Assembly: GCA_017554285.1 (NCBI GenBank)
Contig: JAFZIQ010000113.1
Location: forward strand, 1 to 51,797
Reading direction: 5' to 3'
Source of the DNA: Selenomonadaceae bacterium
GTDB lineage: Bacteria > Bacillota > Negativicutes > Selenomonadales > Selenomonadaceae
DNA: 51,797 nt
Shown: positions 1-51,797 of the stretch, piece after piece
Numbering within the stretch: position 1 is the first letter of the stretch
Layout of the letters: every line of letters begins with the position of its first letter
The notes under the pieces: model-generated
What the model was told of the DNA's origin: nothing
The model's input: the letters and a program-made list of their open reading frames with translations, nothing else
Database searches by the model: none
Translations under genes and position numbers: made by a program

Positions 1-78
1 ACAACTACCGTAGGGACTACGGGAAGTAACGCCTGTGTGAGAGGAAATAAGACGCAACCTTCGGCGCAACCTCGTTGA
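1..78 (+). CDS. tnpB: TnpB-type nuclease, C-terminal end only (partial)
   Basis: Frame 1 reads from the window edge to a TGA at 76-78. It contains TVGTTGSNAC, a tail typical of IS200/IS605-family TnpB (OrfB) proteins, just after their last zinc-binding segment. Only 25 codons are inside the window, so the RuvC-like catalytic residues cannot be checked. The hairpin and element end that follow directly support the call. TnpB proteins are RNA-guided DNA nucleases carried by these transposons. Whether this copy is intact cannot be judged from here. Confidence 0.7.
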   Translation, partial: TTTVGTTGSNACVRGNKTQPSAQPR

Positions 79-120
79 TCCAGGAAGCTCCCGCCTCTTT
101 AGGCGGTGAGCAGTTCACGT
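1..120 (+). mobile_element. IS200/IS605-family element, right end with omega-RNA hairpin
   Basis: Downstream of the tnpB stop lies a perfect 6-bp hairpin, CCGCCT at 91-96 paired with AGGCGG at 101-106. It is followed by GAGCAGTTCAC, ending at 118. This arrangement (tnpB end, GC hairpin, TTCAC) is the usual right end of IS605/IS1341-type elements. It doubles as the 3' part of the omega RNA that guides TnpB. In such systems the guide is the host sequence just after the element, here from about 119. The rest of the element is outside the window. Confidence 0.65.
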
Positions 121-205
121 TTAGCACATAAAACGCAAGCAAATGCGTATTGATATGACGTATAAGCGGCATTGAAATTTTTATTAAAAGCCGAGTCGAT
201 TGTAT

Positions 206-240
206 AAAAAAAATCCCGCCGAAGTAATTACCTCGCGGGT
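206..240 (-). terminator. Intrinsic terminator of the kinase pseudogene
   Basis: Read on the minus strand, CCCGC-GAGG, a TAATTA loop and CTTC-G-GCGGG form a stem of about nine pairs with one bulged G. A run of seven T follows. It begins about 17 bases after the last stop of the kinase remnant, so it was the terminator of that gene. Confidence 0.7.
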
Positions 241-256
241 ACCCTCGACGAAATTT

Positions 257-1393
257 TTAATCGTCAATATCAAACCACACACACCAATAATATTCGTCCG
301 TTTTGGATTCGTCGCCCTCAAGATAAATCTGCAGACAAACGGAAAGATTTTCTTTGTCAGGCAACTCGTAAGAATCAAACGGAATTATAAAGTCAGCCGA
401 TTCGCCAATCTTCAACTCAGGCAAAGATTTTATTTCCGTCATATCGTCGCCGCCCCAATTCGGACTGAAGATAAATTTTATCGTCGGCTTTTACCAAATG
501 TCGCCGGTGTCGTTACTTATATGAAGTCGTGCTTGCATTCGTTGCCAATCTGCGCGGCGGATTCGTTCTCTATCGTCCTTGTGCGCGTCTTGATTAAACA
601 ACGCGCCGCCTAAATAAAATTCCGTCTTGAGAAGCCTCGAATGAATTTTTTGCGGCGGCTCATATTTCTTAGGCGGCTCATAATTCGGCGCGGGCAAATT
701 GTTTTGAGGCGGCAAAGTTATTTCCGGAAATTTGAATGACTCCACCTGCGCGGGCTTTGAAATTTTTTGCGGTTCGGAAATTTCTTCGGGCATTGAAATT
801 TTCTCTTCCGCTTGAACGATAACTTCTTCCGTTAAATTTTCACCGCCGTTCAGCGTCGGCACATTGATAAAAAAATTCCCGCCGTGATTAAAATGATTGC
901 GGCGATTTTTTTATGACTGCGCGGCTCATCTGCAGTCAAAGCAAGCTTGAGTTCGTCGACGTTTTGGAAACGATTTTTCGGGTCAAGCTCCGTGCATTTA
1001 TCCAAAATCTTTTTCAATCGCCCGTCACAATTCTCGCCAAGTAAAGTTTTCATCGTCACGCCCAGCGAATAAATATCACTGCGATTATCAGTCTGCCCGT
1101 GACCAAATTGTTCGGGTGGTGCGTAGCCTTTAGTGCCCAAAAGTTTTGTATCCGACTCCTTCCCTTCCTTAAAAATCCTCGCCGCGTCAAAGTCTATCAG
1201 CCGAATCCGTTCACCTTGCAATATCATGTTTGACGGCTTTATATCTCGGTGAATTATCTTTTGCTCATGTAATTCCTTAAGCCCGTCGCACATCTGTAAT
1301 AAAATTTCTCGCGCCTTCGCCCTTGTCCGAACGCTTAAGCAATTTCAATCTCTCAAATCGGAATTCCAAATACGCAGCAATATTTTCTTTCAT
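257..1393 (-). pseudogene. Membrane Ser/Thr protein kinase, broken by a deletion and frameshifts
   Basis: A ribosome site (GGAAAGG) precedes ATG at 1391-1393, and the first frame reads MKENIAAYLEFRFERLKLL...KGE. The reading then shifts to 850-1293, a kinase C-lobe with HRDIKPSN, DFD (in place of DFG) and APPEQ, followed by a membrane helix. The ATP-binding loop, the VAIK lysine and helix C are missing, so an internal stretch of the N-lobe is deleted. In the membrane helix a run of seven A (plus strand, about 864-870) breaks the frame; one extra base would join it to 491-862, a proline-rich linker plus outer domain. A further stop after GDIW and a one-base slip near 470 separate the last part, 257-442. 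The residual protein makes sense only if several indels are repaired. Such kinases phosphorylate cytoplasmic targets in response to envelope cues. Homopolymer sequencing error could explain some shifts but not the missing lobe. Confidence 0.75.
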
Positions 1394-1397
1394 AATC

Positions 1398-1426
1398 TTG
1401 CCTTTCCAATAGCCTTGCGATATATT
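1398..1426 (+). promoter_or_regulatory. Sigma-70-type promoter for the regulator gene
   Basis: TTGCCT (1398-1403), 17 bases, then TATATT (1421-1426), ending 26 bases before the ATG at 1453. It overlaps the region just upstream of the divergent kinase start at 1393, so the two genes share a 60-base control region. Confidence 0.5.
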
Positions 1427-1452
1427 TAAAAAAAATCCGGGAGGCGAACCGT

Positions 1453-1884
1453 ATGCCCGTTAAAGATACCGCAGAACTTGAAAATGAATTATCCGAAGCC
1501 GAAGACCTTAAAAAGTTCCTCGATGATAACGCCGATAACTTCCGTAAGTTCACACTCGCCGAATATCTCCGCCATTTGCTCGAACAGAAGAATTTGATTA
1601 AAGCGCAAGTGATTCGCAATTCGCAACTCGATGAAGGATACGCCAAACATATTTTCAGCGGTAAAAAAAATCCGTCCCGTGAAAAAATTTTGTCGCTCGC
1701 CCTTGCCATGAACCTTTCGCCGCAAGAAGCAAATTATCTGCTCTACTACGCAGGGCATAATAAACTCTACTCCCGCAACGAACGAGATAACGCTATCTCC
1801 TTCGCATTGAACAATAATAAAACCGTTTTGCAGACAAATGAACTCCTAACAGATTTAAATATGGAACCGCTAATCGGTAACTGA
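1453..1884 (+). CDS. Helix-turn-helix (XRE-like) DNA-binding protein
   Basis: The 143-residue protein is acidic and helical at its N-terminus. At residues 45-100 it has a pattern like a lambda-repressor fold: QVIRNSQLDEGYAKHIFSG as the probable HTH pair, then KNPSREKILSLALAMNLSPQEANYLL. The tail (LLTDLNMEPLIGN) resembles small regulators in which a run of helices follows the HTH. The start is clear: GGGAGG nine bases before ATG. It is divergent from a Ser/Thr kinase gene, an arrangement seen for kinase-associated regulators, so it may have sensed or controlled that kinase. The partner is now broken, leaving this gene orphaned. DNA binding is inferred from the pattern only. Confidence 0.6.
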   Translation: MPVKDTAELENELSEAEDLKKFLDDNADNFRKFTLAEYLRHLLEQKNLIKAQVIRNSQLDEGYAKHIFSGKKNPSREKILSLALAMNLSPQEANYLLYYAGHNKLYSRNERDNAISFALNNNKTVLQTNELLTDLNMEPLIGN

Positions 1885-2002
1885 TTTGTATACAGAATTT
1901 TCATTACCGCAAGCAGAAAATTATTTGCAATGACGCTTGCCGTGTGTTAAACTTTTTTTCGTTAGTATAACAAAATAATTTTAGATTTAGTAGGTGAACG
2001 CT

Positions 2003-3097
2003 TTGAAAGGGAAATTGATACTGGCGGACGGCACAACCTTTCGCGGGCAACTGTTCGGCGGCTCGAACGCCACGACGGAGGGCGAAGTAGTTTTCAATAC
2101 CGGCATGACCGGCTATCAGGAAATTTTGACTGACCCGTCTTATTGTAGGCAAATTGTCACGCTGACTTATCCTTTAATCGGCAATTACGGCGCGGCTAAG
2201 CAATTCAATCAGAGTCGCAAAAGTTTTGTAGGCGGTTTGATTATCGGCGAGTTATGCGAAAAACCTTCCAGCTCGTCCATGCAAAAAACTCTTGCCGAAT
2301 TTCTCACGGCAGAGAAAATCCCTTGCCTTTATGACGTTGACACACGCGCTTTAACCAAAAAAATTCGTGCGGCGGGCACGATGAAAGGCGTTATCGTCAG
2401 CGAATATACTTCGCAGGGAACTATTAATGAAATGATGGCTCTGCCTGTCAGAAAAAATGTCGTCGAAATGGTTACGACGCCCGTTATGTACTCAATCGAT
2501 GCAAGGGCTGACGCGCTTAACATCGTGACTATGGACTTCGGTATCAAAAAAAATATTCTTGACGCGCTGAGGAAATTGAATTGCAGAGTTACCGTTGTTC
2601 CTGCCAAAACTCCTGCTGAGGCAATTCTTGCGCTCAAGCCCGACGGAGTTTTCTTATCGAACGGTCCCGGCGACCCTAAAGATGTCCCCGACGTTGTCGC
2701 CGAAGTTAAAAAGCTTATCGGCAAGCTCCCGATATTCGGAATTTGTCTCGGTCATCAAATCCTTGCATTGGCAATGGGCGCGAATACTTACAAGTTAAAA
2801 TTCGGGCATCGCGGTTGCAATCAGCCCGTTAAAAATCTGGAGAACGGAAAAGTTTATATCACGTCGCAAAATCACGGTTACGCAGTCGAAGGAAAATCTT
2901 TGAAGGGCTTACCGATTAAAATTACTCACCTTTCTTTAAATGACGGCTCTGTCGAGGGCTTTCGTCATATTTCGTTGCCGATTTCTTCCGTGCAATTTCA
3001 TCCCGAAGCCGCGCCCGGTCCGAATGATACCGTTCGTTTGTTCGACGAGTTTATAGAAAACATGAGGAAACAGGGAACTGGGAACAGGGAGCAGTAA
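2003..3097 (+). CDS. carA: Carbamoyl-phosphate synthase small (glutaminase) subunit
   Basis: CarA releases ammonia from glutamine and channels it to CarB for carbamoyl phosphate, which feeds arginine and pyrimidine synthesis. The N-terminal CPSase domain is clear (LADGTTFRGQ, GEVVFNTGMTGYQEILTDPSY). The class I amidotransferase domain follows with nucleophile Cys in GICLGHQILALAMG, HGYAVE, and the His/Glu pair in QFHPEAAPGP. I prefer the TTG at 2003: AGGTG lies six bases upstream, while the in-frame GTG at 1994 has no ribosome site. The last ten or so residues (RKQGTGNREQ) are encoded by a heptanucleotide repeat and are not part of the family fold. carB follows after 55 bases. Confidence 0.96.
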   Translation: MKGKLILADGTTFRGQLFGGSNATTEGEVVFNTGMTGYQEILTDPSYCRQIVTLTYPLIGNYGAAKQFNQSRKSFVGGLIIGELCEKPSSSSMQKTLAEFLTAEKIPCLYDVDTRALTKKIRAAGTMKGVIVSEYTSQGTINEMMALPVRKNVVEMVTTPVMYSIDARADALNIVTMDFGIKKNILDALRKLNCRVTVVPAKTPAEAILALKPDGVFLSNGPGDPKDVPDVVAEVKKLIGKLPIFGICLGHQILALAMGANTYKLKFGHRGCNQPVKNLENGKVYITSQNHGYAVEGKSLKGLPIKITHLSLNDGSVEGFRHISLPISSVQFHPEAAPGPNDTVRLFDEFIENMRKQGTGNREQ

Positions 3098-3138
3098 ATC
3101 TAATTCCTGTTCCCTAATCCCTGTTCCCTAATCCCTAA
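3070..3138 (+). repeat. Heptanucleotide-period repeat, carA end and carA-carB gap
   Basis: Units of seven bases such as ACAGGGA, then in the opposite sense CCCTGTT and CCCTAAT, fill the last codons of carA and the gap to the carB ribosome site. The two senses could pair as a hairpin in the carAB transcript. The same unit family occurs near 16107, 18070 and 48959. Confidence 0.8.
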
Positions 3139-3152
3139 AGGAGGCATGAACT

Positions 3153-6100
3153 TTGCCTAAGAAAAAAAATCTTAATAAAATAATCGTCATCGGTTCCGGT
3201 CCGATAGTCATCGGGCAAGCAGCGGAATTTGATTATGCAGGCTCGCAGGCTTGTCGTTCGCTTAAGGAAGAAGGCATGGAAGTCGTCCTTGTCAATTCAA
3301 ATCCCGCAACAATAATGACTGACGCAAATATTGCCGACCGCGTTTATATCGAACCGCTGACTGTCGACTTTTTGACGGCGATAATAGAAAAAGAACGTCC
3401 CGACGGATTGCTTGCGACATTGGGCGGACAAGCGGGCTTGAATCTCGCCGTGCAACTTGCCGAGAGCGGCGCATTGGAAAAATATAACGTCGAACTTTTG
3501 GGCACATCGATTGAGGCGATTAAAAAGGCTGAAGACCGCGAACTTTTCAAGGAGCTTATGGAGAGAATCGGCGAACCGATTCCCGAATCGACAATCGTTG
3601 AAGATATTCACGGCGCGATTGAGTTTGCAAGAGAAATCGGCTATCCGCTGATTGTTCGTCCCGCTTATACACTCGGCGGCACGGGCGGCGGTATTGCCGA
3701 TAATGAAGAAGAGCTTGTCGAAATTACTCTGCGCGGGCTGAAATACTCAATGATCGGTCAAGTGTTGATTGAACGCAGTATCGCGGGTTGGAAAGAAATA
3801 GAATATGAAGTTATGCGCGACGGCAACGACACTTGCATAACGATTTGCAGTATGGAGAATTTCGACCCCGTCGGCGTTCATACGGGCGATTCAATCGTCG
3901 TTGCTCCGACCCAAACTCTTAACGACCATGAAGCGCAACTTTTGCGCTCGGCGAGTTTGAAAATTATTCGTGCGTTGGAAATTGAGGGCGGTTGCAACAT
4001 TCAGTTTGCACTCGACCCGAAAAGCGATAATTATTACGTTATCGAAGTTAATCCGCGTGTCAGTCGTTCGTCGGCTCTTGCGTCGAAGGCTACGGGCTAT
4101 CCGATTGCCAAAGTCAGCGTAAAAATCGCTATCGGCTATAACCTTGATGAAATCGTCAACGCCGTCACTAAAAAGACTAAGGCTTGTTTCGAGCCGAGTG
4201 TTGATTATATCGTCGTAAAGTTCCCGCGCTGGCCTTTCGATAAATTTGTTTATGCCGATACTACGCTCGGAACGCAAATGAAGGCGACGGGCGAAGTTAT
4301 GAGCTTAGATCGCAGTTTTGAGGGCGCGATTTTAAAAGCCGTTCGCAGTTTGGAAATCGGCGTTAATCGTCTGCATATGCCGAAGATGGACGATTGGAGC
4401 GATGAAAAAGTTAAAAATCGTCTGTCGAAAATAAATGACGAGCGACTTTTCCTTATCGCTGAGGCATTGCGCAGAAATCTTGTTACGACGGACGAAGTTG
4501 CCGACATTACAAAAATCGACCGTTGGTTTATCGATAAGATTAAAAATATTACGGACATGGAAATTCGTCTTAAGAAGGGCGAGCTTAAAGCACAAACCTT
4601 GCGCGACGCCAAGAATTTGGGCTTTGCCGATAAATCCATTTCCGAATTGACGGGCATTGACTTAAAAGAAGTTCGGAATATGCGCAAGCAATATAAAATT
4701 CTGCCCGTTTATAAAATGGTTGACACCTGCGCGGGCGAATTTGAGGCAATGACGCCTTACTATTATTCGACTTATCGCGGCGAAGTTGACGAGGTTGAAG
4801 TCAGCAATAACAGAAAAATTATCGTCTTAGGCTCCGGACCGATAAGAATAGGTCAGGGCGTCGAATTCGATTATTGCTCCGTGCATTCGGTATGGGCACT
4901 GCGCGAGGCGGGCATTGAGGCTATTATCATCAACAACAATCCCGAAACCGTTTCGACGGACTTCGACATTTCCGATAAACTTTACTTTGAGCCGCTGACA
5001 ACGGAAGACGTTTTGAATATCGTCGACAAGGAAAGACCCGACGGCGTTATCGTGCAATTCGGCGGGCAGACTGCGATTAATCTTGCGGCGAGTTTGGCTG
5101 AGGCGGGCGTTAAGATTTTCGGCACAAGCGTTAATGACATTGACCGCGCAGAAGACCGCGAGCGTTTCGATGAAATGTTGACCGAATTAAATATCCCGCG
5201 TCCCAGAGGAATCAGCGTTACCAATCTTGACGACGCCATAACGGGCGCGGCTAAAATCGGTTATCCCGTCATGGTTCGTCCGAGCTATGTTTTGGGCGGT
5301 CGCGCTATGGAAATCGTCTACAACGAGGAAGAACTTCGCGATTATATGAGCCGCGCAGTTAAAGTTACTCCCGACCACCCTGTTTTAGTCGACAGATATA
5401 TGCAGGGCACGGAAGTTGAAGTTGACGCAATCAGCGACGGCGTTGACGTGGTTATTCCCGGCATTATGGAGCACGTCGAGCGCGCAGGCGTTCACAGCGG
5501 CGACAGCATTGCAGTTTATCCGCCGCAAACTCTCCCGTCGAAAATTATTTATACCATAACCGATTACACCAAACGTCTTGCACTCGCGCTGAACGTTAAA
5601 GGCTTGCTGAATATTCAATACGTCGTGGCGGACAGTCGCGTTTATGTTATCGAAGTCAATCCGCGTTCAAGTCGGACGGTTCCTTTCCTCAGCAAAGTCA
5701 CCAATATTAAAATGGTAAACGTGGCGACGCGGGCGGCACTCGGCAAGACTTTAAAAGAAATGGGCTATTATTCGGGACTTATTGAGCCGAAACCTTATGT
5801 TGCGGTTAAAGCTCCCGTGTTCTCCTTTGCCAAAATGCAGGACGTTGATATTTCACTTGGTCCGGAAATGAAATCGACCGGCGAAGTCATGGGCATTGAT
5901 TATCACTACGCTCGCGCACTTTACAAGGCTATCACGGGCGCGGGGATTATCATTCCGAAAAACGGTTGCATATTGTTCACTGTCGCCGACAAGGACAAAG
6001 AAGAAATGAAACAACTCGCCAAAGCTTTTTCCGAGTTGGGCTTTAAGCTTGTGGCGACGGAAGGAACTGCTAAGGCTTTGCAGGCAATCGGCATTAACGC

Positions 6101-6380
6101 GGAGATCGTCGGCAAAGTTCATCAACGCAGTACCGATATTATCCAGATGATTAAGCTTGGAAAGATTCACATGGTTGTTAATACGCAAGCTCCCGGCAAA
6201 CACGTTGCCAAAGACGGATTCAGAATTCGCAGGGCGACGGTTGAATTGGGCGTTCCGTGCTTTACGAGCCTTGATACGGCTTGGGAAGTCATGCGCGTTT
6301 TAACTTTCATGCGCGACAGGAGATTAGTTTATTCGCTTGCCATTCAAGATTATGTCGGAGGCGGAGATGCGCTGGCATGA
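3153..6380 (+). CDS. carB: Carbamoyl-phosphate synthase large subunit
   Basis: A full-length 1075-residue CarB. It has two homologous ATP-grasp halves, beginning [22 protein letters not shown] and [21 protein letters not shown]. The first phosphorylates bicarbonate and the second phosphorylates carbamate. Each half has the glycine-rich segment ([24 protein letters not shown]) and the metal-binding EVNPR(V/S)SRS/T motif. The last ~140 residues form the MGS-like allosteric domain ([19 protein letters not shown]). The start is TTG at 3153, eight bases after AGGAGG; a nearby ATG at 3145 is out of frame. The stop overlaps the start of brnT (ATGA), so the toxin gene is probably translationally coupled to carB. 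Confidence 0.97.
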
Positions 6381-6685
6381 GCAACGTTGAAAAAATAATT
6401 AATAATCAAACTTTCGAGTGGGATTCGGAAAAAGCCGAGTTGAATTGGCGGAAACATAAGGTTCGTTTTGATGTTGCTGCAAATGTGTTTAAAGACGAGA
6501 ATCGAATTGAACGTTTTGACACAGAACATTCTGATAATGAGGACAGATATATAACGATAGGGATGGTTGATAAAATTCTTTTTGTCGTTTATACAGAACA
6601 GGAAGATGTTACACGTTTAATTTCGGCAAGACCAGCTACTGCAAAAGAGAGGAGAGACTATTATGCTGGTGAGGAAAGTTATTGA
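6377..6685 (+). CDS. brnT: BrnT-family toxin (RelE-like ribonuclease)
   Basis: The 102-residue protein carries the BrnT/DUF497 signature: [19 protein letters not shown] near the start, an AAxVF segment, [16 protein letters not shown], and the [17 protein letters not shown] ending. BrnT toxins cleave RNA and are neutralised by BrnA, which also represses the operon. The longer open frame starting at 6281 lies inside carB. The ATG at 6377 overlaps the carB stop and follows GGAGGCGGAG, so it is the likely start. It overlaps brnA by 23 bases. No obvious promoter stands before it, so expression may depend on the carAB transcript, which is unusual for a toxin-antitoxin pair. Confidence 0.88.
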
Positions 6686-6857
6686 TTTAAATGCTCCCCT
6701 GATACTTACACCTGAACAAAAGGCAGAACTCGATATGTTGGCGGATATTAAAGACGAGGATATTGTTTTCGATGAAGACTGCCCGCCACAAACTGATGAA
6801 CAGTTAAAACAATTTAAGCGTGTACATCCGCGTCGCAAAGAAAAAACGGCAAGTTAA
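6663..6857 (+). CDS. brnA: BrnA-like antitoxin
   Basis: A 64-residue acidic protein read from ATG at 6663 behind GAGGAGAG. Its place after brnT, overlapping its end, is that of BrnA. The middle (ILTPEQKAELDMLADIKDEDIVFDEDCPP) resembles the toxin-wrapping part of BrnA antitoxins. A complete ribbon-helix-helix DNA-binding domain is hard to see at this length: the usual BrnA tail is longer. Autoregulation may therefore be weak or absent. The stop overlaps the end of the convergent comEC gene by four bases, with no terminator between them. Confidence 0.7.
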   Translation: MLVRKVIDLNAPLILTPEQKAELDMLADIKDEDIVFDEDCPPQTDEQLKQFKRVHPRRKEKTAS

Positions 6858-9151
6858 TTTTTATTAAAAGTTTCGACGCGCAGATTTTTTCCGTCGGTTT
6901 TGAATTTGATTAAGCCGTCGCGATCTGTACGATAAATTTTGGTCGGGAGATTTTCCAATCGCTCCAAAATCTCGGCGCGGGGATGTCCGAAATTATTTCC
7001 GTAACCTACGCAGATAACTGCACATTTCGGATTAACCGCTCGCAAAAATTCTTCGCTCGAACTCGTCTTGCTACCGTGATGAGCAACTTTTAAAACGGTA
7101 CTCGAAACGTCAACGCCTTCACGCAAAATCTGCGCCTCATTTTCTGTAATCAAATCGCCCGTTATCAAAAAACTTACTCCGCCATAACGGACGCGATAAA
7201 CATTTGAAATTTCATTATCCTTTCCGACGCTCGGCGCAAATAAAATTTCAACTTCCACGCCGTCTGCAGAAAATTTTTCTCCCGCGTGACCCGCTCGAAG
7301 CGGCGGCAAATAACTTTCGGCGATTCCAAAGACAGCCGCATATTCCGATTTACTTTCTCCCGCAGTGATAATTTTACCGACGGGAAATTTTTTTATTACG
7401 GAGCCTGCGCCGCCCGAATGATCTTCGTGAACATGAGTAAGAAAAATTTTGTCAACCTCGCGAATATTTTCGTGCTTGAGATAAGGAACAATCACGCGCC
7501 CGCCAACGTCAAATAATTTTTCTCGGACGCCGCCCGTATCAAAGATTAAACATTTTCTATTTGGCGTTATGACAACCGCGCAATCGCCCTGCCCTACGTC
7601 AACGAAACTGACTTCAACATCTCCCGCCCTGAAAAGATTTATCGACAACAAAAATATTATCGCCAATAAAATTGCAGGACGACGCAGAATCAACGCGGCA
7701 TAATAAAAAAATCCCGCCAATAATCCGAGCGTCGGAACTTGTACCGCACTGTACGGCAAATTCGCAAAAAGTCTGCTCAGTTCCGCGCCCGCTCCGAATA
7801 TCAAAGCCTCTCCTGCGAAAAATATTTTCCCCGCTATCGGCACGACCGCCGCAATTATCCCGCCCAAAAGTCCGCCGACAATCACAATTTCCAATAACGG
7901 CATGACAAATACATTTGCCAAAACCGAACTCAACGAAATCTGATTGAAATACCATACGACAACCGGCAAGCCCGCCAACTGCGCGGCAATCGTCATTGCT
8001 ACCGGTTCCGAGAAAAATTTCGGCAATCGCTCCAAAAATTTTCTCAAGTCCTCCGATAAGTACATAAGCCCCGCCGTCGCCGTAAAGCTTAACTGAAAAC
8101 TTATATCGAACAATAACAGCGGCTGATTGATTAACATTGCCAGCGCAGTCAAGGTTAAAAGCCTCGCGCCTTCCGCTTCCGCGTCCAATGTTTTTGCCAA
8201 GAAAATTAATATGCCCATAGTCGCAGAACGTAAAACTTGCGGCAAAAATCCGCTCAATATCGCGTAGATACCGATTACAAAAAATCCGACTGCAAACGTC
8301 AAACCTCGCGGAAATTTTAAAAGAGCGCAGAGCCACGCCGCAAACGCCGCCATCATGCTCATATGCGAGCCGCTTACCGATAAAATATGAACTATGCCCG
8401 TTGTCGCAAAATCTTCGACCAATTCGGGATTTAATCCCGCGTAGCCGCCGAATAACATTGCGAAAATCGCCGCCGCATCTTCCCGCGACATAACTTCAGC
8501 CATCGACTCGCGATAATGTTCACGAATCGCCGCAACCAATCTTAAAAATTTTGTCCGATAGTCGCCGTCAATTTCTTCAATCGAAATCCCCGACTTGCCC
8601 GCCGATAATCGCGCAGTTATTCCGCTTGCCTTCATGCGCGTCACGCCGTCGATTTGTCCCGGATTATTGTAATTCGTAATGAGTTTTAAATTGCCGCTCG
8701 CTGAAATTTTATCGCCGATTCGCGCAGTCGGAAGTTCTTCATTTTCTTTCGCGTAGTAAGTCAAAATTATTCCGCCGCACATTTCGCCTTGCACGTCGAC
8801 AACAAAGCGCATTTGCGTTGAGCCGTTTGGCTGAATCTTAATCTGCGGTTCTTCGCGAATCACGCCCGTTATTTGAACACTTTGCCCCGCGAATTTTGAA
8901 ACGTCATTGTCAGGCAAGTTATCGACCGCGCAGAATCTCAAACCGCCCGTTGCGAAAAAAATTATCGGGCAAATTATCCACGCCGTTAAATTTTTCCACC
9001 GCCATGTGAAAATTATTCCGCAGATAATCAAAGCCGCGCAGGTTCCGATTAAAAATCTCGGCGAACGATTAAAATTTTCCATAAAAAGAATGCCCGCCGC
9101 CATTGCCGCGAGCATAACATTTAACATTGAATTCGAGACTTTAATTTTCAT
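6854..9151 (-). CDS. comEC: ComEC/Rec2-family DNA-uptake channel protein
   Basis: ComEC moves single-stranded DNA across the inner membrane during competence. This 765-residue protein has hydrophobic N-terminal helices, the DUF4131 region, a central Competence domain with many membrane helices (HILSVSGSHMSMMAAF is characteristic) and a C-terminal metallo-beta-lactamase domain. The latter has DVGQGDCAVV, the zinc-binding HVHEDHSGG and a second site in VAHHGSKTS. The open frame extends further upstream, but the ATG at 9149-9151 overlaps the stop of the histidine kinase (ATGA) and is the natural start. No other competence genes are near. comEA usually precedes comEC; here a sensor kinase does. 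Confidence 0.92.
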   Translation of the reverse strand: MKIKVSNSMLNVMLAAMAAGILFMENFNRSPRFLIGTCAALIICGIIFTWRWKNLTAWIICPIIFFATGGLRFCAVDNLPDNDVSKFAGQSVQITGVIREEPQIKIQPNGSTQMRFVVDVQGEMCGGIILTYYAKENEELPTARIGDKISASGNLKLITNYNNPGQIDGVTRMKASGITARLSAGKSGISIEEIDGDYRTKFLRLVAAIREHYRESMAEVMSREDAAAIFAMLFGGYAGLNPELVEDFATTGIVHILSVSGSHMSMMAAFAAWLCALLKFPRGLTFAVGFFVIGIYAILSGFLPQVLRSATMGILIFLAKTLDAEAEGARLLTLTALAMLINQPLLLFDISFQLSFTATAGLMYLSEDLRKFLERLPKFFSEPVAMTIAAQLAGLPVVVWYFNQISLSSVLANVFVMPLLEIVIVGGLLGGIIAAVVPIAGKIFFAGEALIFGAGAELSRLFANLPYSAVQVPTLGLLAGFFYYAALILRRPAILLAIIFLLSINLFRAGDVEVSFVDVGQGDCAVVITPNRKCLIFDTGGVREKLFDVGGRVIVPYLKHENIREVDKIFLTHVHEDHSGGAGSVIKKFPVGKIITAGESKSEYAAVFGIAESYLPPLRAGHAGEKFSADGVEVEILFAPSVGKDNEISNVYRVRYGGVSFLITGDLITENEAQILREGVDVSSTVLKVAHHGSKTSSSEEFLRAVNPKCAVICVGYGNNFGHPRAEILERLENLPTKIYRTDRDGLIKFKTDGKNLRVETFNKN

Positions 9152-10569
9152 TTTGCCAAAGGAATCTCCAATATGAAAGTCGTACCTTCGCCGAGCTTGC
9201 TGTCCACAGAAATTTTTATCCCGTGTTCGTCGGCAATCCATTTTGCAATAGATAAGCCAAGCCCGCTGCCGTTCGCCTCGCTTACCAAATCTTCCGTGTC
9301 TATCCTAAAAAATCTGTCGAAAATTTTACTCTGATTCTCCGGTGCAATCCCGATACCGGTATCCGAAATGCGCAACAAAATTTTCTTGCCGTCAATCGCC
9401 GAACTGACTTTGATAATGCCGCCTTCGGGCGTGTACTTAACCGCATTGTCCAAAAAAATTCTTATCATCTGCCGAATAGTCGTTTCGTCGCCGAAAATCT
9501 TTGCAATATCATTCCTAATCAGCTCAACTTCATGCGTCTTAACGGCGATTTTCATTTTGCTCATCACGTCGCCGACTATATCATCTAAATCCAAATGTTT
9601 TTTCTTGAGCTTTTGAGTATTCCTGTCCGTCCGCGAAAGGAACAATAAATTTTCAAGCAAGTCTTGCATATTTTTTGCTTCAGAGCCAATCATTTTAATA
9701 TTTTCTTTTAAAAGTTCCTCGTCAGCCGTGCCGTAAGTCTCAATAAAATCAATGTATCCTTTAATGACTGCGGCGGGCGTCCTCAGTTCGTGCGAGGCGT
9801 CCGAAACAAATTTCTGTTGCTTGTTGATGCCACCTTGCAAACGGTCAAGCATTTCATTTAAAGTTTTTGCCAACTCGCTGAGTTCGTCATTAGCCTCGCC
9901 TATGGGAATTCGCCCGCTCATTTTCTCAAACGCAATTTCTCTCGCAAGTTCATTCATCGTCTTTATCGGTTTCAAAACTCCCAGACTCAAATAACGTCCA
10001 ATCAACAGCGCGGCAACTATCCCGATAATGTCAAGAATCAGTAAAAATTTTTCCAGCTCATCAAAAAGTTTAAGCTCGGAAGTTATCGTTCGGAAAAAAT
10101 ACAAAGTAACCGTATTGCCTTCGTGAGTGTATTCCATTTCGGCACGATAAATCAGCGCGGAACCGATTTGCGAAATCTCAAAATTATCATTGGCAAAAAT
10201 CGGCGGGTCGGGCAAAATCCCCGCGTTAAACTTCTCAATCGAAGGATATTTTGCGTCCGTGTCAATGAAAATATTTCCCTGCTCGTCAACAACTCTCAAG
10301 ACTACGCCCGTAATCAGTGCCCCGCGAAAAGCGGCAGGATTAAAGGCATCGTAATTCTCTTCCAACCTCTCGAAAATCTCTCCAATCTGCCCCATGCTGT
10401 AACGAATGGTATTTTCGGCGGGACGATACAGCGCAACCATAACGCCTATCCACATTGCCGCATTAATCAGAATCAGCAACGTTATGAAACACGCAGCATA
10501 GCCGAAAGTTATCTTCGTGGAAATTTCAAAGCCGCCTGTCTTGCTCTTAATTTTCTCAATTACGCTCAT
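9148..10569 (-). CDS. Sensor histidine kinase without an adjacent response regulator
   Basis: A 473-residue classical membrane sensor kinase. It has a first helix at about residues 20-45, an extracellular segment of ~130 residues, a second helix, a HAMP linker and a DHp domain with SDASHELRTPAAVIKGY (phospho-accepting His). An ATPase domain follows with LDNAVKYTPEGG, ISDTGIGIAPEN and GSGLGLSIAK. The start is the ATG at 10567-10569 behind GGAGAA; the 13 upstream codons of the open frame lack a ribosome site. The gene overlaps comEC by four bases. No response regulator lies on either side, so its partner is elsewhere or lost. Sequence order resembles OmpR-partnered kinases such as ArlS/CssS, but the signal is unknown. 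Confidence 0.9.
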   Translation of the reverse strand: MSVIEKIKSKTGGFEISTKITFGYAACFITLLILINAAMWIGVMVALYRPAENTIRYSMGQIGEIFERLEENYDAFNPAAFRGALITGVVLRVVDEQGNIFIDTDAKYPSIEKFNAGILPDPPIFANDNFEISQIGSALIYRAEMEYTHEGNTVTLYFFRTITSELKLFDELEKFLLILDIIGIVAALLIGRYLSLGVLKPIKTMNELAREIAFEKMSGRIPIGEANDELSELAKTLNEMLDRLQGGINKQQKFVSDASHELRTPAAVIKGYIDFIETYGTADEELLKENIKMIGSEAKNMQDLLENLLFLSRTDRNTQKLKKKHLDLDDIVGDVMSKMKIAVKTHEVELIRNDIAKIFGDETTIRQMIRIFLDNAVKYTPEGGIIKVSSAIDGKKILLRISDTGIGIAPENQSKIFDRFFRIDTEDLVSEANGSGLGLSIAKWIADEHGIKISVDSKLGEGTTFILEIPLAK

Positions 10570-10739
10570 GAAATTTTCTCCTGCACAAATGAAAAACGAC
10601 GCGCCCATGATACCACATTACAGATTTATTTTCACCAATCACTTTATGCAACTTGCTTTTCCAAAAAATATTTGCTATCTTTACAAAAATTTTCGGATAA
10701 AATACGGGTTTAGTTAAATGTTTTTGGGAGGAAATTTAG

Positions 10740-11351
10740 TTGACTAAAATATTTTTGATTCGACACGGCGAAACCGAATGGAATAAAATCGGAAAACTTC
10801 AGGGCAGTTCGGATATAAAACTTTTGCCCGAAGGAATTCAGCAAGCGCATCTGTTGGCGGAACATGCTCCTTTCAGCAATGTCCATGCCATTTACTCAAG
10901 CGATTTGGAACGGGCAGTCATGACGGCTGAAATTTTGGCAGAGAAATTCGGTTTGTCCGTGATAAAGGAACGCGGTCTGCGTGAAACAAGTTTCGGCGAA
11001 TGGGAAGGCAGATTTTTAAGCGACTTGGCTAAAGAAAATCCTAAAGGCTTTGAAAAATTTTTTACACGTCCTGATAAAGTTCAGCCGCCGAACGGAGAAA
11101 CTTTTCTGCAAAGTCAGGCGCGAATTATGAACGCGCTCGACGAAATCATTGCCGACAATGACGATAAAAGCATAATCGTCGTAAGTCACGGCGCGGCAAT
11201 TCGTTTGATACTCTGCGCGGCTCTCGTTATTCCTCTTCGTAAAATGTGGGCAATCGGACAATACAACATGGCGTTAAACGTACTGACTTTCTCCGAAGGA
11301 AATTTTTCTGTCGAATTGATGAACAGCACTTTGCACCTATACAATTTCTAA
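10740..11351 (+). CDS. Histidine phosphatase (phosphoglycerate mutase-like)
   Basis: The 203-residue protein begins IFLIRHGETEWN, the RHG motif whose His is phosphorylated in catalysis. It also has the YSSDLERAVMTAE motif, LRETSFGEWEG and the second catalytic His in VVSHGAAIRLIL. Size and motifs fit broad acid phosphatases (PhoE/GpmB type) and alpha-ribazole phosphatase CobC. No cobalamin gene is nearby, so I leave the substrate open. The start is TTG at 10740, behind GGGAGGAAATTTA. A hairpin terminator follows directly, so it is a single-gene unit. Confidence 0.88.
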   Translation: MTKIFLIRHGETEWNKIGKLQGSSDIKLLPEGIQQAHLLAEHAPFSNVHAIYSSDLERAVMTAEILAEKFGLSVIKERGLRETSFGEWEGRFLSDLAKENPKGFEKFFTRPDKVQPPNGETFLQSQARIMNALDEIIADNDDKSIIVVSHGAAIRLILCAALVIPLRKMWAIGQYNMALNVLTFSEGNFSVELMNSTLHLYNF

Positions 11352-11353
11352 AA

Positions 11354-11393
11354 AAAAAGCGGCACGAAAGTTTAAACTCGCGTGTCGCTTTTT
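11354..11393. terminator. Bidirectional terminator between convergent genes
   Basis: AAAAAGCGGCACG pairs with CGTGTCGCTTTTT across a 13-base loop (one G-T pair). A flanking and T runs make it usable from both sides: for the phosphatase gene on plus and the GerMN lipoprotein gene on minus. Confidence 0.8.
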
Positions 11394-11407
11394 AATTTCA
11401 CAGAGAA

Positions 11408-12061
11408 TTAATTTGTCAAATCGCTCATGCGTTCGAGCGGTGTACTCAAATCCATATGACCGGATAAAGTTTCAATTTCTTTTCCGTCGACCAAAAATTT
11501 AACTCGTTTGACTTCGGGGAAATTCGTCAAGGTATCGACGACCGAGCCGATTAAAAATTCTTCGCCCGTCGAGCCGCCGACAAAGTTTTTCAAAAAGCCT
11601 CCGTCGAAATCGACAATCGCCAAACCGTCTTCAACCGTGACGCTTCGTATTGCCGCATTCTTCGGGAAAATTTTAGTCAAATTATTTTCGGCAGGTTCCT
11701 CAAGCAGAGTTTCAACGGCGGCGGTATATTTATCGGTCGAATCGTCAATGACAATCTCGCGCTCGACTTCAACAAGTTTCATGCCCGAATCATCGGGATA
11801 ATAAACTTTGATGTTCATTGATTCCTTTGCCGGCTCCTTAATCGCGGAAGGTTTTTCTTCACGTGTCGGAATATTTTCTTTGACTTCGGGAGGAACAGTT
11901 TCCGGTTTAACGGGGTCGGGTTTGACTTCGGGCTTAACTTCGGGTTTTACCTGTGCGGGCTTATCGGGCGGCGGCGCGGCAGGATTATCGCCCGAAGGTT
12001 TATCGCAACCCGCAGTAAACAGAAGCAGCGCGAGCATTGCCGGAACTAAAAATTTCTTCAC
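11408..12061 (-). CDS. Lipoprotein with a GerMN domain
   Basis: The protein starts MKKFLVPAMLALLLFTAGCDK, a lipoprotein signal with the lipobox TAGC, so it should be anchored to a membrane. A Pro/Lys/Glu-rich spacer (PEVKPEVKPDPVKPE, residues ~35-75) follows. A GerMN domain of ~110 residues fills the rest: KVYYPDDSGMKLVEVEREI, AAVETLLEEP, IVDFDGGFLKNFVGGS and LVDGKEIETLSGH. GerMN domains bind cell-wall or peptidoglycan-associated ligands in spore germination and in non-sporulating bacteria. It is the last gene of a five-gene operon, two bases after a cell-wall amidase, which suggests a shared wall role. Confidence 0.85.
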   Translation of the reverse strand: MKKFLVPAMLALLLFTAGCDKPSGDNPAAPPPDKPAQVKPEVKPEVKPDPVKPETVPPEVKENIPTREEKPSAIKEPAKESMNIKVYYPDDSGMKLVEVEREIVIDDSTDKYTAAVETLLEEPAENNLTKIFPKNAAIRSVTVEDGLAIVDFDGGFLKNFVGGSTGEEFLIGSVVDTLTNFPEVKRVKFLVDGKEIETLSGHMDLSTPLERMSDLTN

Positions 12062-12063
12062 GA

Positions 12064-13122
12064 TTAATCAATTCCTCCTTGATTGAAGTACCGATTGACG
12101 GCATTGGTAATTGCCTGCGCAAGTTTCTGTTGATAATCTTTGCTTGCCAATAATTTTTCTTCGCGAGGGTTGGTGATGAAGCCCAGCTCGATTAATGACG
12201 CGGGGCATTGCGAGTGAGTCATTACATAAAATCTTGCCGCCTTGACGCCGCGATTATTAAGTCCGCCGAGTCGTTCAAGTTCTTCATTTAAAAGCCTTGC
12301 GAGTCGTGCACCTTTGACGGCAGTCGGCGCGTGGAAAGTTTCCATACCGTTTGAAGTACTGTTTGAAAATGCGTTACAGTGTACGCTGATAAACAATGCG
12401 GCATTGGGCGGAGCTTTATCGACTCGTGCTTGAAGTTCGGTTGAGTCGGGAACGCCCGGCGCGGCAACGTCAATATCAGTCGTGCGAGTCATTATAACTT
12501 TGTATCCCGAATTCGTCAAAAGTTTTTCTGCCATAAGCGAGACGGCTAAGGAAACGGATTTTTCGGTTACACCTGTCGGACCGATTGCGCCTGAGTCGGA
12601 GCCGCCGTGTCCGGGGTCGAGTACGATAATTTTTTGATAAGCGTCGGTCGGATCGTTCCAAGTCCATTCATTTTCGGGCAATAAAGATTTTGTTACGTCG
12701 AGGACAACGCGAGCGGATTTTTTTTCTGCGCGGGTTGCCGGCTCAAGAGAAATTTTCACGTCGCCGCGCTCAACAAACGACTTAAAATGAATTTGAACGC
12801 TGGTGTGATTGGCTTGAGTTTTATTGGTGATAATTTTTTCGACGAAATCTTTTGTATCCGATTCGATTTTGGTACCCGAAACGCGGCTGATTCTGCCGGG
12901 CAAAGTGTTATCCAATTCGACGTGCAGAATCCCCGAAGATAAATCGGTCGAGATATTTCTGTAATCGATTTGCCCGCCCTTATACGAAATTTCAATGCGC
13001 ACGGTGTCGCCGTTCAAATCAAAGGCATTTATCTCCGTGAGCTCGGCGGGTTTGGCGTAAACGGTTCCCGCGATTGTCAAAGCGATTAACAATGTGAGGC
13101 ATGTCAGAAATCTTTTCAGCAA
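12064..13122 (-). CDS. N-acetylmuramoyl-L-alanine amidase with AMIN domain
   Basis: This enzyme cleaves the amide bond between muramic acid and the stem peptide. It has a signal peptide (FLTCLTLLIALTIAGTVYA), an AMIN domain at about residues 28-140 for targeting to the wall or septum, and an Amidase_3 catalytic domain. Zinc ligands and catalytic residues are visible: DPGHGGSDSGAIG, the Glu in TEKSVSL, SVHCNAF and LIELGFITNPREE. The open frame begins with ATG at 13128, but GGAGG lies only one base from it. The TTG at 13122 is seven bases away and is the better start. AmiC-like; an alternative is a spore-type CwlC/CwlD, less likely with an AMIN domain. Confidence 0.92.
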   Translation of the reverse strand: MLKRFLTCLTLLIALTIAGTVYAKPAELTEINAFDLNGDTVRIEISYKGGQIDYRNISTDLSSGILHVELDNTLPGRISRVSGTKIESDTKDFVEKIITNKTQANHTSVQIHFKSFVERGDVKISLEPATRAEKKSARVVLDVTKSLLPENEWTWNDPTDAYQKIIVLDPGHGGSDSGAIGPTGVTEKSVSLAVSLMAEKLLTNSGYKVIMTRTTDIDVAAPGVPDSTELQARVDKAPPNAALFISVHCNAFSNSTSNGMETFHAPTAVKGARLARLLNEELERLGGLNNRGVKAARFYVMTHSQCPASLIELGFITNPREEKLLASKDYQQKLAQAITNAVNRYFNQGGID

Positions 13123-13124
13123 AA

Positions 13125-13388
13125 TCATTCCTCCAAGTTTTTCAGAAGCTCTCGTGATTCTTCAAGAGCCTCTTGAGTTTTCTCTTGCTCGCGAGAAATT
13201 GTTATCGTGAGGTATTCGCCTTCGCCTGCATCTTCGGGTAAAAAGTCTGCGGGCAATACGAATTCGCGAATTTCGTCTTCCTCTTCCTCCAACAGGAAAA
13301 TCGCCGTCTCCGAGCCGTCTTCAAGCTCTTCGATTCTGTCAAGGTAAGCGGTTATTTCTTTTGTTCCTTTTTCTTTTGCTTTATCCAT
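13125..13388 (-). CDS. DUF3006-family small acidic protein
   Basis: An 87-residue, strongly acidic protein. The core AYLDRIEELEDGSETAIFLL...EFVLPADFLPE...GEYLTITI matches the DUF3006 pattern, a short beta-rich protein of unknown function commonly found beside ComEC-like metallo-beta-lactamase genes. That is also its place here: it starts 37 bases inside the end of the MBL lipoprotein gene. The last 25 residues are helical and charged. The amidase start lies two bases before its stop codon ends, so translation is coupled down the operon. Confidence 0.75.
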   Translation of the reverse strand: MDKAKEKGTKEITAYLDRIEELEDGSETAIFLLEEEEDEIREFVLPADFLPEDAGEGEYLTITISREQEKTQEALEESRELLKNLEE

Positions 13389-14407
13389 TTATCAAACCAA
13401 TCCTCCTTTTTATCGGGTGTGACGGAGAATTTTTTTCCGTCGCTGATGATTGTAATTGTGCCGTTCCAGCGCGTGCAGAAAATATTTTTCTTATCAATGC
13501 CCTGCGCCAAATAAGTTTCAAGCGGCTCAAGGTGCGGGTGTCCGTAAGTATTGCGACGTTCTTCGTCCGGACCGGCAGAAATTAAAACGCAACTCGGATT
13601 GACTGCCGCAACGAAATCTTTAGTCGACGCCGTGTAACTGCCGTGATGTCCGCTCTTTAATACGTCGCATTTTAAAGCCTTAGTCTTATTATTTGCTAAA
13701 ATCTCGGCTTCAACCGGCTTTTCTGCGTCGCCCGTGAACATCATGGAAAATTTTTTGTAAGTGAGTTTTCCGACAATCGATTCGTTATTGGGGTCGGATT
13801 TTTGCTCGCCGCCGTTTACAGAGTCGACAAGCTGAGTCGTCGGGTAAAGAACATTGAACTTGACGCCGCCTCCGAAGTCCACAGTATCGCCGACTTTCAA
13901 ACTTTTATGGACAATGCCCTTAGCGTCGATAGCCTTCATGTAATTTTTATAAAGCGGGGAGCTTGAGGCAATGCCGTTGTCGTAAACTTCGGCGACTGAA
14001 ATTTTTTCAAGGTAGGGATTAGCGGAGATTTCTTTCTTGCTTGCGTTGATTAAAACTTTTGCGCTGCCGATATGGTCGGCGTGCGGGTGAGTCAGAATCA
14101 ATTTGTCGATTTTTGTTACCGAAAATTTCTCAAGCTCGCTTATAAGTAAATCTCGCTCGTCGGTGTCGCTGGTATCGATTAAGATTGTCTGATTCTTGGT
14201 TTGAATCAAAATCGCGTCGCCCTGTCCGACGTTCAGCATTGAGATTTTCAAATCGCCGTCGACATTCTGCGCGGGGGCGGGAGCGGCTTCGGCTTGAGTT
14301 TCGACTTCGGGTTGAGGTTCCGGCTTAGGTTCCTCCTCAGTTTTTCCACCGCAACCTCCGAAAATAAACGTTGCCAACATGAGTACCGTAAAAAAAATTT
14401 TCTTCAT
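13352..14407 (-). CDS. MBL-fold lipoprotein (ComEC C-terminal domain-like)
   Basis: Residues 1-20 form a lipoprotein signal ending FGGCGG. A Pro/Glu/Ala-rich linker (to ~45) and a metallo-beta-lactamase domain follow. The domain has MLNVGQGDAILI, the metal-binding HPHADHIG, the Asp in MFTGDAE and SGHHGS. Such proteins resemble the detached C-terminal domain of ComEC and are thought to be exported hydrolases, possibly nucleases; the substrate is unknown. The sequence is clearly related to the ComEC domain encoded at 6854-9151, but the two share only the motifs. The gene is second in the operon, four bases after a small membrane protein gene. Confidence 0.88.
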   Translation of the reverse strand: MKKIFFTVLMLATFIFGGCGGKTEEEPKPEPQPEVETQAEAAPAPAQNVDGDLKISMLNVGQGDAILIQTKNQTILIDTSDTDERDLLISELEKFSVTKIDKLILTHPHADHIGSAKVLINASKKEISANPYLEKISVAEVYDNGIASSSPLYKNYMKAIDAKGIVHKSLKVGDTVDFGGGVKFNVLYPTTQLVDSVNGGEQKSDPNNESIVGKLTYKKFSMMFTGDAEKPVEAEILANNKTKALKCDVLKSGHHGSYTASTKDFVAAVNPSCVLISAGPDEERRNTYGHPHLEPLETYLAQGIDKKNIFCTRWNGTITIISDGKKFSVTPDKKEDWFDKWIKQKKKEQKK

Positions 14408-14411
14408 TGAA

Positions 14412-14603
14412 TCATCCTTTCTCGTTTCTGTAAATAATATAAAGCCTTATAAGCTTCATCACCGTCCAGAGTCCGAATGACGCGATATAAATTTTGTCGA
14501 GCATCGAAAGGTTATCGTAATCGAAATGCACGAACAAAAATATCGCCGCCAATGCTATCAGTCCGTCAATTTTGTCAAATGCCTTTTTAAAAATCTTCAA
14601 CAA
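14412..14603 (-). CDS. Small membrane protein, function unknown
   Basis: The 63-residue product has two hydrophobic segments (IDGLIALAAIFLFVHF and KIYIASFGLWTVMKLIRLYII) separated by a short acidic turn, with basic ends. It is the first gene of the five-gene envelope operon. I take the TTG at 14603 as the start because AGGAGG lies nine bases upstream; the longer frame to 14657 runs through the ribosome site and the promoter -10. I recognise no family. Confidence 0.6.
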   Translation of the reverse strand: MLKIFKKAFDKIDGLIALAAIFLFVHFDYDNLSMLDKIYIASFGLWTVMKLIRLYIIYRNEKG

Positions 14604-14628
14604 AATTTCTCGCCTCCTTTTTGCTTTG

Positions 14629-14657
14629 ATTATACATGTTTTTTTCAGCCTTGACAA
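14629..14657 (-). promoter_or_regulatory. Sigma-70-type promoter of the envelope operon
   Basis: On the minus strand, TTGTCA (14652-14657), 17 bases, TATAAT (14629-14634). The first gene starts 26 bases further on. It drives the small membrane protein, MBL lipoprotein, DUF3006, amidase and GerMN genes. Confidence 0.75.
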
Positions 14658-14686
14658 AGGTTTTTCTTACTGTCCGTAAAATTTTT

Positions 14687-14715
14687 TTGAAATAATCTGC
14701 GCGGCGGGGTAAAAT
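14687..14715 (+). promoter_or_regulatory. Sigma-70-type promoter of the mqnE-like pair
   Basis: TTGAAA (14687-14692), 17 bases, TAAAAT (14710-14715), about 35 bases before the TTG start at 14750. It is divergent from the envelope operon promoter 30 bases away. Confidence 0.55.
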
Positions 14716-14749
14716 ATTTTTCGACTTCAATTAACGGGAGGAAAAGATT

Positions 14750-15823
14750 TTGTTTGTCAGAGGAGAGCTTGAGAAAATTGAACATAAAGTTTTGAAGGGC
14801 GAACGGCTTACGAGAGGTGACGGCGAAAAATTATTTGCCTGCAATGAGTTAAGTTGGATGGGCGCGTTGGCAGATTACGTTCGGAAAAAAATTTGCGGCG
14901 ACGCTGTTTATTACAATGTGAATTGCCACGTGAACTTGACGAATATTTGTAAGTCGCGCTGTAAATTTTGCGCGTTCGGAAGAAATGTTGACGACGGCGG
15001 CGCGTATGCCATGACGATTGACGACGCGATTAAATTGGTTGAGGAGGCGAGTCGAGACCCTCATTTATCGGGCTTGCACATAGTCAGCGGCTTGCATCCG
15101 ACTTGGACTTTTGAAAATTATTTGGCGTTCGTCGAAGTTCTTCATAAAAAATTTCCCGCACTTCACATAAAAGGATTTACGGGCGTGGAGATTCAGCACT
15201 TTGCAAATATTTCGGGCTTGAGCGTCGAAGAAGTTTTGATTAGGTTAAAGACTGCGGGCTTGCAAGCGATAGCGGGCGGCGGCGCAGAAATTTTAACCGA
15301 CCGTGTCAGAAATTTACTTTGCCCGAAGAAAGCAACTGCCGCCGAATGGCTTAACGTTGCGCGGACGGCTCACAAGCTCGGAATTAAAACTAATGCTTCA
15401 ATGCTTTACGGGCACATTGAAACTTTATCGGAGCGTGTCGAACATTTAATCAGACTGCGCGAGTTGCAAGACGAGACGGGCGGTTTTCAAACGTTTATTT
15501 GTTTTCCGTTCCTGCCGAAAAATACCGCGCTTGAAAAAGAAATTAAACAAACTTCAATGTGGGACGACTTAAAGACTATGGCGATTTCGCGGCTCATGCT
15601 TGACAACTTTAGGAATATCAAAGCTTACTGGGTGATGTTGACGGTGCCGGTCGCGCAGGTTGCATTGAGTTTCGGAGCCAATGACATTGACGGAACGATT
15701 CACCGCGAAAATATTTTGCATGATGCCGGAGCGACTTCGCCGCGTTCACTTGCCGAAGATGAGATTATAAAAATCATTCGTGAGGCGGGGCGAATACCTT
15801 GCGCCATTGGAGGCAACAAATGA
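14750..15823 (+). CDS. mqnE: Aminofutalosine synthase (radical SAM)
   Basis: MqnE joins 3-[(1-carboxyvinyl)oxy]benzoate to a SAM-derived adenosyl radical to make aminofutalosine in the futalosine menaquinone pathway. This 357-residue protein has the radical SAM cysteines in CKSRCKFCAF (CxxxCxxC) and the family blocks HIKGFTGVEIQHFA, AIAGGGAEILTDRVR, NASMLYGHIE and LRELQDETGGFQTF. The start is TTG at 14750, behind GGGAGGAAAAGA. The stop overlaps the start of a second related gene (ATGA). Other pathway genes (mqnA, C, D) are not in the window, so the assignment rests on sequence alone. Confidence 0.85.
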   Translation: MFVRGELEKIEHKVLKGERLTRGDGEKLFACNELSWMGALADYVRKKICGDAVYYNVNCHVNLTNICKSRCKFCAFGRNVDDGGAYAMTIDDAIKLVEEASRDPHLSGLHIVSGLHPTWTFENYLAFVEVLHKKFPALHIKGFTGVEIQHFANISGLSVEEVLIRLKTAGLQAIAGGGAEILTDRVRNLLCPKKATAAEWLNVARTAHKLGIKTNASMLYGHIETLSERVEHLIRLRELQDETGGFQTFICFPFLPKNTALEKEIKQTSMWDDLKTMAISRLMLDNFRNIKAYWVMLTVPVAQVALSFGANDIDGTIHRENILHDAGATSPRSLAEDEIIKIIREAGRIPCAIGGNK

Positions 15824-16899
15824 ACAACTTAAACCGTGCCAAAGAAAAAATATCTTCGGGCGAACGATTGAACTTTGATGAAATTCTTGCGCTTTATGAA
15901 GACAACGACCTTTTATATTTGGCGGAATCTGCGCGGCGCGTCAAAGAGTCGAAGAGCGGCAGAAAAATTTTCTACACAGTCAATCGCCACATAAATTTAA
16001 CCAACGTTTGCAAAGCGAATTGTCCGCTGTGTGCCTTTCAATGCGGGAGCGGCGACAATCGCGCCTTTACTCTCGAACTTAACGACGTTGAAAAAGTGGT
16101 AAGGGAACAGGTGTCAGGGATTAGGGAAATTCATATTGTCAGTTCTCTACACCCCGATAAAAATTTTAATTACTATTTGGACACCGTTAAGCTTGTCAAA
16201 AAAATTCTGCCGCACGTCGGGATTAATGCATTTACTCCCGTTGAGATTGTGAACTTTGCACAAATCGGCGGCAAAAGTTTTTCGGAAGTTTTAAGTGAAC
16301 TCATCGGCGCGGGCGTAACTTCATTGGCGGGCGGCGGCGCGGAAATTTTATCAGACCGTGTTCGCGAAATTATTTGTCCCAAGAAATGTACTGCCGCTGA
16401 ATGGCTCGAAGTCATGAAGACGGCGCATAAGCTCGGCTTGAAAACAAATGCGTCGATGATGTACGGGCACATTGAAACGATTGAGGAGCGCATTGAACAT
16501 TTGATAAAACTGCGCGAGTTGCAAGACGAAACGGGCGGATTTATGGCAATGATGTTATTTCCTTTCCACCCCGAAAATACGGAGCTTGGAAAAAAATTTA
16601 ATCTGCGTCGTGTCGGAGCATGGGAAGATTTGAAAATGCTCGCGCTGTCAAGGTTGGCTCTCGATAACTTTGAACACTTCAAGGCATTTTGGGTAATGTT
16701 GACGTTGCCGATAGCGCAACTGGCGTTGAACTTCGGCGCGGACGATTTGGACGGCACAATCGGCGAAGAAAAAATTATTCATGCAGCGGGAGCCGAAAGC
16801 TCGACGGGCATTACTCGCGAAACTCTGGAGAAAATTATTTCGGAATGCGGTTATCAGCCTGTCGAACGTGACAGCTTTTATCAATGCGTAATGCGATAA
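15820..16899 (+). CDS. Second MqnE-like radical SAM protein
   Basis: It is clearly paralogous to the preceding gene: CKANCPLCAF, GINAFTPVEIVNFA, LAGGGAEILSDRVREIICPKK, NASMMYGHIE and LRELQDETGGFMAM. It has 359 residues from the ATG at 15820 (GGAGG seven bases upstream); 21 bases of in-frame sequence before it lie in the first gene. The YGHIE and QDETGGF blocks point to MqnE rather than MqnC, so the pair may be a duplicate with a changed substrate. The segment VREQVSGIREI (about residues 96-106) is encoded by heptanucleotide repeat units, as is probably the C-terminal CVMR. This may be a repeat insertion tolerated by the fold. Confidence 0.8.
   Translation: MNNLNRAKEKISSGERLNFDEILALYEDNDLLYLAESARRVKESKSGRKIFYTVNRHINLTNVCKANCPLCAFQCGSGDNRAFTLELNDVEKVVREQVSGIREIHIVSSLHPDKNFNYYLDTVKLVKKILPHVGINAFTPVEIVNFAQIGGKSFSEVLSELIGAGVTSLAGGGAEILSDRVREIICPKKCTAAEWLEVMKTAHKLGLKTNASMMYGHIETIEERIEHLIKLRELQDETGGFMAMMLFPFHPENTELGKKFNLRRVGAWEDLKMLALSRLALDNFEHFKAFWVMLTLPIAQLALNFGADDLDGTIGEEKIIHAAGAESSTGITRETLEKIISECGYQPVERDSFYQCVMR
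16107..16135 (+). repeat. Heptanucleotide repeat inside the second mqnE-like gene
   Basis: Four seven-base units (AGGGAAC, AGGTGTC, AGGGATT, AGGGAAA) lie in frame within the gene. They are the same unit family as in the carA-carB and nfeD-floA gaps. The encoded residues replace a surface helix-strand connection before the HIVSSLHP strand. Confidence 0.7.
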
Positions 16900-16932
16900 T
16901 ACGCAAAATCCGATTAAACCGCATTCGACTAA

Positions 16933-17058
16933 CGACAAAAAGGTTCAACGCGAAATGAAACGATCGGCAAAGATGATGTTGAAAGTCGACGAACATTTAA
17001 ATTCACGGCAGAAACCGCGCCCGTAAAAGTCGAACAACTCACTTTGAATTTCGGTTGA
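16933..17058 (+). pseudogene. Possible 3' remnant of a lost gene
   Basis: A 41-codon open stretch between a TAA at 16930 and a TGA at 17056 has no start codon. It reads like the end of a beta-rich exported protein (TFKFTAETAPVKVEQLTLNFG). A terminator follows at 17084. It lies between the mqnE-like gene and folD, where nothing else is encoded. I do not recognise the family. Chance reading of non-coding DNA is possible. Confidence 0.25.
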
Positions 17059-17083
17059 TAAATTTTCTTTAACAAGTTATCGG

Positions 17084-17112
17084 AAGCCTCGTACAATCTG
17101 CGGGGCTTTTTT
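17084..17112 (+). terminator. Intrinsic terminator before folD
   Basis: AAGCCTCG (17084-17091) pairs with CGGGGCTT (17101-17108) across nine bases, with one T-G pair, and a T run follows. It ends the mqnE-like transcript. Confidence 0.75.
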
Positions 17113-17169
17113 GTTGCGAAAAAAATCTATCTGTTGTACACTGCAAAAAAACTTTGGGAGGCTGAAAGT

Positions 17170-18042
17170 ATGTCGGCAAGAATTTTAATGGGAAAAGAAT
17201 TCGCCGCCAAGATAAAGGAAACTGCGCGGCTTGAAGTTGAGGAACTCAAAAAGAATTTCGGCGTGACGCCCGGATTGTCGGTTATAATCGTCGGAGAAAA
17301 TCCCGCGTCGCAAGTCTACGTTCGCAATAAGCATAAAACTTGCGAGGAACTCGGAATAATCTCTGAAGTCGTCGCAATGCCCGAAGATACGACTAAGGAC
17401 GCGCTCCTTGCCAAAATCGACGAACTCAACGCCGATAAAAATATTCACGGAATTTTAGTACAGTTGCCGTTGCCCGCTGCCATTAAAGCACATTCGGAAG
17501 AAATTCTTAATCGAATCGACCCGAAAAAAGATGTCGACGGCTTTCACCCCGTCAACGTCGGCAAATTAGTTATCGGCAGTCCCGCACTTGTGCCCTGTAC
17601 TCCCGCAGGCTGTATTGAAATGCTCGACCTTGCAGGTATTGAAATTGACGGCAAACGCGCCGTAATTATCGGGCGCAGTAACATTGTCGGCAAGCCGCTT
17701 TTACATTTGCTTATGGCGCGTCATGCAACCGTTACTGTTTGTCATACTCACACGAAAAATTTAGCGGAAGTAGCTCGCGAAGGTGAAATTTTGGTTGCGG
17801 CAAGCGGAAAACCTAATCTCGTTACTGCAGATATGATTCGACCGGGCGCAACCGTTATCGACGTTGGCATTAATCGAATTGCTCCCAAAAAATTGGTCGG
17901 CGATGTCGATTTTGAGGCGGCTAAGGAAATTGCGGGCGCAATTACTCCCGTTCCCGGCGGCGTAGGTCTTTTAACAGTCGCCATGCTTATGAAAAACGTC
18001 GTCAAAGCCGCCAAACTGCAATTAGAAATTAGAAATGCGTAA
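17170..18042 (+). CDS. folD: Methylenetetrahydrofolate dehydrogenase/cyclohydrolase
   Basis: FolD interconverts 5,10-methylene-, methenyl- and 10-formyl-tetrahydrofolate. This 290-residue protein shows the family signatures: SVIIVGENPASQVYVRNKHK (catalytic Lys), GILVQLPLP, DVDGFHPVNVGKL, the dinucleotide-binding GRSNIVGKP and TPVPGGVGLLT. Translation starts at ATG 17170 behind GGGAGG; the longer frame to 17134 runs through the ribosome site. The last residues (LEIRNA) are encoded by an ATTAGAA/ATGCGTA heptad repeat that continues past the stop, so the natural C-terminus has been altered. Confidence 0.95.
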   Translation: MSARILMGKEFAAKIKETARLEVEELKKNFGVTPGLSVIIVGENPASQVYVRNKHKTCEELGIISEVVAMPEDTTKDALLAKIDELNADKNIHGILVQLPLPAAIKAHSEEILNRIDPKKDVDGFHPVNVGKLVIGSPALVPCTPAGCIEMLDLAGIEIDGKRAVIIGRSNIVGKPLLHLLMARHATVTVCHTHTKNLAEVAREGEILVAASGKPNLVTADMIRPGATVIDVGINRIAPKKLVGDVDFEAAKEIAGAITPVPGGVGLLTVAMLMKNVVKAAKLQLEIRNA

Positions 18043-18140
18043 TGCGCAATTAATCCCTTGCTAAGGGGGAAGGGAAAAGGTGTCGGGGGTAAAGGATTTT
18101 TCCCTTAACCCTAAATCCTAGTCCCTAGTTCCTATTTGGA
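18019..18140 (+). repeat. Heptanucleotide-period repeats, folD end and following gap
   Basis: Two unit types are joined. ATTAGAA ATTAGAA ATGCGTA ATGCGCA runs from the last codons of folD. AGGGAAA-type units and their reverse (CCCTAAA, CCTAGTC) follow, up to the phosphoesterase ribosome site. AAGGGAAAA (18070-18078) and TTTTCCCTT (18098-18106) form a perfect 9-bp inverted repeat, so the gap may fold in RNA. Confidence 0.8.
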
Positions 18141-18149
18141 GGTTGATAA

Positions 18150-19340
18150 ATGTTCATAATCGTTACGGCAGGATTTCTCGGAGTAATTTTGGCTCTTGCG
18201 CTCGTCTCAATAAGATTTTTAGTCAGCGATCATCTTGCCAAAAAGTTCTATAAGCTCTTCGCGGCGGCAGATTTGGCTATGATAATCGTAATTGTCGGCG
18301 GTTGGTTTGTTCGCGGGCTTGTTCCCGACATTTTTATATCAGTCTTCGGCAATTTGGCAACGATATTTCTGATGTCGCAACTTATCTGCGGTTTATTGGT
18401 AATCTGCGCGGTTGTCGTCAGATTTTTTTATCGAAAATTCCATAAGCCGGAGCCTTTCGACCCTGTGCGGCGACGTGCATTGGTTCACGGCATGATTTAT
18501 CCGCTTGCGTCGTTGGCAATCTCTCTTTACGGCAACCGTATCGAAAAAAATTCCGACGTTCAAAACTTTTACGACGTTCCCGTTAAAAATCTGCCGCCCG
18601 AACTCGAAAATTTCACCGTTGCACAGATTAGCGATATTCATTTGGGCGCGTATTACTCTTTGGAACGTCTCGAAGCCCTTTTACAACGTGTCGCCGATGC
18701 CAAACCCGATTTGCTTGCGATAACGGGCGATATTTTCGACGATGCAGAAATGAATCCCGCCGCGATTAAACTTGTCGACAGCTTTACTGACAAATTTAAG
18801 TTCGGCATTTACTACATTCACGGCAACCACGAACATTTTCGCGGCATTCATCAGATTGAACAGATGATTAGGCAGACAAAAATTAATATGCTCGTCAATC
18901 GCTCCAAAAATGTCACGTCGAAGCTTTATATTCACGGCGTCGATTATCCTTCCCGCGCTCCGATTACTTCTTCAAACGATAAAGACGTTGAAAACCGTTT
19001 CCGCGAGGCGCGGCGCAGTTATGTCGCCGGTACTACGGCTGATGTCCCCGATGACGCCGTTAAAATCCTGTTGGCTCACCACCCTGAATTTATTGACGAT
19101 GGCGCGGAAGGAAATTTCGTTCTGACTTTGACGGGGCACACTCACGGCTCACAATTCGGGATTTTCGGCGTCCCGCTCTTCCCTGTCTTTAAATATACTC
19201 GCGGGCTTGTCAAAATCGGTGACTCAATCGGCTACGTACACTCCGGAAACGGTTCGTGGTTCCCTTTCCGTATTGGTTGTCCGCCCGAAATTGCCTATTT
19301 CACTCTTAAAAATCTTAATCTGAACAAGGAGGAAATTTAA
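18150..19340 (+). CDS. Membrane-anchored metallophosphoesterase (YkuE-like)
   Basis: The protein has 396 residues. Three hydrophobic helices (residues ~1-20, 40-58, 68-92) precede a calcineurin-type catalytic domain. Metal-binding motifs are complete: SDIHLG, TGDIFDD, HGNHEHF, LAHHPEF and TGHTHGSQ. YkuE/YaeI-type enzymes act on phospholipid or nucleotide phosphoesters at the membrane; the substrate here is not evident. Translation starts at ATG 18150 behind TTTGGAGG. The stop overlaps the metG start by one base (TAATG), so the two genes are coupled. Confidence 0.9.
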   Translation: MFIIVTAGFLGVILALALVSIRFLVSDHLAKKFYKLFAAADLAMIIVIVGGWFVRGLVPDIFISVFGNLATIFLMSQLICGLLVICAVVVRFFYRKFHKPEPFDPVRRRALVHGMIYPLASLAISLYGNRIEKNSDVQNFYDVPVKNLPPELENFTVAQISDIHLGAYYSLERLEALLQRVADAKPDLLAITGDIFDDAEMNPAAIKLVDSFTDKFKFGIYYIHGNHEHFRGIHQIEQMIRQTKINMLVNRSKNVTSKLYIHGVDYPSRAPITSSNDKDVENRFREARRSYVAGTTADVPDDAVKILLAHHPEFIDDGAEGNFVLTLTGHTHGSQFGIFGVPLFPVFKYTRGLVKIGDSIGYVHSGNGSWFPFRIGCPPEIAYFTLKNLNLNKEEI

Positions 19341-20860
19341 TGAAGACTTTTTATATTACAACACCAATTTACTATCCGAGCGCGAATTTGCACATAGGGC
19401 ACGCCTACTGCACGACGATTGCCGATGCCATTGCCCGCTTTAAACGTCTTGCGGGTTATGAAGTTTTTTTCTTGACCGGCTCTGACGAACACGGGCAAAA
19501 AATTCAACGTTCCGCACAGGCTCAAGGTAAGACGCCGCTTGAATACGTCGACCCGATTGTTGACAGTTTCAAGGACTTGTGGAAGAAATTTTATATCTCG
19601 AATGACGATTTTATCCGCACGAGCGAGCCGCGTCACGAAAAAGTTGTACAGGAAATTTTTAATCGGATTAAGGCGACGGGCGACATTTACAAAGGCGAAT
19701 ACACGGGGCTTTACTGTACGCCTTGCGAATCGTATTGGACGGAGTTGCAACTCGACGAAAACGGCTGTTGCCCCGATTGTCATCGTCCCGTTGAAAAAGT
19801 TTCGGAGGAAGCGTATTTCTTTAAGCTGTCGAAGTACGCCGATAAGCTTTTGCAACATATTGAGGATCACCCGGAATTTATAGTTCCGACTTCGCGCCGC
19901 AACGAGATGATAAATTTCATCAAGCAAGGGCTGGAGGACTTATGTATATCGCGCACGTCGTTTGACTGGGGAATTCCCGTGCCAGATGACGAACGCCACG
20001 TTATTTACGTTTGGTTTGACGCCGTTATCAATTACATTACGCCGCTGATTCACAACGACGCCATGAAAAAGTTTTGGCCTGCGGATATTCACCTTGTCGG
20101 CAAGGAAATTGTTCGTTTCCACACGATTATTTGGCCCGCAATGCTTATGGCGGCTGGTCTTCCGCTCCCTAAACAAATTTACGGACATGGCTGGCTTGTC
20201 ACTGACGGCGATAAAATGTCGAAGTCGAAAGGCAACGTCGTTGACCCTGTAGCGTTGGTTGAGGAATTCGGCGCGGACGCAATCAGATATTTCTTGTTAA
20301 GGGAAATTACTCTGGGACTTGACGGCAACTTTAGCCGCGACGCACTCATTCAAAGGATTAATGCCGACCTTGCTAACGACTTAGGAAATCTTTTACACCG
20401 TACCTTGAATATGATTGGCAAATTCCAGAAAAAAATTCTTTTGCCGACGAGCGAAGGCACCGACCTTGATAAAAGTTTCTGCGCGGAGGCTGTCGATACT
20501 GCGCGGGAATATCGCAAGCTTATGGAAAATATTCAGCTGTCCGACGCCGTTAAAATCGTTTGGAAATTCATCGGGCGGGCGAACAAGTACATTGATGAAA
20601 CTATGCCTTGGAAACTCGCTAAAGACGAAACGCAACGTCAAGAACTGGCTAACGTCCTCTATAACCTTGCCGAATCGCTTAGGATTGTCAGCATATTAAT
20701 TGCGCCGTTTATGCCGTCGACCGCTCAGAAAATTCGCGAGCAATTAAAAGTTTCGGCAGAACTCAAACTTGATGACGCGGAAATTTTCGGACTGCTTGAA
20801 CCTAATCACGAAGTCGGCAAACCCGAACAATTATTCCCGCGCATTATCATTGAGAAATAA
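19340..20860 (+). CDS. metG: Methionyl-tRNA synthetase
   Basis: A class I synthetase of 506 residues. It has the ANLHIGHAY (HIGH) motif, a zinc knuckle CTPCESY plus CCPDCHRP, and the DKMSKSKGN loop. An anticodon-binding helical domain ends near residue 490. The C-terminal EMAP-like tRNA-binding domain found in many bacterial MetRS is absent, which is normal for the short form. GGAGG lies eight bases before the ATG, inside the end of the phosphoesterase gene. Confidence 0.97.
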   Translation: MKTFYITTPIYYPSANLHIGHAYCTTIADAIARFKRLAGYEVFFLTGSDEHGQKIQRSAQAQGKTPLEYVDPIVDSFKDLWKKFYISNDDFIRTSEPRHEKVVQEIFNRIKATGDIYKGEYTGLYCTPCESYWTELQLDENGCCPDCHRPVEKVSEEAYFFKLSKYADKLLQHIEDHPEFIVPTSRRNEMINFIKQGLEDLCISRTSFDWGIPVPDDERHVIYVWFDAVINYITPLIHNDAMKKFWPADIHLVGKEIVRFHTIIWPAMLMAAGLPLPKQIYGHGWLVTDGDKMSKSKGNVVDPVALVEEFGADAIRYFLLREITLGLDGNFSRDALIQRINADLANDLGNLLHRTLNMIGKFQKKILLPTSEGTDLDKSFCAEAVDTAREYRKLMENIQLSDAVKIVWKFIGRANKYIDETMPWKLAKDETQRQELANVLYNLAESLRIVSILIAPFMPSTAQKIREQLKVSAELKLDDAEIFGLLEPNHEVGKPEQLFPRIIIEK

Positions 20861-20880
20861 ATTTTCAGCCAAAAATAAAT

Positions 20881-20915
20881 AGGAGTCATCTCAAAAGAGA
20901 CGGCTCCTTTTCGTT
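20881..20915. terminator. Terminator between metG and the convergent operon
   Basis: AGGAGTC-A-TCTC, an AAAA loop and GAGA-C-GGCTCCT form an 11-pair stem with one mismatch, followed by TTTTCGTTTT. It serves metG. Upstream A-rich sequence may let it also stop the minus-strand operon that ends at 20923. Confidence 0.75.
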
Positions 20916-20922
20916 TTAGAAG

Positions 20923-22032
20923 TTACTTTTGAATCAAACTCATCATTTGATTAGCGGCGGTTAATCGCAGTAATTCTTCGATAGACTTCAAACTTTCTTT
21001 ATCGGATGAACTATCGGAAATGATTTTTTTCGTTACAAAGCTAATGGAATCTTTAATCTCCGTATAATTAGCAGTCGAAGTATCGGCGAGCGTGGAAATC
21101 TTTTCGGCTAAGCCGCCGACAGAATCTTTAATCTCCGTATGATTCGCAGTTGAAGTATCGGTAAGCGCGGAAATCTTTTCAGCTAAGCCGCCGACAGAAT
21201 CTTTAATCTCCGTATGATTCGCAGTTGAAGTATCGGCGAGAGCGGATATTTTTTCAGCTATGCCACCGACAGAATCTTTAATCTCCGTATGATTAGCAGT
21301 TGAAGTATCGGTAAGCGCGGAAATATTTTCAGCTACGACACCGACAGAATTTTTAATCTCCGTATGATTAGCAGTCGAAGTATCGGCGAAAGCGGATATT
21401 TTTTCAGCTACGTTACCGATAGAATCTTTAATCTCCGTATGATTTGCAGTTGAAGTATCGGCAAGCGCGGATATTTTTTCAGCTACGTTGCCGACAGAAT
21501 CTTTAAGCTCCGTATGATTTGCAGTTGAAGTATCGGCAAGCGCGGAAATTTTTTCAACTACGCCGTCGACAGAATCTTTAAGCTCTGCATGATTAGCAGT
21601 CGAAGTATCGGCAAGCGTAGAAATTTTTTCAACTACGCCGCCGACAGAATCTTTAAGATCTGCATGATTAGCAGTCGAAGTATCGGCAAGCGCGGAAATC
21701 TTTTCAGATACGTTGCCGACAGAATCTTTAAGCTCGGTATAATTCGAGTTGGAAATATTGGCAAGTGCAGTGATTTTCTTCGTCATAACGTCGAATGAAT
21801 TTTTAATCGCCAAGTGATTCGCGGTTTCCGCATCGGCAAAAACGTAAAGTTTGTTCGTTATAATATCGAGAGAATTTTTTAGTTCCGCATGATTCGAGGT
21901 TGACATTTCAACGAGCGCGGAAATTTCCGCAGTAAGTGCGTCTATGCCGGTACGCAATGCCTTGATTTCTTGAATCAATTCCGCGTGATTCCTTTGCGTC
22001 ATTAGTCCCAGCTTAAGAAAAAATTCTTCCAA
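20923..22032 (-). CDS. Coiled-coil protein of twelve 25-residue repeats
   Basis: The 369-residue protein has a 40-residue helical start and then twelve tandem repeats of 25 residues (41-340). The repeats have the consensus ADTSTANHTEIKDSVGG and a xAEKISAL end. A 29-residue tail, LKSIEELLRLTAANQMMSLI, closes the protein. Hydrophobic positions fall in a regular helical spacing, so a long rod or coiled coil is likely. There is no signal peptide or membrane segment. The start is TTG at 22032, behind AAGGAG and directly after the stop of the previous gene. The tail resembles the end of the neighbouring 22033-22350 protein, so the two may bind the same partner. It is last in the seven-gene operon. 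The function is unknown. Confidence 0.8.
   Translation of the reverse strand: MEEFFLKLGLMTQRNHAELIQEIKALRTGIDALTAEISALVEMSTSNHAELKNSLDIITNKLYVFADAETANHLAIKNSFDVMTKKITALANISNSNYTELKDSVGNVSEKISALADTSTANHADLKDSVGGVVEKISTLADTSTANHAELKDSVDGVVEKISALADTSTANHTELKDSVGNVAEKISALADTSTANHTEIKDSIGNVAEKISAFADTSTANHTEIKNSVGVVAENISALTDTSTANHTEIKDSVGGIAEKISALADTSTANHTEIKDSVGGLAEKISALTDTSTANHTEIKDSVGGLAEKISTLADTSTANYTEIKDSISFVTKKIISDSSSDKESLKSIEELLRLTAANQMMSLIQK
21013..21912 (-). repeat. Twelve tandem 75-base coding repeats
   Basis: Each 75-base unit encodes one 25-residue repeat. Units 4-11 are highly alike at DNA level, and the terminal ones are more diverged, as expected if the array grew by unequal exchange in the middle. 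Copy number should vary between strains. Confidence 0.9.
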
Positions 22033-22350
22033 TCAAGATTCTCCTTCCAAATTATTTATCAATCGCGTTGCCACGTCGAGCCGCAAAAATTCTTCAAGTG
22101 ATTTCAGTTGCTCAAGCGTCGGTTTTAAGTCAGATAATTCGTTTCGTCTCAAATCGTTTGCTATTGCAAGCTGTTCATCGATTTGCCGCGTCGACCGTTC
22201 ATTAATTTCAAGCCGTAAATTTATTTCGTCGTTTTGCCGTTGAACTTTAAAGTTAAGCATGTCAAGTTTATCTTCAAGCCGATTAATCATCGACAAAATC
22301 TCTTGCTGTTGCCTTAAAATTATTTCCTGTTGCTCCAAATATTTTTCCAT
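22033..22350 (-). CDS. Short coiled-coil protein
   Basis: A protein of 105 residues, helical throughout and rich in Gln and Glu (LEQQEIILRQQQEILSMINR). It ends in LKSLEEFLRLDVATRLINNL, which resembles the last residues of the next protein in the operon (LKSIEELLRLTAANQMMSLI). An in-frame GTG at 22371 is an alternative start inside the radical SAM gene; the ATG at 22350 behind GGTGG is preferred. There is no membrane segment. It probably forms a dimeric or higher coiled coil. I recognise no named family. Confidence 0.65.
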   Translation of the reverse strand: MEKYLEQQEIILRQQQEILSMINRLEDKLDMLNFKVQRQNDEINLRLEINERSTRQIDEQLAIANDLRRNELSDLKPTLEQLKSLEEFLRLDVATRLINNLEGES

Positions 22351-22361
22351 GCCATCCACCG

Positions 22362-23714
22362 TCACTCGCACATAAATTCCATGTAGGCTTGAATCATATA
22401 CCGTTCAATCATACAAGCGGCGTCGCCCGTTCGCATATTCGACGCGCAACCGCTCATGCATTTGGGCAAAAATACACAGGCAACGCATTCTTCGCGCAAA
22501 GGTTCATCAAGCCGCGCCTTATTAACTTTATCCGAAAGTCTTTTCAAAGTGCCCAGAGCTTTTTCTTTACGCCCGACCAAGTGCTCACAGTTATAAATCC
22601 TGCCGTAAACGTCAACGGAAAAAGCTTGCGGATCGTTTCTCATACATGGCAACGTTCGCGGAAAAGAGTACAGCCGATTATTTATACTCAACTTTTCGGG
22701 ATTCGCTGTCGCTCGAAAAATTTCCTTAACAAATGAAACTTTCTCGGCGTCGCTCAACTTGTCCTTAACGCCCGTCACGAACGCCGGATAATATACAACG
22801 GTTTTCTTGCCATCAAAACGCGCCTGCAAAACGTAAATCAAATTCAAAATGTCATTCATGTTTTCGCGGTCGGTATTCAGACGAATGTCAACATGAATAT
22901 TCGCTTCGGCAAGCCACGCAATACGATTAAGAATTTTTTTGAAAACCGCCCGTTGCCCGTCGACGTAACCTTTACGCTTGGCATATTGCTCAGCCGTGCC
23001 GTCCAATGTGATTTGTACTCCGCGCAGATTCCATTTCTTAAATTTGCTCTCAATAAGCCGCCGCGTTATCAAACTGCCGTTGGTTATCGCAAACGTTTCA
23101 TATTCAAGCCCCGCCTCGCCGAGCCGCTTGGTAACTTCATCAATAATTTTCGGATTAAGGAAAGGCTCGCCGCCAAACCAATTCAACTTGACGGGCGAAT
23201 CTTTTTTATGCTCCTTGATAAAGTCAATCAGCGCGTCGATTTTAGTTTCGTCGAAGTCAACATGTTTAACGCCGTGTTCGTAGCAGTAAGGACAGCGGGC
23301 GTTGCATTTCAGCGTTGTCGTAATGTTCACGGATAAATGATTTGAATTTTTGCGCGACTCCTGCCGCCACAATCGATAACTTTCCCGCTCGTCAATATCA
23401 GCCGTAACCAACAAGCCCGATTCCAAAAATTTCCGCCGCAAATCTTCATCACATGGCTGTTTGTCGTTCAATTTCAGAAATTCATCGGGCGTCAATTTCA
23501 ACATGGCATTATAAAGCGTGTTGTAAACCAAAATTTTTTTCGGCGTCTCGACGCAAAAATTAAAGACCGAAGATTTAACAGCGGCAGTTTTTATTTCCGA
23601 CTGAAGATTTTTATTGAGTTCGTCGAAAGTTTTCCGCCCGTCGAAATTGAAACCCTTGCCGACAGCGTACAGCGTGAACAGAATTTTTTCGTTCCCCGAC
23701 ATTAAAGTTTCCAT
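22362..23714 (-). CDS. Radical SAM/SPASM enzyme, possible peptide maturase
   Basis: Residues ~1-110 form an N-terminal region with ILVYNTLYNAMLKLTPDEF, as in peptide-modifying radical SAM enzymes. CNARCPYCYE at 137-146 is the CxxxCxxC cluster-binding motif, followed by WFGGEPFLNP and ITLDGT. The last ~90 residues carry a SPASM-type set of cysteines (NCEHLVG, CVACVFLPKCMSGC, AACMIERY) for extra iron-sulfur clusters. Such enzymes install thioether or other crosslinks in ribosomal peptides or modify proteins. The gene lies six bases after one encoding a protein with 13 N-terminal cysteines, the obvious candidate substrate. Alternatives are sulfatase-type maturation or a chaperone-like role. Translation starts at ATG 23714 behind AGGTGAGG. 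Confidence 0.85.
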   Translation of the reverse strand: METLMSGNEKILFTLYAVGKGFNFDGRKTFDELNKNLQSEIKTAAVKSSVFNFCVETPKKILVYNTLYNAMLKLTPDEFLKLNDKQPCDEDLRRKFLESGLLVTADIDERESYRLWRQESRKNSNHLSVNITTTLKCNARCPYCYEHGVKHVDFDETKIDALIDFIKEHKKDSPVKLNWFGGEPFLNPKIIDEVTKRLGEAGLEYETFAITNGSLITRRLIESKFKKWNLRGVQITLDGTAEQYAKRKGYVDGQRAVFKKILNRIAWLAEANIHVDIRLNTDRENMNDILNLIYVLQARFDGKKTVVYYPAFVTGVKDKLSDAEKVSFVKEIFRATANPEKLSINNRLYSFPRTLPCMRNDPQAFSVDVYGRIYNCEHLVGRKEKALGTLKRLSDKVNKARLDEPLREECVACVFLPKCMSGCASNMRTGDAACMIERYMIQAYMEFMCE

Positions 23715-23720
23715 AACGCC

Positions 23721-24497
23721 TCACCTGCCGCCGATGCCTAAATTTTTCGTCGCCAATTCGTTATACATCACGTCGCACAAGTCCGCATAGTACATGTATT
23801 CAACCTGCTTTTCGGCGAGCCGCGAATCTTCCTGTTCCTTTAACTTCTTTAAGTCCTCAAAAGCACGAGTCTCTTGCGCCATAACGTTATTGAGTTCTTT
23901 AATTCGATTTTGAATCTCGCGTTCGATAGCGTCGGATTGTTCGCGAACAGAATCTTCAATCTCCGTAATCAAATCTTGAATCGCATCGTGCATTCTCGCG
24001 GCGTAAAAATCATCAAAGTTTTTCTTGCGTTTGGTATCGTCCAACTCCGCCAAAATCGTAGAAACTTCCGAATCGCTGCTGTGAATTCTGTTTTTAAGTC
24101 TGGTACCGATAAATCCGACAATCTTCTTCCGCAACTCTTCATTAAGCTCGCGAATCTTATCAATGTTAATATCTAAATTTTTCCCGCCGATTTTCGTCCT
24201 GTTGACTTCTTTAAGCCATTCGATAAATTCTGCCATTGTCTTGTTGACGTTATCAACGATTTGTTTTTCTTCTTCCGCCGCATTCTTTTCGGCACGGTCT
24301 GTCATTTCAGCCAGCTCATTTGCCGTCTTTATCGCATGGTCTTCTTTAGGAGTTGAACTGCTTGAACTGACGCCGCAATTACCTACACAACAGCCGCTGT
24401 CACTGCAAGAATCAAAGACACAACAAAATCCGCAATTACCTACGCAACAAGCCATTACACAACAATCACCGACGCAACAACCGCCGCCTCCACCCAT
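23721..24497 (-). CDS. Protein with a 13-cysteine N-terminus and helical domain
   Basis: The first 41 residues hold 13 cysteines, mostly as CC pairs in Gly-rich context (Cys 7, 8, 12, 13, 17, 18, 22, 25, 26, 31, 36, 37, 41). CCVGNCG occurs twice and SSSSS follows. The remaining ~205 residues are charged and helical, with DINIDKIRELNEELRKKI, LAELDDTKRKKNFDDFY and a long coiled coil. This helical part resembles residues ~70-190 of the LpxD-fusion protein encoded just upstream ([18 protein letters not shown]). There is no hydrophobic signal. The cysteines may bind metal or clusters, be lipidated, or be crosslinked by the adjacent radical SAM enzyme. Translation starts at ATG 24497 behind AAGGAGG. 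I know of no family with this combination. Confidence 0.85.
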   Translation of the reverse strand: MGGGGGCCVGDCCVMACCVGNCGFCCVFDSCSDSGCCVGNCGVSSSSSTPKEDHAIKTANELAEMTDRAEKNAAEEEKQIVDNVNKTMAEFIEWLKEVNRTKIGGKNLDINIDKIRELNEELRKKIVGFIGTRLKNRIHSSDSEVSTILAELDDTKRKKNFDDFYAARMHDAIQDLITEIEDSVREQSDAIEREIQNRIKELNNVMAQETRAFEDLKKLKEQEDSRLAEKQVEYMYYADLCDVMYNELATKNLGIGGR

Positions 24498-24500
24498 AAT

Positions 24501-26129
24501 CTATTCCTCCTTAATAATTTTCTTTAACTTGGCAAGCCGCCTTAACTCATCTTTATGTTCGCGACTGAACATGCCCGAAACTTTTTGACCTGCGCGGATA
24601 TTTTTAGTAACGCCCGACTTGGAAAGGATAATCGCGCCTTCGCCGACAGTTACCCAATCTTTAATTCCGCTTTGCCCGAAAATCTGAACACGGTCGCCGA
24701 CAGTGACATTGCCGGCAATTCCGACTTGCGACACAATCAAACAATCCGCGCCGATTTTTACATCGTGCGCTATTTCAACGAGATTGCCTATAATCGTGCC
24801 CGCGCCTATAACCGTATCCGAAAACGTGCCGCGCTGAATCACCGTATTTGCTCCGATTTCAACGCCGTCTTTTATAATCGTCCGCCCGACGCCGCAAAAA
24901 CTTTTCTGCTTGCCGTCAAAGTCGTAATGATAATGGCAATTCACGCCGACGCGACTGCCCGAAAGAATTTTCACGTTGTCGCCTATTTGAGTACCCGAAC
25001 CGATAAAAACACCCGAATCAATACGGCAATTCTTTCCGAGCTTAATATTTTCTCCTATGCTCACGAACGGCGCAATAATCGTGCCTTCGCCGACTTCGAC
25101 ATTCGCCCCGAACATTGAATTATCCCGCGCAGTTTGTTCAAAATTTTTTTCGTAGTCGGGATAAATTCCTTCGGCAATCATCAGCCGCGCAACTTTTATA
25201 ATCGCCGCGTTAAACTCTTTGAAGTCGCAGTACAGAAAATTTTTTTGAACGGACACAAGTCGCGGCTTCGTCAAAACAGATTGCGCCCGCGTCCGAAAAA
25301 TATCTTTCTCGCTGTAAGCAATGGCAAGAGAATTTTCGTCCGCCTCGTGAGCATACTTCAGCGAAAAAATTTCTGCCTCGTCGTCGCCCGCTGTCGTAAA
25401 TTCCAATTCCGCCGCAATATCCTGCAGACGAATCGATTTAACGGGAATCATTTCTTTGACTTGGTTAATGTGGGCTTTGAGCACGTCGCAAGCGGAATTC
25501 TTTTTATCCTCGATGAATTGTTTGGTTAGTTCGTGCACTTCGCCGAGTTTGTCGGAATGCTTGCCTTTATCCGCGAGCTTTTTCTCCAGCGCGGAAATAT
25601 CTTTGTCGATACTCTCAAATTGAACTTGAAAGAATGTCGCCGTTTTGGAAAGTAAATCTTTAACCGCGTTGCAAAAGAGCCGCTCGTAAAACGCCTCAAA
25701 ATTTTTTCTGCGCTTGGCATCATCCGGCTCGCCCAAAATCACGACGACTTCTTTATCTTCGGGAACAAGCCGCCGTTCAACTTTGGCGACGATAAAGCCG
25801 CTGACTTCCGCGACAAATTTTTTCTCTATCGTATCCAAATTTTCAACGTCGAATTTCAACTTGTGCCCCGCGTACTTCTTTTCGACAGTGAATTGATTCA
25901 GAAAGTCTTTAAGCTCCGCCGTGCTTTGGCTGACGAAAGAAAACAAAACTTCTTCGGGTGCTCGCGCCATTTCTTGAATACGAATCTTTGCCGCGCTTAT
26001 CTCGTCGGTATCGTTCGGCTCGTGCTGAGCGGGAACTTCCATGTTTCTAAAGAGAAAAGAATCGTTAAAGCAAACATCGCCGACCCGATGATACGCTAAG
26101 CAATCGACGCAAACAGGTTGTCCGCCCAT
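24501..26129 (-). CDS. LpxD-like acyltransferase fused to a zinc/helical domain
   Basis: The 542-residue protein is an unusual fusion. Residues 1-30 hold cysteines (CVDC, later C20) that may bind zinc. Residues ~45-215 form a charged helical domain related to that of the cysteine-rich protein downstream. Residues ~230-535 match LpxD over its whole length: a uridine-binding-like N-domain, a left-handed hexapeptide helix ([19 protein letters not shown] and onward), [10 protein letters not shown], and the catalytic His in [12 protein letters not shown] (His 455). LpxD adds a second acyl chain to UDP-acylglucosamine in lipid A synthesis. Standalone LpxD has ~340 residues and lies with other lipid A genes. 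Its presence here in a dynamin operon suggests a different acyl acceptor or a targeting role. Translation starts at ATG 26129 behind GGAGG. Confidence 0.85.
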
Positions 26130-26141
26130 AATTCATTCCTC

Positions 26142-27674
26142 CTATTTGCCGGGCGTATTGAGCTTTTTACGAAGGCTGTCGCAGATTTTTTTGGCGCGTT
26201 TGTCCGTCTTATCCTTGACTTGCTCGATAATCGCCTTGAGTTGCTCGGTCGAATTCTTAACGGCGTCACAGCGTTTGAGTTGCTCTTGAAGTTGTTTTTC
26301 CAATTCTTTGCCGCTTGAACGAGACGCCTTCAAAAGTTCTTCCGTGCTGTCCTTTTTCTCTTTGGTCGTGCGCGTGAGATTGTACTTAATATCCAGAAAC
26401 TTCTTTTCGATTTCGTTCGTCAAAAGTCGTTTATATCTTGCGGCGAGATTTTCACGAATCACGCGCAGAATCGTTTCAACGTTGGCTTTCTTTTGCATGG
26501 CGCGTAAATCTTGCGGCAATTCGTAATCGAAATCCAATGCGAATTTTTTCAAAGATTTGAGTCCCTTTTTGTCTAACGAATCATAATCGCGGCAGAGATT
26601 GTAAATATACGCCGCCGAATGCATGATATTTGTTGATGCCGTCGCTTGCATGTCGAAGAATGCCGGTCCTGTTAATCGCTTTACCAAATATTTTTTTTGC
26701 TCCCGCCAATCATCTTCCGGATCGTTTAAAACGTCCCAATGAGTAGCGACTATGTGAACTTTGCTTTTGTTATCGGACGAAAACGCGAAGACGGACGCGA
26801 TTGTATCTATTTCTTCCTTCTGAATTTTCTGCGCGTCTATGCAAACGAAAACGGCGTTGGCGCGGCGAATATATCCCTTAGTCAATTCGGAACGATAAGC
26901 GACAGGGTCTGAAAGTCCCGGCGTGTCGACAAAGACAACTTGCGGCGGAAAATCTTTTCCCAGCGTCGAAATGCCTACTTCAATTTCTTTAACAAAATAA
27001 TGTTCTGCCCGCTTTGAACTCGACCAAATTTTAAGCTCGTCCTCAATTTCTTCGTTAGCCAATTCCTTATGAATCGGCGCGTGATTAATCCATTTATCCT
27101 TGTGCTTGTCGCCTTGCAATTCCTCATATTCCGCCATGAAAGCCGATGCGCCGCTTGTACGCGAATTCCAAAGTTTAGTCCATTCGCTTTGAGTGTAGAA
27201 AATTATTTTTACATAATCGCGAGGGCTTGAACGAAATTTTGTAAGCGCGGCAGTTTCGGGCGTGACAGCCATTGATGCATAATTTTTTCCGAGCAATGCA
27301 TTAATCAATGTCGACTTGCCGGTTTTAATCGTGCCGACAAAGGCAATTTGGAAATCGGGATTTCTGCACAGGCTCAAAAAGTCCGACATTTTTTGAACGA
27401 CGGCAGAATTATTTTCCGCGCCCATGCCCGGAATTTTAAAGAGGGCGTCGAATCTCTCGACTTTGGCTGAATAAGCGTCGATAACCGCGTCCCAGTTAAT
27501 AGGCTCGTGCGGAACGTGTAAAAGATTTTCGACGACGCGCATCATTTTTACTTCGGGCAATTCGTAAGCGTTTTTATCGAAATCCTTAGTGCGTAGGAAC
27601 GTGCCGCATTTCTCGCAGAAGTTGCGCGTGTCCCGATTTTCAAAGCGACATTTGCCGCAAATAATTTTTCCCAT
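26142..27674 (-). CDS. Zinc-ribbon dynamin-like GTPase
   Basis: The protein has 510 residues from the ATG at 27674 (GGAGAAAG upstream). A zinc ribbon opens the chain (CGKCRFENRDTRNFCEKCG). The GTPase domain follows: G1 GTIKTGKST (114-122), a switch threonine near 138, G3 DTPG (250-253) and an NKxD-like G4 in THWD (311-314). Residues ~390-510 are a long helical region with strong coiled-coil character. This is the layout of bacterial dynamin-like proteins, which bind and reshape membranes. No hydrophobic paddle is obvious, so membrane contact may come from partners. It is second in the operon, after an unknown 148-residue protein. The zinc ribbon and the partners set it apart from DynA, LeoA and IniA. 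Confidence 0.85.
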   Translation of the reverse strand: MGKIICGKCRFENRDTRNFCEKCGTFLRTKDFDKNAYELPEVKMMRVVENLLHVPHEPINWDAVIDAYSAKVERFDALFKIPGMGAENNSAVVQKMSDFLSLCRNPDFQIAFVGTIKTGKSTLINALLGKNYASMAVTPETAALTKFRSSPRDYVKIIFYTQSEWTKLWNSRTSGASAFMAEYEELQGDKHKDKWINHAPIHKELANEEIEDELKIWSSSKRAEHYFVKEIEVGISTLGKDFPPQVVFVDTPGLSDPVAYRSELTKGYIRRANAVFVCIDAQKIQKEEIDTIASVFAFSSDNKSKVHIVATHWDVLNDPEDDWREQKKYLVKRLTGPAFFDMQATASTNIMHSAAYIYNLCRDYDSLDKKGLKSLKKFALDFDYELPQDLRAMQKKANVETILRVIRENLAARYKRLLTNEIEKKFLDIKYNLTRTTKEKKDSTEELLKASRSSGKELEKQLQEQLKRCDAVKNSTEQLKAIIEQVKDKTDKRAKKICDSLRKKLNTPGK

Positions 27675-27690
27675 AATACTTTCTCCGTTT

Positions 27691-28137
27691 CTAATCGACA
27701 AATTTTAATAATTCATTAGGCTCAATCGACAACGCAAGCAAACTGTAATCGGTAAAACCTTTTTCCGTGTGATAACATTCGCCGTCGTAATTGATACCGA
27801 ACTCCGCGATATAGAGCTTGGGATTTTTGGCGAGTTCCGAAATTGCTTTACGCAAAATATCTCCGAGCGAATATCTCTTTGCAAGTGAAGTTTCAGCCAT
27901 CTTTGCGAAGTTTTCATTTCTTACGGCGTCGCTGTTTTCTATGACAAAAAATTTCAGCTCGCGTTTATTCGGAAGTTTATTTTCATCAACGATTTTCTCA
28001 ATCAATCGGACGGTTGCTTCGCGAATTTTATTCGTCTCGTACTCGAAAAAAGGTTTGCCGCCAATGTAAAAGGGCTTGCGAGCGTCGTCGTAAAGATAAA
28101 ATTTGTTTTTGCATATTGCCAGATAAAATTTCGTCAT
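27691..28137 (-). CDS. Unknown protein at the head of the dynamin operon
   Basis: A 148-residue soluble protein without signal or membrane segment. It begins MTKFYLAICKNKFYLYDD, alternating beta-strand-like, then is helical (REATVRLIEKIVDENKL, GDILRKAISELAK). I recognise no family. GGAGGATAAGGC lies before the ATG, and the dynamin gene starts 16 bases after its stop. Being first in a tight seven-gene operon, it likely works with the GTPase, perhaps as its regulator. That is inferred from position only. Confidence 0.7.
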   Translation of the reverse strand: MTKFYLAICKNKFYLYDDARKPFYIGGKPFFEYETNKIREATVRLIEKIVDENKLPNKRELKFFVIENSDAVRNENFAKMAETSLAKRYSLGDILRKAISELAKNPKLYIAEFGINYDGECYHTEKGFTDYSLLALSIEPNELLKFVD

Positions 28138-28238
28138 GCCTTATCCTCCGTCATTTCCAAAAAAAATTCCGCTTAATTTTATCACAAAATTTCTGCGGTA
28201 AAGTTTACCCTGTAGAATTACTTTTTGACTGAATAGTT

Positions 28239-29300
28239 TTACTCAGCCAAAATCGAATCAATTTCTTTGAAGAGTTCGGCGACAAGTTCGGATTCGGGAA
28301 CTTTGCGAACGATAACGCCTTTGCGGAAGATAATTCCTTCGCCGTCTGCTCCCGCAATTCCGACATCGGCAGTACGAGCTTCGCCGGGACCGTTGACTAC
28401 GCAACCCATTACCGCAACCGTCATGGTTTTTTGTATGGAAGAAATTTTTTCCTCAACCTGCGCGGCGATAGCAGGCAGATTAATTTTGGTGCGCCCGCAA
28501 GTCGGACAAGCTATCAAAGTAACTCCGCCGTCGCGCAGTCCGAGCGATTTTAAAATCTCTTTGGCAACGGTAACTTCGATAACAGGGTCGCCCGTCAGTG
28601 AAACGCGAATGGTATCGCCGATACCTTCAGCCAACAATGCGCCGATACCGACCGCCGATTTTATAACGCCCGTATTGACAGTGCCCGCCTCCGTTATGCC
28701 CAAATGGAGCGGGTAATTTTTTTTCTCGCTCATCAATCGGTAAGCGGCTAAAGTCAACGGCACGTCATGAGCTTTGAGAGAAATTTTTATATCGTAAAAT
28801 TCTTCCGCCTCCAAAATTGCCACGTGTTCCATTGCCGATTCAACAAGTGCTTCGGGAGTTGCGCCGCCGTATTTCTGCAAAATTTTTCTGCTTAGCGAGC
28901 CGGCATTGACGCCGATTCTTATGGGAATATTCGCCGCCCGCGCAGATTTGACGACTTCGCGAACATGCGCCGCGCCTCCGATATTGCCCGGATTTAATCT
29001 TAATGCCGCCACGCCTTCCGCAATCGATTCGAGCGCAAGTTTATAATCGAATTGAATATCAGCCACAATCGGCAAATCGACCGCCGAAATAATTTTGCCC
29101 AGAGTTTTAGCCGCCGCCATATCGGGTACTGCCACGCGTGCAATATCGCAACCTTCCGCCGCAAGCCGCTGAATTTGTTCAATGGTAGCCGCCGCGTCAT
29201 GCGTTTTGGTATTCGTCATTGATTGAATACTTATCGGAGCACCGCCGCCGACTTTTATTTTCCCGACAGAAATTTGTCGCGTCAATTTTCTCTCAATCAT
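28239..29300 (-). CDS. ispG: 4-hydroxy-3-methylbut-2-enyl diphosphate synthase
   Basis: IspG (GcpE) carries out the reductive ring opening of methylerythritol cyclodiphosphate in the non-mevalonate isoprenoid pathway, using a 4Fe-4S cluster. The N-terminal TIM-barrel has GGGAPISIQSMTNTKTHD and LRLNPGNIG. The cluster cysteines are in ACPTCGRT and MGCVVNGPGEA. Length (~353 residues) matches the short bacterial form. GGGGTG stands six bases before the ATG at 29300; GTG 29309 and ATG 29306 are other in-frame options. It is upstream of the dynamin operon on the same strand, with a 100-base gap that may hold a promoter. Confidence 0.96.
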   Translation of the reverse strand: MIERKLTRQISVGKIKVGGGAPISIQSMTNTKTHDAAATIEQIQRLAAEGCDIARVAVPDMAAAKTLGKIISAVDLPIVADIQFDYKLALESIAEGVAALRLNPGNIGGAAHVREVVKSARAANIPIRIGVNAGSLSRKILQKYGGATPEALVESAMEHVAILEAEEFYDIKISLKAHDVPLTLAAYRLMSEKKNYPLHLGITEAGTVNTGVIKSAVGIGALLAEGIGDTIRVSLTGDPVIEVTVAKEILKSLGLRDGGVTLIACPTCGRTKINLPAIAAQVEEKISSIQKTMTVAVMGCVVNGPGEARTADVGIAGADGEGIIFRKGVIVRKVPESELVAELFKEIDSILAE

Positions 29301-29375
29301 TTTCATCACCCCAAAAAAATTTTATCAAACGCCGTCGCAAATTGCAAAGAAGTTGACAGTGAACATTACCGAAAG

Positions 29376-29404
29376 TTGACGTTGACAATTTTGATTTGTA
29401 TAAT
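29376..29404 (+). promoter_or_regulatory. Sigma-70-type promoter of bioY with TTGAC direct repeats
   Basis: TTGACG (29376-29381), 17 bases, TATAAT (29399-29404). Four copies of TTGAC lie at about 29353, 29376, 29382 and 29412, around the promoter. They could be part of an operator. They do not form the usual palindromic BirA site. Confidence 0.7.
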
Positions 29405-29433
29405 CGGCACGTTGACAAAGGGAGGAATTTTTT

Positions 29434-29967
29434 ATGCAGAGAGACAAAGTAAGAGACTTAACTAAAATGTCAATGTGCGTCGCGCTGTGCTGTGTTGCGG
29501 CTTATATCTCGTTCCCGTTGCCGTTTACGCCGACCATGATAACGGCGTTGACGTTCGCGCTTAGCTTAACGGCTTATATTTTGAATCCGCGCCAAACGTT
29601 CACGGTAATTCTGATTTATATTTTGCTGGGAGCAGTCGGCTTGCCCGTACTCGGCGGCGGACAAAGTTTAGGCAGATTGCTTAGTCCGGCAGGAGGATTT
29701 TATTTCGCGTGGCTGATTGCTTATCCGTTATTGAGCATGGCGAAGGGCACAACGCCGACTATCAAACGCTACATCTCGGCAAATATTTTAATTGCAATGC
29801 CGATAACTTACGCGGGCGGGCTGGCGTCGATGATTTTGCTTATGGAAATAAATCTTTGGCAAGCCTTTATGATGGCGGTAGTGCCGTTTATTGTCGGCGA
29901 CATTATAAAGGCGGGAGTCGCGGCGGCTCTCGGCATTAAACTTCAAAGAGTTTTGTCTAAATATTGA
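29434..29967 (+). CDS. bioY: BioY biotin transporter (ECF substrate-binding subunit)
   Basis: BioY binds biotin in the membrane and pairs with the EcfAAT energy module for uptake. This 177-residue protein has about six hydrophobic helices and the BioY features FTPTMITALTFALSLTAYILNPR, GAVGLPVLGGGQ and LLSPAGGFYFAWLIAYPL. GGGAGG lies eight bases before the ATG. No ecfA or ecfT gene is in the window, so it would use a shared module encoded elsewhere, or act alone. There is no terminator before the next gene. Confidence 0.93.
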   Translation: MQRDKVRDLTKMSMCVALCCVAAYISFPLPFTPTMITALTFALSLTAYILNPRQTFTVILIYILLGAVGLPVLGGGQSLGRLLSPAGGFYFAWLIAYPLLSMAKGTTPTIKRYISANILIAMPITYAGGLASMILLMEINLWQAFMMAVVPFIVGDIIKAGVAAALGIKLQRVLSKY

Positions 29968-30026
29968 GCTTGACGAACGCGCTCCTTTGAATTAAGCTTT
30001 ATAAAAATTTTAAGGAGGAAAAAATT

Positions 30027-30407
30027 ATGAGCAGGCTTTTGATTTCGGACGATAAAAAATCTATTATCATGCTGATTGGCGGCAACGGCGAGAATATTTC
30101 TTGCGACGGCAAGCCGATGAATTTTCTCAAAGCAAATACCGTTGACGCCTCACAGGAAAAACACGTTCCGCAAGTGACGGTTGACGGCAAAAAAGTTACC
30201 GTTAAGGTCGGCAGTATCGAACACCCCATGACGGAGGCGCATTTGATTCAATGGATTTATCTGCAGACGAAGAAAGGCGGGCAATATGTTCATTTAACCG
30301 CCGCCGATAAGCCCGTCGCCGAATTCATTTTGGCTGATGACGACACGGCACTTGCCGCTTACGAATACTGCAACCTTCACGGTCTCTGGAAAGCCGATAT
30401 TGCTTGA
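30027..30407 (+). CDS. Superoxide reductase, desulforedoxin cysteines lost
   Basis: The C-terminal domain has the mononuclear iron ligands: EKHVP, GSIEHPMTEAHLIQW and CNLHGLWK (four His plus one Cys). This is the site that reduces superoxide to peroxide in anaerobes. The N-terminal ~35 residues align with the desulforedoxin domain of desulfoferrodoxin (ISCDGKPMNFLKANTVDA), but the FeS4 cysteines are gone (CDGKPM instead of CCGKPM, and no CxxC before it). This resembles the 1Fe class III form. AAGGAGG precedes the ATG at 30027. It sits alone between bioY and rplU. Confidence 0.9.
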   Translation: MSRLLISDDKKSIIMLIGGNGENISCDGKPMNFLKANTVDASQEKHVPQVTVDGKKVTVKVGSIEHPMTEAHLIQWIYLQTKKGGQYVHLTAADKPVAEFILADDDTALAAYEYCNLHGLWKADIA

Positions 30408-30416
30408 AAACTTTTT

Positions 30417-30445
30417 TTGACAGCGAAAAATTTTTATGCTATCTT
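30417..30445 (+). promoter_or_regulatory. Sigma-70-type promoter of rplU-prp-rpmA
   Basis: TTGACA (30417-30422), 17 bases, TATCTT (30440-30445). The transcript would have a leader of over 100 bases before rplU. This leader may hold the L21 autoregulatory structure known in Firmicutes, but I cannot confirm it by eye, and a heptad repeat interrupts it. Confidence 0.65.
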
Positions 30446-30474
30446 ATCTGCGCCGCTCGACGAGGGCTGAAAAG

Positions 30475-30516
30475 CAATTAGGAATGAGAAATGCGCAATG
30501 CGTAATTAAAATTCCG
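30475..30516 (+). repeat. Heptanucleotide repeat in the rplU leader
   Basis: Units ATTAGGA, ATGAGAA, ATGCGCA, ATGCGTA and ATTAAAA follow one another with period seven. They match the repeat at the end of folD (18019 onward) in unit type and order. It lies between the promoter and the rplU ribosome site, in the 5' leader. Confidence 0.75.
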
Positions 30517-30560
30517 GTTGCCCCGCAGTCGGCGAGTTCATCCGTATGGAGGCGTTTAAA

Positions 30561-30872
30561 TTGTACGCTATCATTAAAACCGGCGGCAAACAGTACAAAG
30601 TCGCCGAAGGCAATGAGATTATCATTGAAAAACTTGACGCTGAGGAAGGTTCTTCGGTCACGTTCGAGGAAGTTTTGGCTATTGGCGAAGGCGAAGAAAT
30701 TAAATTCGGTCGTCCGCTTATCGAAGGCGCGAAAGTTACGGGTTCGGTTGTCAAAAACGGCAAAGGTCCCAAGATTCGCATTTTCAAATACAGACACAAA
30801 ACAAATTATCGTCGTCGTCAAGGACATCGTCAGCCGTTCACAAAGGTTAAGATTGAAAAAATCGAGGGCTGA
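30561..30872 (+). CDS. rplU: 50S ribosomal protein L21
   Basis: bL21 of 103 residues, starting [19 protein letters not shown] and ending with the RNA-binding [22 protein letters not shown]. The start is TTG at 30561, nine bases after TGGAGGCG; the ATG at 30546 lies in the ribosome site. It is followed after three bases by prp and then rpmA, the standard Firmicutes order. Confidence 0.97.
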
Positions 30873-30875
30873 TTC

Positions 30876-31214
30876 ATGATTGTTGCGGAGATTTATAAAC
30901 AGGGCGACGGAAAAATAATCGGGTTTTCAGTCGACGGTCATGCAAACACCGCCAAGCACGGTTTCGATATTTACTGCGCGGGTGCCTCAATGATGTCGCA
31001 ATCAACTTTCCTCTGCATGAGAGATTATCTTAAACGCGATTTCACAGCCGACTTTGCACACGGACGATTGATGATGCGATTAAAAAATACGCCCGATGAT
31101 TTAACCGAAGTCGCCTTTCAAACAATGCTTATCGGCATGAAGGAATTGGAAAAACTCGCTCCGCAAATCGTCAAGGTCAAAGAAAAACTTTTTCTCGGAG
31201 GTGAAAATAAATGA
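30876..31214 (+). CDS. prp: Ribosomal-processing cysteine protease Prp
   Basis: Prp removes the N-terminal extension of ribosomal protein L27. This 112-residue protein shows the catalytic His in [12 protein letters not shown] and the Cys in [14 protein letters not shown]. It sits between rplU and rpmA, as in other Firmicutes. The start is ATG at 30876. The end overlaps rpmA by four bases (ATGA), so the protease and its substrate are translated together. The substrate's cleavage motif is present in the next gene. Confidence 0.93.
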
Positions 31215-31501
31215 TTTTCAAATTTGATTTACAGCGTTTCGCACATAAAAAGGGCGTCAGCTCCACTCGTAACGGTCGCGACAGCGAATCCAAGCGTTTG
31301 GGCGTCAAAGAACAGGCGGGTACGGTCGTAACGGCAGGTTCCATCCTCGTTCGTCAACGCGGTACTCATTTCCATCCCGGCTTGAATGTCGGAATCGGCA
31401 AGGACGATACTCTCTTTGCAAAAATCGCGGGCAGAGTCGCTTTCGAGCGCAAAGGTCGTTATCGCAGAAAAATCAGCGTCTATGCAGTCGAACAAGCCTG
31501 A
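31211..31501 (+). CDS. rpmA: 50S ribosomal protein L27, with Prp-cleaved leader
   Basis: bL27 of 96 residues. The start [15 protein letters not shown] carries the leader ending FDLQRFA, cut by Prp before HKKG to give the mature N-terminus that reaches the peptidyl transfer centre. [26 protein letters not shown] and the basic tail are typical. GGAGG lies before the ATG, within the prp end. Confidence 0.97.
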
Positions 31502-31510
31502 AAATTTTTG

Positions 31511-31539
31511 TTGACAATTATTTAAAGGCGTGTTAATAT
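31511..31539 (+). promoter_or_regulatory. Sigma-70-type promoter of tRNA-Leu
   Basis: TTGACA (31511-31516), 17 bases, TAATAT (31534-31539), ending nine bases before the mature tRNA 5' end. Confidence 0.8.
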
Positions 31540-31548
31540 GCAACCTGC

Positions 31549-31635
31549 GCCGAAGTGGCGGAATTGGCAGACGCAGCAGACTCAAAATCTGCCGTAGGCA
31601 ACTACGTGCCGGTTCGAGTCCGGCCTTCGGCACCA
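31549..31635 (+). tRNA. tRNA-Leu (anticodon CAA)
   Basis: The acceptor arm GCCGAAG (31549-31555) pairs with CTTCGGC (31625-31631), followed by an A and an encoded CCA. The anticodon arm is CAGACT-CAA-AATCTG, the long variable arm of a class II tRNA follows, and the T arm contains GGTTCGAGTCC. It reads UUG codons. A strong hairpin terminator follows at 31662. Confidence 0.97.
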
Positions 31636-31661
31636 ATGCGAAATCAATTATCGGAAATAAA

Positions 31662-31693
31662 AAATATCCCTTCGAGAAATCGAGGGGATATTT
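31662..31693. terminator. Terminator after tRNA-Leu, shared with the DUF192 gene
   Basis: AAATATCCCTTCGA and TCGAGGGGATATTT form a 14-pair stem (one T-G pair) closed by GAAA. A runs before and T runs after. The convergent DUF192 gene ends at 31698, so it probably serves both. Confidence 0.85.
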
Positions 31694-31697
31694 GCTT

Positions 31698-32030
31698 TTA
31701 CGAACGTTTGAACTGTTGCCCGACGACGAGTTTTAATCGTTCAGCCTCGCCGCTCGGAAGTTCCAATGCCGCCCATGCTCCGAAACAAAAACTCATTCCA
31801 ATCCATGTCGGAACATTCCGCGCAATCTTTTTTATGCAAAAATCTTTGTCCAGATAAATCACGTCGATTGCAAAGCGCATAAAAAGCATATGAATACTGT
31901 TGCACGGCGCGAGCAATAAACCCGTTCCCTTGTCGAGATGACTTCTTCCCATAAGCCCGCGCAGGCGACTTAAAAAAGTTTCGGCGATTTCTACTTCAAG
32001 CGTCGCTCCGTTAATAAAAAATTTTTCCAT
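31698..32030 (-). CDS. DUF192-family small protein
   Basis: The 110-residue protein has the DUF192 core: TFLSRLRGLMGRSHL, GLLLAPCNSIHMLFMRFAIDVIYLD and a C-terminal beta strand. The family forms a small beta-barrel, often exported or lipidated. Here there is no signal peptide. Function is unknown. The start is ATG at 32030; the upstream frame to 32108 runs inside the preceding gene. The zinc-ribbon gene stops five bases before it, so they are co-transcribed. Confidence 0.88.
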   Translation of the reverse strand: MEKFFINGATLEVEIAETFLSRLRGLMGRSHLDKGTGLLLAPCNSIHMLFMRFAIDVIYLDKDFCIKKIARNVPTWIGMSFCFGAWAALELPSGEAERLKLVVGQQFKRS

Positions 32031-32034
32031 GCAA

Positions 32035-32457
32035 TCACCTTGAAATCTTCGCCAAAACAACCAACGCAAGCCCGATTGCAAGCAGTACAAACAAAATCGG
32101 GAGCGCAATAAAGAACATCAGCGCGGCAAACGCAACACCGATTAAAATTGCGGCGATTTGAGCAAGACGACTGCCATTTATCAGAGCGCGAATAAATGAA
32201 CTTATAAGCCGCGAAAAAATATTCGAGGTACCGTAATTTATGTAAGTCCTGCGCGTCGTATCTTGAGCTTTCCTTTGTTCGCGAAAAGCCTCCTCGCGCC
32301 CTTGCCCGTCCGTAGAATCAGCGTCTATCGTCACGCCGTTAAAAAAATTTTTCTCCGTGCGCGTCATTTCGCGGACGTTGCCCTCAGTATTAACGTAGCC
32401 GCAAAATGTACAACGCATTGAATTTCCAAGTTCCTTGCCGCATCGCCGACATTGCAT
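32035..32457 (-). CDS. Zinc-ribbon membrane protein
   Basis: A 140-residue protein. The first 25 residues are a zinc ribbon (CRRCGKEL...CTFCGY). A charged stretch, rich in Arg and Glu, follows. Two to three hydrophobic helices (AQIAAILIGVAFAALMFF, LPILFVLLAIGLALVVLA) close the chain. Similar small zinc-ribbon membrane proteins are common in Firmicutes and have no assigned role. The start is ATG 32457, behind GGGAG; an in-frame GTG at 32466 is too close to that site. Confidence 0.7.
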   Translation of the reverse strand: MQCRRCGKELGNSMRCTFCGYVNTEGNVREMTRTEKNFFNGVTIDADSTDGQGREEAFREQRKAQDTTRRTYINYGTSNIFSRLISSFIRALINGSRLAQIAAILIGVAFAALMFFIALPILFVLLAIGLALVVLAKISR

Positions 32458-32484
32458 TTTATCCACGCTCCCAAACTCTGTTTT

Positions 32485-33813
32485 CTACCATTGATTGAGT
32501 TTCATTAAATTGCCTCCGACAATCGTCGCAACGACTCGCCCTTTCAATTCGCGACCGATAAACGGCGAATGACTGCCCTTAGTATAAAAATTTTTCTCGT
32601 CAACCGTCCAAACAATTTCGGGGTCGATAACCGTAATATCCGCCGGCATGTCGATTGATAAAGCACCCGCCTTCAAGCCTAAAATCTGCGCGGGATTAAC
32701 CGTCATTTTCGAGATTAAAGTATCCAAATCAATTTTGCCCTTGTGATAAAGCTCGGTTAATAAAACGCCTACGCTCGTTTCCAAGCCCGGAAAACCGCTC
32801 GGCGCATAAATATATTCGCGGTCTTTTTCTTCGGGCGCGTGCGGCGAATGGTCGGTAACAATCGCGTCAATCGTGCCGTCCAATAAACCTGCCAACATAG
32901 CGTCGCAATCGGCTTGAGTCCTCAACGGCGGATTAATTTTGGTCGAGGCGTCGGCAGGATTAACCAAGTCTTCCGTCATCGTCAAATGTTGCGGCGTAAC
33001 TTCAGCCGTGATTTTAACTCCGCGTTTTTTGGCGTCGCGAACAATCTCAACTGCCCGCGCAGAACTTATATGGGCAATGTGGACGTGCCCGCCCGTGTAT
33101 TCGGCTAACAAAGCGTCGCGGGCAACGGCAATATCTTCAGCGACTGTCGGACGACCTTTCAAGCCCAAAAGTGCACTGCGCTTGCCCTCATTCATGACGC
33201 CGCCTTTAACCAGCGAAGTTTCTTCCTCGTGACAAATGATAACTTTGCCTGTGCCGTGAAGATAATCCAGCGCGTTCATGAAAATTTTTGCGTTATCGTC
33301 AAAGTGCCCGTCATCGGAAAAGGCAACCGCGCCCGCAGAAATCATATCGCGCATTTCGGCTAATTCTTGTCCTTGCTGACTTTTGGTGACCGCGCCGATA
33401 ATTTTTATGTTGATAATGCCGACTTCCTCAGCGCGTTTAATCATAGCCTTAACCAAAGCCGCATTGTCGACAGGCGGCGAAGTATTCGGCATTGTGGCAA
33501 CCGTCGTAAAGCCGCCAGCAACTGCCGCCTTAGAGCCGCTCAGAAAGTCTTCCTTAGCCTCTTGACCGGGTTCGCGAAAGTGAACATGCATATCGATTAA
33601 ACCGGGCGTAACGATTTTTCCTGTCGCGTCGTATTCGTAATCTGCCGTGAAATTTATATCGGGCTTAACCGCCGCAATTTTCCCGTCGACAATCAAAACG
33701 TCCGCCACGTCGTCGAATTTATTTGCGGGGTCGATAACACGCCCGTTGCGAATCAGAAGTATCGTTGAAATATTTGACTCATTGCGCTGAATTTGCCAAG
33801 TTTGATTAATCAT
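32485..33813 (-). CDS. pyrC: Dihydroorotase
   Basis: PyrC closes carbamoyl aspartate to dihydroorotate, the third step of pyrimidine synthesis. This 442-residue protein is a class I enzyme: the metal-binding DMHVHFREPGQEAKEDF, NTSPPVDN, a His in ICHEEE (metal-bridging region), HIAHISS, TAEVTPQHL and the catalytic Asp in IVTDHSPHAPEEK. The start overlaps the pyrB stop (ATGA). A short N-terminal extension of about 16 residues precedes the usual ILLIRNGRVIDP. An alternative later start is not obvious. Confidence 0.95.
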   Translation of the reverse strand: MINQTWQIQRNESNISTILLIRNGRVIDPANKFDDVADVLIVDGKIAAVKPDINFTADYEYDATGKIVTPGLIDMHVHFREPGQEAKEDFLSGSKAAVAGGFTTVATMPNTSPPVDNAALVKAMIKRAEEVGIINIKIIGAVTKSQQGQELAEMRDMISAGAVAFSDDGHFDDNAKIFMNALDYLHGTGKVIICHEEETSLVKGGVMNEGKRSALLGLKGRPTVAEDIAVARDALLAEYTGGHVHIAHISSARAVEIVRDAKKRGVKITAEVTPQHLTMTEDLVNPADASTKINPPLRTQADCDAMLAGLLDGTIDAIVTDHSPHAPEEKDREYIYAPSGFPGLETSVGVLLTELYHKGKIDLDTLISKMTVNPAQILGLKAGALSIDMPADITVIDPEIVWTVDEKNFYTKGSHSPFIGRELKGRVVATIVGGNLMKLNQW

Positions 33814-34754
33814 TTCGCGCCTCCGTTCAATGTCAAGTCGAGCAACGCCATGCGGATTGCCACGCCGTTTTGAACTTGTTCTTGAATTGCCGAATTCTCG
33901 CCGTAAGTTACTTTGGTGGAGATTTCCAAGCCTTTATTCTGCGGACCGGGATGAAGAATTAAAACGTCGTCTTTTGCGAGCCTCAGGCGTTCCTCGTTTA
34001 TACCGAAGACTTGCGAATATTCCCGCGTCGAAGGGAACAAGCCCGCCTGTTGTCGCTCAAGCTGAATTCGCAAAACGTTTATCACGTCGGCATTGATTAT
34101 GGCGTTATTAACTTCCTCATGAACTTTGACGCCTTCAAAATCGAAGAATCTCGGCAGTAAGGTTTTCGGACCTGCAAGGTGCACTTTCATTCCCATTTTA
34201 GTCATTGCGTAAACGTCGGAGCGGGCAACGCGGCTGTGCAAAATATCTCCGACGATTGCGACTTTCAAGCCCGCGAGCCGTCCTTTATGCTGTTCGATAG
34301 TGAATAAATCCAACAGGGCTTGTGAAGGATGCGCGTGTGCTCCGTCGCCCGCGTTGATGATTATCGACTTAACGACTTTGGTTGCAAAATCTGCCGAGCC
34401 TTCCGCCTTATGACGCATAACAATCGCGTCGACGCCCATAGCCTCAATCGTCTTTAAGGTATCGCGCAAACTTTCGCCCTTGACGATTGAACTTGTGCTG
34501 CTGTTTATGCTGACAACGTCCGCGCCGAGATATTTCCCTGCCAATTCAAAAGACGTGCGAGTTCGCGTTGACGGCTCATAGAAAAGATTGACTATTGCCT
34601 TGCCGCGCAGGTTGGGCAATTTTTTATCGCCGCCGCGTCGAATGATTTGTTTCATCTTGCGAGCCGTGTTTAATACCAGACGAATTTCTTCCGACGAAAA
34701 ATTTTCAAGCGCGACGATACTTTTGCCGAATAAACTTGCTGAATCTTTTTCCAA
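33810..34754 (-). CDS. pyrB: Aspartate carbamoyltransferase catalytic chain
   Basis: PyrB makes carbamoyl aspartate from carbamoyl phosphate and aspartate. About 314 residues carry the carbamoyl-phosphate site FYEPSTRTRTSFE, the GAHAHPSQALLDLFTI segment, DILHSRVARS and LHPGPQNKGLEI. No pyrI regulatory chain follows, which fits the unregulated trimer form. The TTG at 34754 is six bases after GGGGTG; GTG 34763 is a possible alternative. The pyrBC pair is 27 kb from carAB in this window, so the pathway is split. Confidence 0.94.
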   Translation of the reverse strand: MEKDSASLFGKSIVALENFSSEEIRLVLNTARKMKQIIRRGGDKKLPNLRGKAIVNLFYEPSTRTRTSFELAGKYLGADVVSINSSTSSIVKGESLRDTLKTIEAMGVDAIVMRHKAEGSADFATKVVKSIIINAGDGAHAHPSQALLDLFTIEQHKGRLAGLKVAIVGDILHSRVARSDVYAMTKMGMKVHLAGPKTLLPRFFDFEGVKVHEEVNNAIINADVINVLRIQLERQQAGLFPSTREYSQVFGINEERLRLAKDDVLILHPGPQNKGLEISTKVTYGENSAIQEQVQNGVAIRMALLDLTLNGGAK

Positions 34755-34792
34755 AAAGCTCACCCCTTCGACCTAAAATTTTCTTCCCTTAG

Positions 34793-34819
34793 ATTATACG
34801 AAAAAAAAGGAGCTTCGCA
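34793..34819 (-). promoter_or_regulatory. pyrBC promoter overlapping the upstream terminator
   Basis: On the minus strand, TTGCGA (about 34815-34820), 16 bases, TATAAT (34793-34798). The -35 box lies within the 3' arm of the terminator stem at 34807-34841 and the spacer contains its T run. Start codon is about 40 bases downstream. Confidence 0.6.
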
Positions 34820-34841
34820 AGTATGCCCCGCGAAACTCCTT
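34801..34841 (-). terminator. Terminator of the giant surface-protein gene
   Basis: AAGGAGTTTCGC pairs with GCGAAGCTCCTT (one mismatch) across an 11-base loop. Eight T follow in the minus sense. It ends transcription of the 34904-47779 gene just before the pyrB promoter. Confidence 0.85.
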
Positions 34842-34903
34842 AAAATTTTTTTCAGCCGTTATCTGTTCTTGATTGTTACTTCCTGCTGATTAACGGTTAT
34901 TGA

Positions 34904-37900
34904 TTACTTATTGTTCTTGTCATTGCCGCTGTAGACAATAGTATCGCCTTGCTTGCCGAGACTAGTCGAAGGTGTAATGGAAAGTTCGGAATCACCAAGC
35001 ACGTATCCACCCGCTGCGAGCGCAGAATCTTGTTTCGTAAGGTCTTTGAGATCCCTTATATCAATACTCAGATCAATGAAGTTGCCTTTATCGTCTTTCT
35101 TGGCAGTGTTCGTAATACTTATCTTGTTTTCATTATTTTCAGTAGTGACGCCGTAAAGAATATCTTTCAGTGTGATCGAACCTTTGACAACGCGCTTGTT
35201 GTCCAGCGTGACATCGATTCTGACGTCGTTCACTTCGCCGTCGCCGTCATAATCGAATTTTTCATAGCAGATTGCTGACTTCACAGAGACGGAAGCCGTT
35301 GTGATGTTAATCTTGTCTTTAGCGAAGTCGAAGTCCGCGATAACGTCGTTTCCGTCGTCTTTAGCGTAGACGAAGACATTATTATCCCCGTAGAAGGTGA
35401 CATAGTCATTGCCTTTGCCTGCGTTGACAGTGGAGTTGGCACCACTGACGGTTACGTAGTCATTGCCGTTACCTGCATTGACAGAAGCACTTTCGCCGCC
35501 CACGCTGATACTATCGGAGCCGGTGGAACCCGTTACCGAAACAGCCGTAGTATCGTCGTCGAAATCGAATTCGTATCTGCTGCTGGTGACTGTAACTTTA
35601 TTGAGGCTGTCAAGATCACTTGCCGCCAGATTAATTGTTCCTCTGTCGACATCTGTCGAATGACCGTCAAATGTAAAGTCTGCATTCTTACTGAGACCCT
35701 TGATGCTCGCAAGCGTAACTTTGCTGTTAGCCTTCGTGTAGGTGAGAGTCTTTTCATCGTCCGAGAGATAGAAGCCGCCGGTTATCGCGCCTTTCAGCGT
35801 TGCACTGCCCTTGCTGACCGTCCAAGTTTCGTCGCTGATCTCGTTCTTTTGATAATCGTCGCATTGGAGAATGTAATCGCCCTTTGTAACTTTTACCGTC
35901 GTAGTGCCGAGATTGAGCTCCGGATTAAGAGTGATTATGCCGGTGGTTTGTACTTCGGTTACATCGTAAATTTTGTTACTTATCGTTTCTGTCTTTGTCC
36001 TGTAGGTGGGCGCGACAACTTCAATACCGTCAATTTCTCCGTCAACTGCTTTGACACCTTTCTTGAGACCGGTAACTGTTCCGATAACTGTGGATTTGGC
36101 GGCTGTGTAATTGACGCCGATAGCTTTTTCTTTATTCGTATCCGAGTTGGCATAAGCTAAGCTGTAACGAATAGGCGTATTTTTCTTAAGAGTCGCGGTG
36201 ACGGTTGTGCTTCCACTCGTGCTCCAAGTATCGTTCGTGTTTGCGTCGAATTCATCGTCGCTATCAACGACGTCATCGGCGAGAGCGAGCTTATAGTTGC
36301 CGCCGACCAGAGTTTGGTTGGTAAGCGTAACCTTAGACGAGGCGAGGGCGTTGGCTCCGATTGTGATTGTGCCGCTGTCATCGTCGACTTGAATATCGTC
36401 TGCCGTAACTTCGGTGCTGTTTCTGAGACCTTTGACAGTCGCGAAAATATTGCCGCTGATTGTCTTCGTGTAGACGATGCTGTTGCCGTCGCTTGCTTCC
36501 GAATAACCTTGTGCAGTGTCTTTCTTGATTGTTGCGGTGCCCTTGCTTACAGTCACTTCAGGCGTAGAGTTGTTTGTTCTTTCAATGTTGTCACCCAAAA
36601 CGAGCTTGTATTTGTTTACGGATTTTGTCGTTCCACCAACCGTGACTTCGACCTTGTCTTTCGTAGTAATCGCTATGGTCTTGCTGTCGAGTAAGTTTTT
36701 ATTGTTGATAGTGACTGCATATCTGCCATCGGTATCAGCTGAAGTTGCTACGATTATGCCGTCAATATTATCAATACCATCCTTGGCAGAGGTGATTGCA
36801 CTAGCTTTGAGACCGGTGATTTTAATGTCTGCAGCACTGGGACGTTTCGGAGCTTTGTAAGTGATAGTTTTCTTTTTAGTGTCAGTCGAGGTATCAAGCT
36901 CGTAGGTTGCCGCCGCGACTGCTTCATAAGTAAGAGTCGAATTGTTGCTGTAGAATTTATTTCCTGCTGTTGCGGTGTTGGTGTAGGTGTAAGTGTTTTC
37001 TTTTTTAACTATCTCATTATCAGATTCGCCTTCGAGGAATTCAAGAGCACCTGTATTGATTGTAACGTTGGCGGCACCGAGAAGGTGCTTCGATACCTTG
37101 ACAGTTTTAACGGTTTTCGCATCGTCATTATTAAGCTCAACCGAAATTTTGCTTGAGTCTTTGAAGTCTTCTTCTGTGGCACCGATAAGACCGGTAATTG
37201 TTACCTTAACATTGGACGAGGTTGCTTTCTTGTAGTTGAGGCTCTTACCGTCAGTAGAAGACGTGTAGTAAGAAAGTGTGCCGCCGCCGTAGGAAGCATT
37301 TCCTTTGGCTTTGTCGGTGATAGTCCATGCTGTACCTGCGTCTTTAGAGTTTGTACGAACCGCATGGTCGCCATTTTCATCGAGAACGAGTGTATAGGCG
37401 TTGCTTGTGAGTTTAACTTTGCCGTTAACGTCTTTGGTGTCTTCGTCAAGCGCGAGACTGTTAAGAATAATCTTACCTGCGTCCTCACCGGTACCAAATT
37501 TGATAGCTTTCTTATTTTCATCGTTACTATTCAAATCGCTTTGGTTTATACCTTCCTTGAGACCCTCGATAGTCGCGAGAGCTTTCTCATCGCCATTCGG
37601 TAAATAGGTAACGGTTTTGCCGTCGCAATAGTAGGATTGTGCAGGAAGAACTTGATTGTAAGTTGCCGTCGTGCCGTCGACTGTCCATGATTTAGTGATG
37701 GTTTTACCACTGTTGGGATTGGAGTCAGTATCGGAATTGTCGAGAGCAAGCTTATAATCGCCGCCGTTGATAGTGACTTTCGAGGTACCGAGTGCGTTTT
37801 TCTTAAGCGTGACTGTGTTGGTCGCAACATTAACAATGCAATCGGCAGATGTATCACTGGTGTCAGTACTTACTTTGGCACCATTTTTAAGCCCCGTGAT

Positions 37901-40900
37901 TGTTGTCTTAACAGACGTTGCAGGATTATAGACAACTTTGCCGTTATTGGTGCCTTCCGTCGGGATTTCATAACCTGCGGGCGTTTCATTTGTTATGGTT
38001 AAGGTTCCACTTACGGTATTTGATGACAATTTTGCCGTAGCTTCAGACTTCGTGACGTCACTATCAAAGGCAAGTTTATATTTCGCGCTTGTTTTACCCG
38101 AAGTGCCCTCAATGCTGACAGTACTCTTGTTAAGTGCATCTTTGGACAGCTTGATTTTTTCGGAGTTTGTTTTGCTGTCGACTGTAACAACTTCTCTCTC
38201 AGTACCGTTTACAAGTTTTTTGAGTTTATTACCTTCGACTGTGAGATTGCTACTGAGACCTTTGACCGTAACTTTACCGAAAGCGTTATCCTTATCGTAT
38301 ACAGCTTTAGTATATGTAAGTTCTCTTCTGACTCCACTAACAGTCTTGGGCGTATACGTTGCAGCTGTAGTGACATTTTGCAAGATTGCGTTCGAGCCGA
38401 TCAAGCTCCATTCAAGTCCTGTGCTTCCTGTGATAGTATTACTGGCGAATTCATAATTATTATAACCTGAAGAAATCTTGACATTACTTGTGCCGAGAGC
38501 CGCAGCAGTAACAGTAATTGTACTTTTGGTAGCGTTTCCGACCGGGTCAGAAATTGTTACGCCTGTGAGCGCAGTCTTATAGTCCGTACTGTTGTTATTG
38601 TTTGCATCAATTGAGAGACCCTTTTGGAGACCGGTGATTGAAAGTAAGGTTTCAGTCTTCTTCGAGCCGTTGTAAGAAATCGAGCCGTCCGCGTTGATTG
38701 AATAGCCTTTTTGTGTAGTCTTCTTAAGGGTTGCAGTTGTGCCGCTGACAGTCCACTCGATTGTAGAATCGCCGGACTTAGTGACATCATCGCCGAGTTT
38801 AAACTCGTAATTCGTTTTGTCGTTGAGAGTGACAGCGTTAGTGCTTGTGCCGAGTACCGCCTTAGACAAAGTGACAGGATACTTTCCGCTGGAGCTGTCT
38901 GTAGTGGTTCCGATTTCGATACCGTCAATCGTGCCGTTGCTGTTGAGTTTGAGACCGCTCTTAAGGTTAGTGATTGTTAAGGCAGTTGAAGGAGTAACAG
39001 TTGCTGCTTGGTAAACAATCTTGCCTGCATCGGTTTGACCTGTAGCCGGAATTATATAACCTGCAGTCGTGCCGGCACCATAGGAGACCGTCATTTTATC
39101 GATAGTATAGATAGCACTTGCCGATTTGGGTTTAGCATCCTCTGTTACAGCGAGTGCATAACTGCTGCCGGTAGCGTTTTTGATTGAAACTTTGCTCTTC
39201 GGATCAAGTACGTCTGCAGAAAGCGTAATCGTGTTAGCTGTTTTTGTGTAGTCGATACCGTCAATGTCGCCGACCGCGTTAGCCGCAAGACCTTTCTTGA
39301 GACCGGTGACAGTCGCGAGCGTTGTGTTAAGACCGGCTGACTTATACTCAAGGGTTGATTTCAAACCGTCGGTTTTGAGTTCATAACCTGCAGTTGTACC
39401 TTCTTTAAGGTAAACCGTCGTGCCGCTGACAACCAAGCCTTTGCCTGTAGTGCCTTCAGCTGAGGGCGTAAGACCGGTGGCGTCAAGGGCATAAGTTTGA
39501 TTCTTTTCATTCGTAAGGACGATGTTGTTTTTGCCGAGCGCGTTCGGATTAAGTTTGACAGTGTTACCTTCCAACGTGATTGCAGACGTAGTACCGTCTT
39601 TGCTGAGAACGAGTTCGCCATTTTTGACTTCAACGCCGGTGAGACCCGTAATTTTCGCTAACTGACTTGTAGTGGTAGGCTCTTTGTACTTAATTTCCTT
39701 ATTGGCGTTTGTGCCTGTAGTGGTAAGCTCATAACCGGCACTCTTACCTTGATAGAGAGTTGCTGATTTACCGTCAGATGCGGCTTGCCAGACTTTGGAA
39801 TCGTCCTGCGGTTTATGGTTATTGGCATTTTCAAGCGTGATTGTGTAACCGTCGCCCGTAACGGAAATATCGTTGCCGCTAAGGGCTTTGTCTTTTACGG
39901 TGACGACTTTATTGCTTATCGTGATGAGCTCGTTGCCTTCTTTGTCGACGACTTTACCCTCGTTAGAAAGTTTAGCTCCTTCAGGCAGACCTTTGACAGT
40001 TGCCAGAGTTGTTTCGACTTTATCAATGCAAGCAACAGAAGTATATGTATCATTATCGAACTTAGCATAAGCAGAAATGACGCTTATAAGTTTTGCGCTC
40101 GTGCCGTCGACAGTCCATTTTTCTGTTGCTTGGGGAGCAACGGCGCTTGTTGCACAGATTTTGTTGTTGTCATTACTGAATTTATAAGCCGTGCTGTCTT
40201 CAATCTTGATGGTAGCTGTACCTGCTTCCGCAAGTAAGGAATCACTTAACGTAATTATGCCTCTGTTTTCAGTTGATACAGAACCGTCGTCGCTGATAGT
40301 AGTCGGATGAACGACTGTAATAGCTTCGACTATGTCACCGTTGGCATCCTTAACGTAATTGCCGTTCGTATCTTTAAGATAGAGCTTACCGCTGTTAGTT
40401 TCTTCGACATTGGCATTGATACCGCTGATTGTGAAGAGCGTCTTTGTCTCGGCAGGTGAGTAATGAATCGCCGTAGCTTTGTCGCCGTCTTTTACAAGAG
40501 TGTAACCCGCAGTGGTTTCAGCCGTATATTTAATAGTCTTTTTACCGCTCTTGGTTTCGACTGTCCAAGCATAACTGTTATTGACAGTTCCCGGTCTGGT
40601 GACTGTGCCGAAGACGAACTGATAATTATCGCCGGAGATCGAAGCGTCTTTGCTTGAAGTGGTGCCGAGTGCGCCATTAGAAATGGTGACAGTGCCGCCC
40701 GTCGCTCCAGTAGCTTTGGTAATAGTAACAGCGTCGTCGAGTGTGCCGTCGTCTTTAGTGTAAAGAAGTTTGTTGCCGTCATCGCTGACAGTAAGGTTGG
40801 TTGCAAGGTTGGTGATTGTTACATATATCGTGCCTGCAGTTGTATCAACGAATTGGATTGCACCTTTGGAATCTTTTTCGTAATGAGCAGGAACGGCATT

Positions 40901-43900
40901 TTTGTAAGTTGCTGTGCCATTGCTGACAACCCAGAGGTCTTTTTCAGCGGGAGACGTGCCGTTTTCATAGAGAGTTTCGTCGGAAAGCGCAAGTTCATAG
41001 CTGCCGTCAATCGAAACTTTCTTGCTGATTATTTCCTTAGACAGCATAACCGTTCCCGTGTTGTCGTCGACAATAACTCCGTCAATCGAGCCGTCGGCGT
41101 TGGCAGTTACTGTGCTCTTGAGTCCGCTGATCGTCAAAATCTTTCCTTGCTTGATTTCTTTCGTGTAGGAAATAGATTTGCCGTCTACTGATTCCGAATA
41201 ACCTTCTTTAATATCGCCCTTCAGAGTTGCATTACCCTTGCTTACTGTCCAAGTCAGATTCTCGGAATTGGGATTTGCAATCTTTCCGTCTTTAACAAGC
41301 TTATAATCGCTGTCTGCAACGGTATTGACAATATCTTTTTTATTAAGTGCGTAGCCGCCAATCCAAATTGAAGAACCGCCGCTCATAAGGGAAACAGCAA
41401 CCGAAGTGCCGCCCGTAAAGACGAGAGATTTTCTGTCTTCACTGACTTCGAGACTTGTATTGAGTCCCGTGAGACTTGCCAAATCACTTACGACAGATTC
41501 TTCAGTATACTTTGCAATAAGCCCGGTGATTCCGTAATAATCGGTTTTAATGTTTTCGTAGGTTGCAACGCCGCCGATGATTGTCCAAACATTTTTATCG
41601 GTTGCCGTTTGCGCAACGCCGCTGTCGAGAGAGATTTTAAATGTCTGACCTTTGGCATTGTTAAGCGTCGCACTGTGCTTATCGAGTACCTCATTATAAA
41701 GTTTAATTGTTTTGTTATCGTTACCGGCGAACGAAATACCCGCTATCTTACCGTTTGACGCCTGAATATTAGCCGCAAGTCCTTCAATTGCTGCAAGTGA
41801 CGTAGGTGTTTCTGCAGTGTAGGTGATAGTATTTTCATCTTTGTCAAATATCCAACCTTCACCGATTTTGTACTGATAAATTGCAGTTCCATAGTCGCCA
41901 CTTAATGAGGTTACCCATTCTTCGTCTTTTTTAGTGAAACCGCTCTTGCCGTCATCCGCGCCGTCATCCGCGTCGTTTTTAAGCTTGAACGAATAACCTT
42001 CTACAGCTGACACTGAATTATTAACAGTGGTTTTGCTTAAGATAGATTCGTCGAGTGTGATTGTTCTGTCATTGGCGACCGAGATACCAGCAATGTTATT
42101 GGCTTTCTTTTCGTCGCCTGCTTTTATACTAATGCCGCTGAGACCGGTAACAGTTGCGAGCGTTGTGTTGGTTGCTCTTGTGAAAGTAATACTCATGCCG
42201 CCTTCATTGAGCGTCCAACCTTTTCCGATGTCATGAATGTAATATGCGCTACTCGAATCATTACCACTGCCGATAGACCAATAATCTTCTGCAACGCTGG
42301 TCGAACCTTGTCCGACGAAACCGAGTGTTGTCTTACTGTCACCGACCGAAAGTTTATAATCACTGCCGTTGCTGAGTCCGAGAGAAATAACTCCGTCGCC
42401 GAGCAAATTTTCAGTCAGAGTAATTGTTCCTTTGTATTCGCCATTTGCCTTATTACCTGTTTCCTTGACTATGCCATTGAGTTTATCAACTGTAGCACCG
42501 CTGAGACCGGTAATAGTTGCAAGTTCTGTGACTTTGGAATCTACATGTTTGATTTTGCCGTCAATACCGAGTATCCAGCCTTCTGCCGTCGTGTACTGAT
42601 AAGTTGCACTTGTGCTGTCGGAGCCGATTACCCAAACAGGATCCGCCACACTGAAACCATATTTGGTAACGCCGTCTTTAGTTTCTGTATTCAATGCGCC
42701 GGAGAATCCGAGTGCATAAGTAACGCCGTCATCGAGGTCGTCATGAACAGAAATTTCAGTTGTGCCGTTGAGGTCGTTCGCTGTCAAATAAATGGTTTTT
42801 TCGGTAGAAGTGCCGCCAACCGCGAAGGTGTGAGTTCCTGCACTGAGACCGGTGACAGTTGCGAGCTTTTTATAAGTTTGGTCTTTACTTGTAAAGGTTA
42901 TGCCGCTACCGCCTGTGTTGAGAGTCCACCCTTTATTGGTAAAAGAATAATAAGTTGATGACGTTCCGCCTGCGGATTTCCATTCATTACCTGCACCGCC
43001 GAATCCGAATGTTAAGGGGTCTCCATCTTCGTCACCGGCACTTGCTCCCGACAACGCGAGTGTGTAAGTTTTTCCTTCCGCATTGGTAAGAGTGACACTG
43101 TCATCTGTAAGAGCCGATTGACTTACACTAATGACAGTTCCGCTTAAGGAAAGATTACTAAGTGCCGTCGAGCTGAGTCCGCTGATTGTTGCGTGCAGAA
43201 TGTCTTTATCTTCATAGAAGGTGAAAGAAATTGCAGATAAGCCGCCTGTAGCCGACGCCGAAGATTTGAGCCAACCGCCACTAAGCGTTTCATTTATTGT
43301 TACAACTGTTGTTGAAGTGTTGTCGAATTTAAAGCCTATGGAGTGCGCCGCATTTGTGATTGGTGTAACACCGTCGAGCGAGAAGTCATAATTAGTACCG
43401 TTTTTATAAGTGAGCGTAATATTATGCTTGTCTTCGAGAGTATCTTTATGATTGAATACATAGTTGGGCAATATGATTGTTGCGGTACTGTAAGAACTTG
43501 CGCTAACGTTAGAGGCAGTGAATTCTCCTTCTGCCAAATCTTTATCGAGACCGGTAATTGTAAAGATAGTTTCGACAGTATCGGGCGTGTATGTTGCACC
43601 GGAGCCGCTTGCATTGAGTGTCCAACCTTTTCCGATATCGCGCTTGAGAGATGCAGATGTTCCCGATATTACCATGTAATCGTTATCTGCACTGAGTTTG
43701 TTATCAAAACCGAGTTCCGTTACATCGCTACCGGAACTGTTCTTGAATTTGAGCGTATAGTTACCACCGTGACTCAAGCCGAGAGCAATAGCCGTATCGC
43801 CAAGCAAACCTTCTGTAAGCGTGATTGTTCCAGAATAACCGCTGTTTTTGGTGACTATGTTACTAAGTTCCGTTGCTTTTATTTTGTTTCTAAGACCGGT

Positions 43901-46900
43901 GATTTTCGCAACGTCGGTATATTCTTCGCCTTTATAAGAAATGCTTGAGGCACCTGCTGCGAGTATCCAGCCTTTATCAGTCTTATACTGATAAGTTGCG
44001 GTTGTGCCGTCGAATTTCCAAGCGGGCTCGGCTATGCCGAAACCGAATGTATCTGCTTTTCCATCTTCGTCACCGGTACTTGCTCCCGACAGCGCGAGCG
44101 TGTAATTTTTTCCTGCCGTATTGGTAAGAGTGACACTGTCATCTGTAAGAGCCGATTGACTTACACTAATGACAGTTCCGCTTAAGGAAAGATTACTAAG
44201 TGCCGTCGAGCTGAGTCCGCTGATTGTTGCAAAGTTATTGTCTATCGCCTCTGCATAAGTTAAGGACGTGCTGTCACTGCCGTAGCTCCAACCTGCCGCG
44301 AGCGTCTCTTTAACCAAGACTGTGCCGGCTGTTGTGCCGCCGGACAAAACTGTATCGGCTGATTTCCCGGTAATATTGGAAATACCTGCGTCGAGCGCGA
44401 GTTTGAAAGTAAGACCGTCAGTTTCATCGTTATCAATAACCTCAACTGAACTGGCACCGGTGAGCGCGTTAGCTTTCAATGTAAAGGTTATAACGCCGCT
44501 TGCGCCGGGAGTGGTATCACCCGATGCAACAATGTCGCCTAAAGAATATCCGCCATTCAAGCCGATTATGGTTGCGAGATTCTTGCGTGTAACCCCTAAA
44601 ACGTCTGTATCTGTGAAGGTTATACCTTTGTTGCCGGCGTTGAGAGACCAACCTTTTTCAGTGTGGAAGTAGTAAGTTGCCGACGTTCCGGCTTTTTCCC
44701 AAGCATTGCTCAGAGAGCCGAAACCGAATGTATCTGCTTTTCCATCTTCGTCACCGGTACTTGCTCCCGACAGCGCGAGCGTGTAATTTTTTCCTGCCTC
44801 ATTGGTAAGAGTGACAGATGCATCTTTAAGAGCCGACCGACTTATATTAATGACAGTTCCGCTTAAGGAAAGATTACTAAGTGCCGTTGAGCTGAGTCCG
44901 CCGCTGATTGTTGCAAAGTTATTGTCTATCGCCTTTGCATAAGTTAAAGACGTACTGTCACTGCCGTAGCTCCAACCTGCCGCGAGCGTCTCTTTAACCA
45001 AGACTGTGCCGGCTGTTGCGCCGCCGGACAAAACTGTAGCGGCTGATTCACCGGTAATATTGGAAATCGAGCTGTCACCTGCGATAGACAATTTGTATGA
45101 AATTTTATCTTTAGTGTATTCGTCTTTGACTTTAACAGTCTTTCCGTCAGTCTCGTCAAGCAAATCTTTCGTTAAAGCGATCACTCCGACATTGTTCGAA
45201 TCGATTACAATCGAAATACCTGCGAGTTGAGCCGCCGATAAGCCACTCTTAAGACCGGTAATTTTTGCATGATTAATAGTTGCCGAAGCCGAATAAGCAA
45301 CGTATTTGTCATCTGTAAGTGTCCAACCTTCGCTGATGTCATGCTTGTAGTACACGTCTGAACCGGAGGAAGCAAAGTAATTGGGCTTGTTTTCAAAGAA
45401 ACCAACCCTATTGTCATTCGCCTTAGTGCCGTCCATGCCGCCGCCGCTGTCTCCGCCGAGTTTGAGTTTATAACCTTTTCCCGTGTCTAAGGACAACGTC
45501 ATTTTATTACTTGTATCTTTAAATTTAAGAAGGAATTCATCGGACAGCGTGATAACTTTGTCTGCAACACTGATACCGGCAATTTGGTAACTGTCATCTT
45601 CGGAGTCGATTGCTTTGACAGCTGAAATACCTGCGGTTTTCGAAAGATTGTTAATTGTTAAAAGTGTTTGGGCCTCTCCGTTTTCAGTATACTTGATTCT
45701 GGAATTGTTGAGAAGTTTCCAACCTTCTTTAGTGTAATGTTGATAGGTTGCAACGCCGTTATCGAAAGACCAATAATCCTTGCTCGTCTCAAAGCCAACA
45801 GTATTATCTGAGGACATTCCTGACATTGTCAGCTTTAAATTTTTATCAAATTTATCAACTGTTTCTTGAGAGAGCACAATAGCCTCTCCACTGCCTTTTA
45901 ATGCGTCTCTCGTCAAAGTGATTGTCGTGCCGCTTAAAGAGATATTTGAAGCGGAAGCATTTGTACCGAGACCGGTAATAGTCGCAAGCTGTATGGTATC
46001 AGGAGCATTGTATTTGACAGATTTACTTTCGCTGCCAAGTGAATACCAACCCTGCGTTGTGCCCATTATTGTCGCAGTTTGACTTACAATGGAGGTAATA
46101 GATGCACCTAAATTGCTGTCGTAGATGCCCGATGCCGTAGCTTTTGAGATACCCGCGAGTGAGAAAGTGTAATCGGCAATGCCTGAAATGCCGGTTGTCT
46201 TTTCATATGAGATACTTGAAGTTCCAAGTACGGCATCAGTTAAAGTGATTGTTGTGCCGCTTATTCCGACGCCCGAAGTTGCACCTAAGCTGAGTCCTTT
46301 TATGGTAGCGAAATCGACGTTACTTTGTGCTATGTAATAATTTATGGATTTTTTGTTGTCCGCAACGACGCCATAAGCATCCGTACTGCCTATGATTTTT
46401 GCCGTTCCGTCGTTAATGGAACTGATTGAATAATTCGGAGTATCTGCAACTGTTTTTGTTGTTTTGATACTGTTGGCAAGTGAGAGCGAGTAATTGCCTA
46501 CTTCAAGTGATACAGTTGAATCAGCATCTGTCTTGAAAACGTTGTTACCCAGCGTGAAGATTGTGCTTTCACCGTTTAAGGTGATACCGGTAAGCGTAGC
46601 GACGCTTGTACCCGAAACAGAGGAATTAAGACCGGTGATTTTCGCAAGCTCCGTGGTTGACGCTCCACTATAGGTAATTTCGCCGTCTTCAAGAGTCCAA
46701 CCTTCTTTAGTGTTGAACCAATAAGAAGCACTACCGCCACCGGCAGTCCATTTGCTTGCTTCTTTCTCGAAACCTGTCTTGCCGTTCTCCTGTCCGTCAT
46801 TACTATCGCCCTCAAGCACGAAGCTGTAACCACCGCTGATAACGGATACCGTAGCTTCCGGTGATGGATCTTTCGGCAGAATACTTTTACTCAGCGTGAA

Positions 46901-47779
46901 AGTTTTGTTATCCAAAGTGATGCCGCTAATACCGCCACCGCTTACAGCACTGAGTGTCAAATTTTTGATTATCGCAAGCTCTGTGGTTTTTTCTCCGATA
47001 TAGGTGACAGTGTTGTTTGCGAGCGACCAGCCCTCCGCTGTAACAAACTGATAGGTTGCACTTTCACCGTTGATAGCCCAAGAATTACTTCCGACTATAA
47101 AACCAACCTTATTGTCATTTGCCGCAGTGCCGTCCATGCCGCCGCCGATGTCACCCGCGAGATTGAGGGCAAATCCTAAACTATCTACCTTTTGACCAAA
47201 AACCTTATCTGTATTGGCGGTGAGTGCAATGGTAGTTTTACCGAGTACGTCGTTGGCTAACGAAAGTGTCTTATCATTGAGAGTAAGTACGCCGCTGGCT
47301 GATGCATTGGAAAGACCGGTGATTGTCGCCAATGTCGCTGTTTCTGATTTCCCGTTATGGTAATTGATAGATGTATTGCCGCTTTTGCTATCGAGCACAT
47401 AATAATCATTTGTGTAGCCTGTAATTACCGCTGTACTTGTGCCGTTGGCTGATACAGCATAGGTGCTCGATTCAAGCGATGCGGATGTCTGAACACCGGT
47501 ACCAAGAGCGAGAGTATACCACGAATTATCGTCTAGAGTTTCAATACTTATGCTCGATGCCCCCAAAACACTTTTTCCCAACGTAATAATTTGGTTCGTT
47601 GCATCGACACTAATAGCAGTGAAATCAAAGTTACCGCTCGAACCCGCACTGAGCCCCGAAATTGTCAACGTTATCTCTGCAGAGCTACCTCCTGCTTTGT
47701 ACGTTGCAATTCCTTTCGACTTATTAAATGACCAATATCCTCCTCCTTGATTTGAAGTCTGTTCGTCTTGTTGTGACAT
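34904..47779 (-). CDS. Giant repetitive RTX-like secreted/surface protein
   Basis: One uninterrupted frame of 4291 codons. About 35 diverged repeats of ~110-120 residues fill residues 1-4040. Each repeat has a W/ATY strand pair, an aromatic turn such as KGW or AGY, an ITYT-type strand, an LATITGL motif, and an ITL...L...V strand set; this suggests stacked beta-rich domains. Near the C-terminus lie RTX-like nonapeptides (NAGNGNDYV, NAGKGNDYV), GNDVIADFDFAKDKI, and a calcium-loop-like DYDGDGEVND. There is no N-terminal signal (MSQQDEQTSNQGGGYWSF), as expected for type I secretion with a C-terminal signal. No transporter gene is near. The likely role is adhesion or surface coating. GGGAAAGGATG precedes the ATG. 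Some internal segments are near-identical at DNA level, which points to recent duplication. Confidence 0.88.
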   Translation of the reverse strand: MSQQDEQTSNQGGGYWSFNKSKGIATYKAGGSSAEITLTISGLSAGSSGNFDFTAISVDATNQIITLGKSVLGASSISIETLDDNSWYTLALGTGVQTSASLESSTYAVSANGTSTAVITGYTNDYYVLDSKSGNTSINYHNGKSETATLATITGLSNASASGVLTLNDKTLSLANDVLGKTTIALTANTDKVFGQKVDSLGFALNLAGDIGGGMDGTAANDNKVGFIVGSNSWAINGESATYQFVTAEGWSLANNTVTYIGEKTTELAIIKNLTLSAVSGGGISGITLDNKTFTLSKSILPKDPSPEATVSVISGGYSFVLEGDSNDGQENGKTGFEKEASKWTAGGGSASYWFNTKEGWTLEDGEITYSGASTTELAKITGLNSSVSGTSVATLTGITLNGESTIFTLGNNVFKTDADSTVSLEVGNYSLSLANSIKTTKTVADTPNYSISSINDGTAKIIGSTDAYGVVADNKKSINYYIAQSNVDFATIKGLSLGATSGVGISGTTITLTDAVLGTSSISYEKTTGISGIADYTFSLAGISKATASGIYDSNLGASITSIVSQTATIMGTTQGWYSLGSESKSVKYNAPDTIQLATITGLGTNASASNISLSGTTITLTRDALKGSGEAIVLSQETVDKFDKNLKLTMSGMSSDNTVGFETSKDYWSFDNGVATYQHYTKEGWKLLNNSRIKYTENGEAQTLLTINNLSKTAGISAVKAIDSEDDSYQIAGISVADKVITLSDEFLLKFKDTSNKMTLSLDTGKGYKLKLGGDSGGGMDGTKANDNRVGFFENKPNYFASSGSDVYYKHDISEGWTLTDDKYVAYSASATINHAKITGLKSGLSAAQLAGISIVIDSNNVGVIALTKDLLDETDGKTVKVKDEYTKDKISYKLSIAGDSSISNITGESAATVLSGGATAGTVLVKETLAAGWSYGSDSTSLTYAKAIDNNFATISGGLSSTALSNLSLSGTVINISRSALKDASVTLTNEAGKNYTLALSGASTGDEDGKADTFGFGSLSNAWEKAGTSATYYFHTEKGWSLNAGNKGITFTDTDVLGVTRKNLATIIGLNGGYSLGDIVASGDTTPGASGVITFTLKANALTGASSVEVIDNDETDGLTFKLALDAGISNITGKSADTVLSGGTTAGTVLVKETLAAGWSYGSDSTSLTYAEAIDNNFATISGLSSTALSNLSLSGTVISVSQSALTDDSVTLTNTAGKNYTLALSGASTGDEDGKADTFGFGIAEPAWKFDGTTATYQYKTDKGWILAAGASSISYKGEEYTDVAKITGLRNKIKATELSNIVTKNSGYSGTITLTEGLLGDTAIALGLSHGGNYTLKFKNSSGSDVTELGFDNKLSADNDYMVISGTSASLKRDIGKGWTLNASGSGATYTPDTVETIFTITGLDKDLAEGEFTASNVSASSYSTATIILPNYVFNHKDTLEDKHNITLTYKNGTNYDFSLDGVTPITNAAHSIGFKFDNTSTTVVTINETLSGGWLKSSASATGGLSAISFTFYEDKDILHATISGLSSTALSNLSLSGTVISVSQSALTDDSVTLTNAEGKTYTLALSGASAGDEDGDPLTFGFGGAGNEWKSAGGTSSTYYSFTNKGWTLNTGGSGITFTSKDQTYKKLATVTGLSAGTHTFAVGGTSTEKTIYLTANDLNGTTEISVHDDLDDGVTYALGFSGALNTETKDGVTKYGFSVADPVWVIGSDSTSATYQYTTAEGWILGIDGKIKHVDSKVTELATITGLSGATVDKLNGIVKETGNKANGEYKGTITLTENLLGDGVISLGLSNGSDYKLSVGDSKTTLGFVGQGSTSVAEDYWSIGSGNDSSSAYYIHDIGKGWTLNEGGMSITFTRATNTTLATVTGLSGISIKAGDEKKANNIAGISVANDRTITLDESILSKTTVNNSVSAVEGYSFKLKNDADDGADDGKSGFTKKDEEWVTSLSGDYGTAIYQYKIGEGWIFDKDENTITYTAETPTSLAAIEGLAANIQASNGKIAGISFAGNDNKTIKLYNEVLDKHSATLNNAKGQTFKISLDSGVAQTATDKNVWTIIGGVATYENIKTDYYGITGLIAKYTEESVVSDLASLTGLNTSLEVSEDRKSLVFTGGTSVAVSLMSGGSSIWIGGYALNKKDIVNTVADSDYKLVKDGKIANPNSENLTWTVSKGNATLKGDIKEGYSESVDGKSISYTKEIKQGKILTISGLKSTVTANADGSIDGVIVDDNTGTVMLSKEIISKKVSIDGSYELALSDETLYENGTSPAEKDLWVVSNGTATYKNAVPAHYEKDSKGAIQFVDTTAGTIYVTITNLATNLTVSDDGNKLLYTKDDGTLDDAVTITKATGATGGTVTISNGALGTTSSKDASISGDNYQFVFGTVTRPGTVNNSYAWTVETKSGKKTIKYTAETTAGYTLVKDGDKATAIHYSPAETKTLFTISGINANVEETNSGKLYLKDTNGNYVKDANGDIVEAITVVHPTTISDDGSVSTENRGIITLSDSLLAEAGTATIKIEDSTAYKFSNDNNKICATSAVAPQATEKWTVDGTSAKLISVISAYAKFDNDTYTSVACIDKVETTLATVKGLPEGAKLSNEGKVVDKEGNELITISNKVVTVKDKALSGNDISVTGDGYTITLENANNHKPQDDSKVWQAASDGKSATLYQGKSAGYELTTTGTNANKEIKYKEPTTTSQLAKITGLTGVEVKNGELVLSKDGTTSAITLEGNTVKLNPNALGKNNIVLTNEKNQTYALDATGLTPSAEGTTGKGLVVSGTTVYLKEGTTAGYELKTDGLKSTLEYKSAGLNTTLATVTGLKKGLAANAVGDIDGIDYTKTANTITLSADVLDPKSKVSIKNATGSSYALAVTEDAKPKSASAIYTIDKMTVSYGAGTTAGYIIPATGQTDAGKIVYQAATVTPSTALTITNLKSGLKLNSNGTIDGIEIGTTTDSSSGKYPVTLSKAVLGTSTNAVTLNDKTNYEFKLGDDVTKSGDSTIEWTVSGTTATLKKTTQKGYSINADGSISYNGSKKTETLLSITGLQKGLSIDANNNNSTDYKTALTGVTISDPVGNATKSTITVTAAALGTSNVKISSGYNNYEFASNTITGSTGLEWSLIGSNAILQNVTTAATYTPKTVSGVRRELTYTKAVYDKDNAFGKVTVKGLSSNLTVEGNKLKKLVNGTEREVVTVDSKTNSEKIKLSKDALNKSTVSIEGTSGKTSAKYKLAFDSDVTKSEATAKLSSNTVSGTLTITNETPAGYEIPTEGTNNGKVVYNPATSVKTTITGLKNGAKVSTDTSDTSADCIVNVATNTVTLKKNALGTSKVTINGGDYKLALDNSDTDSNPNSGKTITKSWTVDGTTATYNQVLPAQSYYCDGKTVTYLPNGDEKALATIEGLKEGINQSDLNSNDENKKAIKFGTGEDAGKIILNSLALDEDTKDVNGKVKLTSNAYTLVLDENGDHAVRTNSKDAGTAWTITDKAKGNASYGGGTLSYYTSSTDGKSLNYKKATSSNVKVTITGLIGATEEDFKDSSKISVELNNDDAKTVKTVKVSKHLLGAANVTINTGALEFLEGESDNEIVKKENTYTYTNTATAGNKFYSNNSTLTYEAVAAATYELDTSTDTKKKTITYKAPKRPSAADIKITGLKASAITSAKDGIDNIDGIIVATSADTDGRYAVTINNKNLLDSKTIAITTKDKVEVTVGGTTKSVNKYKLVLGDNIERTNNSTPEVTVSKGTATIKKDTAQGYSEASDGNSIVYTKTISGNIFATVKGLRNSTEVTADDIQVDDDSGTITIGANALASSKVTLTNQTLVGGNYKLALADDVVDSDDEFDANTNDTWSTSGSTTVTATLKKNTPIRYSLAYANSDTNKEKAIGVNYTAAKSTVIGTVTGLKKGVKAVDGEIDGIEVVAPTYRTKTETISNKIYDVTEVQTTGIITLNPELNLGTTTVKVTKGDYILQCDDYQKNEISDETWTVSKGSATLKGAITGGFYLSDDEKTLTYTKANSKVTLASIKGLSKNADFTFDGHSTDVDRGTINLAASDLDSLNKVTVTSSRYEFDFDDDTTAVSVTGSTGSDSISVGGESASVNAGNGNDYVTVSGANSTVNAGKGNDYVTFYGDNNVFVYAKDDGNDVIADFDFAKDKINITTASVSVKSAICYEKFDYDGDGEVNDVRIDVTLDNKRVVKGSITLKDILYGVTTENNENKISITNTAKKDDKGNFIDLSIDIRDLKDLTKQDSALAAGGYVLGDSELSITPSTSLGKQGDTIVYSGNDKNNK
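35340..35535 (-). other. RTX-like calcium-binding repeats in the giant protein
   Basis: This stretch encodes GSDSISVGGESASVNAG and two NAG(N/K)GNDYV nonapeptide-like units, then GDNNVFVYAKDDGNDVI. RTX units bind calcium outside the cell and fold the protein after type I secretion. There are only about three, far fewer than in typical RTX toxins. Confidence 0.7.
44040..45055 (-). repeat. Near-identical tandem duplication inside the giant gene
   Basis: About 330 bases starting near 44040 recur starting near 44720, differing at only scattered positions; a shorter part recurs near 43010-43195. They share the segments encoding TFGFG, TYTLALSGAS and LSSTALSNLSLSGTVI. The high identity, against much more diverged neighbouring repeats, indicates recent duplication or gene conversion. 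Confidence 0.8.
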
Positions 47780-47835
47780 GATGATCCCATCCTTTCCCTA
47801 AAAAACCAAAAAACAACTTCCCTGTAAGCAATTTT

Positions 47836-47864
47836 ATTATAAGCGTTTTCTGCAATTCTATCAA
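47836..47864 (-). promoter_or_regulatory. Sigma-70-type promoter of the giant gene
   Basis: On the minus strand, TTGATA (47859-47864), 17 bases, TATAAT (47836-47841). It is 57 bases before the ATG and close to consensus, so the giant gene is probably transcribed alone and strongly. Confidence 0.8.
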
Positions 47865-47904
47865 CATTTCTAGGAAAAAATTTTCTTAAAACCGGATTAA
47901 AAAA

Positions 47905-47932
47905 GAGCCTCGCAAGCTTATCTGCGAGACTC
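47905..47932 (-). terminator. Terminator of the floA operon
   Basis: GAG-T-CTCGCA-type arms (47905-47914 with 47923-47932, one mismatch) flank an eight-base loop. A T run follows on the minus strand. It separates floA from the giant gene. Confidence 0.75.
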
Positions 47933-47945
47933 CGTAAAGATTTTT

Positions 47946-48944
47946 TTACTTCTGCGCGGCGGGAATGTGTTTTCTGTCCTTGCCGACTTCGCTGACCGAT
48001 TTGCGCATTTCGGTATCGGATTGAATGTTCATCATATTGTAATAATCCATGACACCGAGCTTGCCCGATTTCAACGCCTCAGCCATTGCGTGAGGAACTT
48101 CGGCTTGCGCTTCGACAACTTTGGCTTCCATTTCTTGAGTATAAGCTTTCATTTCCTGTTCTTTGGCGATAGCCATTGCCCGACGTTCTTCCGCTTTTGC
48201 CTGCGCGATTCGTTTATCGGCTTCGGCTTGGTCGGTTTGAAGTTGTGCGCCTATATTTCTTCCGACATCAACGTCCGCAATATCGATTGATAAAATTTCA
48301 AACGCCGTGCCCGCGTCGAGACCTTTAGCCAAAACAGTTTTGGAAATTTCTTCGGGGCTTTCGATAACGTCGGTATGACTTTCCGAACTGCCGATAGTCG
48401 AAACAATGCCTTCGCCGACACGCGCAATAATCGTAGGCTCGCCCGCGCCGCCGACCAATCTGTCAATGTTTGCACGGACAGTAACACGCGCTTTAACTTT
48501 TAACTCGATACCGTTTTTGGCAATGGCTCCGACAAGCGGCGTTTCAATGACTTTCGGATTGACGCTCATTTGAACAGCTTCCAAAACGTCACGCCCCGCC
48601 AAGTCGATAGCCGCCGAACGTTCAAACGGCAAAACAATCTGCGCACGTTGAGCCGCTATAAGTGCATCAACAACTCTGTCGACATTGCCGCCTGCCAGAT
48701 AATGCGCCTCAAGTTGATTGACGTTGACATCAAGTCCCGCCTTGTTTGCTTTGATTAAAGGCATAACGATTTTAGCGGGCGGAACGCGGCGCATTCTCAT
48801 TCCTATCAGCGTAAAAATTCCGACGTGAACATCTGCTGCCAATGCCGAAATCCATAATCCTATCGGCACGAAGTGTAAAAAGATTGCCGCGAGGATTATT
48901 CCCATTACTATAAAAAAACCGGAGCCGATTAATACATCGTCCAT
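47946..48944 (-). CDS. floA: Flotillin-like protein FloA
   Basis: FloA organises fluid or protein-rich membrane domains. This 332-residue protein has an N-terminal membrane hairpin ([33 protein letters not shown]), a PHB/SPFH domain (residues ~60-230: [46 protein letters not shown]), an Ala/Glu-rich coiled coil and a short tail. The family is also called YqfA/SPFH and is normally paired with NfeD, as here. AAGGAGG stands before the ATG at 48944. The gap to nfeD is filled by heptad repeats. Confidence 0.95.
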
Positions 48945-48958
48945 AAGCTAAAACCTCC

Positions 48959-49022
48959 TTATTAGGGATTAGGGGTTAGGGGTTAGGGAACAGAAAAATC
49001 TAATCCCTGTTCCCTGTTCCCT
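48959..49022 (-). repeat. Heptanucleotide-period inverted repeat, nfeD-floA gap
   Basis: Units GGGATTA, GGGGTTA and GGGAACA (plus sense) are followed by the opposite sense CTAATCC and CTGTTCC. TAGGGAACAG pairs with CTGTTCCCTA, and GGGATTAG with CTAATCCC. The array touches the nfeD stop and ends just before the floA ribosome site, so the floA message carries it as a leader. Confidence 0.85.
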
Positions 49023-49401
49023 ATATTTGCCGAACAAGAACGCGGGAACCGTCCACATTGATAACTTTAACGATATTGCCCTGCTTAACGAAACTGCCTT
49101 CCGTCACAACGTCGACAGGTTGCCCTTCAATCATAATCGTTCCTGCCGGTCGCAAATCCGTCGCACAAACTCCTATCGCTCCCAAAAATTTACTCTTATC
49201 CGTGACACTCGTATAACCGTCGCTGTTTTGTTGGCGTTCGTCAAGGACAAGTTCATCAAGCATACCCGCGTTTTTCTTCGAGCCGCGACTGTTCAGATAC
49301 AATATGACGAACAGCCCCAATATCGCAATGCCGACCAGTGCATACGATACAAACGAAAACACAAGCGAATTCGCGCCCGAAAAAAGTTGAACTCCCAACA
49401 T
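49021..49401 (-). CDS. Short NfeD-family protein
   Basis: The ~126-residue protein has one hydrophobic helix (LVFSFVSYALVGIAILGLFVILYL), a charged linker and a C-terminal OB-fold: GAIGVCATDLRPAGTIMIEGQPVDVVTEGSFVKQGNIVKVI. The protease and multi-helix parts of full NfeD are missing, as in the NfeD1b type that partners flotillins. GGGGTG lies before the ATG at 49401; GTG 49410 overlaps that site. It ends at the heptad repeat before floA. Confidence 0.9.
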   Translation of the reverse strand: MLGVQLFSGANSLVFSFVSYALVGIAILGLFVILYLNSRGSKKNAGMLDELVLDERQQNSDGYTSVTDKSKFLGAIGVCATDLRPAGTIMIEGQPVDVVTEGSFVKQGNIVKVINVDGSRVLVRQI

Positions 49402-49430
49402 TCTAATCACCCCTCTATTCTTAATTACTA

Positions 49431-51128
49431 TTATTCGGGGATAATTATTTCTGCGCCCTGTGTTAAATTCCTTTCAATTTGCGAAGACCGCTCTTGAGGA
49501 TTCCTTGAAAAGCGCGAACGGAATTTGGCAATTTCATCATTGAACTGCGGAATAAATTTCGCAATCCGCGACTCCGCCTCAGCCGTAAGTTCCGGCAACT
49601 TCGCCAAAAGTTCACGATACCAATCAAGCCGCTCTTCATAATGCTGACTCATCAATCTTTCGTGCCGAACGTAAGAATAAGCCTCTTCCGCAACTTTGCG
49701 CCGCAACGTCCTGTTTTTTATCAAAGTGTTAAGCTTGCTGATAAACTCGCGTCCGTTGTGATAAATAAAGCCCGTTGTCCCGTCCTTAATGACGCTCGAA
49801 TAGACTATCGGCGACGCCAATGCAACCGCGCCATTTGCCGCACTCTCGATAAATTTTAAATCCGACTTTGAACGATTAAATTCATTATCGCGCAGAGGCA
49901 ACAAAGCTATATCCGACGAACGGATTGCCTCCTCATAATCTTCATAAGAGATAAATTGCCCGTCATATTTCTGCCTGTCGCCGACATAAGTTTTATTCTT
50001 GGTCTCCAATGCGTCAAACAAATTTTCTCGCGCCAAAATCTTAAACGCCAATTTGTTTCCGTATTGCTTGGCAAATCGATTCAGTATCGGCACAAGCTCC
50101 ATAAAATCCCCGTCACGATTCAACGCTCCGAAAAATATCGTCGTCTGCCGCTTGGCTTTAAATTCTTCATCAAAATTTCTCGGCGGCGGTAATCGTCTTA
50201 AGTGATTCGGAAAAACTTTTACATGCGGATTGAATTGGCTCAAAAACTCGGCAAGATAAGGCGTCGAAGTCTGTACCGCATGAACTGCGCGGAAATTTAT
50301 CCACGCCGTCTTTTCGTAATCGTCTTCCCATAAAATCGGGTGGTCGTCCATTTCCGAGATAAACAATATCCCTTTCTTGCGCAGGATATTAAAGAAATCC
50401 AAGCCGACTGCGAACGACGGAAAACACATGCGCTGATTGATAAAAACTCGCTCATCAAATTGTTCCTGTTCATAAAGGCGATAAGGCTTGCCGACCGGCG
50501 AAGATACTATAAATATATTCGGGTCAGTCATGAAAAACGTATTCGGCATATGGACGCGAATCGGTGCGCAAACTGTTGACTCGCCTATCAGCGTTTGAAT
50601 CAAAGTTTTTTTCGGCGGCTCGCTCTTATAAGCCGTAAAAATATATACGAAAACCGCCAACTCCGTTTTGCTAAGCTCGGCGACTTGCCGTTTGACTTGA
50701 ACGCCGCGCCCTGCATTCAGCGAACGCAAAACAGTTAAGCCCGCATCTTCAATCGCATTGTTCAATTCCTCGTGAGTCAAGGTAACTCTGAATTTCGGCG
50801 GCTTGCCCTCCAAAATCGCTCCGAGATTTTCCGCGTGCCCTATATTGTCCAGCGTAAAAATTAATGTGCCGTCATCGTTGAGATGTTCGGCTATTTTTTT
50901 TATCGTCGAAACCAATTTTTTGGAACTCAACGTTCCGATTAACGCGCTCTGAACCAAAATGGCGTCAAATTGCCCCTTAACTTTTGTCCAATCTTCCGCA
51001 ACTATGTATTTACAATCGGGCTGTATCTCTTGGAAATCCTTACGCGACGTTTCAAAATCCTCCGGTGCCTCGCCGATTAATTCAAGTACACTTTTCGACC
51101 GCGCAGGTATAAACGTTTCAAAAGTCAT
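49431..51128 (-). CDS. Glycosyltransferase with methyltransferase-like N-terminus
   Basis: The 565-residue protein looks bipartite. Residues ~1-160 resemble a class I methyltransferase (SVLELIGEAPEDFE, FDAILVQSALIG, LNDDGTLIFTLDNIGHAENL), although the glycine-rich SAM loop is degenerate. The second part, ~180-520, has glycosyltransferase features: MPNTFFMTDPNIFIVSSPVGKPYRLY, FFGALNRDGDF, SDIALLPLRDNEFNRSKSDLKFIESAANGAVALASPIVY. These are a GT4/GT-B C-domain with donor-site Glu. It likely modifies surface polysaccharide or proteins. It lies ten bases after another glycosyltransferase gene, and nfeD follows after about 20 bases. The acceptor and sugar are unknown. Confidence 0.75.
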   Translation of the reverse strand: MTFETFIPARSKSVLELIGEAPEDFETSRKDFQEIQPDCKYIVAEDWTKVKGQFDAILVQSALIGTLSSKKLVSTIKKIAEHLNDDGTLIFTLDNIGHAENLGAILEGKPPKFRVTLTHEELNNAIEDAGLTVLRSLNAGRGVQVKRQVAELSKTELAVFVYIFTAYKSEPPKKTLIQTLIGESTVCAPIRVHMPNTFFMTDPNIFIVSSPVGKPYRLYEQEQFDERVFINQRMCFPSFAVGLDFFNILRKKGILFISEMDDHPILWEDDYEKTAWINFRAVHAVQTSTPYLAEFLSQFNPHVKVFPNHLRRLPPPRNFDEEFKAKRQTTIFFGALNRDGDFMELVPILNRFAKQYGNKLAFKILARENLFDALETKNKTYVGDRQKYDGQFISYEDYEEAIRSSDIALLPLRDNEFNRSKSDLKFIESAANGAVALASPIVYSSVIKDGTTGFIYHNGREFISKLNTLIKNRTLRRKVAEEAYSYVRHERLMSQHYEERLDWYRELLAKLPELTAEAESRIAKFIPQFNDEIAKFRSRFSRNPQERSSQIERNLTQGAEIIIPE

Positions 51129-51138
51129 TTGGTTATCC

Positions 51139-51797
51139 TCAACGAACTAAGCTGTACATTAAATCTTCCTGCGCCCGCATACACTTCATAAGCTCGAAAC
51201 GTTCAAGAATAGTTTCGCGAGCCGCCGCGCCGAGTTTCTTTGCACGTTCGGGATCGTCAAGTTGCTCCTCGATTTTGCGGGCAATATGATAAGGCGAACG
51301 GAATTCGGCAAGTAAACCGTTGACGCCGTCCTCCATAACCTCTTCAACAGGCGGAGTTTTTGAAGCAACCATAGGACAGCCGAAACTCATTGCCTCCAAG
51401 AAAGACCAACTCAATACAAAGGGACGAGTTAAATAAACGTGACAGCTTGACGCCCTTAAAATCTTTTGATAATCGCCGCGATTTCTCAAGCCGACAAAGT
51501 GAACTCGGTCGGTAGGATAGCCGCCCTTCTTTTCCTCTTCCTTAAGGTAAGTTGTATCTTTGAGTTGTGCGCCGTAACAAATTCTGTCCTTGCCGACAAC
51601 TACAACATGCGTTTCAGGACGACGCGCCAATACGTGACGAATCGCATCCATAAAGTACGGGAAACCGCGATAAATTTCAAAGCCGCGAGCAACGTAAGTA
51701 ATAATTTCCGTGCCTTCGGGCAAATTAAGTTCAACGTCTTCAAGCACAAGTCCGGGGCGTTTGCCGCTTGGGTCGGGCGAACAAAATCTGGTGTCAA
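51139..51797 (-). CDS. Glycosyltransferase family 4, C-terminal part (cut by window edge)
   Basis: The frame is open to the window edge, so the N-terminus lies outside. The visible 218 residues are a GT-B C-domain: TYVARGFEIYRGFPYFMDAI, HVVVVGKDRICYG, VHFVGLRNRGDYQKILRASSCHVYLTRPFVLSWSFLEAMSFGCPMVAS, PVEEVMEDGVNGLLAEF. The EX7E-type donor-binding region is the FVLSWSFLEAMSFG segment. It transfers a sugar from a nucleotide donor; the product is unknown. Together with the next gene it forms a surface-glycan pair. Confidence 0.88.
   Translation of the reverse strand, partial: DTRFCSPDPSGKRPGLVLEDVELNLPEGTEIITYVARGFEIYRGFPYFMDAIRHVLARRPETHVVVVGKDRICYGAQLKDTTYLKEEEKKGGYPTDRVHFVGLRNRGDYQKILRASSCHVYLTRPFVLSWSFLEAMSFGCPMVASKTPPVEEVMEDGVNGLLAEFRSPYHIARKIEEQLDDPERAKKLGAAARETILERFELMKCMRAQEDLMYSLVR

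Follow-up and report, generated by a model that had tools for sequence, protein, structure and literature searches.

Organization of the Locus

Seven open reading frames, A to G, lie on the minus strand at 20923..28137 of the window, which is the whole analyzed stretch of 51,797 nucleotides from a Selenomonadaceae bacterium. A first-pass annotation, made by reading the letters, had already described seven genes on one strand here, and the ORF list of the window confirms them. The features are as follows, in the order of reading.

28138..28160, minus strand: leader preceding A; in locus L094, the genes for a HerA-type ATPase and a 211-aa protein sit between this leader and A
27691..28137, minus strand: gene A, 148 aa, fold unassigned; present in 17/17 loci bearing both HerA and E
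26142..27674, minus strand: gene B, zinc-ribbon dynamin-like GTPase (Dynamin_N)
24501..26129, minus strand: gene C, 542 aa, LpxD-like hexapeptide acyltransferase behind a D-type helical domain
25569..26054, minus strand: D-type helical domain of C (matched by the D query at E 2.1e-14, and by hhalign)
24507..25421, minus strand: LpxD-like part of C, with the catalytic-type His kept in 31/31 homologs
23721..24497, minus strand: gene D, 258 aa, Cys-tailed helical partner and predicted substrate of E
24372..24497, minus strand: Cys-rich tail of D, residues 1-42, with CC[VI]x[D/N] repeats
22362..23714, minus strand: gene E, 450 aa, radical SAM/SPASM enzyme
22033..22371, minus strand: gene F, 112 aa, short coiled-coil protein with a conserved C-terminal motif
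20923..22032, minus strand: gene G, 369 aa, long coiled-coil repeat protein sharing its C-terminal motif with F

When B is read from the ATG at 27674 (a TTG at 27701 is the other possible start), the successive junctions from A to G are gaps of 16, 12, 3 and 6 bases, an overlap of 10 bases, and 0 bases. The genes flanking the operon are ordinary housekeeping genes, as they mostly are around the Selenomonadaceae copies. Scans with Pfam and NCBIfam placed A, D, and F in no family above cut-off, and A gave only weak, chance-level matches to PDB structures. G passes one Pfam cut-off, that of TFA2_Winged_2 (32.5 vs 26 bits), and this match is taken as low complexity because there is no separate matched stretch. 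The shared C-terminal motif of F and G was recovered by hhalign; G is not universal, being missing after F in one genome (locus L062).

The Dynamin-Like GTPase and the LpxD-Like Enzyme

B matches Dynamin_N with 58.7 bits against a Pfam cut-off of 27, and the P-loop and the DxPG motif are both present in every one of the 54 B proteins that reach 430 aa, shorter ones being excluded from this count. Its N-terminus has a zinc-ribbon-like CxxC...CxxC arrangement, for which zinc-ribbon models stay below their cut-offs. The nearest solved structure is 5owv, a GTP-binding protein (E 6.6e-23). D was also considered as part of the dynamin stalk, and aligning it with B by hhalign produced no convincing match.

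Residues 237-540 of C match the LpxD models TIGR01853 (205.6 bits) and NF002060 (204.5 bits), below the cut-offs of 242.5 and 207, respectively, and the catalytic His of the I[AG]H motif is present in all 31 LpxD-like homologs. The first-pass annotation had recognized a fusion of LpxD to a zinc/helical domain. The fusion is real, and the added domain proves to be a copy of the helical domain of D itself (hhalign, 99.8%). It was seen nowhere but in the window, L094, L096, and L058, and is lineage-specific. The same annotation had also mentioned that LpxD acylates UDP-glucosamine; as lipid A chemistry, this is not supported for C. The genome of the window has a separate and stronger LpxD (355 bits vs 207 for C), and in 18 carriers, chosen among the 31 LpxD-bearing loci to cover groups outside Selenomonadaceae and including several incomplete metagenome-assembled genomes, LpxC was found above cut-off in three, which are the Negativicutes tested, weakly in one, and not at all in 14. 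Since most of these carriers give no LpxC match and a stronger LpxD exists elsewhere in the genome, C probably does not act in lipid A synthesis. An LpxD-like enzyme in bacteria with no detectable LpxC points to an unrecognized acyl acceptor. This enzyme need not act on the Cys-rich tail, since it is also encoded in L102 and L103, which have neither E nor the tail.

Conservation of the Unit

Twenty-three other loci carry B, an LpxD-like enzyme, a Cys-tailed D, and E. Their carriers are Selenomonadaceae, Mitsuokella, Lachnospiraceae, Eubacteriaceae, Ruminococcus, a Treponema (a metagenome-assembled genome), and UBP6, so that the unit spans at least Bacillota and Spirochaetota. One copy, L105, comes from Mitsuokella jalaludinii DSM 13811. 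The distances of B, D, E, and the LpxD-like enzyme correlate with one another (r 0.93-0.96 in 21 loci, L121 and L144 being excluded for split genes). The operon is a conserved, unnamed unit and not a one-off, which bears out the linked system proposed in the first-pass annotation. That annotation had named separate occurrence of the genes in close relatives, or juxtaposition in a single strain, as observations that would speak against it; the genes were mostly found together, the partial exception being the genome G012. There, one contig has A-B (L097), with an unrelated 1030-aa ORF after B, and another has C-D-E-F (L058), so this copy may be split.

The unit is also larger than the seven genes first listed, which stand as such. 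Seventeen of the 23 E-bearing loci begin with a Ser-rich HerA-type ATPase and gene A, and the HerA-type ATPase and the 211-aa protein, both missed at first, belong to the unit though missing in the window, where the strain lacks both genes and the junction is clean. The 211-aa protein was considered as a paralog of D and rejected by hhalign. HerA and dynamin genes are linked at other places in the genus as well, a hint of a broader class of operons that has gone unrecognized.

As to mobile elements, no dynamin relative was confirmed in viral contigs or phage records, and the viral contigs held only distant relatives of E. Among plasmids, 14 records have partial dynamin matches, none covering more than 80% of the query, and 66 records have distant relatives of E, all below 60% identity.

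The Radical SAM Enzyme and the Cys-Rich Tail of D

In the window protein scan, E matches the Radical_SAM family. CxxxCxxC and seven further Cys are invariant in the 19 E proteins aligned out of 24 (the 23 loci and the window). All 19 match the PapB model NF047865, and 18 match the QhpD model TIGR03906, at 1e-10 or better. Window E scores 98 of 340 bits with PapB, 49 of 453 with QhpD, and 159 of 600 with CefB (NF038107), its best NCBIfam model; it thus falls far below the PapB and CefB cut-offs, a point against cross-linking by E. Distant relatives of E in the genus (about 30% identity) were considered as further maturases of D, and none of the seven neighborhoods inspected had a D gene.

The D proteins that carry the Cys-rich tail are about 230-280 aa long, with the tail at the N-terminus, and D gives coiled-coil matches in the PDB. 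The 13 N-terminal Cys first counted in window D are confirmed, all within the first 60 residues. In the D proteins of E-bearing loci having at least four Cys and fewer than 320 aa, together with the window, CC pairs are followed by V or I at +2 in 80 of 81 cases and by D or N at +4 in 65 of 81 (D in 39, N in 26). A DNA pattern for this repeat occurs only in D genes, in 5 of 41 genomes.

The Cys-rich N-terminus of D and an E gene in the locus go together without exception: of the 37 loci that could be assessed, 23 have both and 14 have neither; the highest number of Cys in E-less loci is two and the lowest in E-bearing loci is four. Here the absence of E is scored within the locus, and the count for a locus is the highest among its D-type proteins, including fused C in L094 and L096. 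Nineteen of the 56 loci were not assessable, either because they have no D match or because they lack E and the sequence following D is shorter than 3 kb. For L101, the start of D was moved to an internal Met; in L139, a break in the reading frame close to the start of D means that the N-terminus is not really read; and the nearly identical L102 and L103 represent one event. On the tree of B, from which L144 and L149 were excluded, the concordance amounts to only about three changes; two independent pairs on well-supported branches agree, a number too small for significance. Where E is absent, the N-terminus of D is usually hydrophobic, as in L102, or amphipathic, 3 of the 13 non-Cys N-termini being not strongly hydrophobic. 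The replacement is only partial in loci of the Ruminococcus type, where the Cys repeat is succeeded by an amphipathic stretch. Because hydrophobic N-termini and Cys-repeat tails alternate in nature, the role of the tail is directly testable. The concordance and the repeat support the earlier suggestion that the Cys-rich member is modified by the radical SAM enzyme; D is very probably the substrate of E.

Proposed Function and Alternatives

The best explanation for the whole, in which our confidence is about even, is a membrane-acting dynamin complex in which E cross-links the tail of D. The operon products would form a single complex acting at the membrane, with B as its dynamin-like GTPase and D as the helical partner of B. 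E would modify the tail of D, most likely by PapB-like thioether cross-links from Cys to Asp or Asn, with the caveat that Asn would be an unusual acceptor, and the tail would probably be retained on D as a compact element for membrane binding or assembly. The LpxD-like enzyme would be a repurposed acyl-ACP acyltransferase of the complex, its acceptor perhaps being the amino terminus of D or a lipid. F and G may scaffold the complex through their common motif, and HerA with the 211-aa protein would be a motor module, missing in the window. The complex would probably respond, when triggered, to phage or to damage of the envelope, and either defense or envelope stress is plausible. Nothing noticed in this analysis points to a microcompartment, the other role suggested in the first-pass annotation. 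Here, the protein matured by radical SAM cross-linking appears to be a structural partner of the dynamin GTPase. A more detailed version, which we consider speculative and rather unlikely, holds that the stapled Cys tail anchors or assembles D, that the LpxD-like acyltransferase lipidates its MG-type amino terminus, and that the machine is coupled to HerA and serves immunity or membrane sealing. If true, this would be a bacterial counterpart, by other chemistry, of eukaryotic myristoyl and palmitoyl anchors.

A machine for envelope maintenance or membrane repair, with no immune role, is a considerable possibility, if somewhat on the improbable side. Other bacterial dynamins are tied to membrane stress or repair (PMC6104087), and the housekeeping flanks in Selenomonadaceae fit such a role. 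However, the unit is sparsely distributed (4/397 and 1/396 genomes in two sampled families, with the centre genomes counted), and WYL regulators adjoin E-less systems. One set of 82 flank proteins includes five with WYL, and there were single defense matches, counts that have no background control; none of these was traced to an E-bearing locus among the matches listed, and the flank scan covered 154 of 460 listed ORFs, hand-picked by size and nearness.

It is improbable that the tail is instead a metal or Fe-S sensor of redox, oxygen, or metal for the dynamin complex, with E acting elsewhere or helping cluster assembly. The tail is indeed dense in Cys, 13 in 60 residues in the window, and the carriers, judged by their names, are largely anaerobes, but the strict register of the repeat, whose +4 residue is acidic or an amide, suits cross-linking better than free metal ligation, E matches peptide maturases, and tail and E are concordant. 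Still harder to accept is that D gives rise to a released RiPP, a bacteriocin or signal, with the tail cross-linked, cleaved, and exported and the helical domain as follower. Although relatives of E do mature RiPP peptides, the helical domain is conserved also without tail or E, beside dynamins and fused to LpxD, and no protease, peptidase, or exporter was recognized among the conserved genes of the unit. That unrelated genes came together by chance in one strain, as the ordinary flanks and the possibly split operon of G012 might suggest, is rejected as next to impossible because the other E-bearing loci have the same content with congruent distances.

Comparison with Known Systems

We regard only the combination as new, the component superfamilies being known; neither the open-access literature, among the matches listed, nor a comparison of the seven window proteins with Pfam, NCBIfam, and PADLOC turned it up. 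To our knowledge, the radical SAM cross-links described so far are mostly in peptides that are released. QhpD, the maturase of quinohemoprotein amine dehydrogenase, makes thioether cross-links in an enzyme subunit and not in a released peptide; most E proteins match its model, but its substrate and operon are unrelated to D and E, and window E reaches only a small part of its cut-off. CefB, the 'Cys-every-fifth' maturase, has a parallel in the Cys pairs spaced about every fifth residue in the D tail, and no paper on it was found in the literature search. PapB, according to PMC9413430, cross-links Cys-X3-Asp/Glu motifs by thioethers. Like PapB, E is a radical SAM/SPASM enzyme with auxiliary-cluster cysteines (10 Cys invariant in 19/19), and the D tail conforms to Cys-X3-Asp where the residue is Asp, Asn falling outside the definition. 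In contrast to the PapB precursor, a short peptide with a leader and a C-terminal core, the predicted substrate of E is a tail at the N-terminus of a helical protein encoded beside a dynamin.

On the dynamin side, B matches the LeoBC (E 4.3e-12) and LeoA models of PADLOC, both partially. The LeoA/LeoBC dynamin systems, also named Eleos, have two dynamin-type proteins, whereas the operon in the window has one, and they lack the D, LpxD-like, E, and HerA parts. The structure 5owv presumably belongs to the work on Cj-DLP1/DLP2 of Campylobacter jejuni. In that pair a dynamin likewise acts with an operon partner (PMC6104087). The partner there is a second GTPase, whereas that of B would be helical D, in the company of acyltransferase, radical SAM, and HerA genes.

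Operon genes and the two kinds of D-type protein

The seven genes (A to G) were found tightly packed by ORF mapping, as the first-pass annotation had described them, and its three family assignments were borne out by profile scans. B is a dynamin-family GTPase and part of C is an LpxD-type acyltransferase. E belongs to the radical SAM enzymes, and its SPASM cysteines were also recognized in alignment. No family was matched above its cut-off by A, D or F in these scans of the window proteins. G exceeds one Pfam cut-off but has no separate matched stretch, and this single match looks like a reflection of low complexity. G is restricted to one clade among the loci compared; a C-terminal motif is common to F, G and small coiled-coil proteins of other loci (hhalign). 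The features of the window are as follows.

20923-28137, minus strand: the seven-gene operon
21047-21765, in G: 75-bp (25-aa) tandem repeat, 9.6 copies; G has 369 aa here, 401 aa in L095 and 319 aa in L094
34904-47779, minus strand: 4291-aa ORF rich in Thr, Ser and Gly, with no Pfam family at 1e-5; apparently a large repeat protein, secreted or at the surface

In D, the helical domain is conserved and the N-terminus varies. D-type proteins fall into two kinds, D1 and D2, that are homologous to each other (hhalign, 99.8%). A single dynamin is accompanied by both kinds in L130, L132 (Sporofaciens) and L134 (Fervidicella), and two dynamins occur in Orenia (L129). LpxD carries a fused segment in the window, L094, L096 and L058, and stands alone in the other loci read; the segment is a further D2-type domain (hhalign, 99.8%), with its own CC repeat in L094 and L096 and none in the window. 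A variant without E and without LpxD lies at L064:5900-11000 in genome G003, a place also covered by L139. It comprises a dynamin, a D-type protein whose frame seems to be broken close to the start, a long coiled coil and a small GTPase-like protein.

Distribution and conservation

The operon is a real, conserved and unnamed multi-gene system. The B profile recovered 56 loci in named genomes, of which 23 have E, and all 23 also have LpxD and Cys-rich D. Linkage of the GTPase, Cys-rich D and E, for which the first-pass annotation proposed to look, is kept in several genera. These loci lie in Selenomonadaceae/Selenomonadales including Mitsuokella jalaludinii, Lachnospiraceae, Eubacterium, Ruminococcus, an Oscillospiraceae, a Treponema, UBP6 and one other bacterium. 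The 23 other E-bearing loci dispose of a one-off juxtaposition; separation of the genes is seen possibly in G012 only, where A-B and C-D-E-F lie on separate contigs with an unrelated 1030-aa ORF after B, and this copy may be broken. For B, D, E and LpxD, pairwise distances are correlated over 21 loci (r 0.93-0.96; none of 2000 permutations as high). Families and phyla are intermixed on the B tree, as transfer would give.

A search of 59 other genomes with D gave matches with E values no higher than 4.6e-60 in five same-genus genomes (G004, G006, G012, G022, G024) and weak or partial ones in three more; the D profile at 1e-6 detected 17 of 381 genomes of the class, own genome included, in 4 of 102 genera. 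The family of this system is patchy at 1e-60 (4/397 and 1/396 genomes of two sampled families, centre genomes included), and was not found in the viral contigs and phage records searched. Two ORFs stand in place of a single one, through either sequencing error or decay, for E at L121:14573-15934, HerA at L107:5821-8861 and B at L144:939-2479.

The Cys tail of D and enzyme E

In all 37 assessable loci, E is present exactly where the D N-terminus has at least four Cys (23 both, 14 neither; 19 of the 56 not assessable, absence of E scored inside the locus only), giving a Fisher value of 1.6e-10 with loci treated as independent and kinship uncorrected. On the B tree, three changes are needed for each trait, and the two independent pairs on well-supported branches are both concordant, a number too small for significance. 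L102 and L103, near-identical and both among the 14, retain HerA, the 211-aa gene, A, B and LpxD. In these E-less Lachnospiraceae loci, A and B are separated by the gene of a 369-aa protein that has a membrane segment at its N-terminus (L102:4403-5512, L103:8856-9965). The tail is regular: 81 CC pairs in 25 tails are followed by V/I at +2 in 80, D/N at +4 in 65 and C at +5 in 43, and a DNA pattern for the repeat matched 5 of 41 genomes, once each and always in the D gene. D is very probably modified by E.

With Cys taken as neutral, the 13 Cys-less tails are more hydrophobic than the 25 Cys tails (median of the best 15-residue window 1.48 vs 0.74, p 0.003, kinship uncorrected); with Cys at its usual value, Cys tails also score hydrophobic. 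The modified Cys repeat may substitute for a membrane-active N-terminus of D, only partly so in Ruminococcus-type tails, where an amphipathic stretch persists after the repeat. That the tail is a membrane element is a tentative reading.

LpxD-like acyltransferase and zinc ribbon of B

The His of the LpxD-like protein is conserved in 31/31, and in the window protein, Gln replaces the Asp of the IDRG motif of solved LpxDs and Gly replaces that of IDN. LpxC catalyzes the committed step of lipid A synthesis; among 18 carrier genomes tested, several of them incomplete MAGs, it passed the cut-off in three (the Negativicutes), matched weakly in one and was missing from the other 14. The own genome has a second LpxD, a stronger match than C. 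The zinc ribbon of B tracks LpxD, being present in all 30 scored LpxD loci and absent in 20 of 24 others; among the four exceptions, L113 stops at a contig end and the LpxD of L097 lies on a different contig, leaving L137 and L145 as real ones.

The HerA module

Of the 23 E-bearing loci, 17 have a Ser-rich HerA-type ATPase upstream; A accompanies it in every case and the 211-aa gene in 16. In L094, the closest relative (B 98% identical), HerA and the 211-aa gene sit between ispG and A. Both are cleanly missing from the window, where A directly follows the leader that precedes HerA in L094, and a HerA search of the own genome (89% complete) gave no match. L097 aligns with the window in B, A and ispG across this junction. 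The seven genes thus appear to persist without the module. A Ser/Thr protein kinase gene adjoins HerA upstream in L111 (1557-5876) and lies one gene upstream in L112 (1516-3783) and L115 (2544-4028), all E-bearing loci.

Ten other HerA places occur in same-class genomes. Eight were fetched, and a dynamin-type gene lies near HerA in six (L201-L205, L208), matching B only weakly (20-38 bits); none was found in the fetched neighbourhoods of L206 and L207. The six, from same-genus genomes, form a second, larger operon family, with a Ser-rich HerA ATPase of about 970-1090 aa, mostly also a hydrophobic protein of ~315 aa, and dynamin-type genes often of ~885 aa.

Genomic context and possible role

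A defence role is plausible, if somewhat short of probable. WYL regulators lie near E-less systems (L102, L103, L130, L132, L147) and, according to annotation, also close to a dynamin of Lachnospira eligens; among the matches listed, none was traced at E-bearing loci. Patatin-like phospholipase genes stand directly upstream of ~690-aa dynamins (L146:4820-5875, L147:8433-9479). Isolated restriction or other defence-family matches were obtained among 82 flank proteins, a set with no background control, and the flanks of the window and the Selenomonadaceae loci read hold mostly housekeeping genes. On an Escherichia albertii plasmid (L175:4111-9217), three dynamin-family genes lie side by side and, from annotation, are probably Leo-type.

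Comparison with known systems

Among the matches listed from open-access titles and abstract starts, no report was found of a dynamin operon with radical SAM, LpxD, HerA or RiPP partners, nor of such an operon under Leo/Eleos, hexapeptide acyltransferase or WYL context. In E, CxxxCxxC and seven further Cys are retained in all 19 aligned proteins. Cys-Asp/Asn thioethers are slightly more likely than not to be the products in the tail of D; we know of no Asn acceptor for such cross-links. The maturases closest to E are CefB, Clo7bot, geopeptide and TIGR04463, followed by PapB, with scores far under their cut-offs. PapB joins Cys to Asp/Glu within Cys-X3-Asp/Glu motifs and tolerates variation (PMC9413430).
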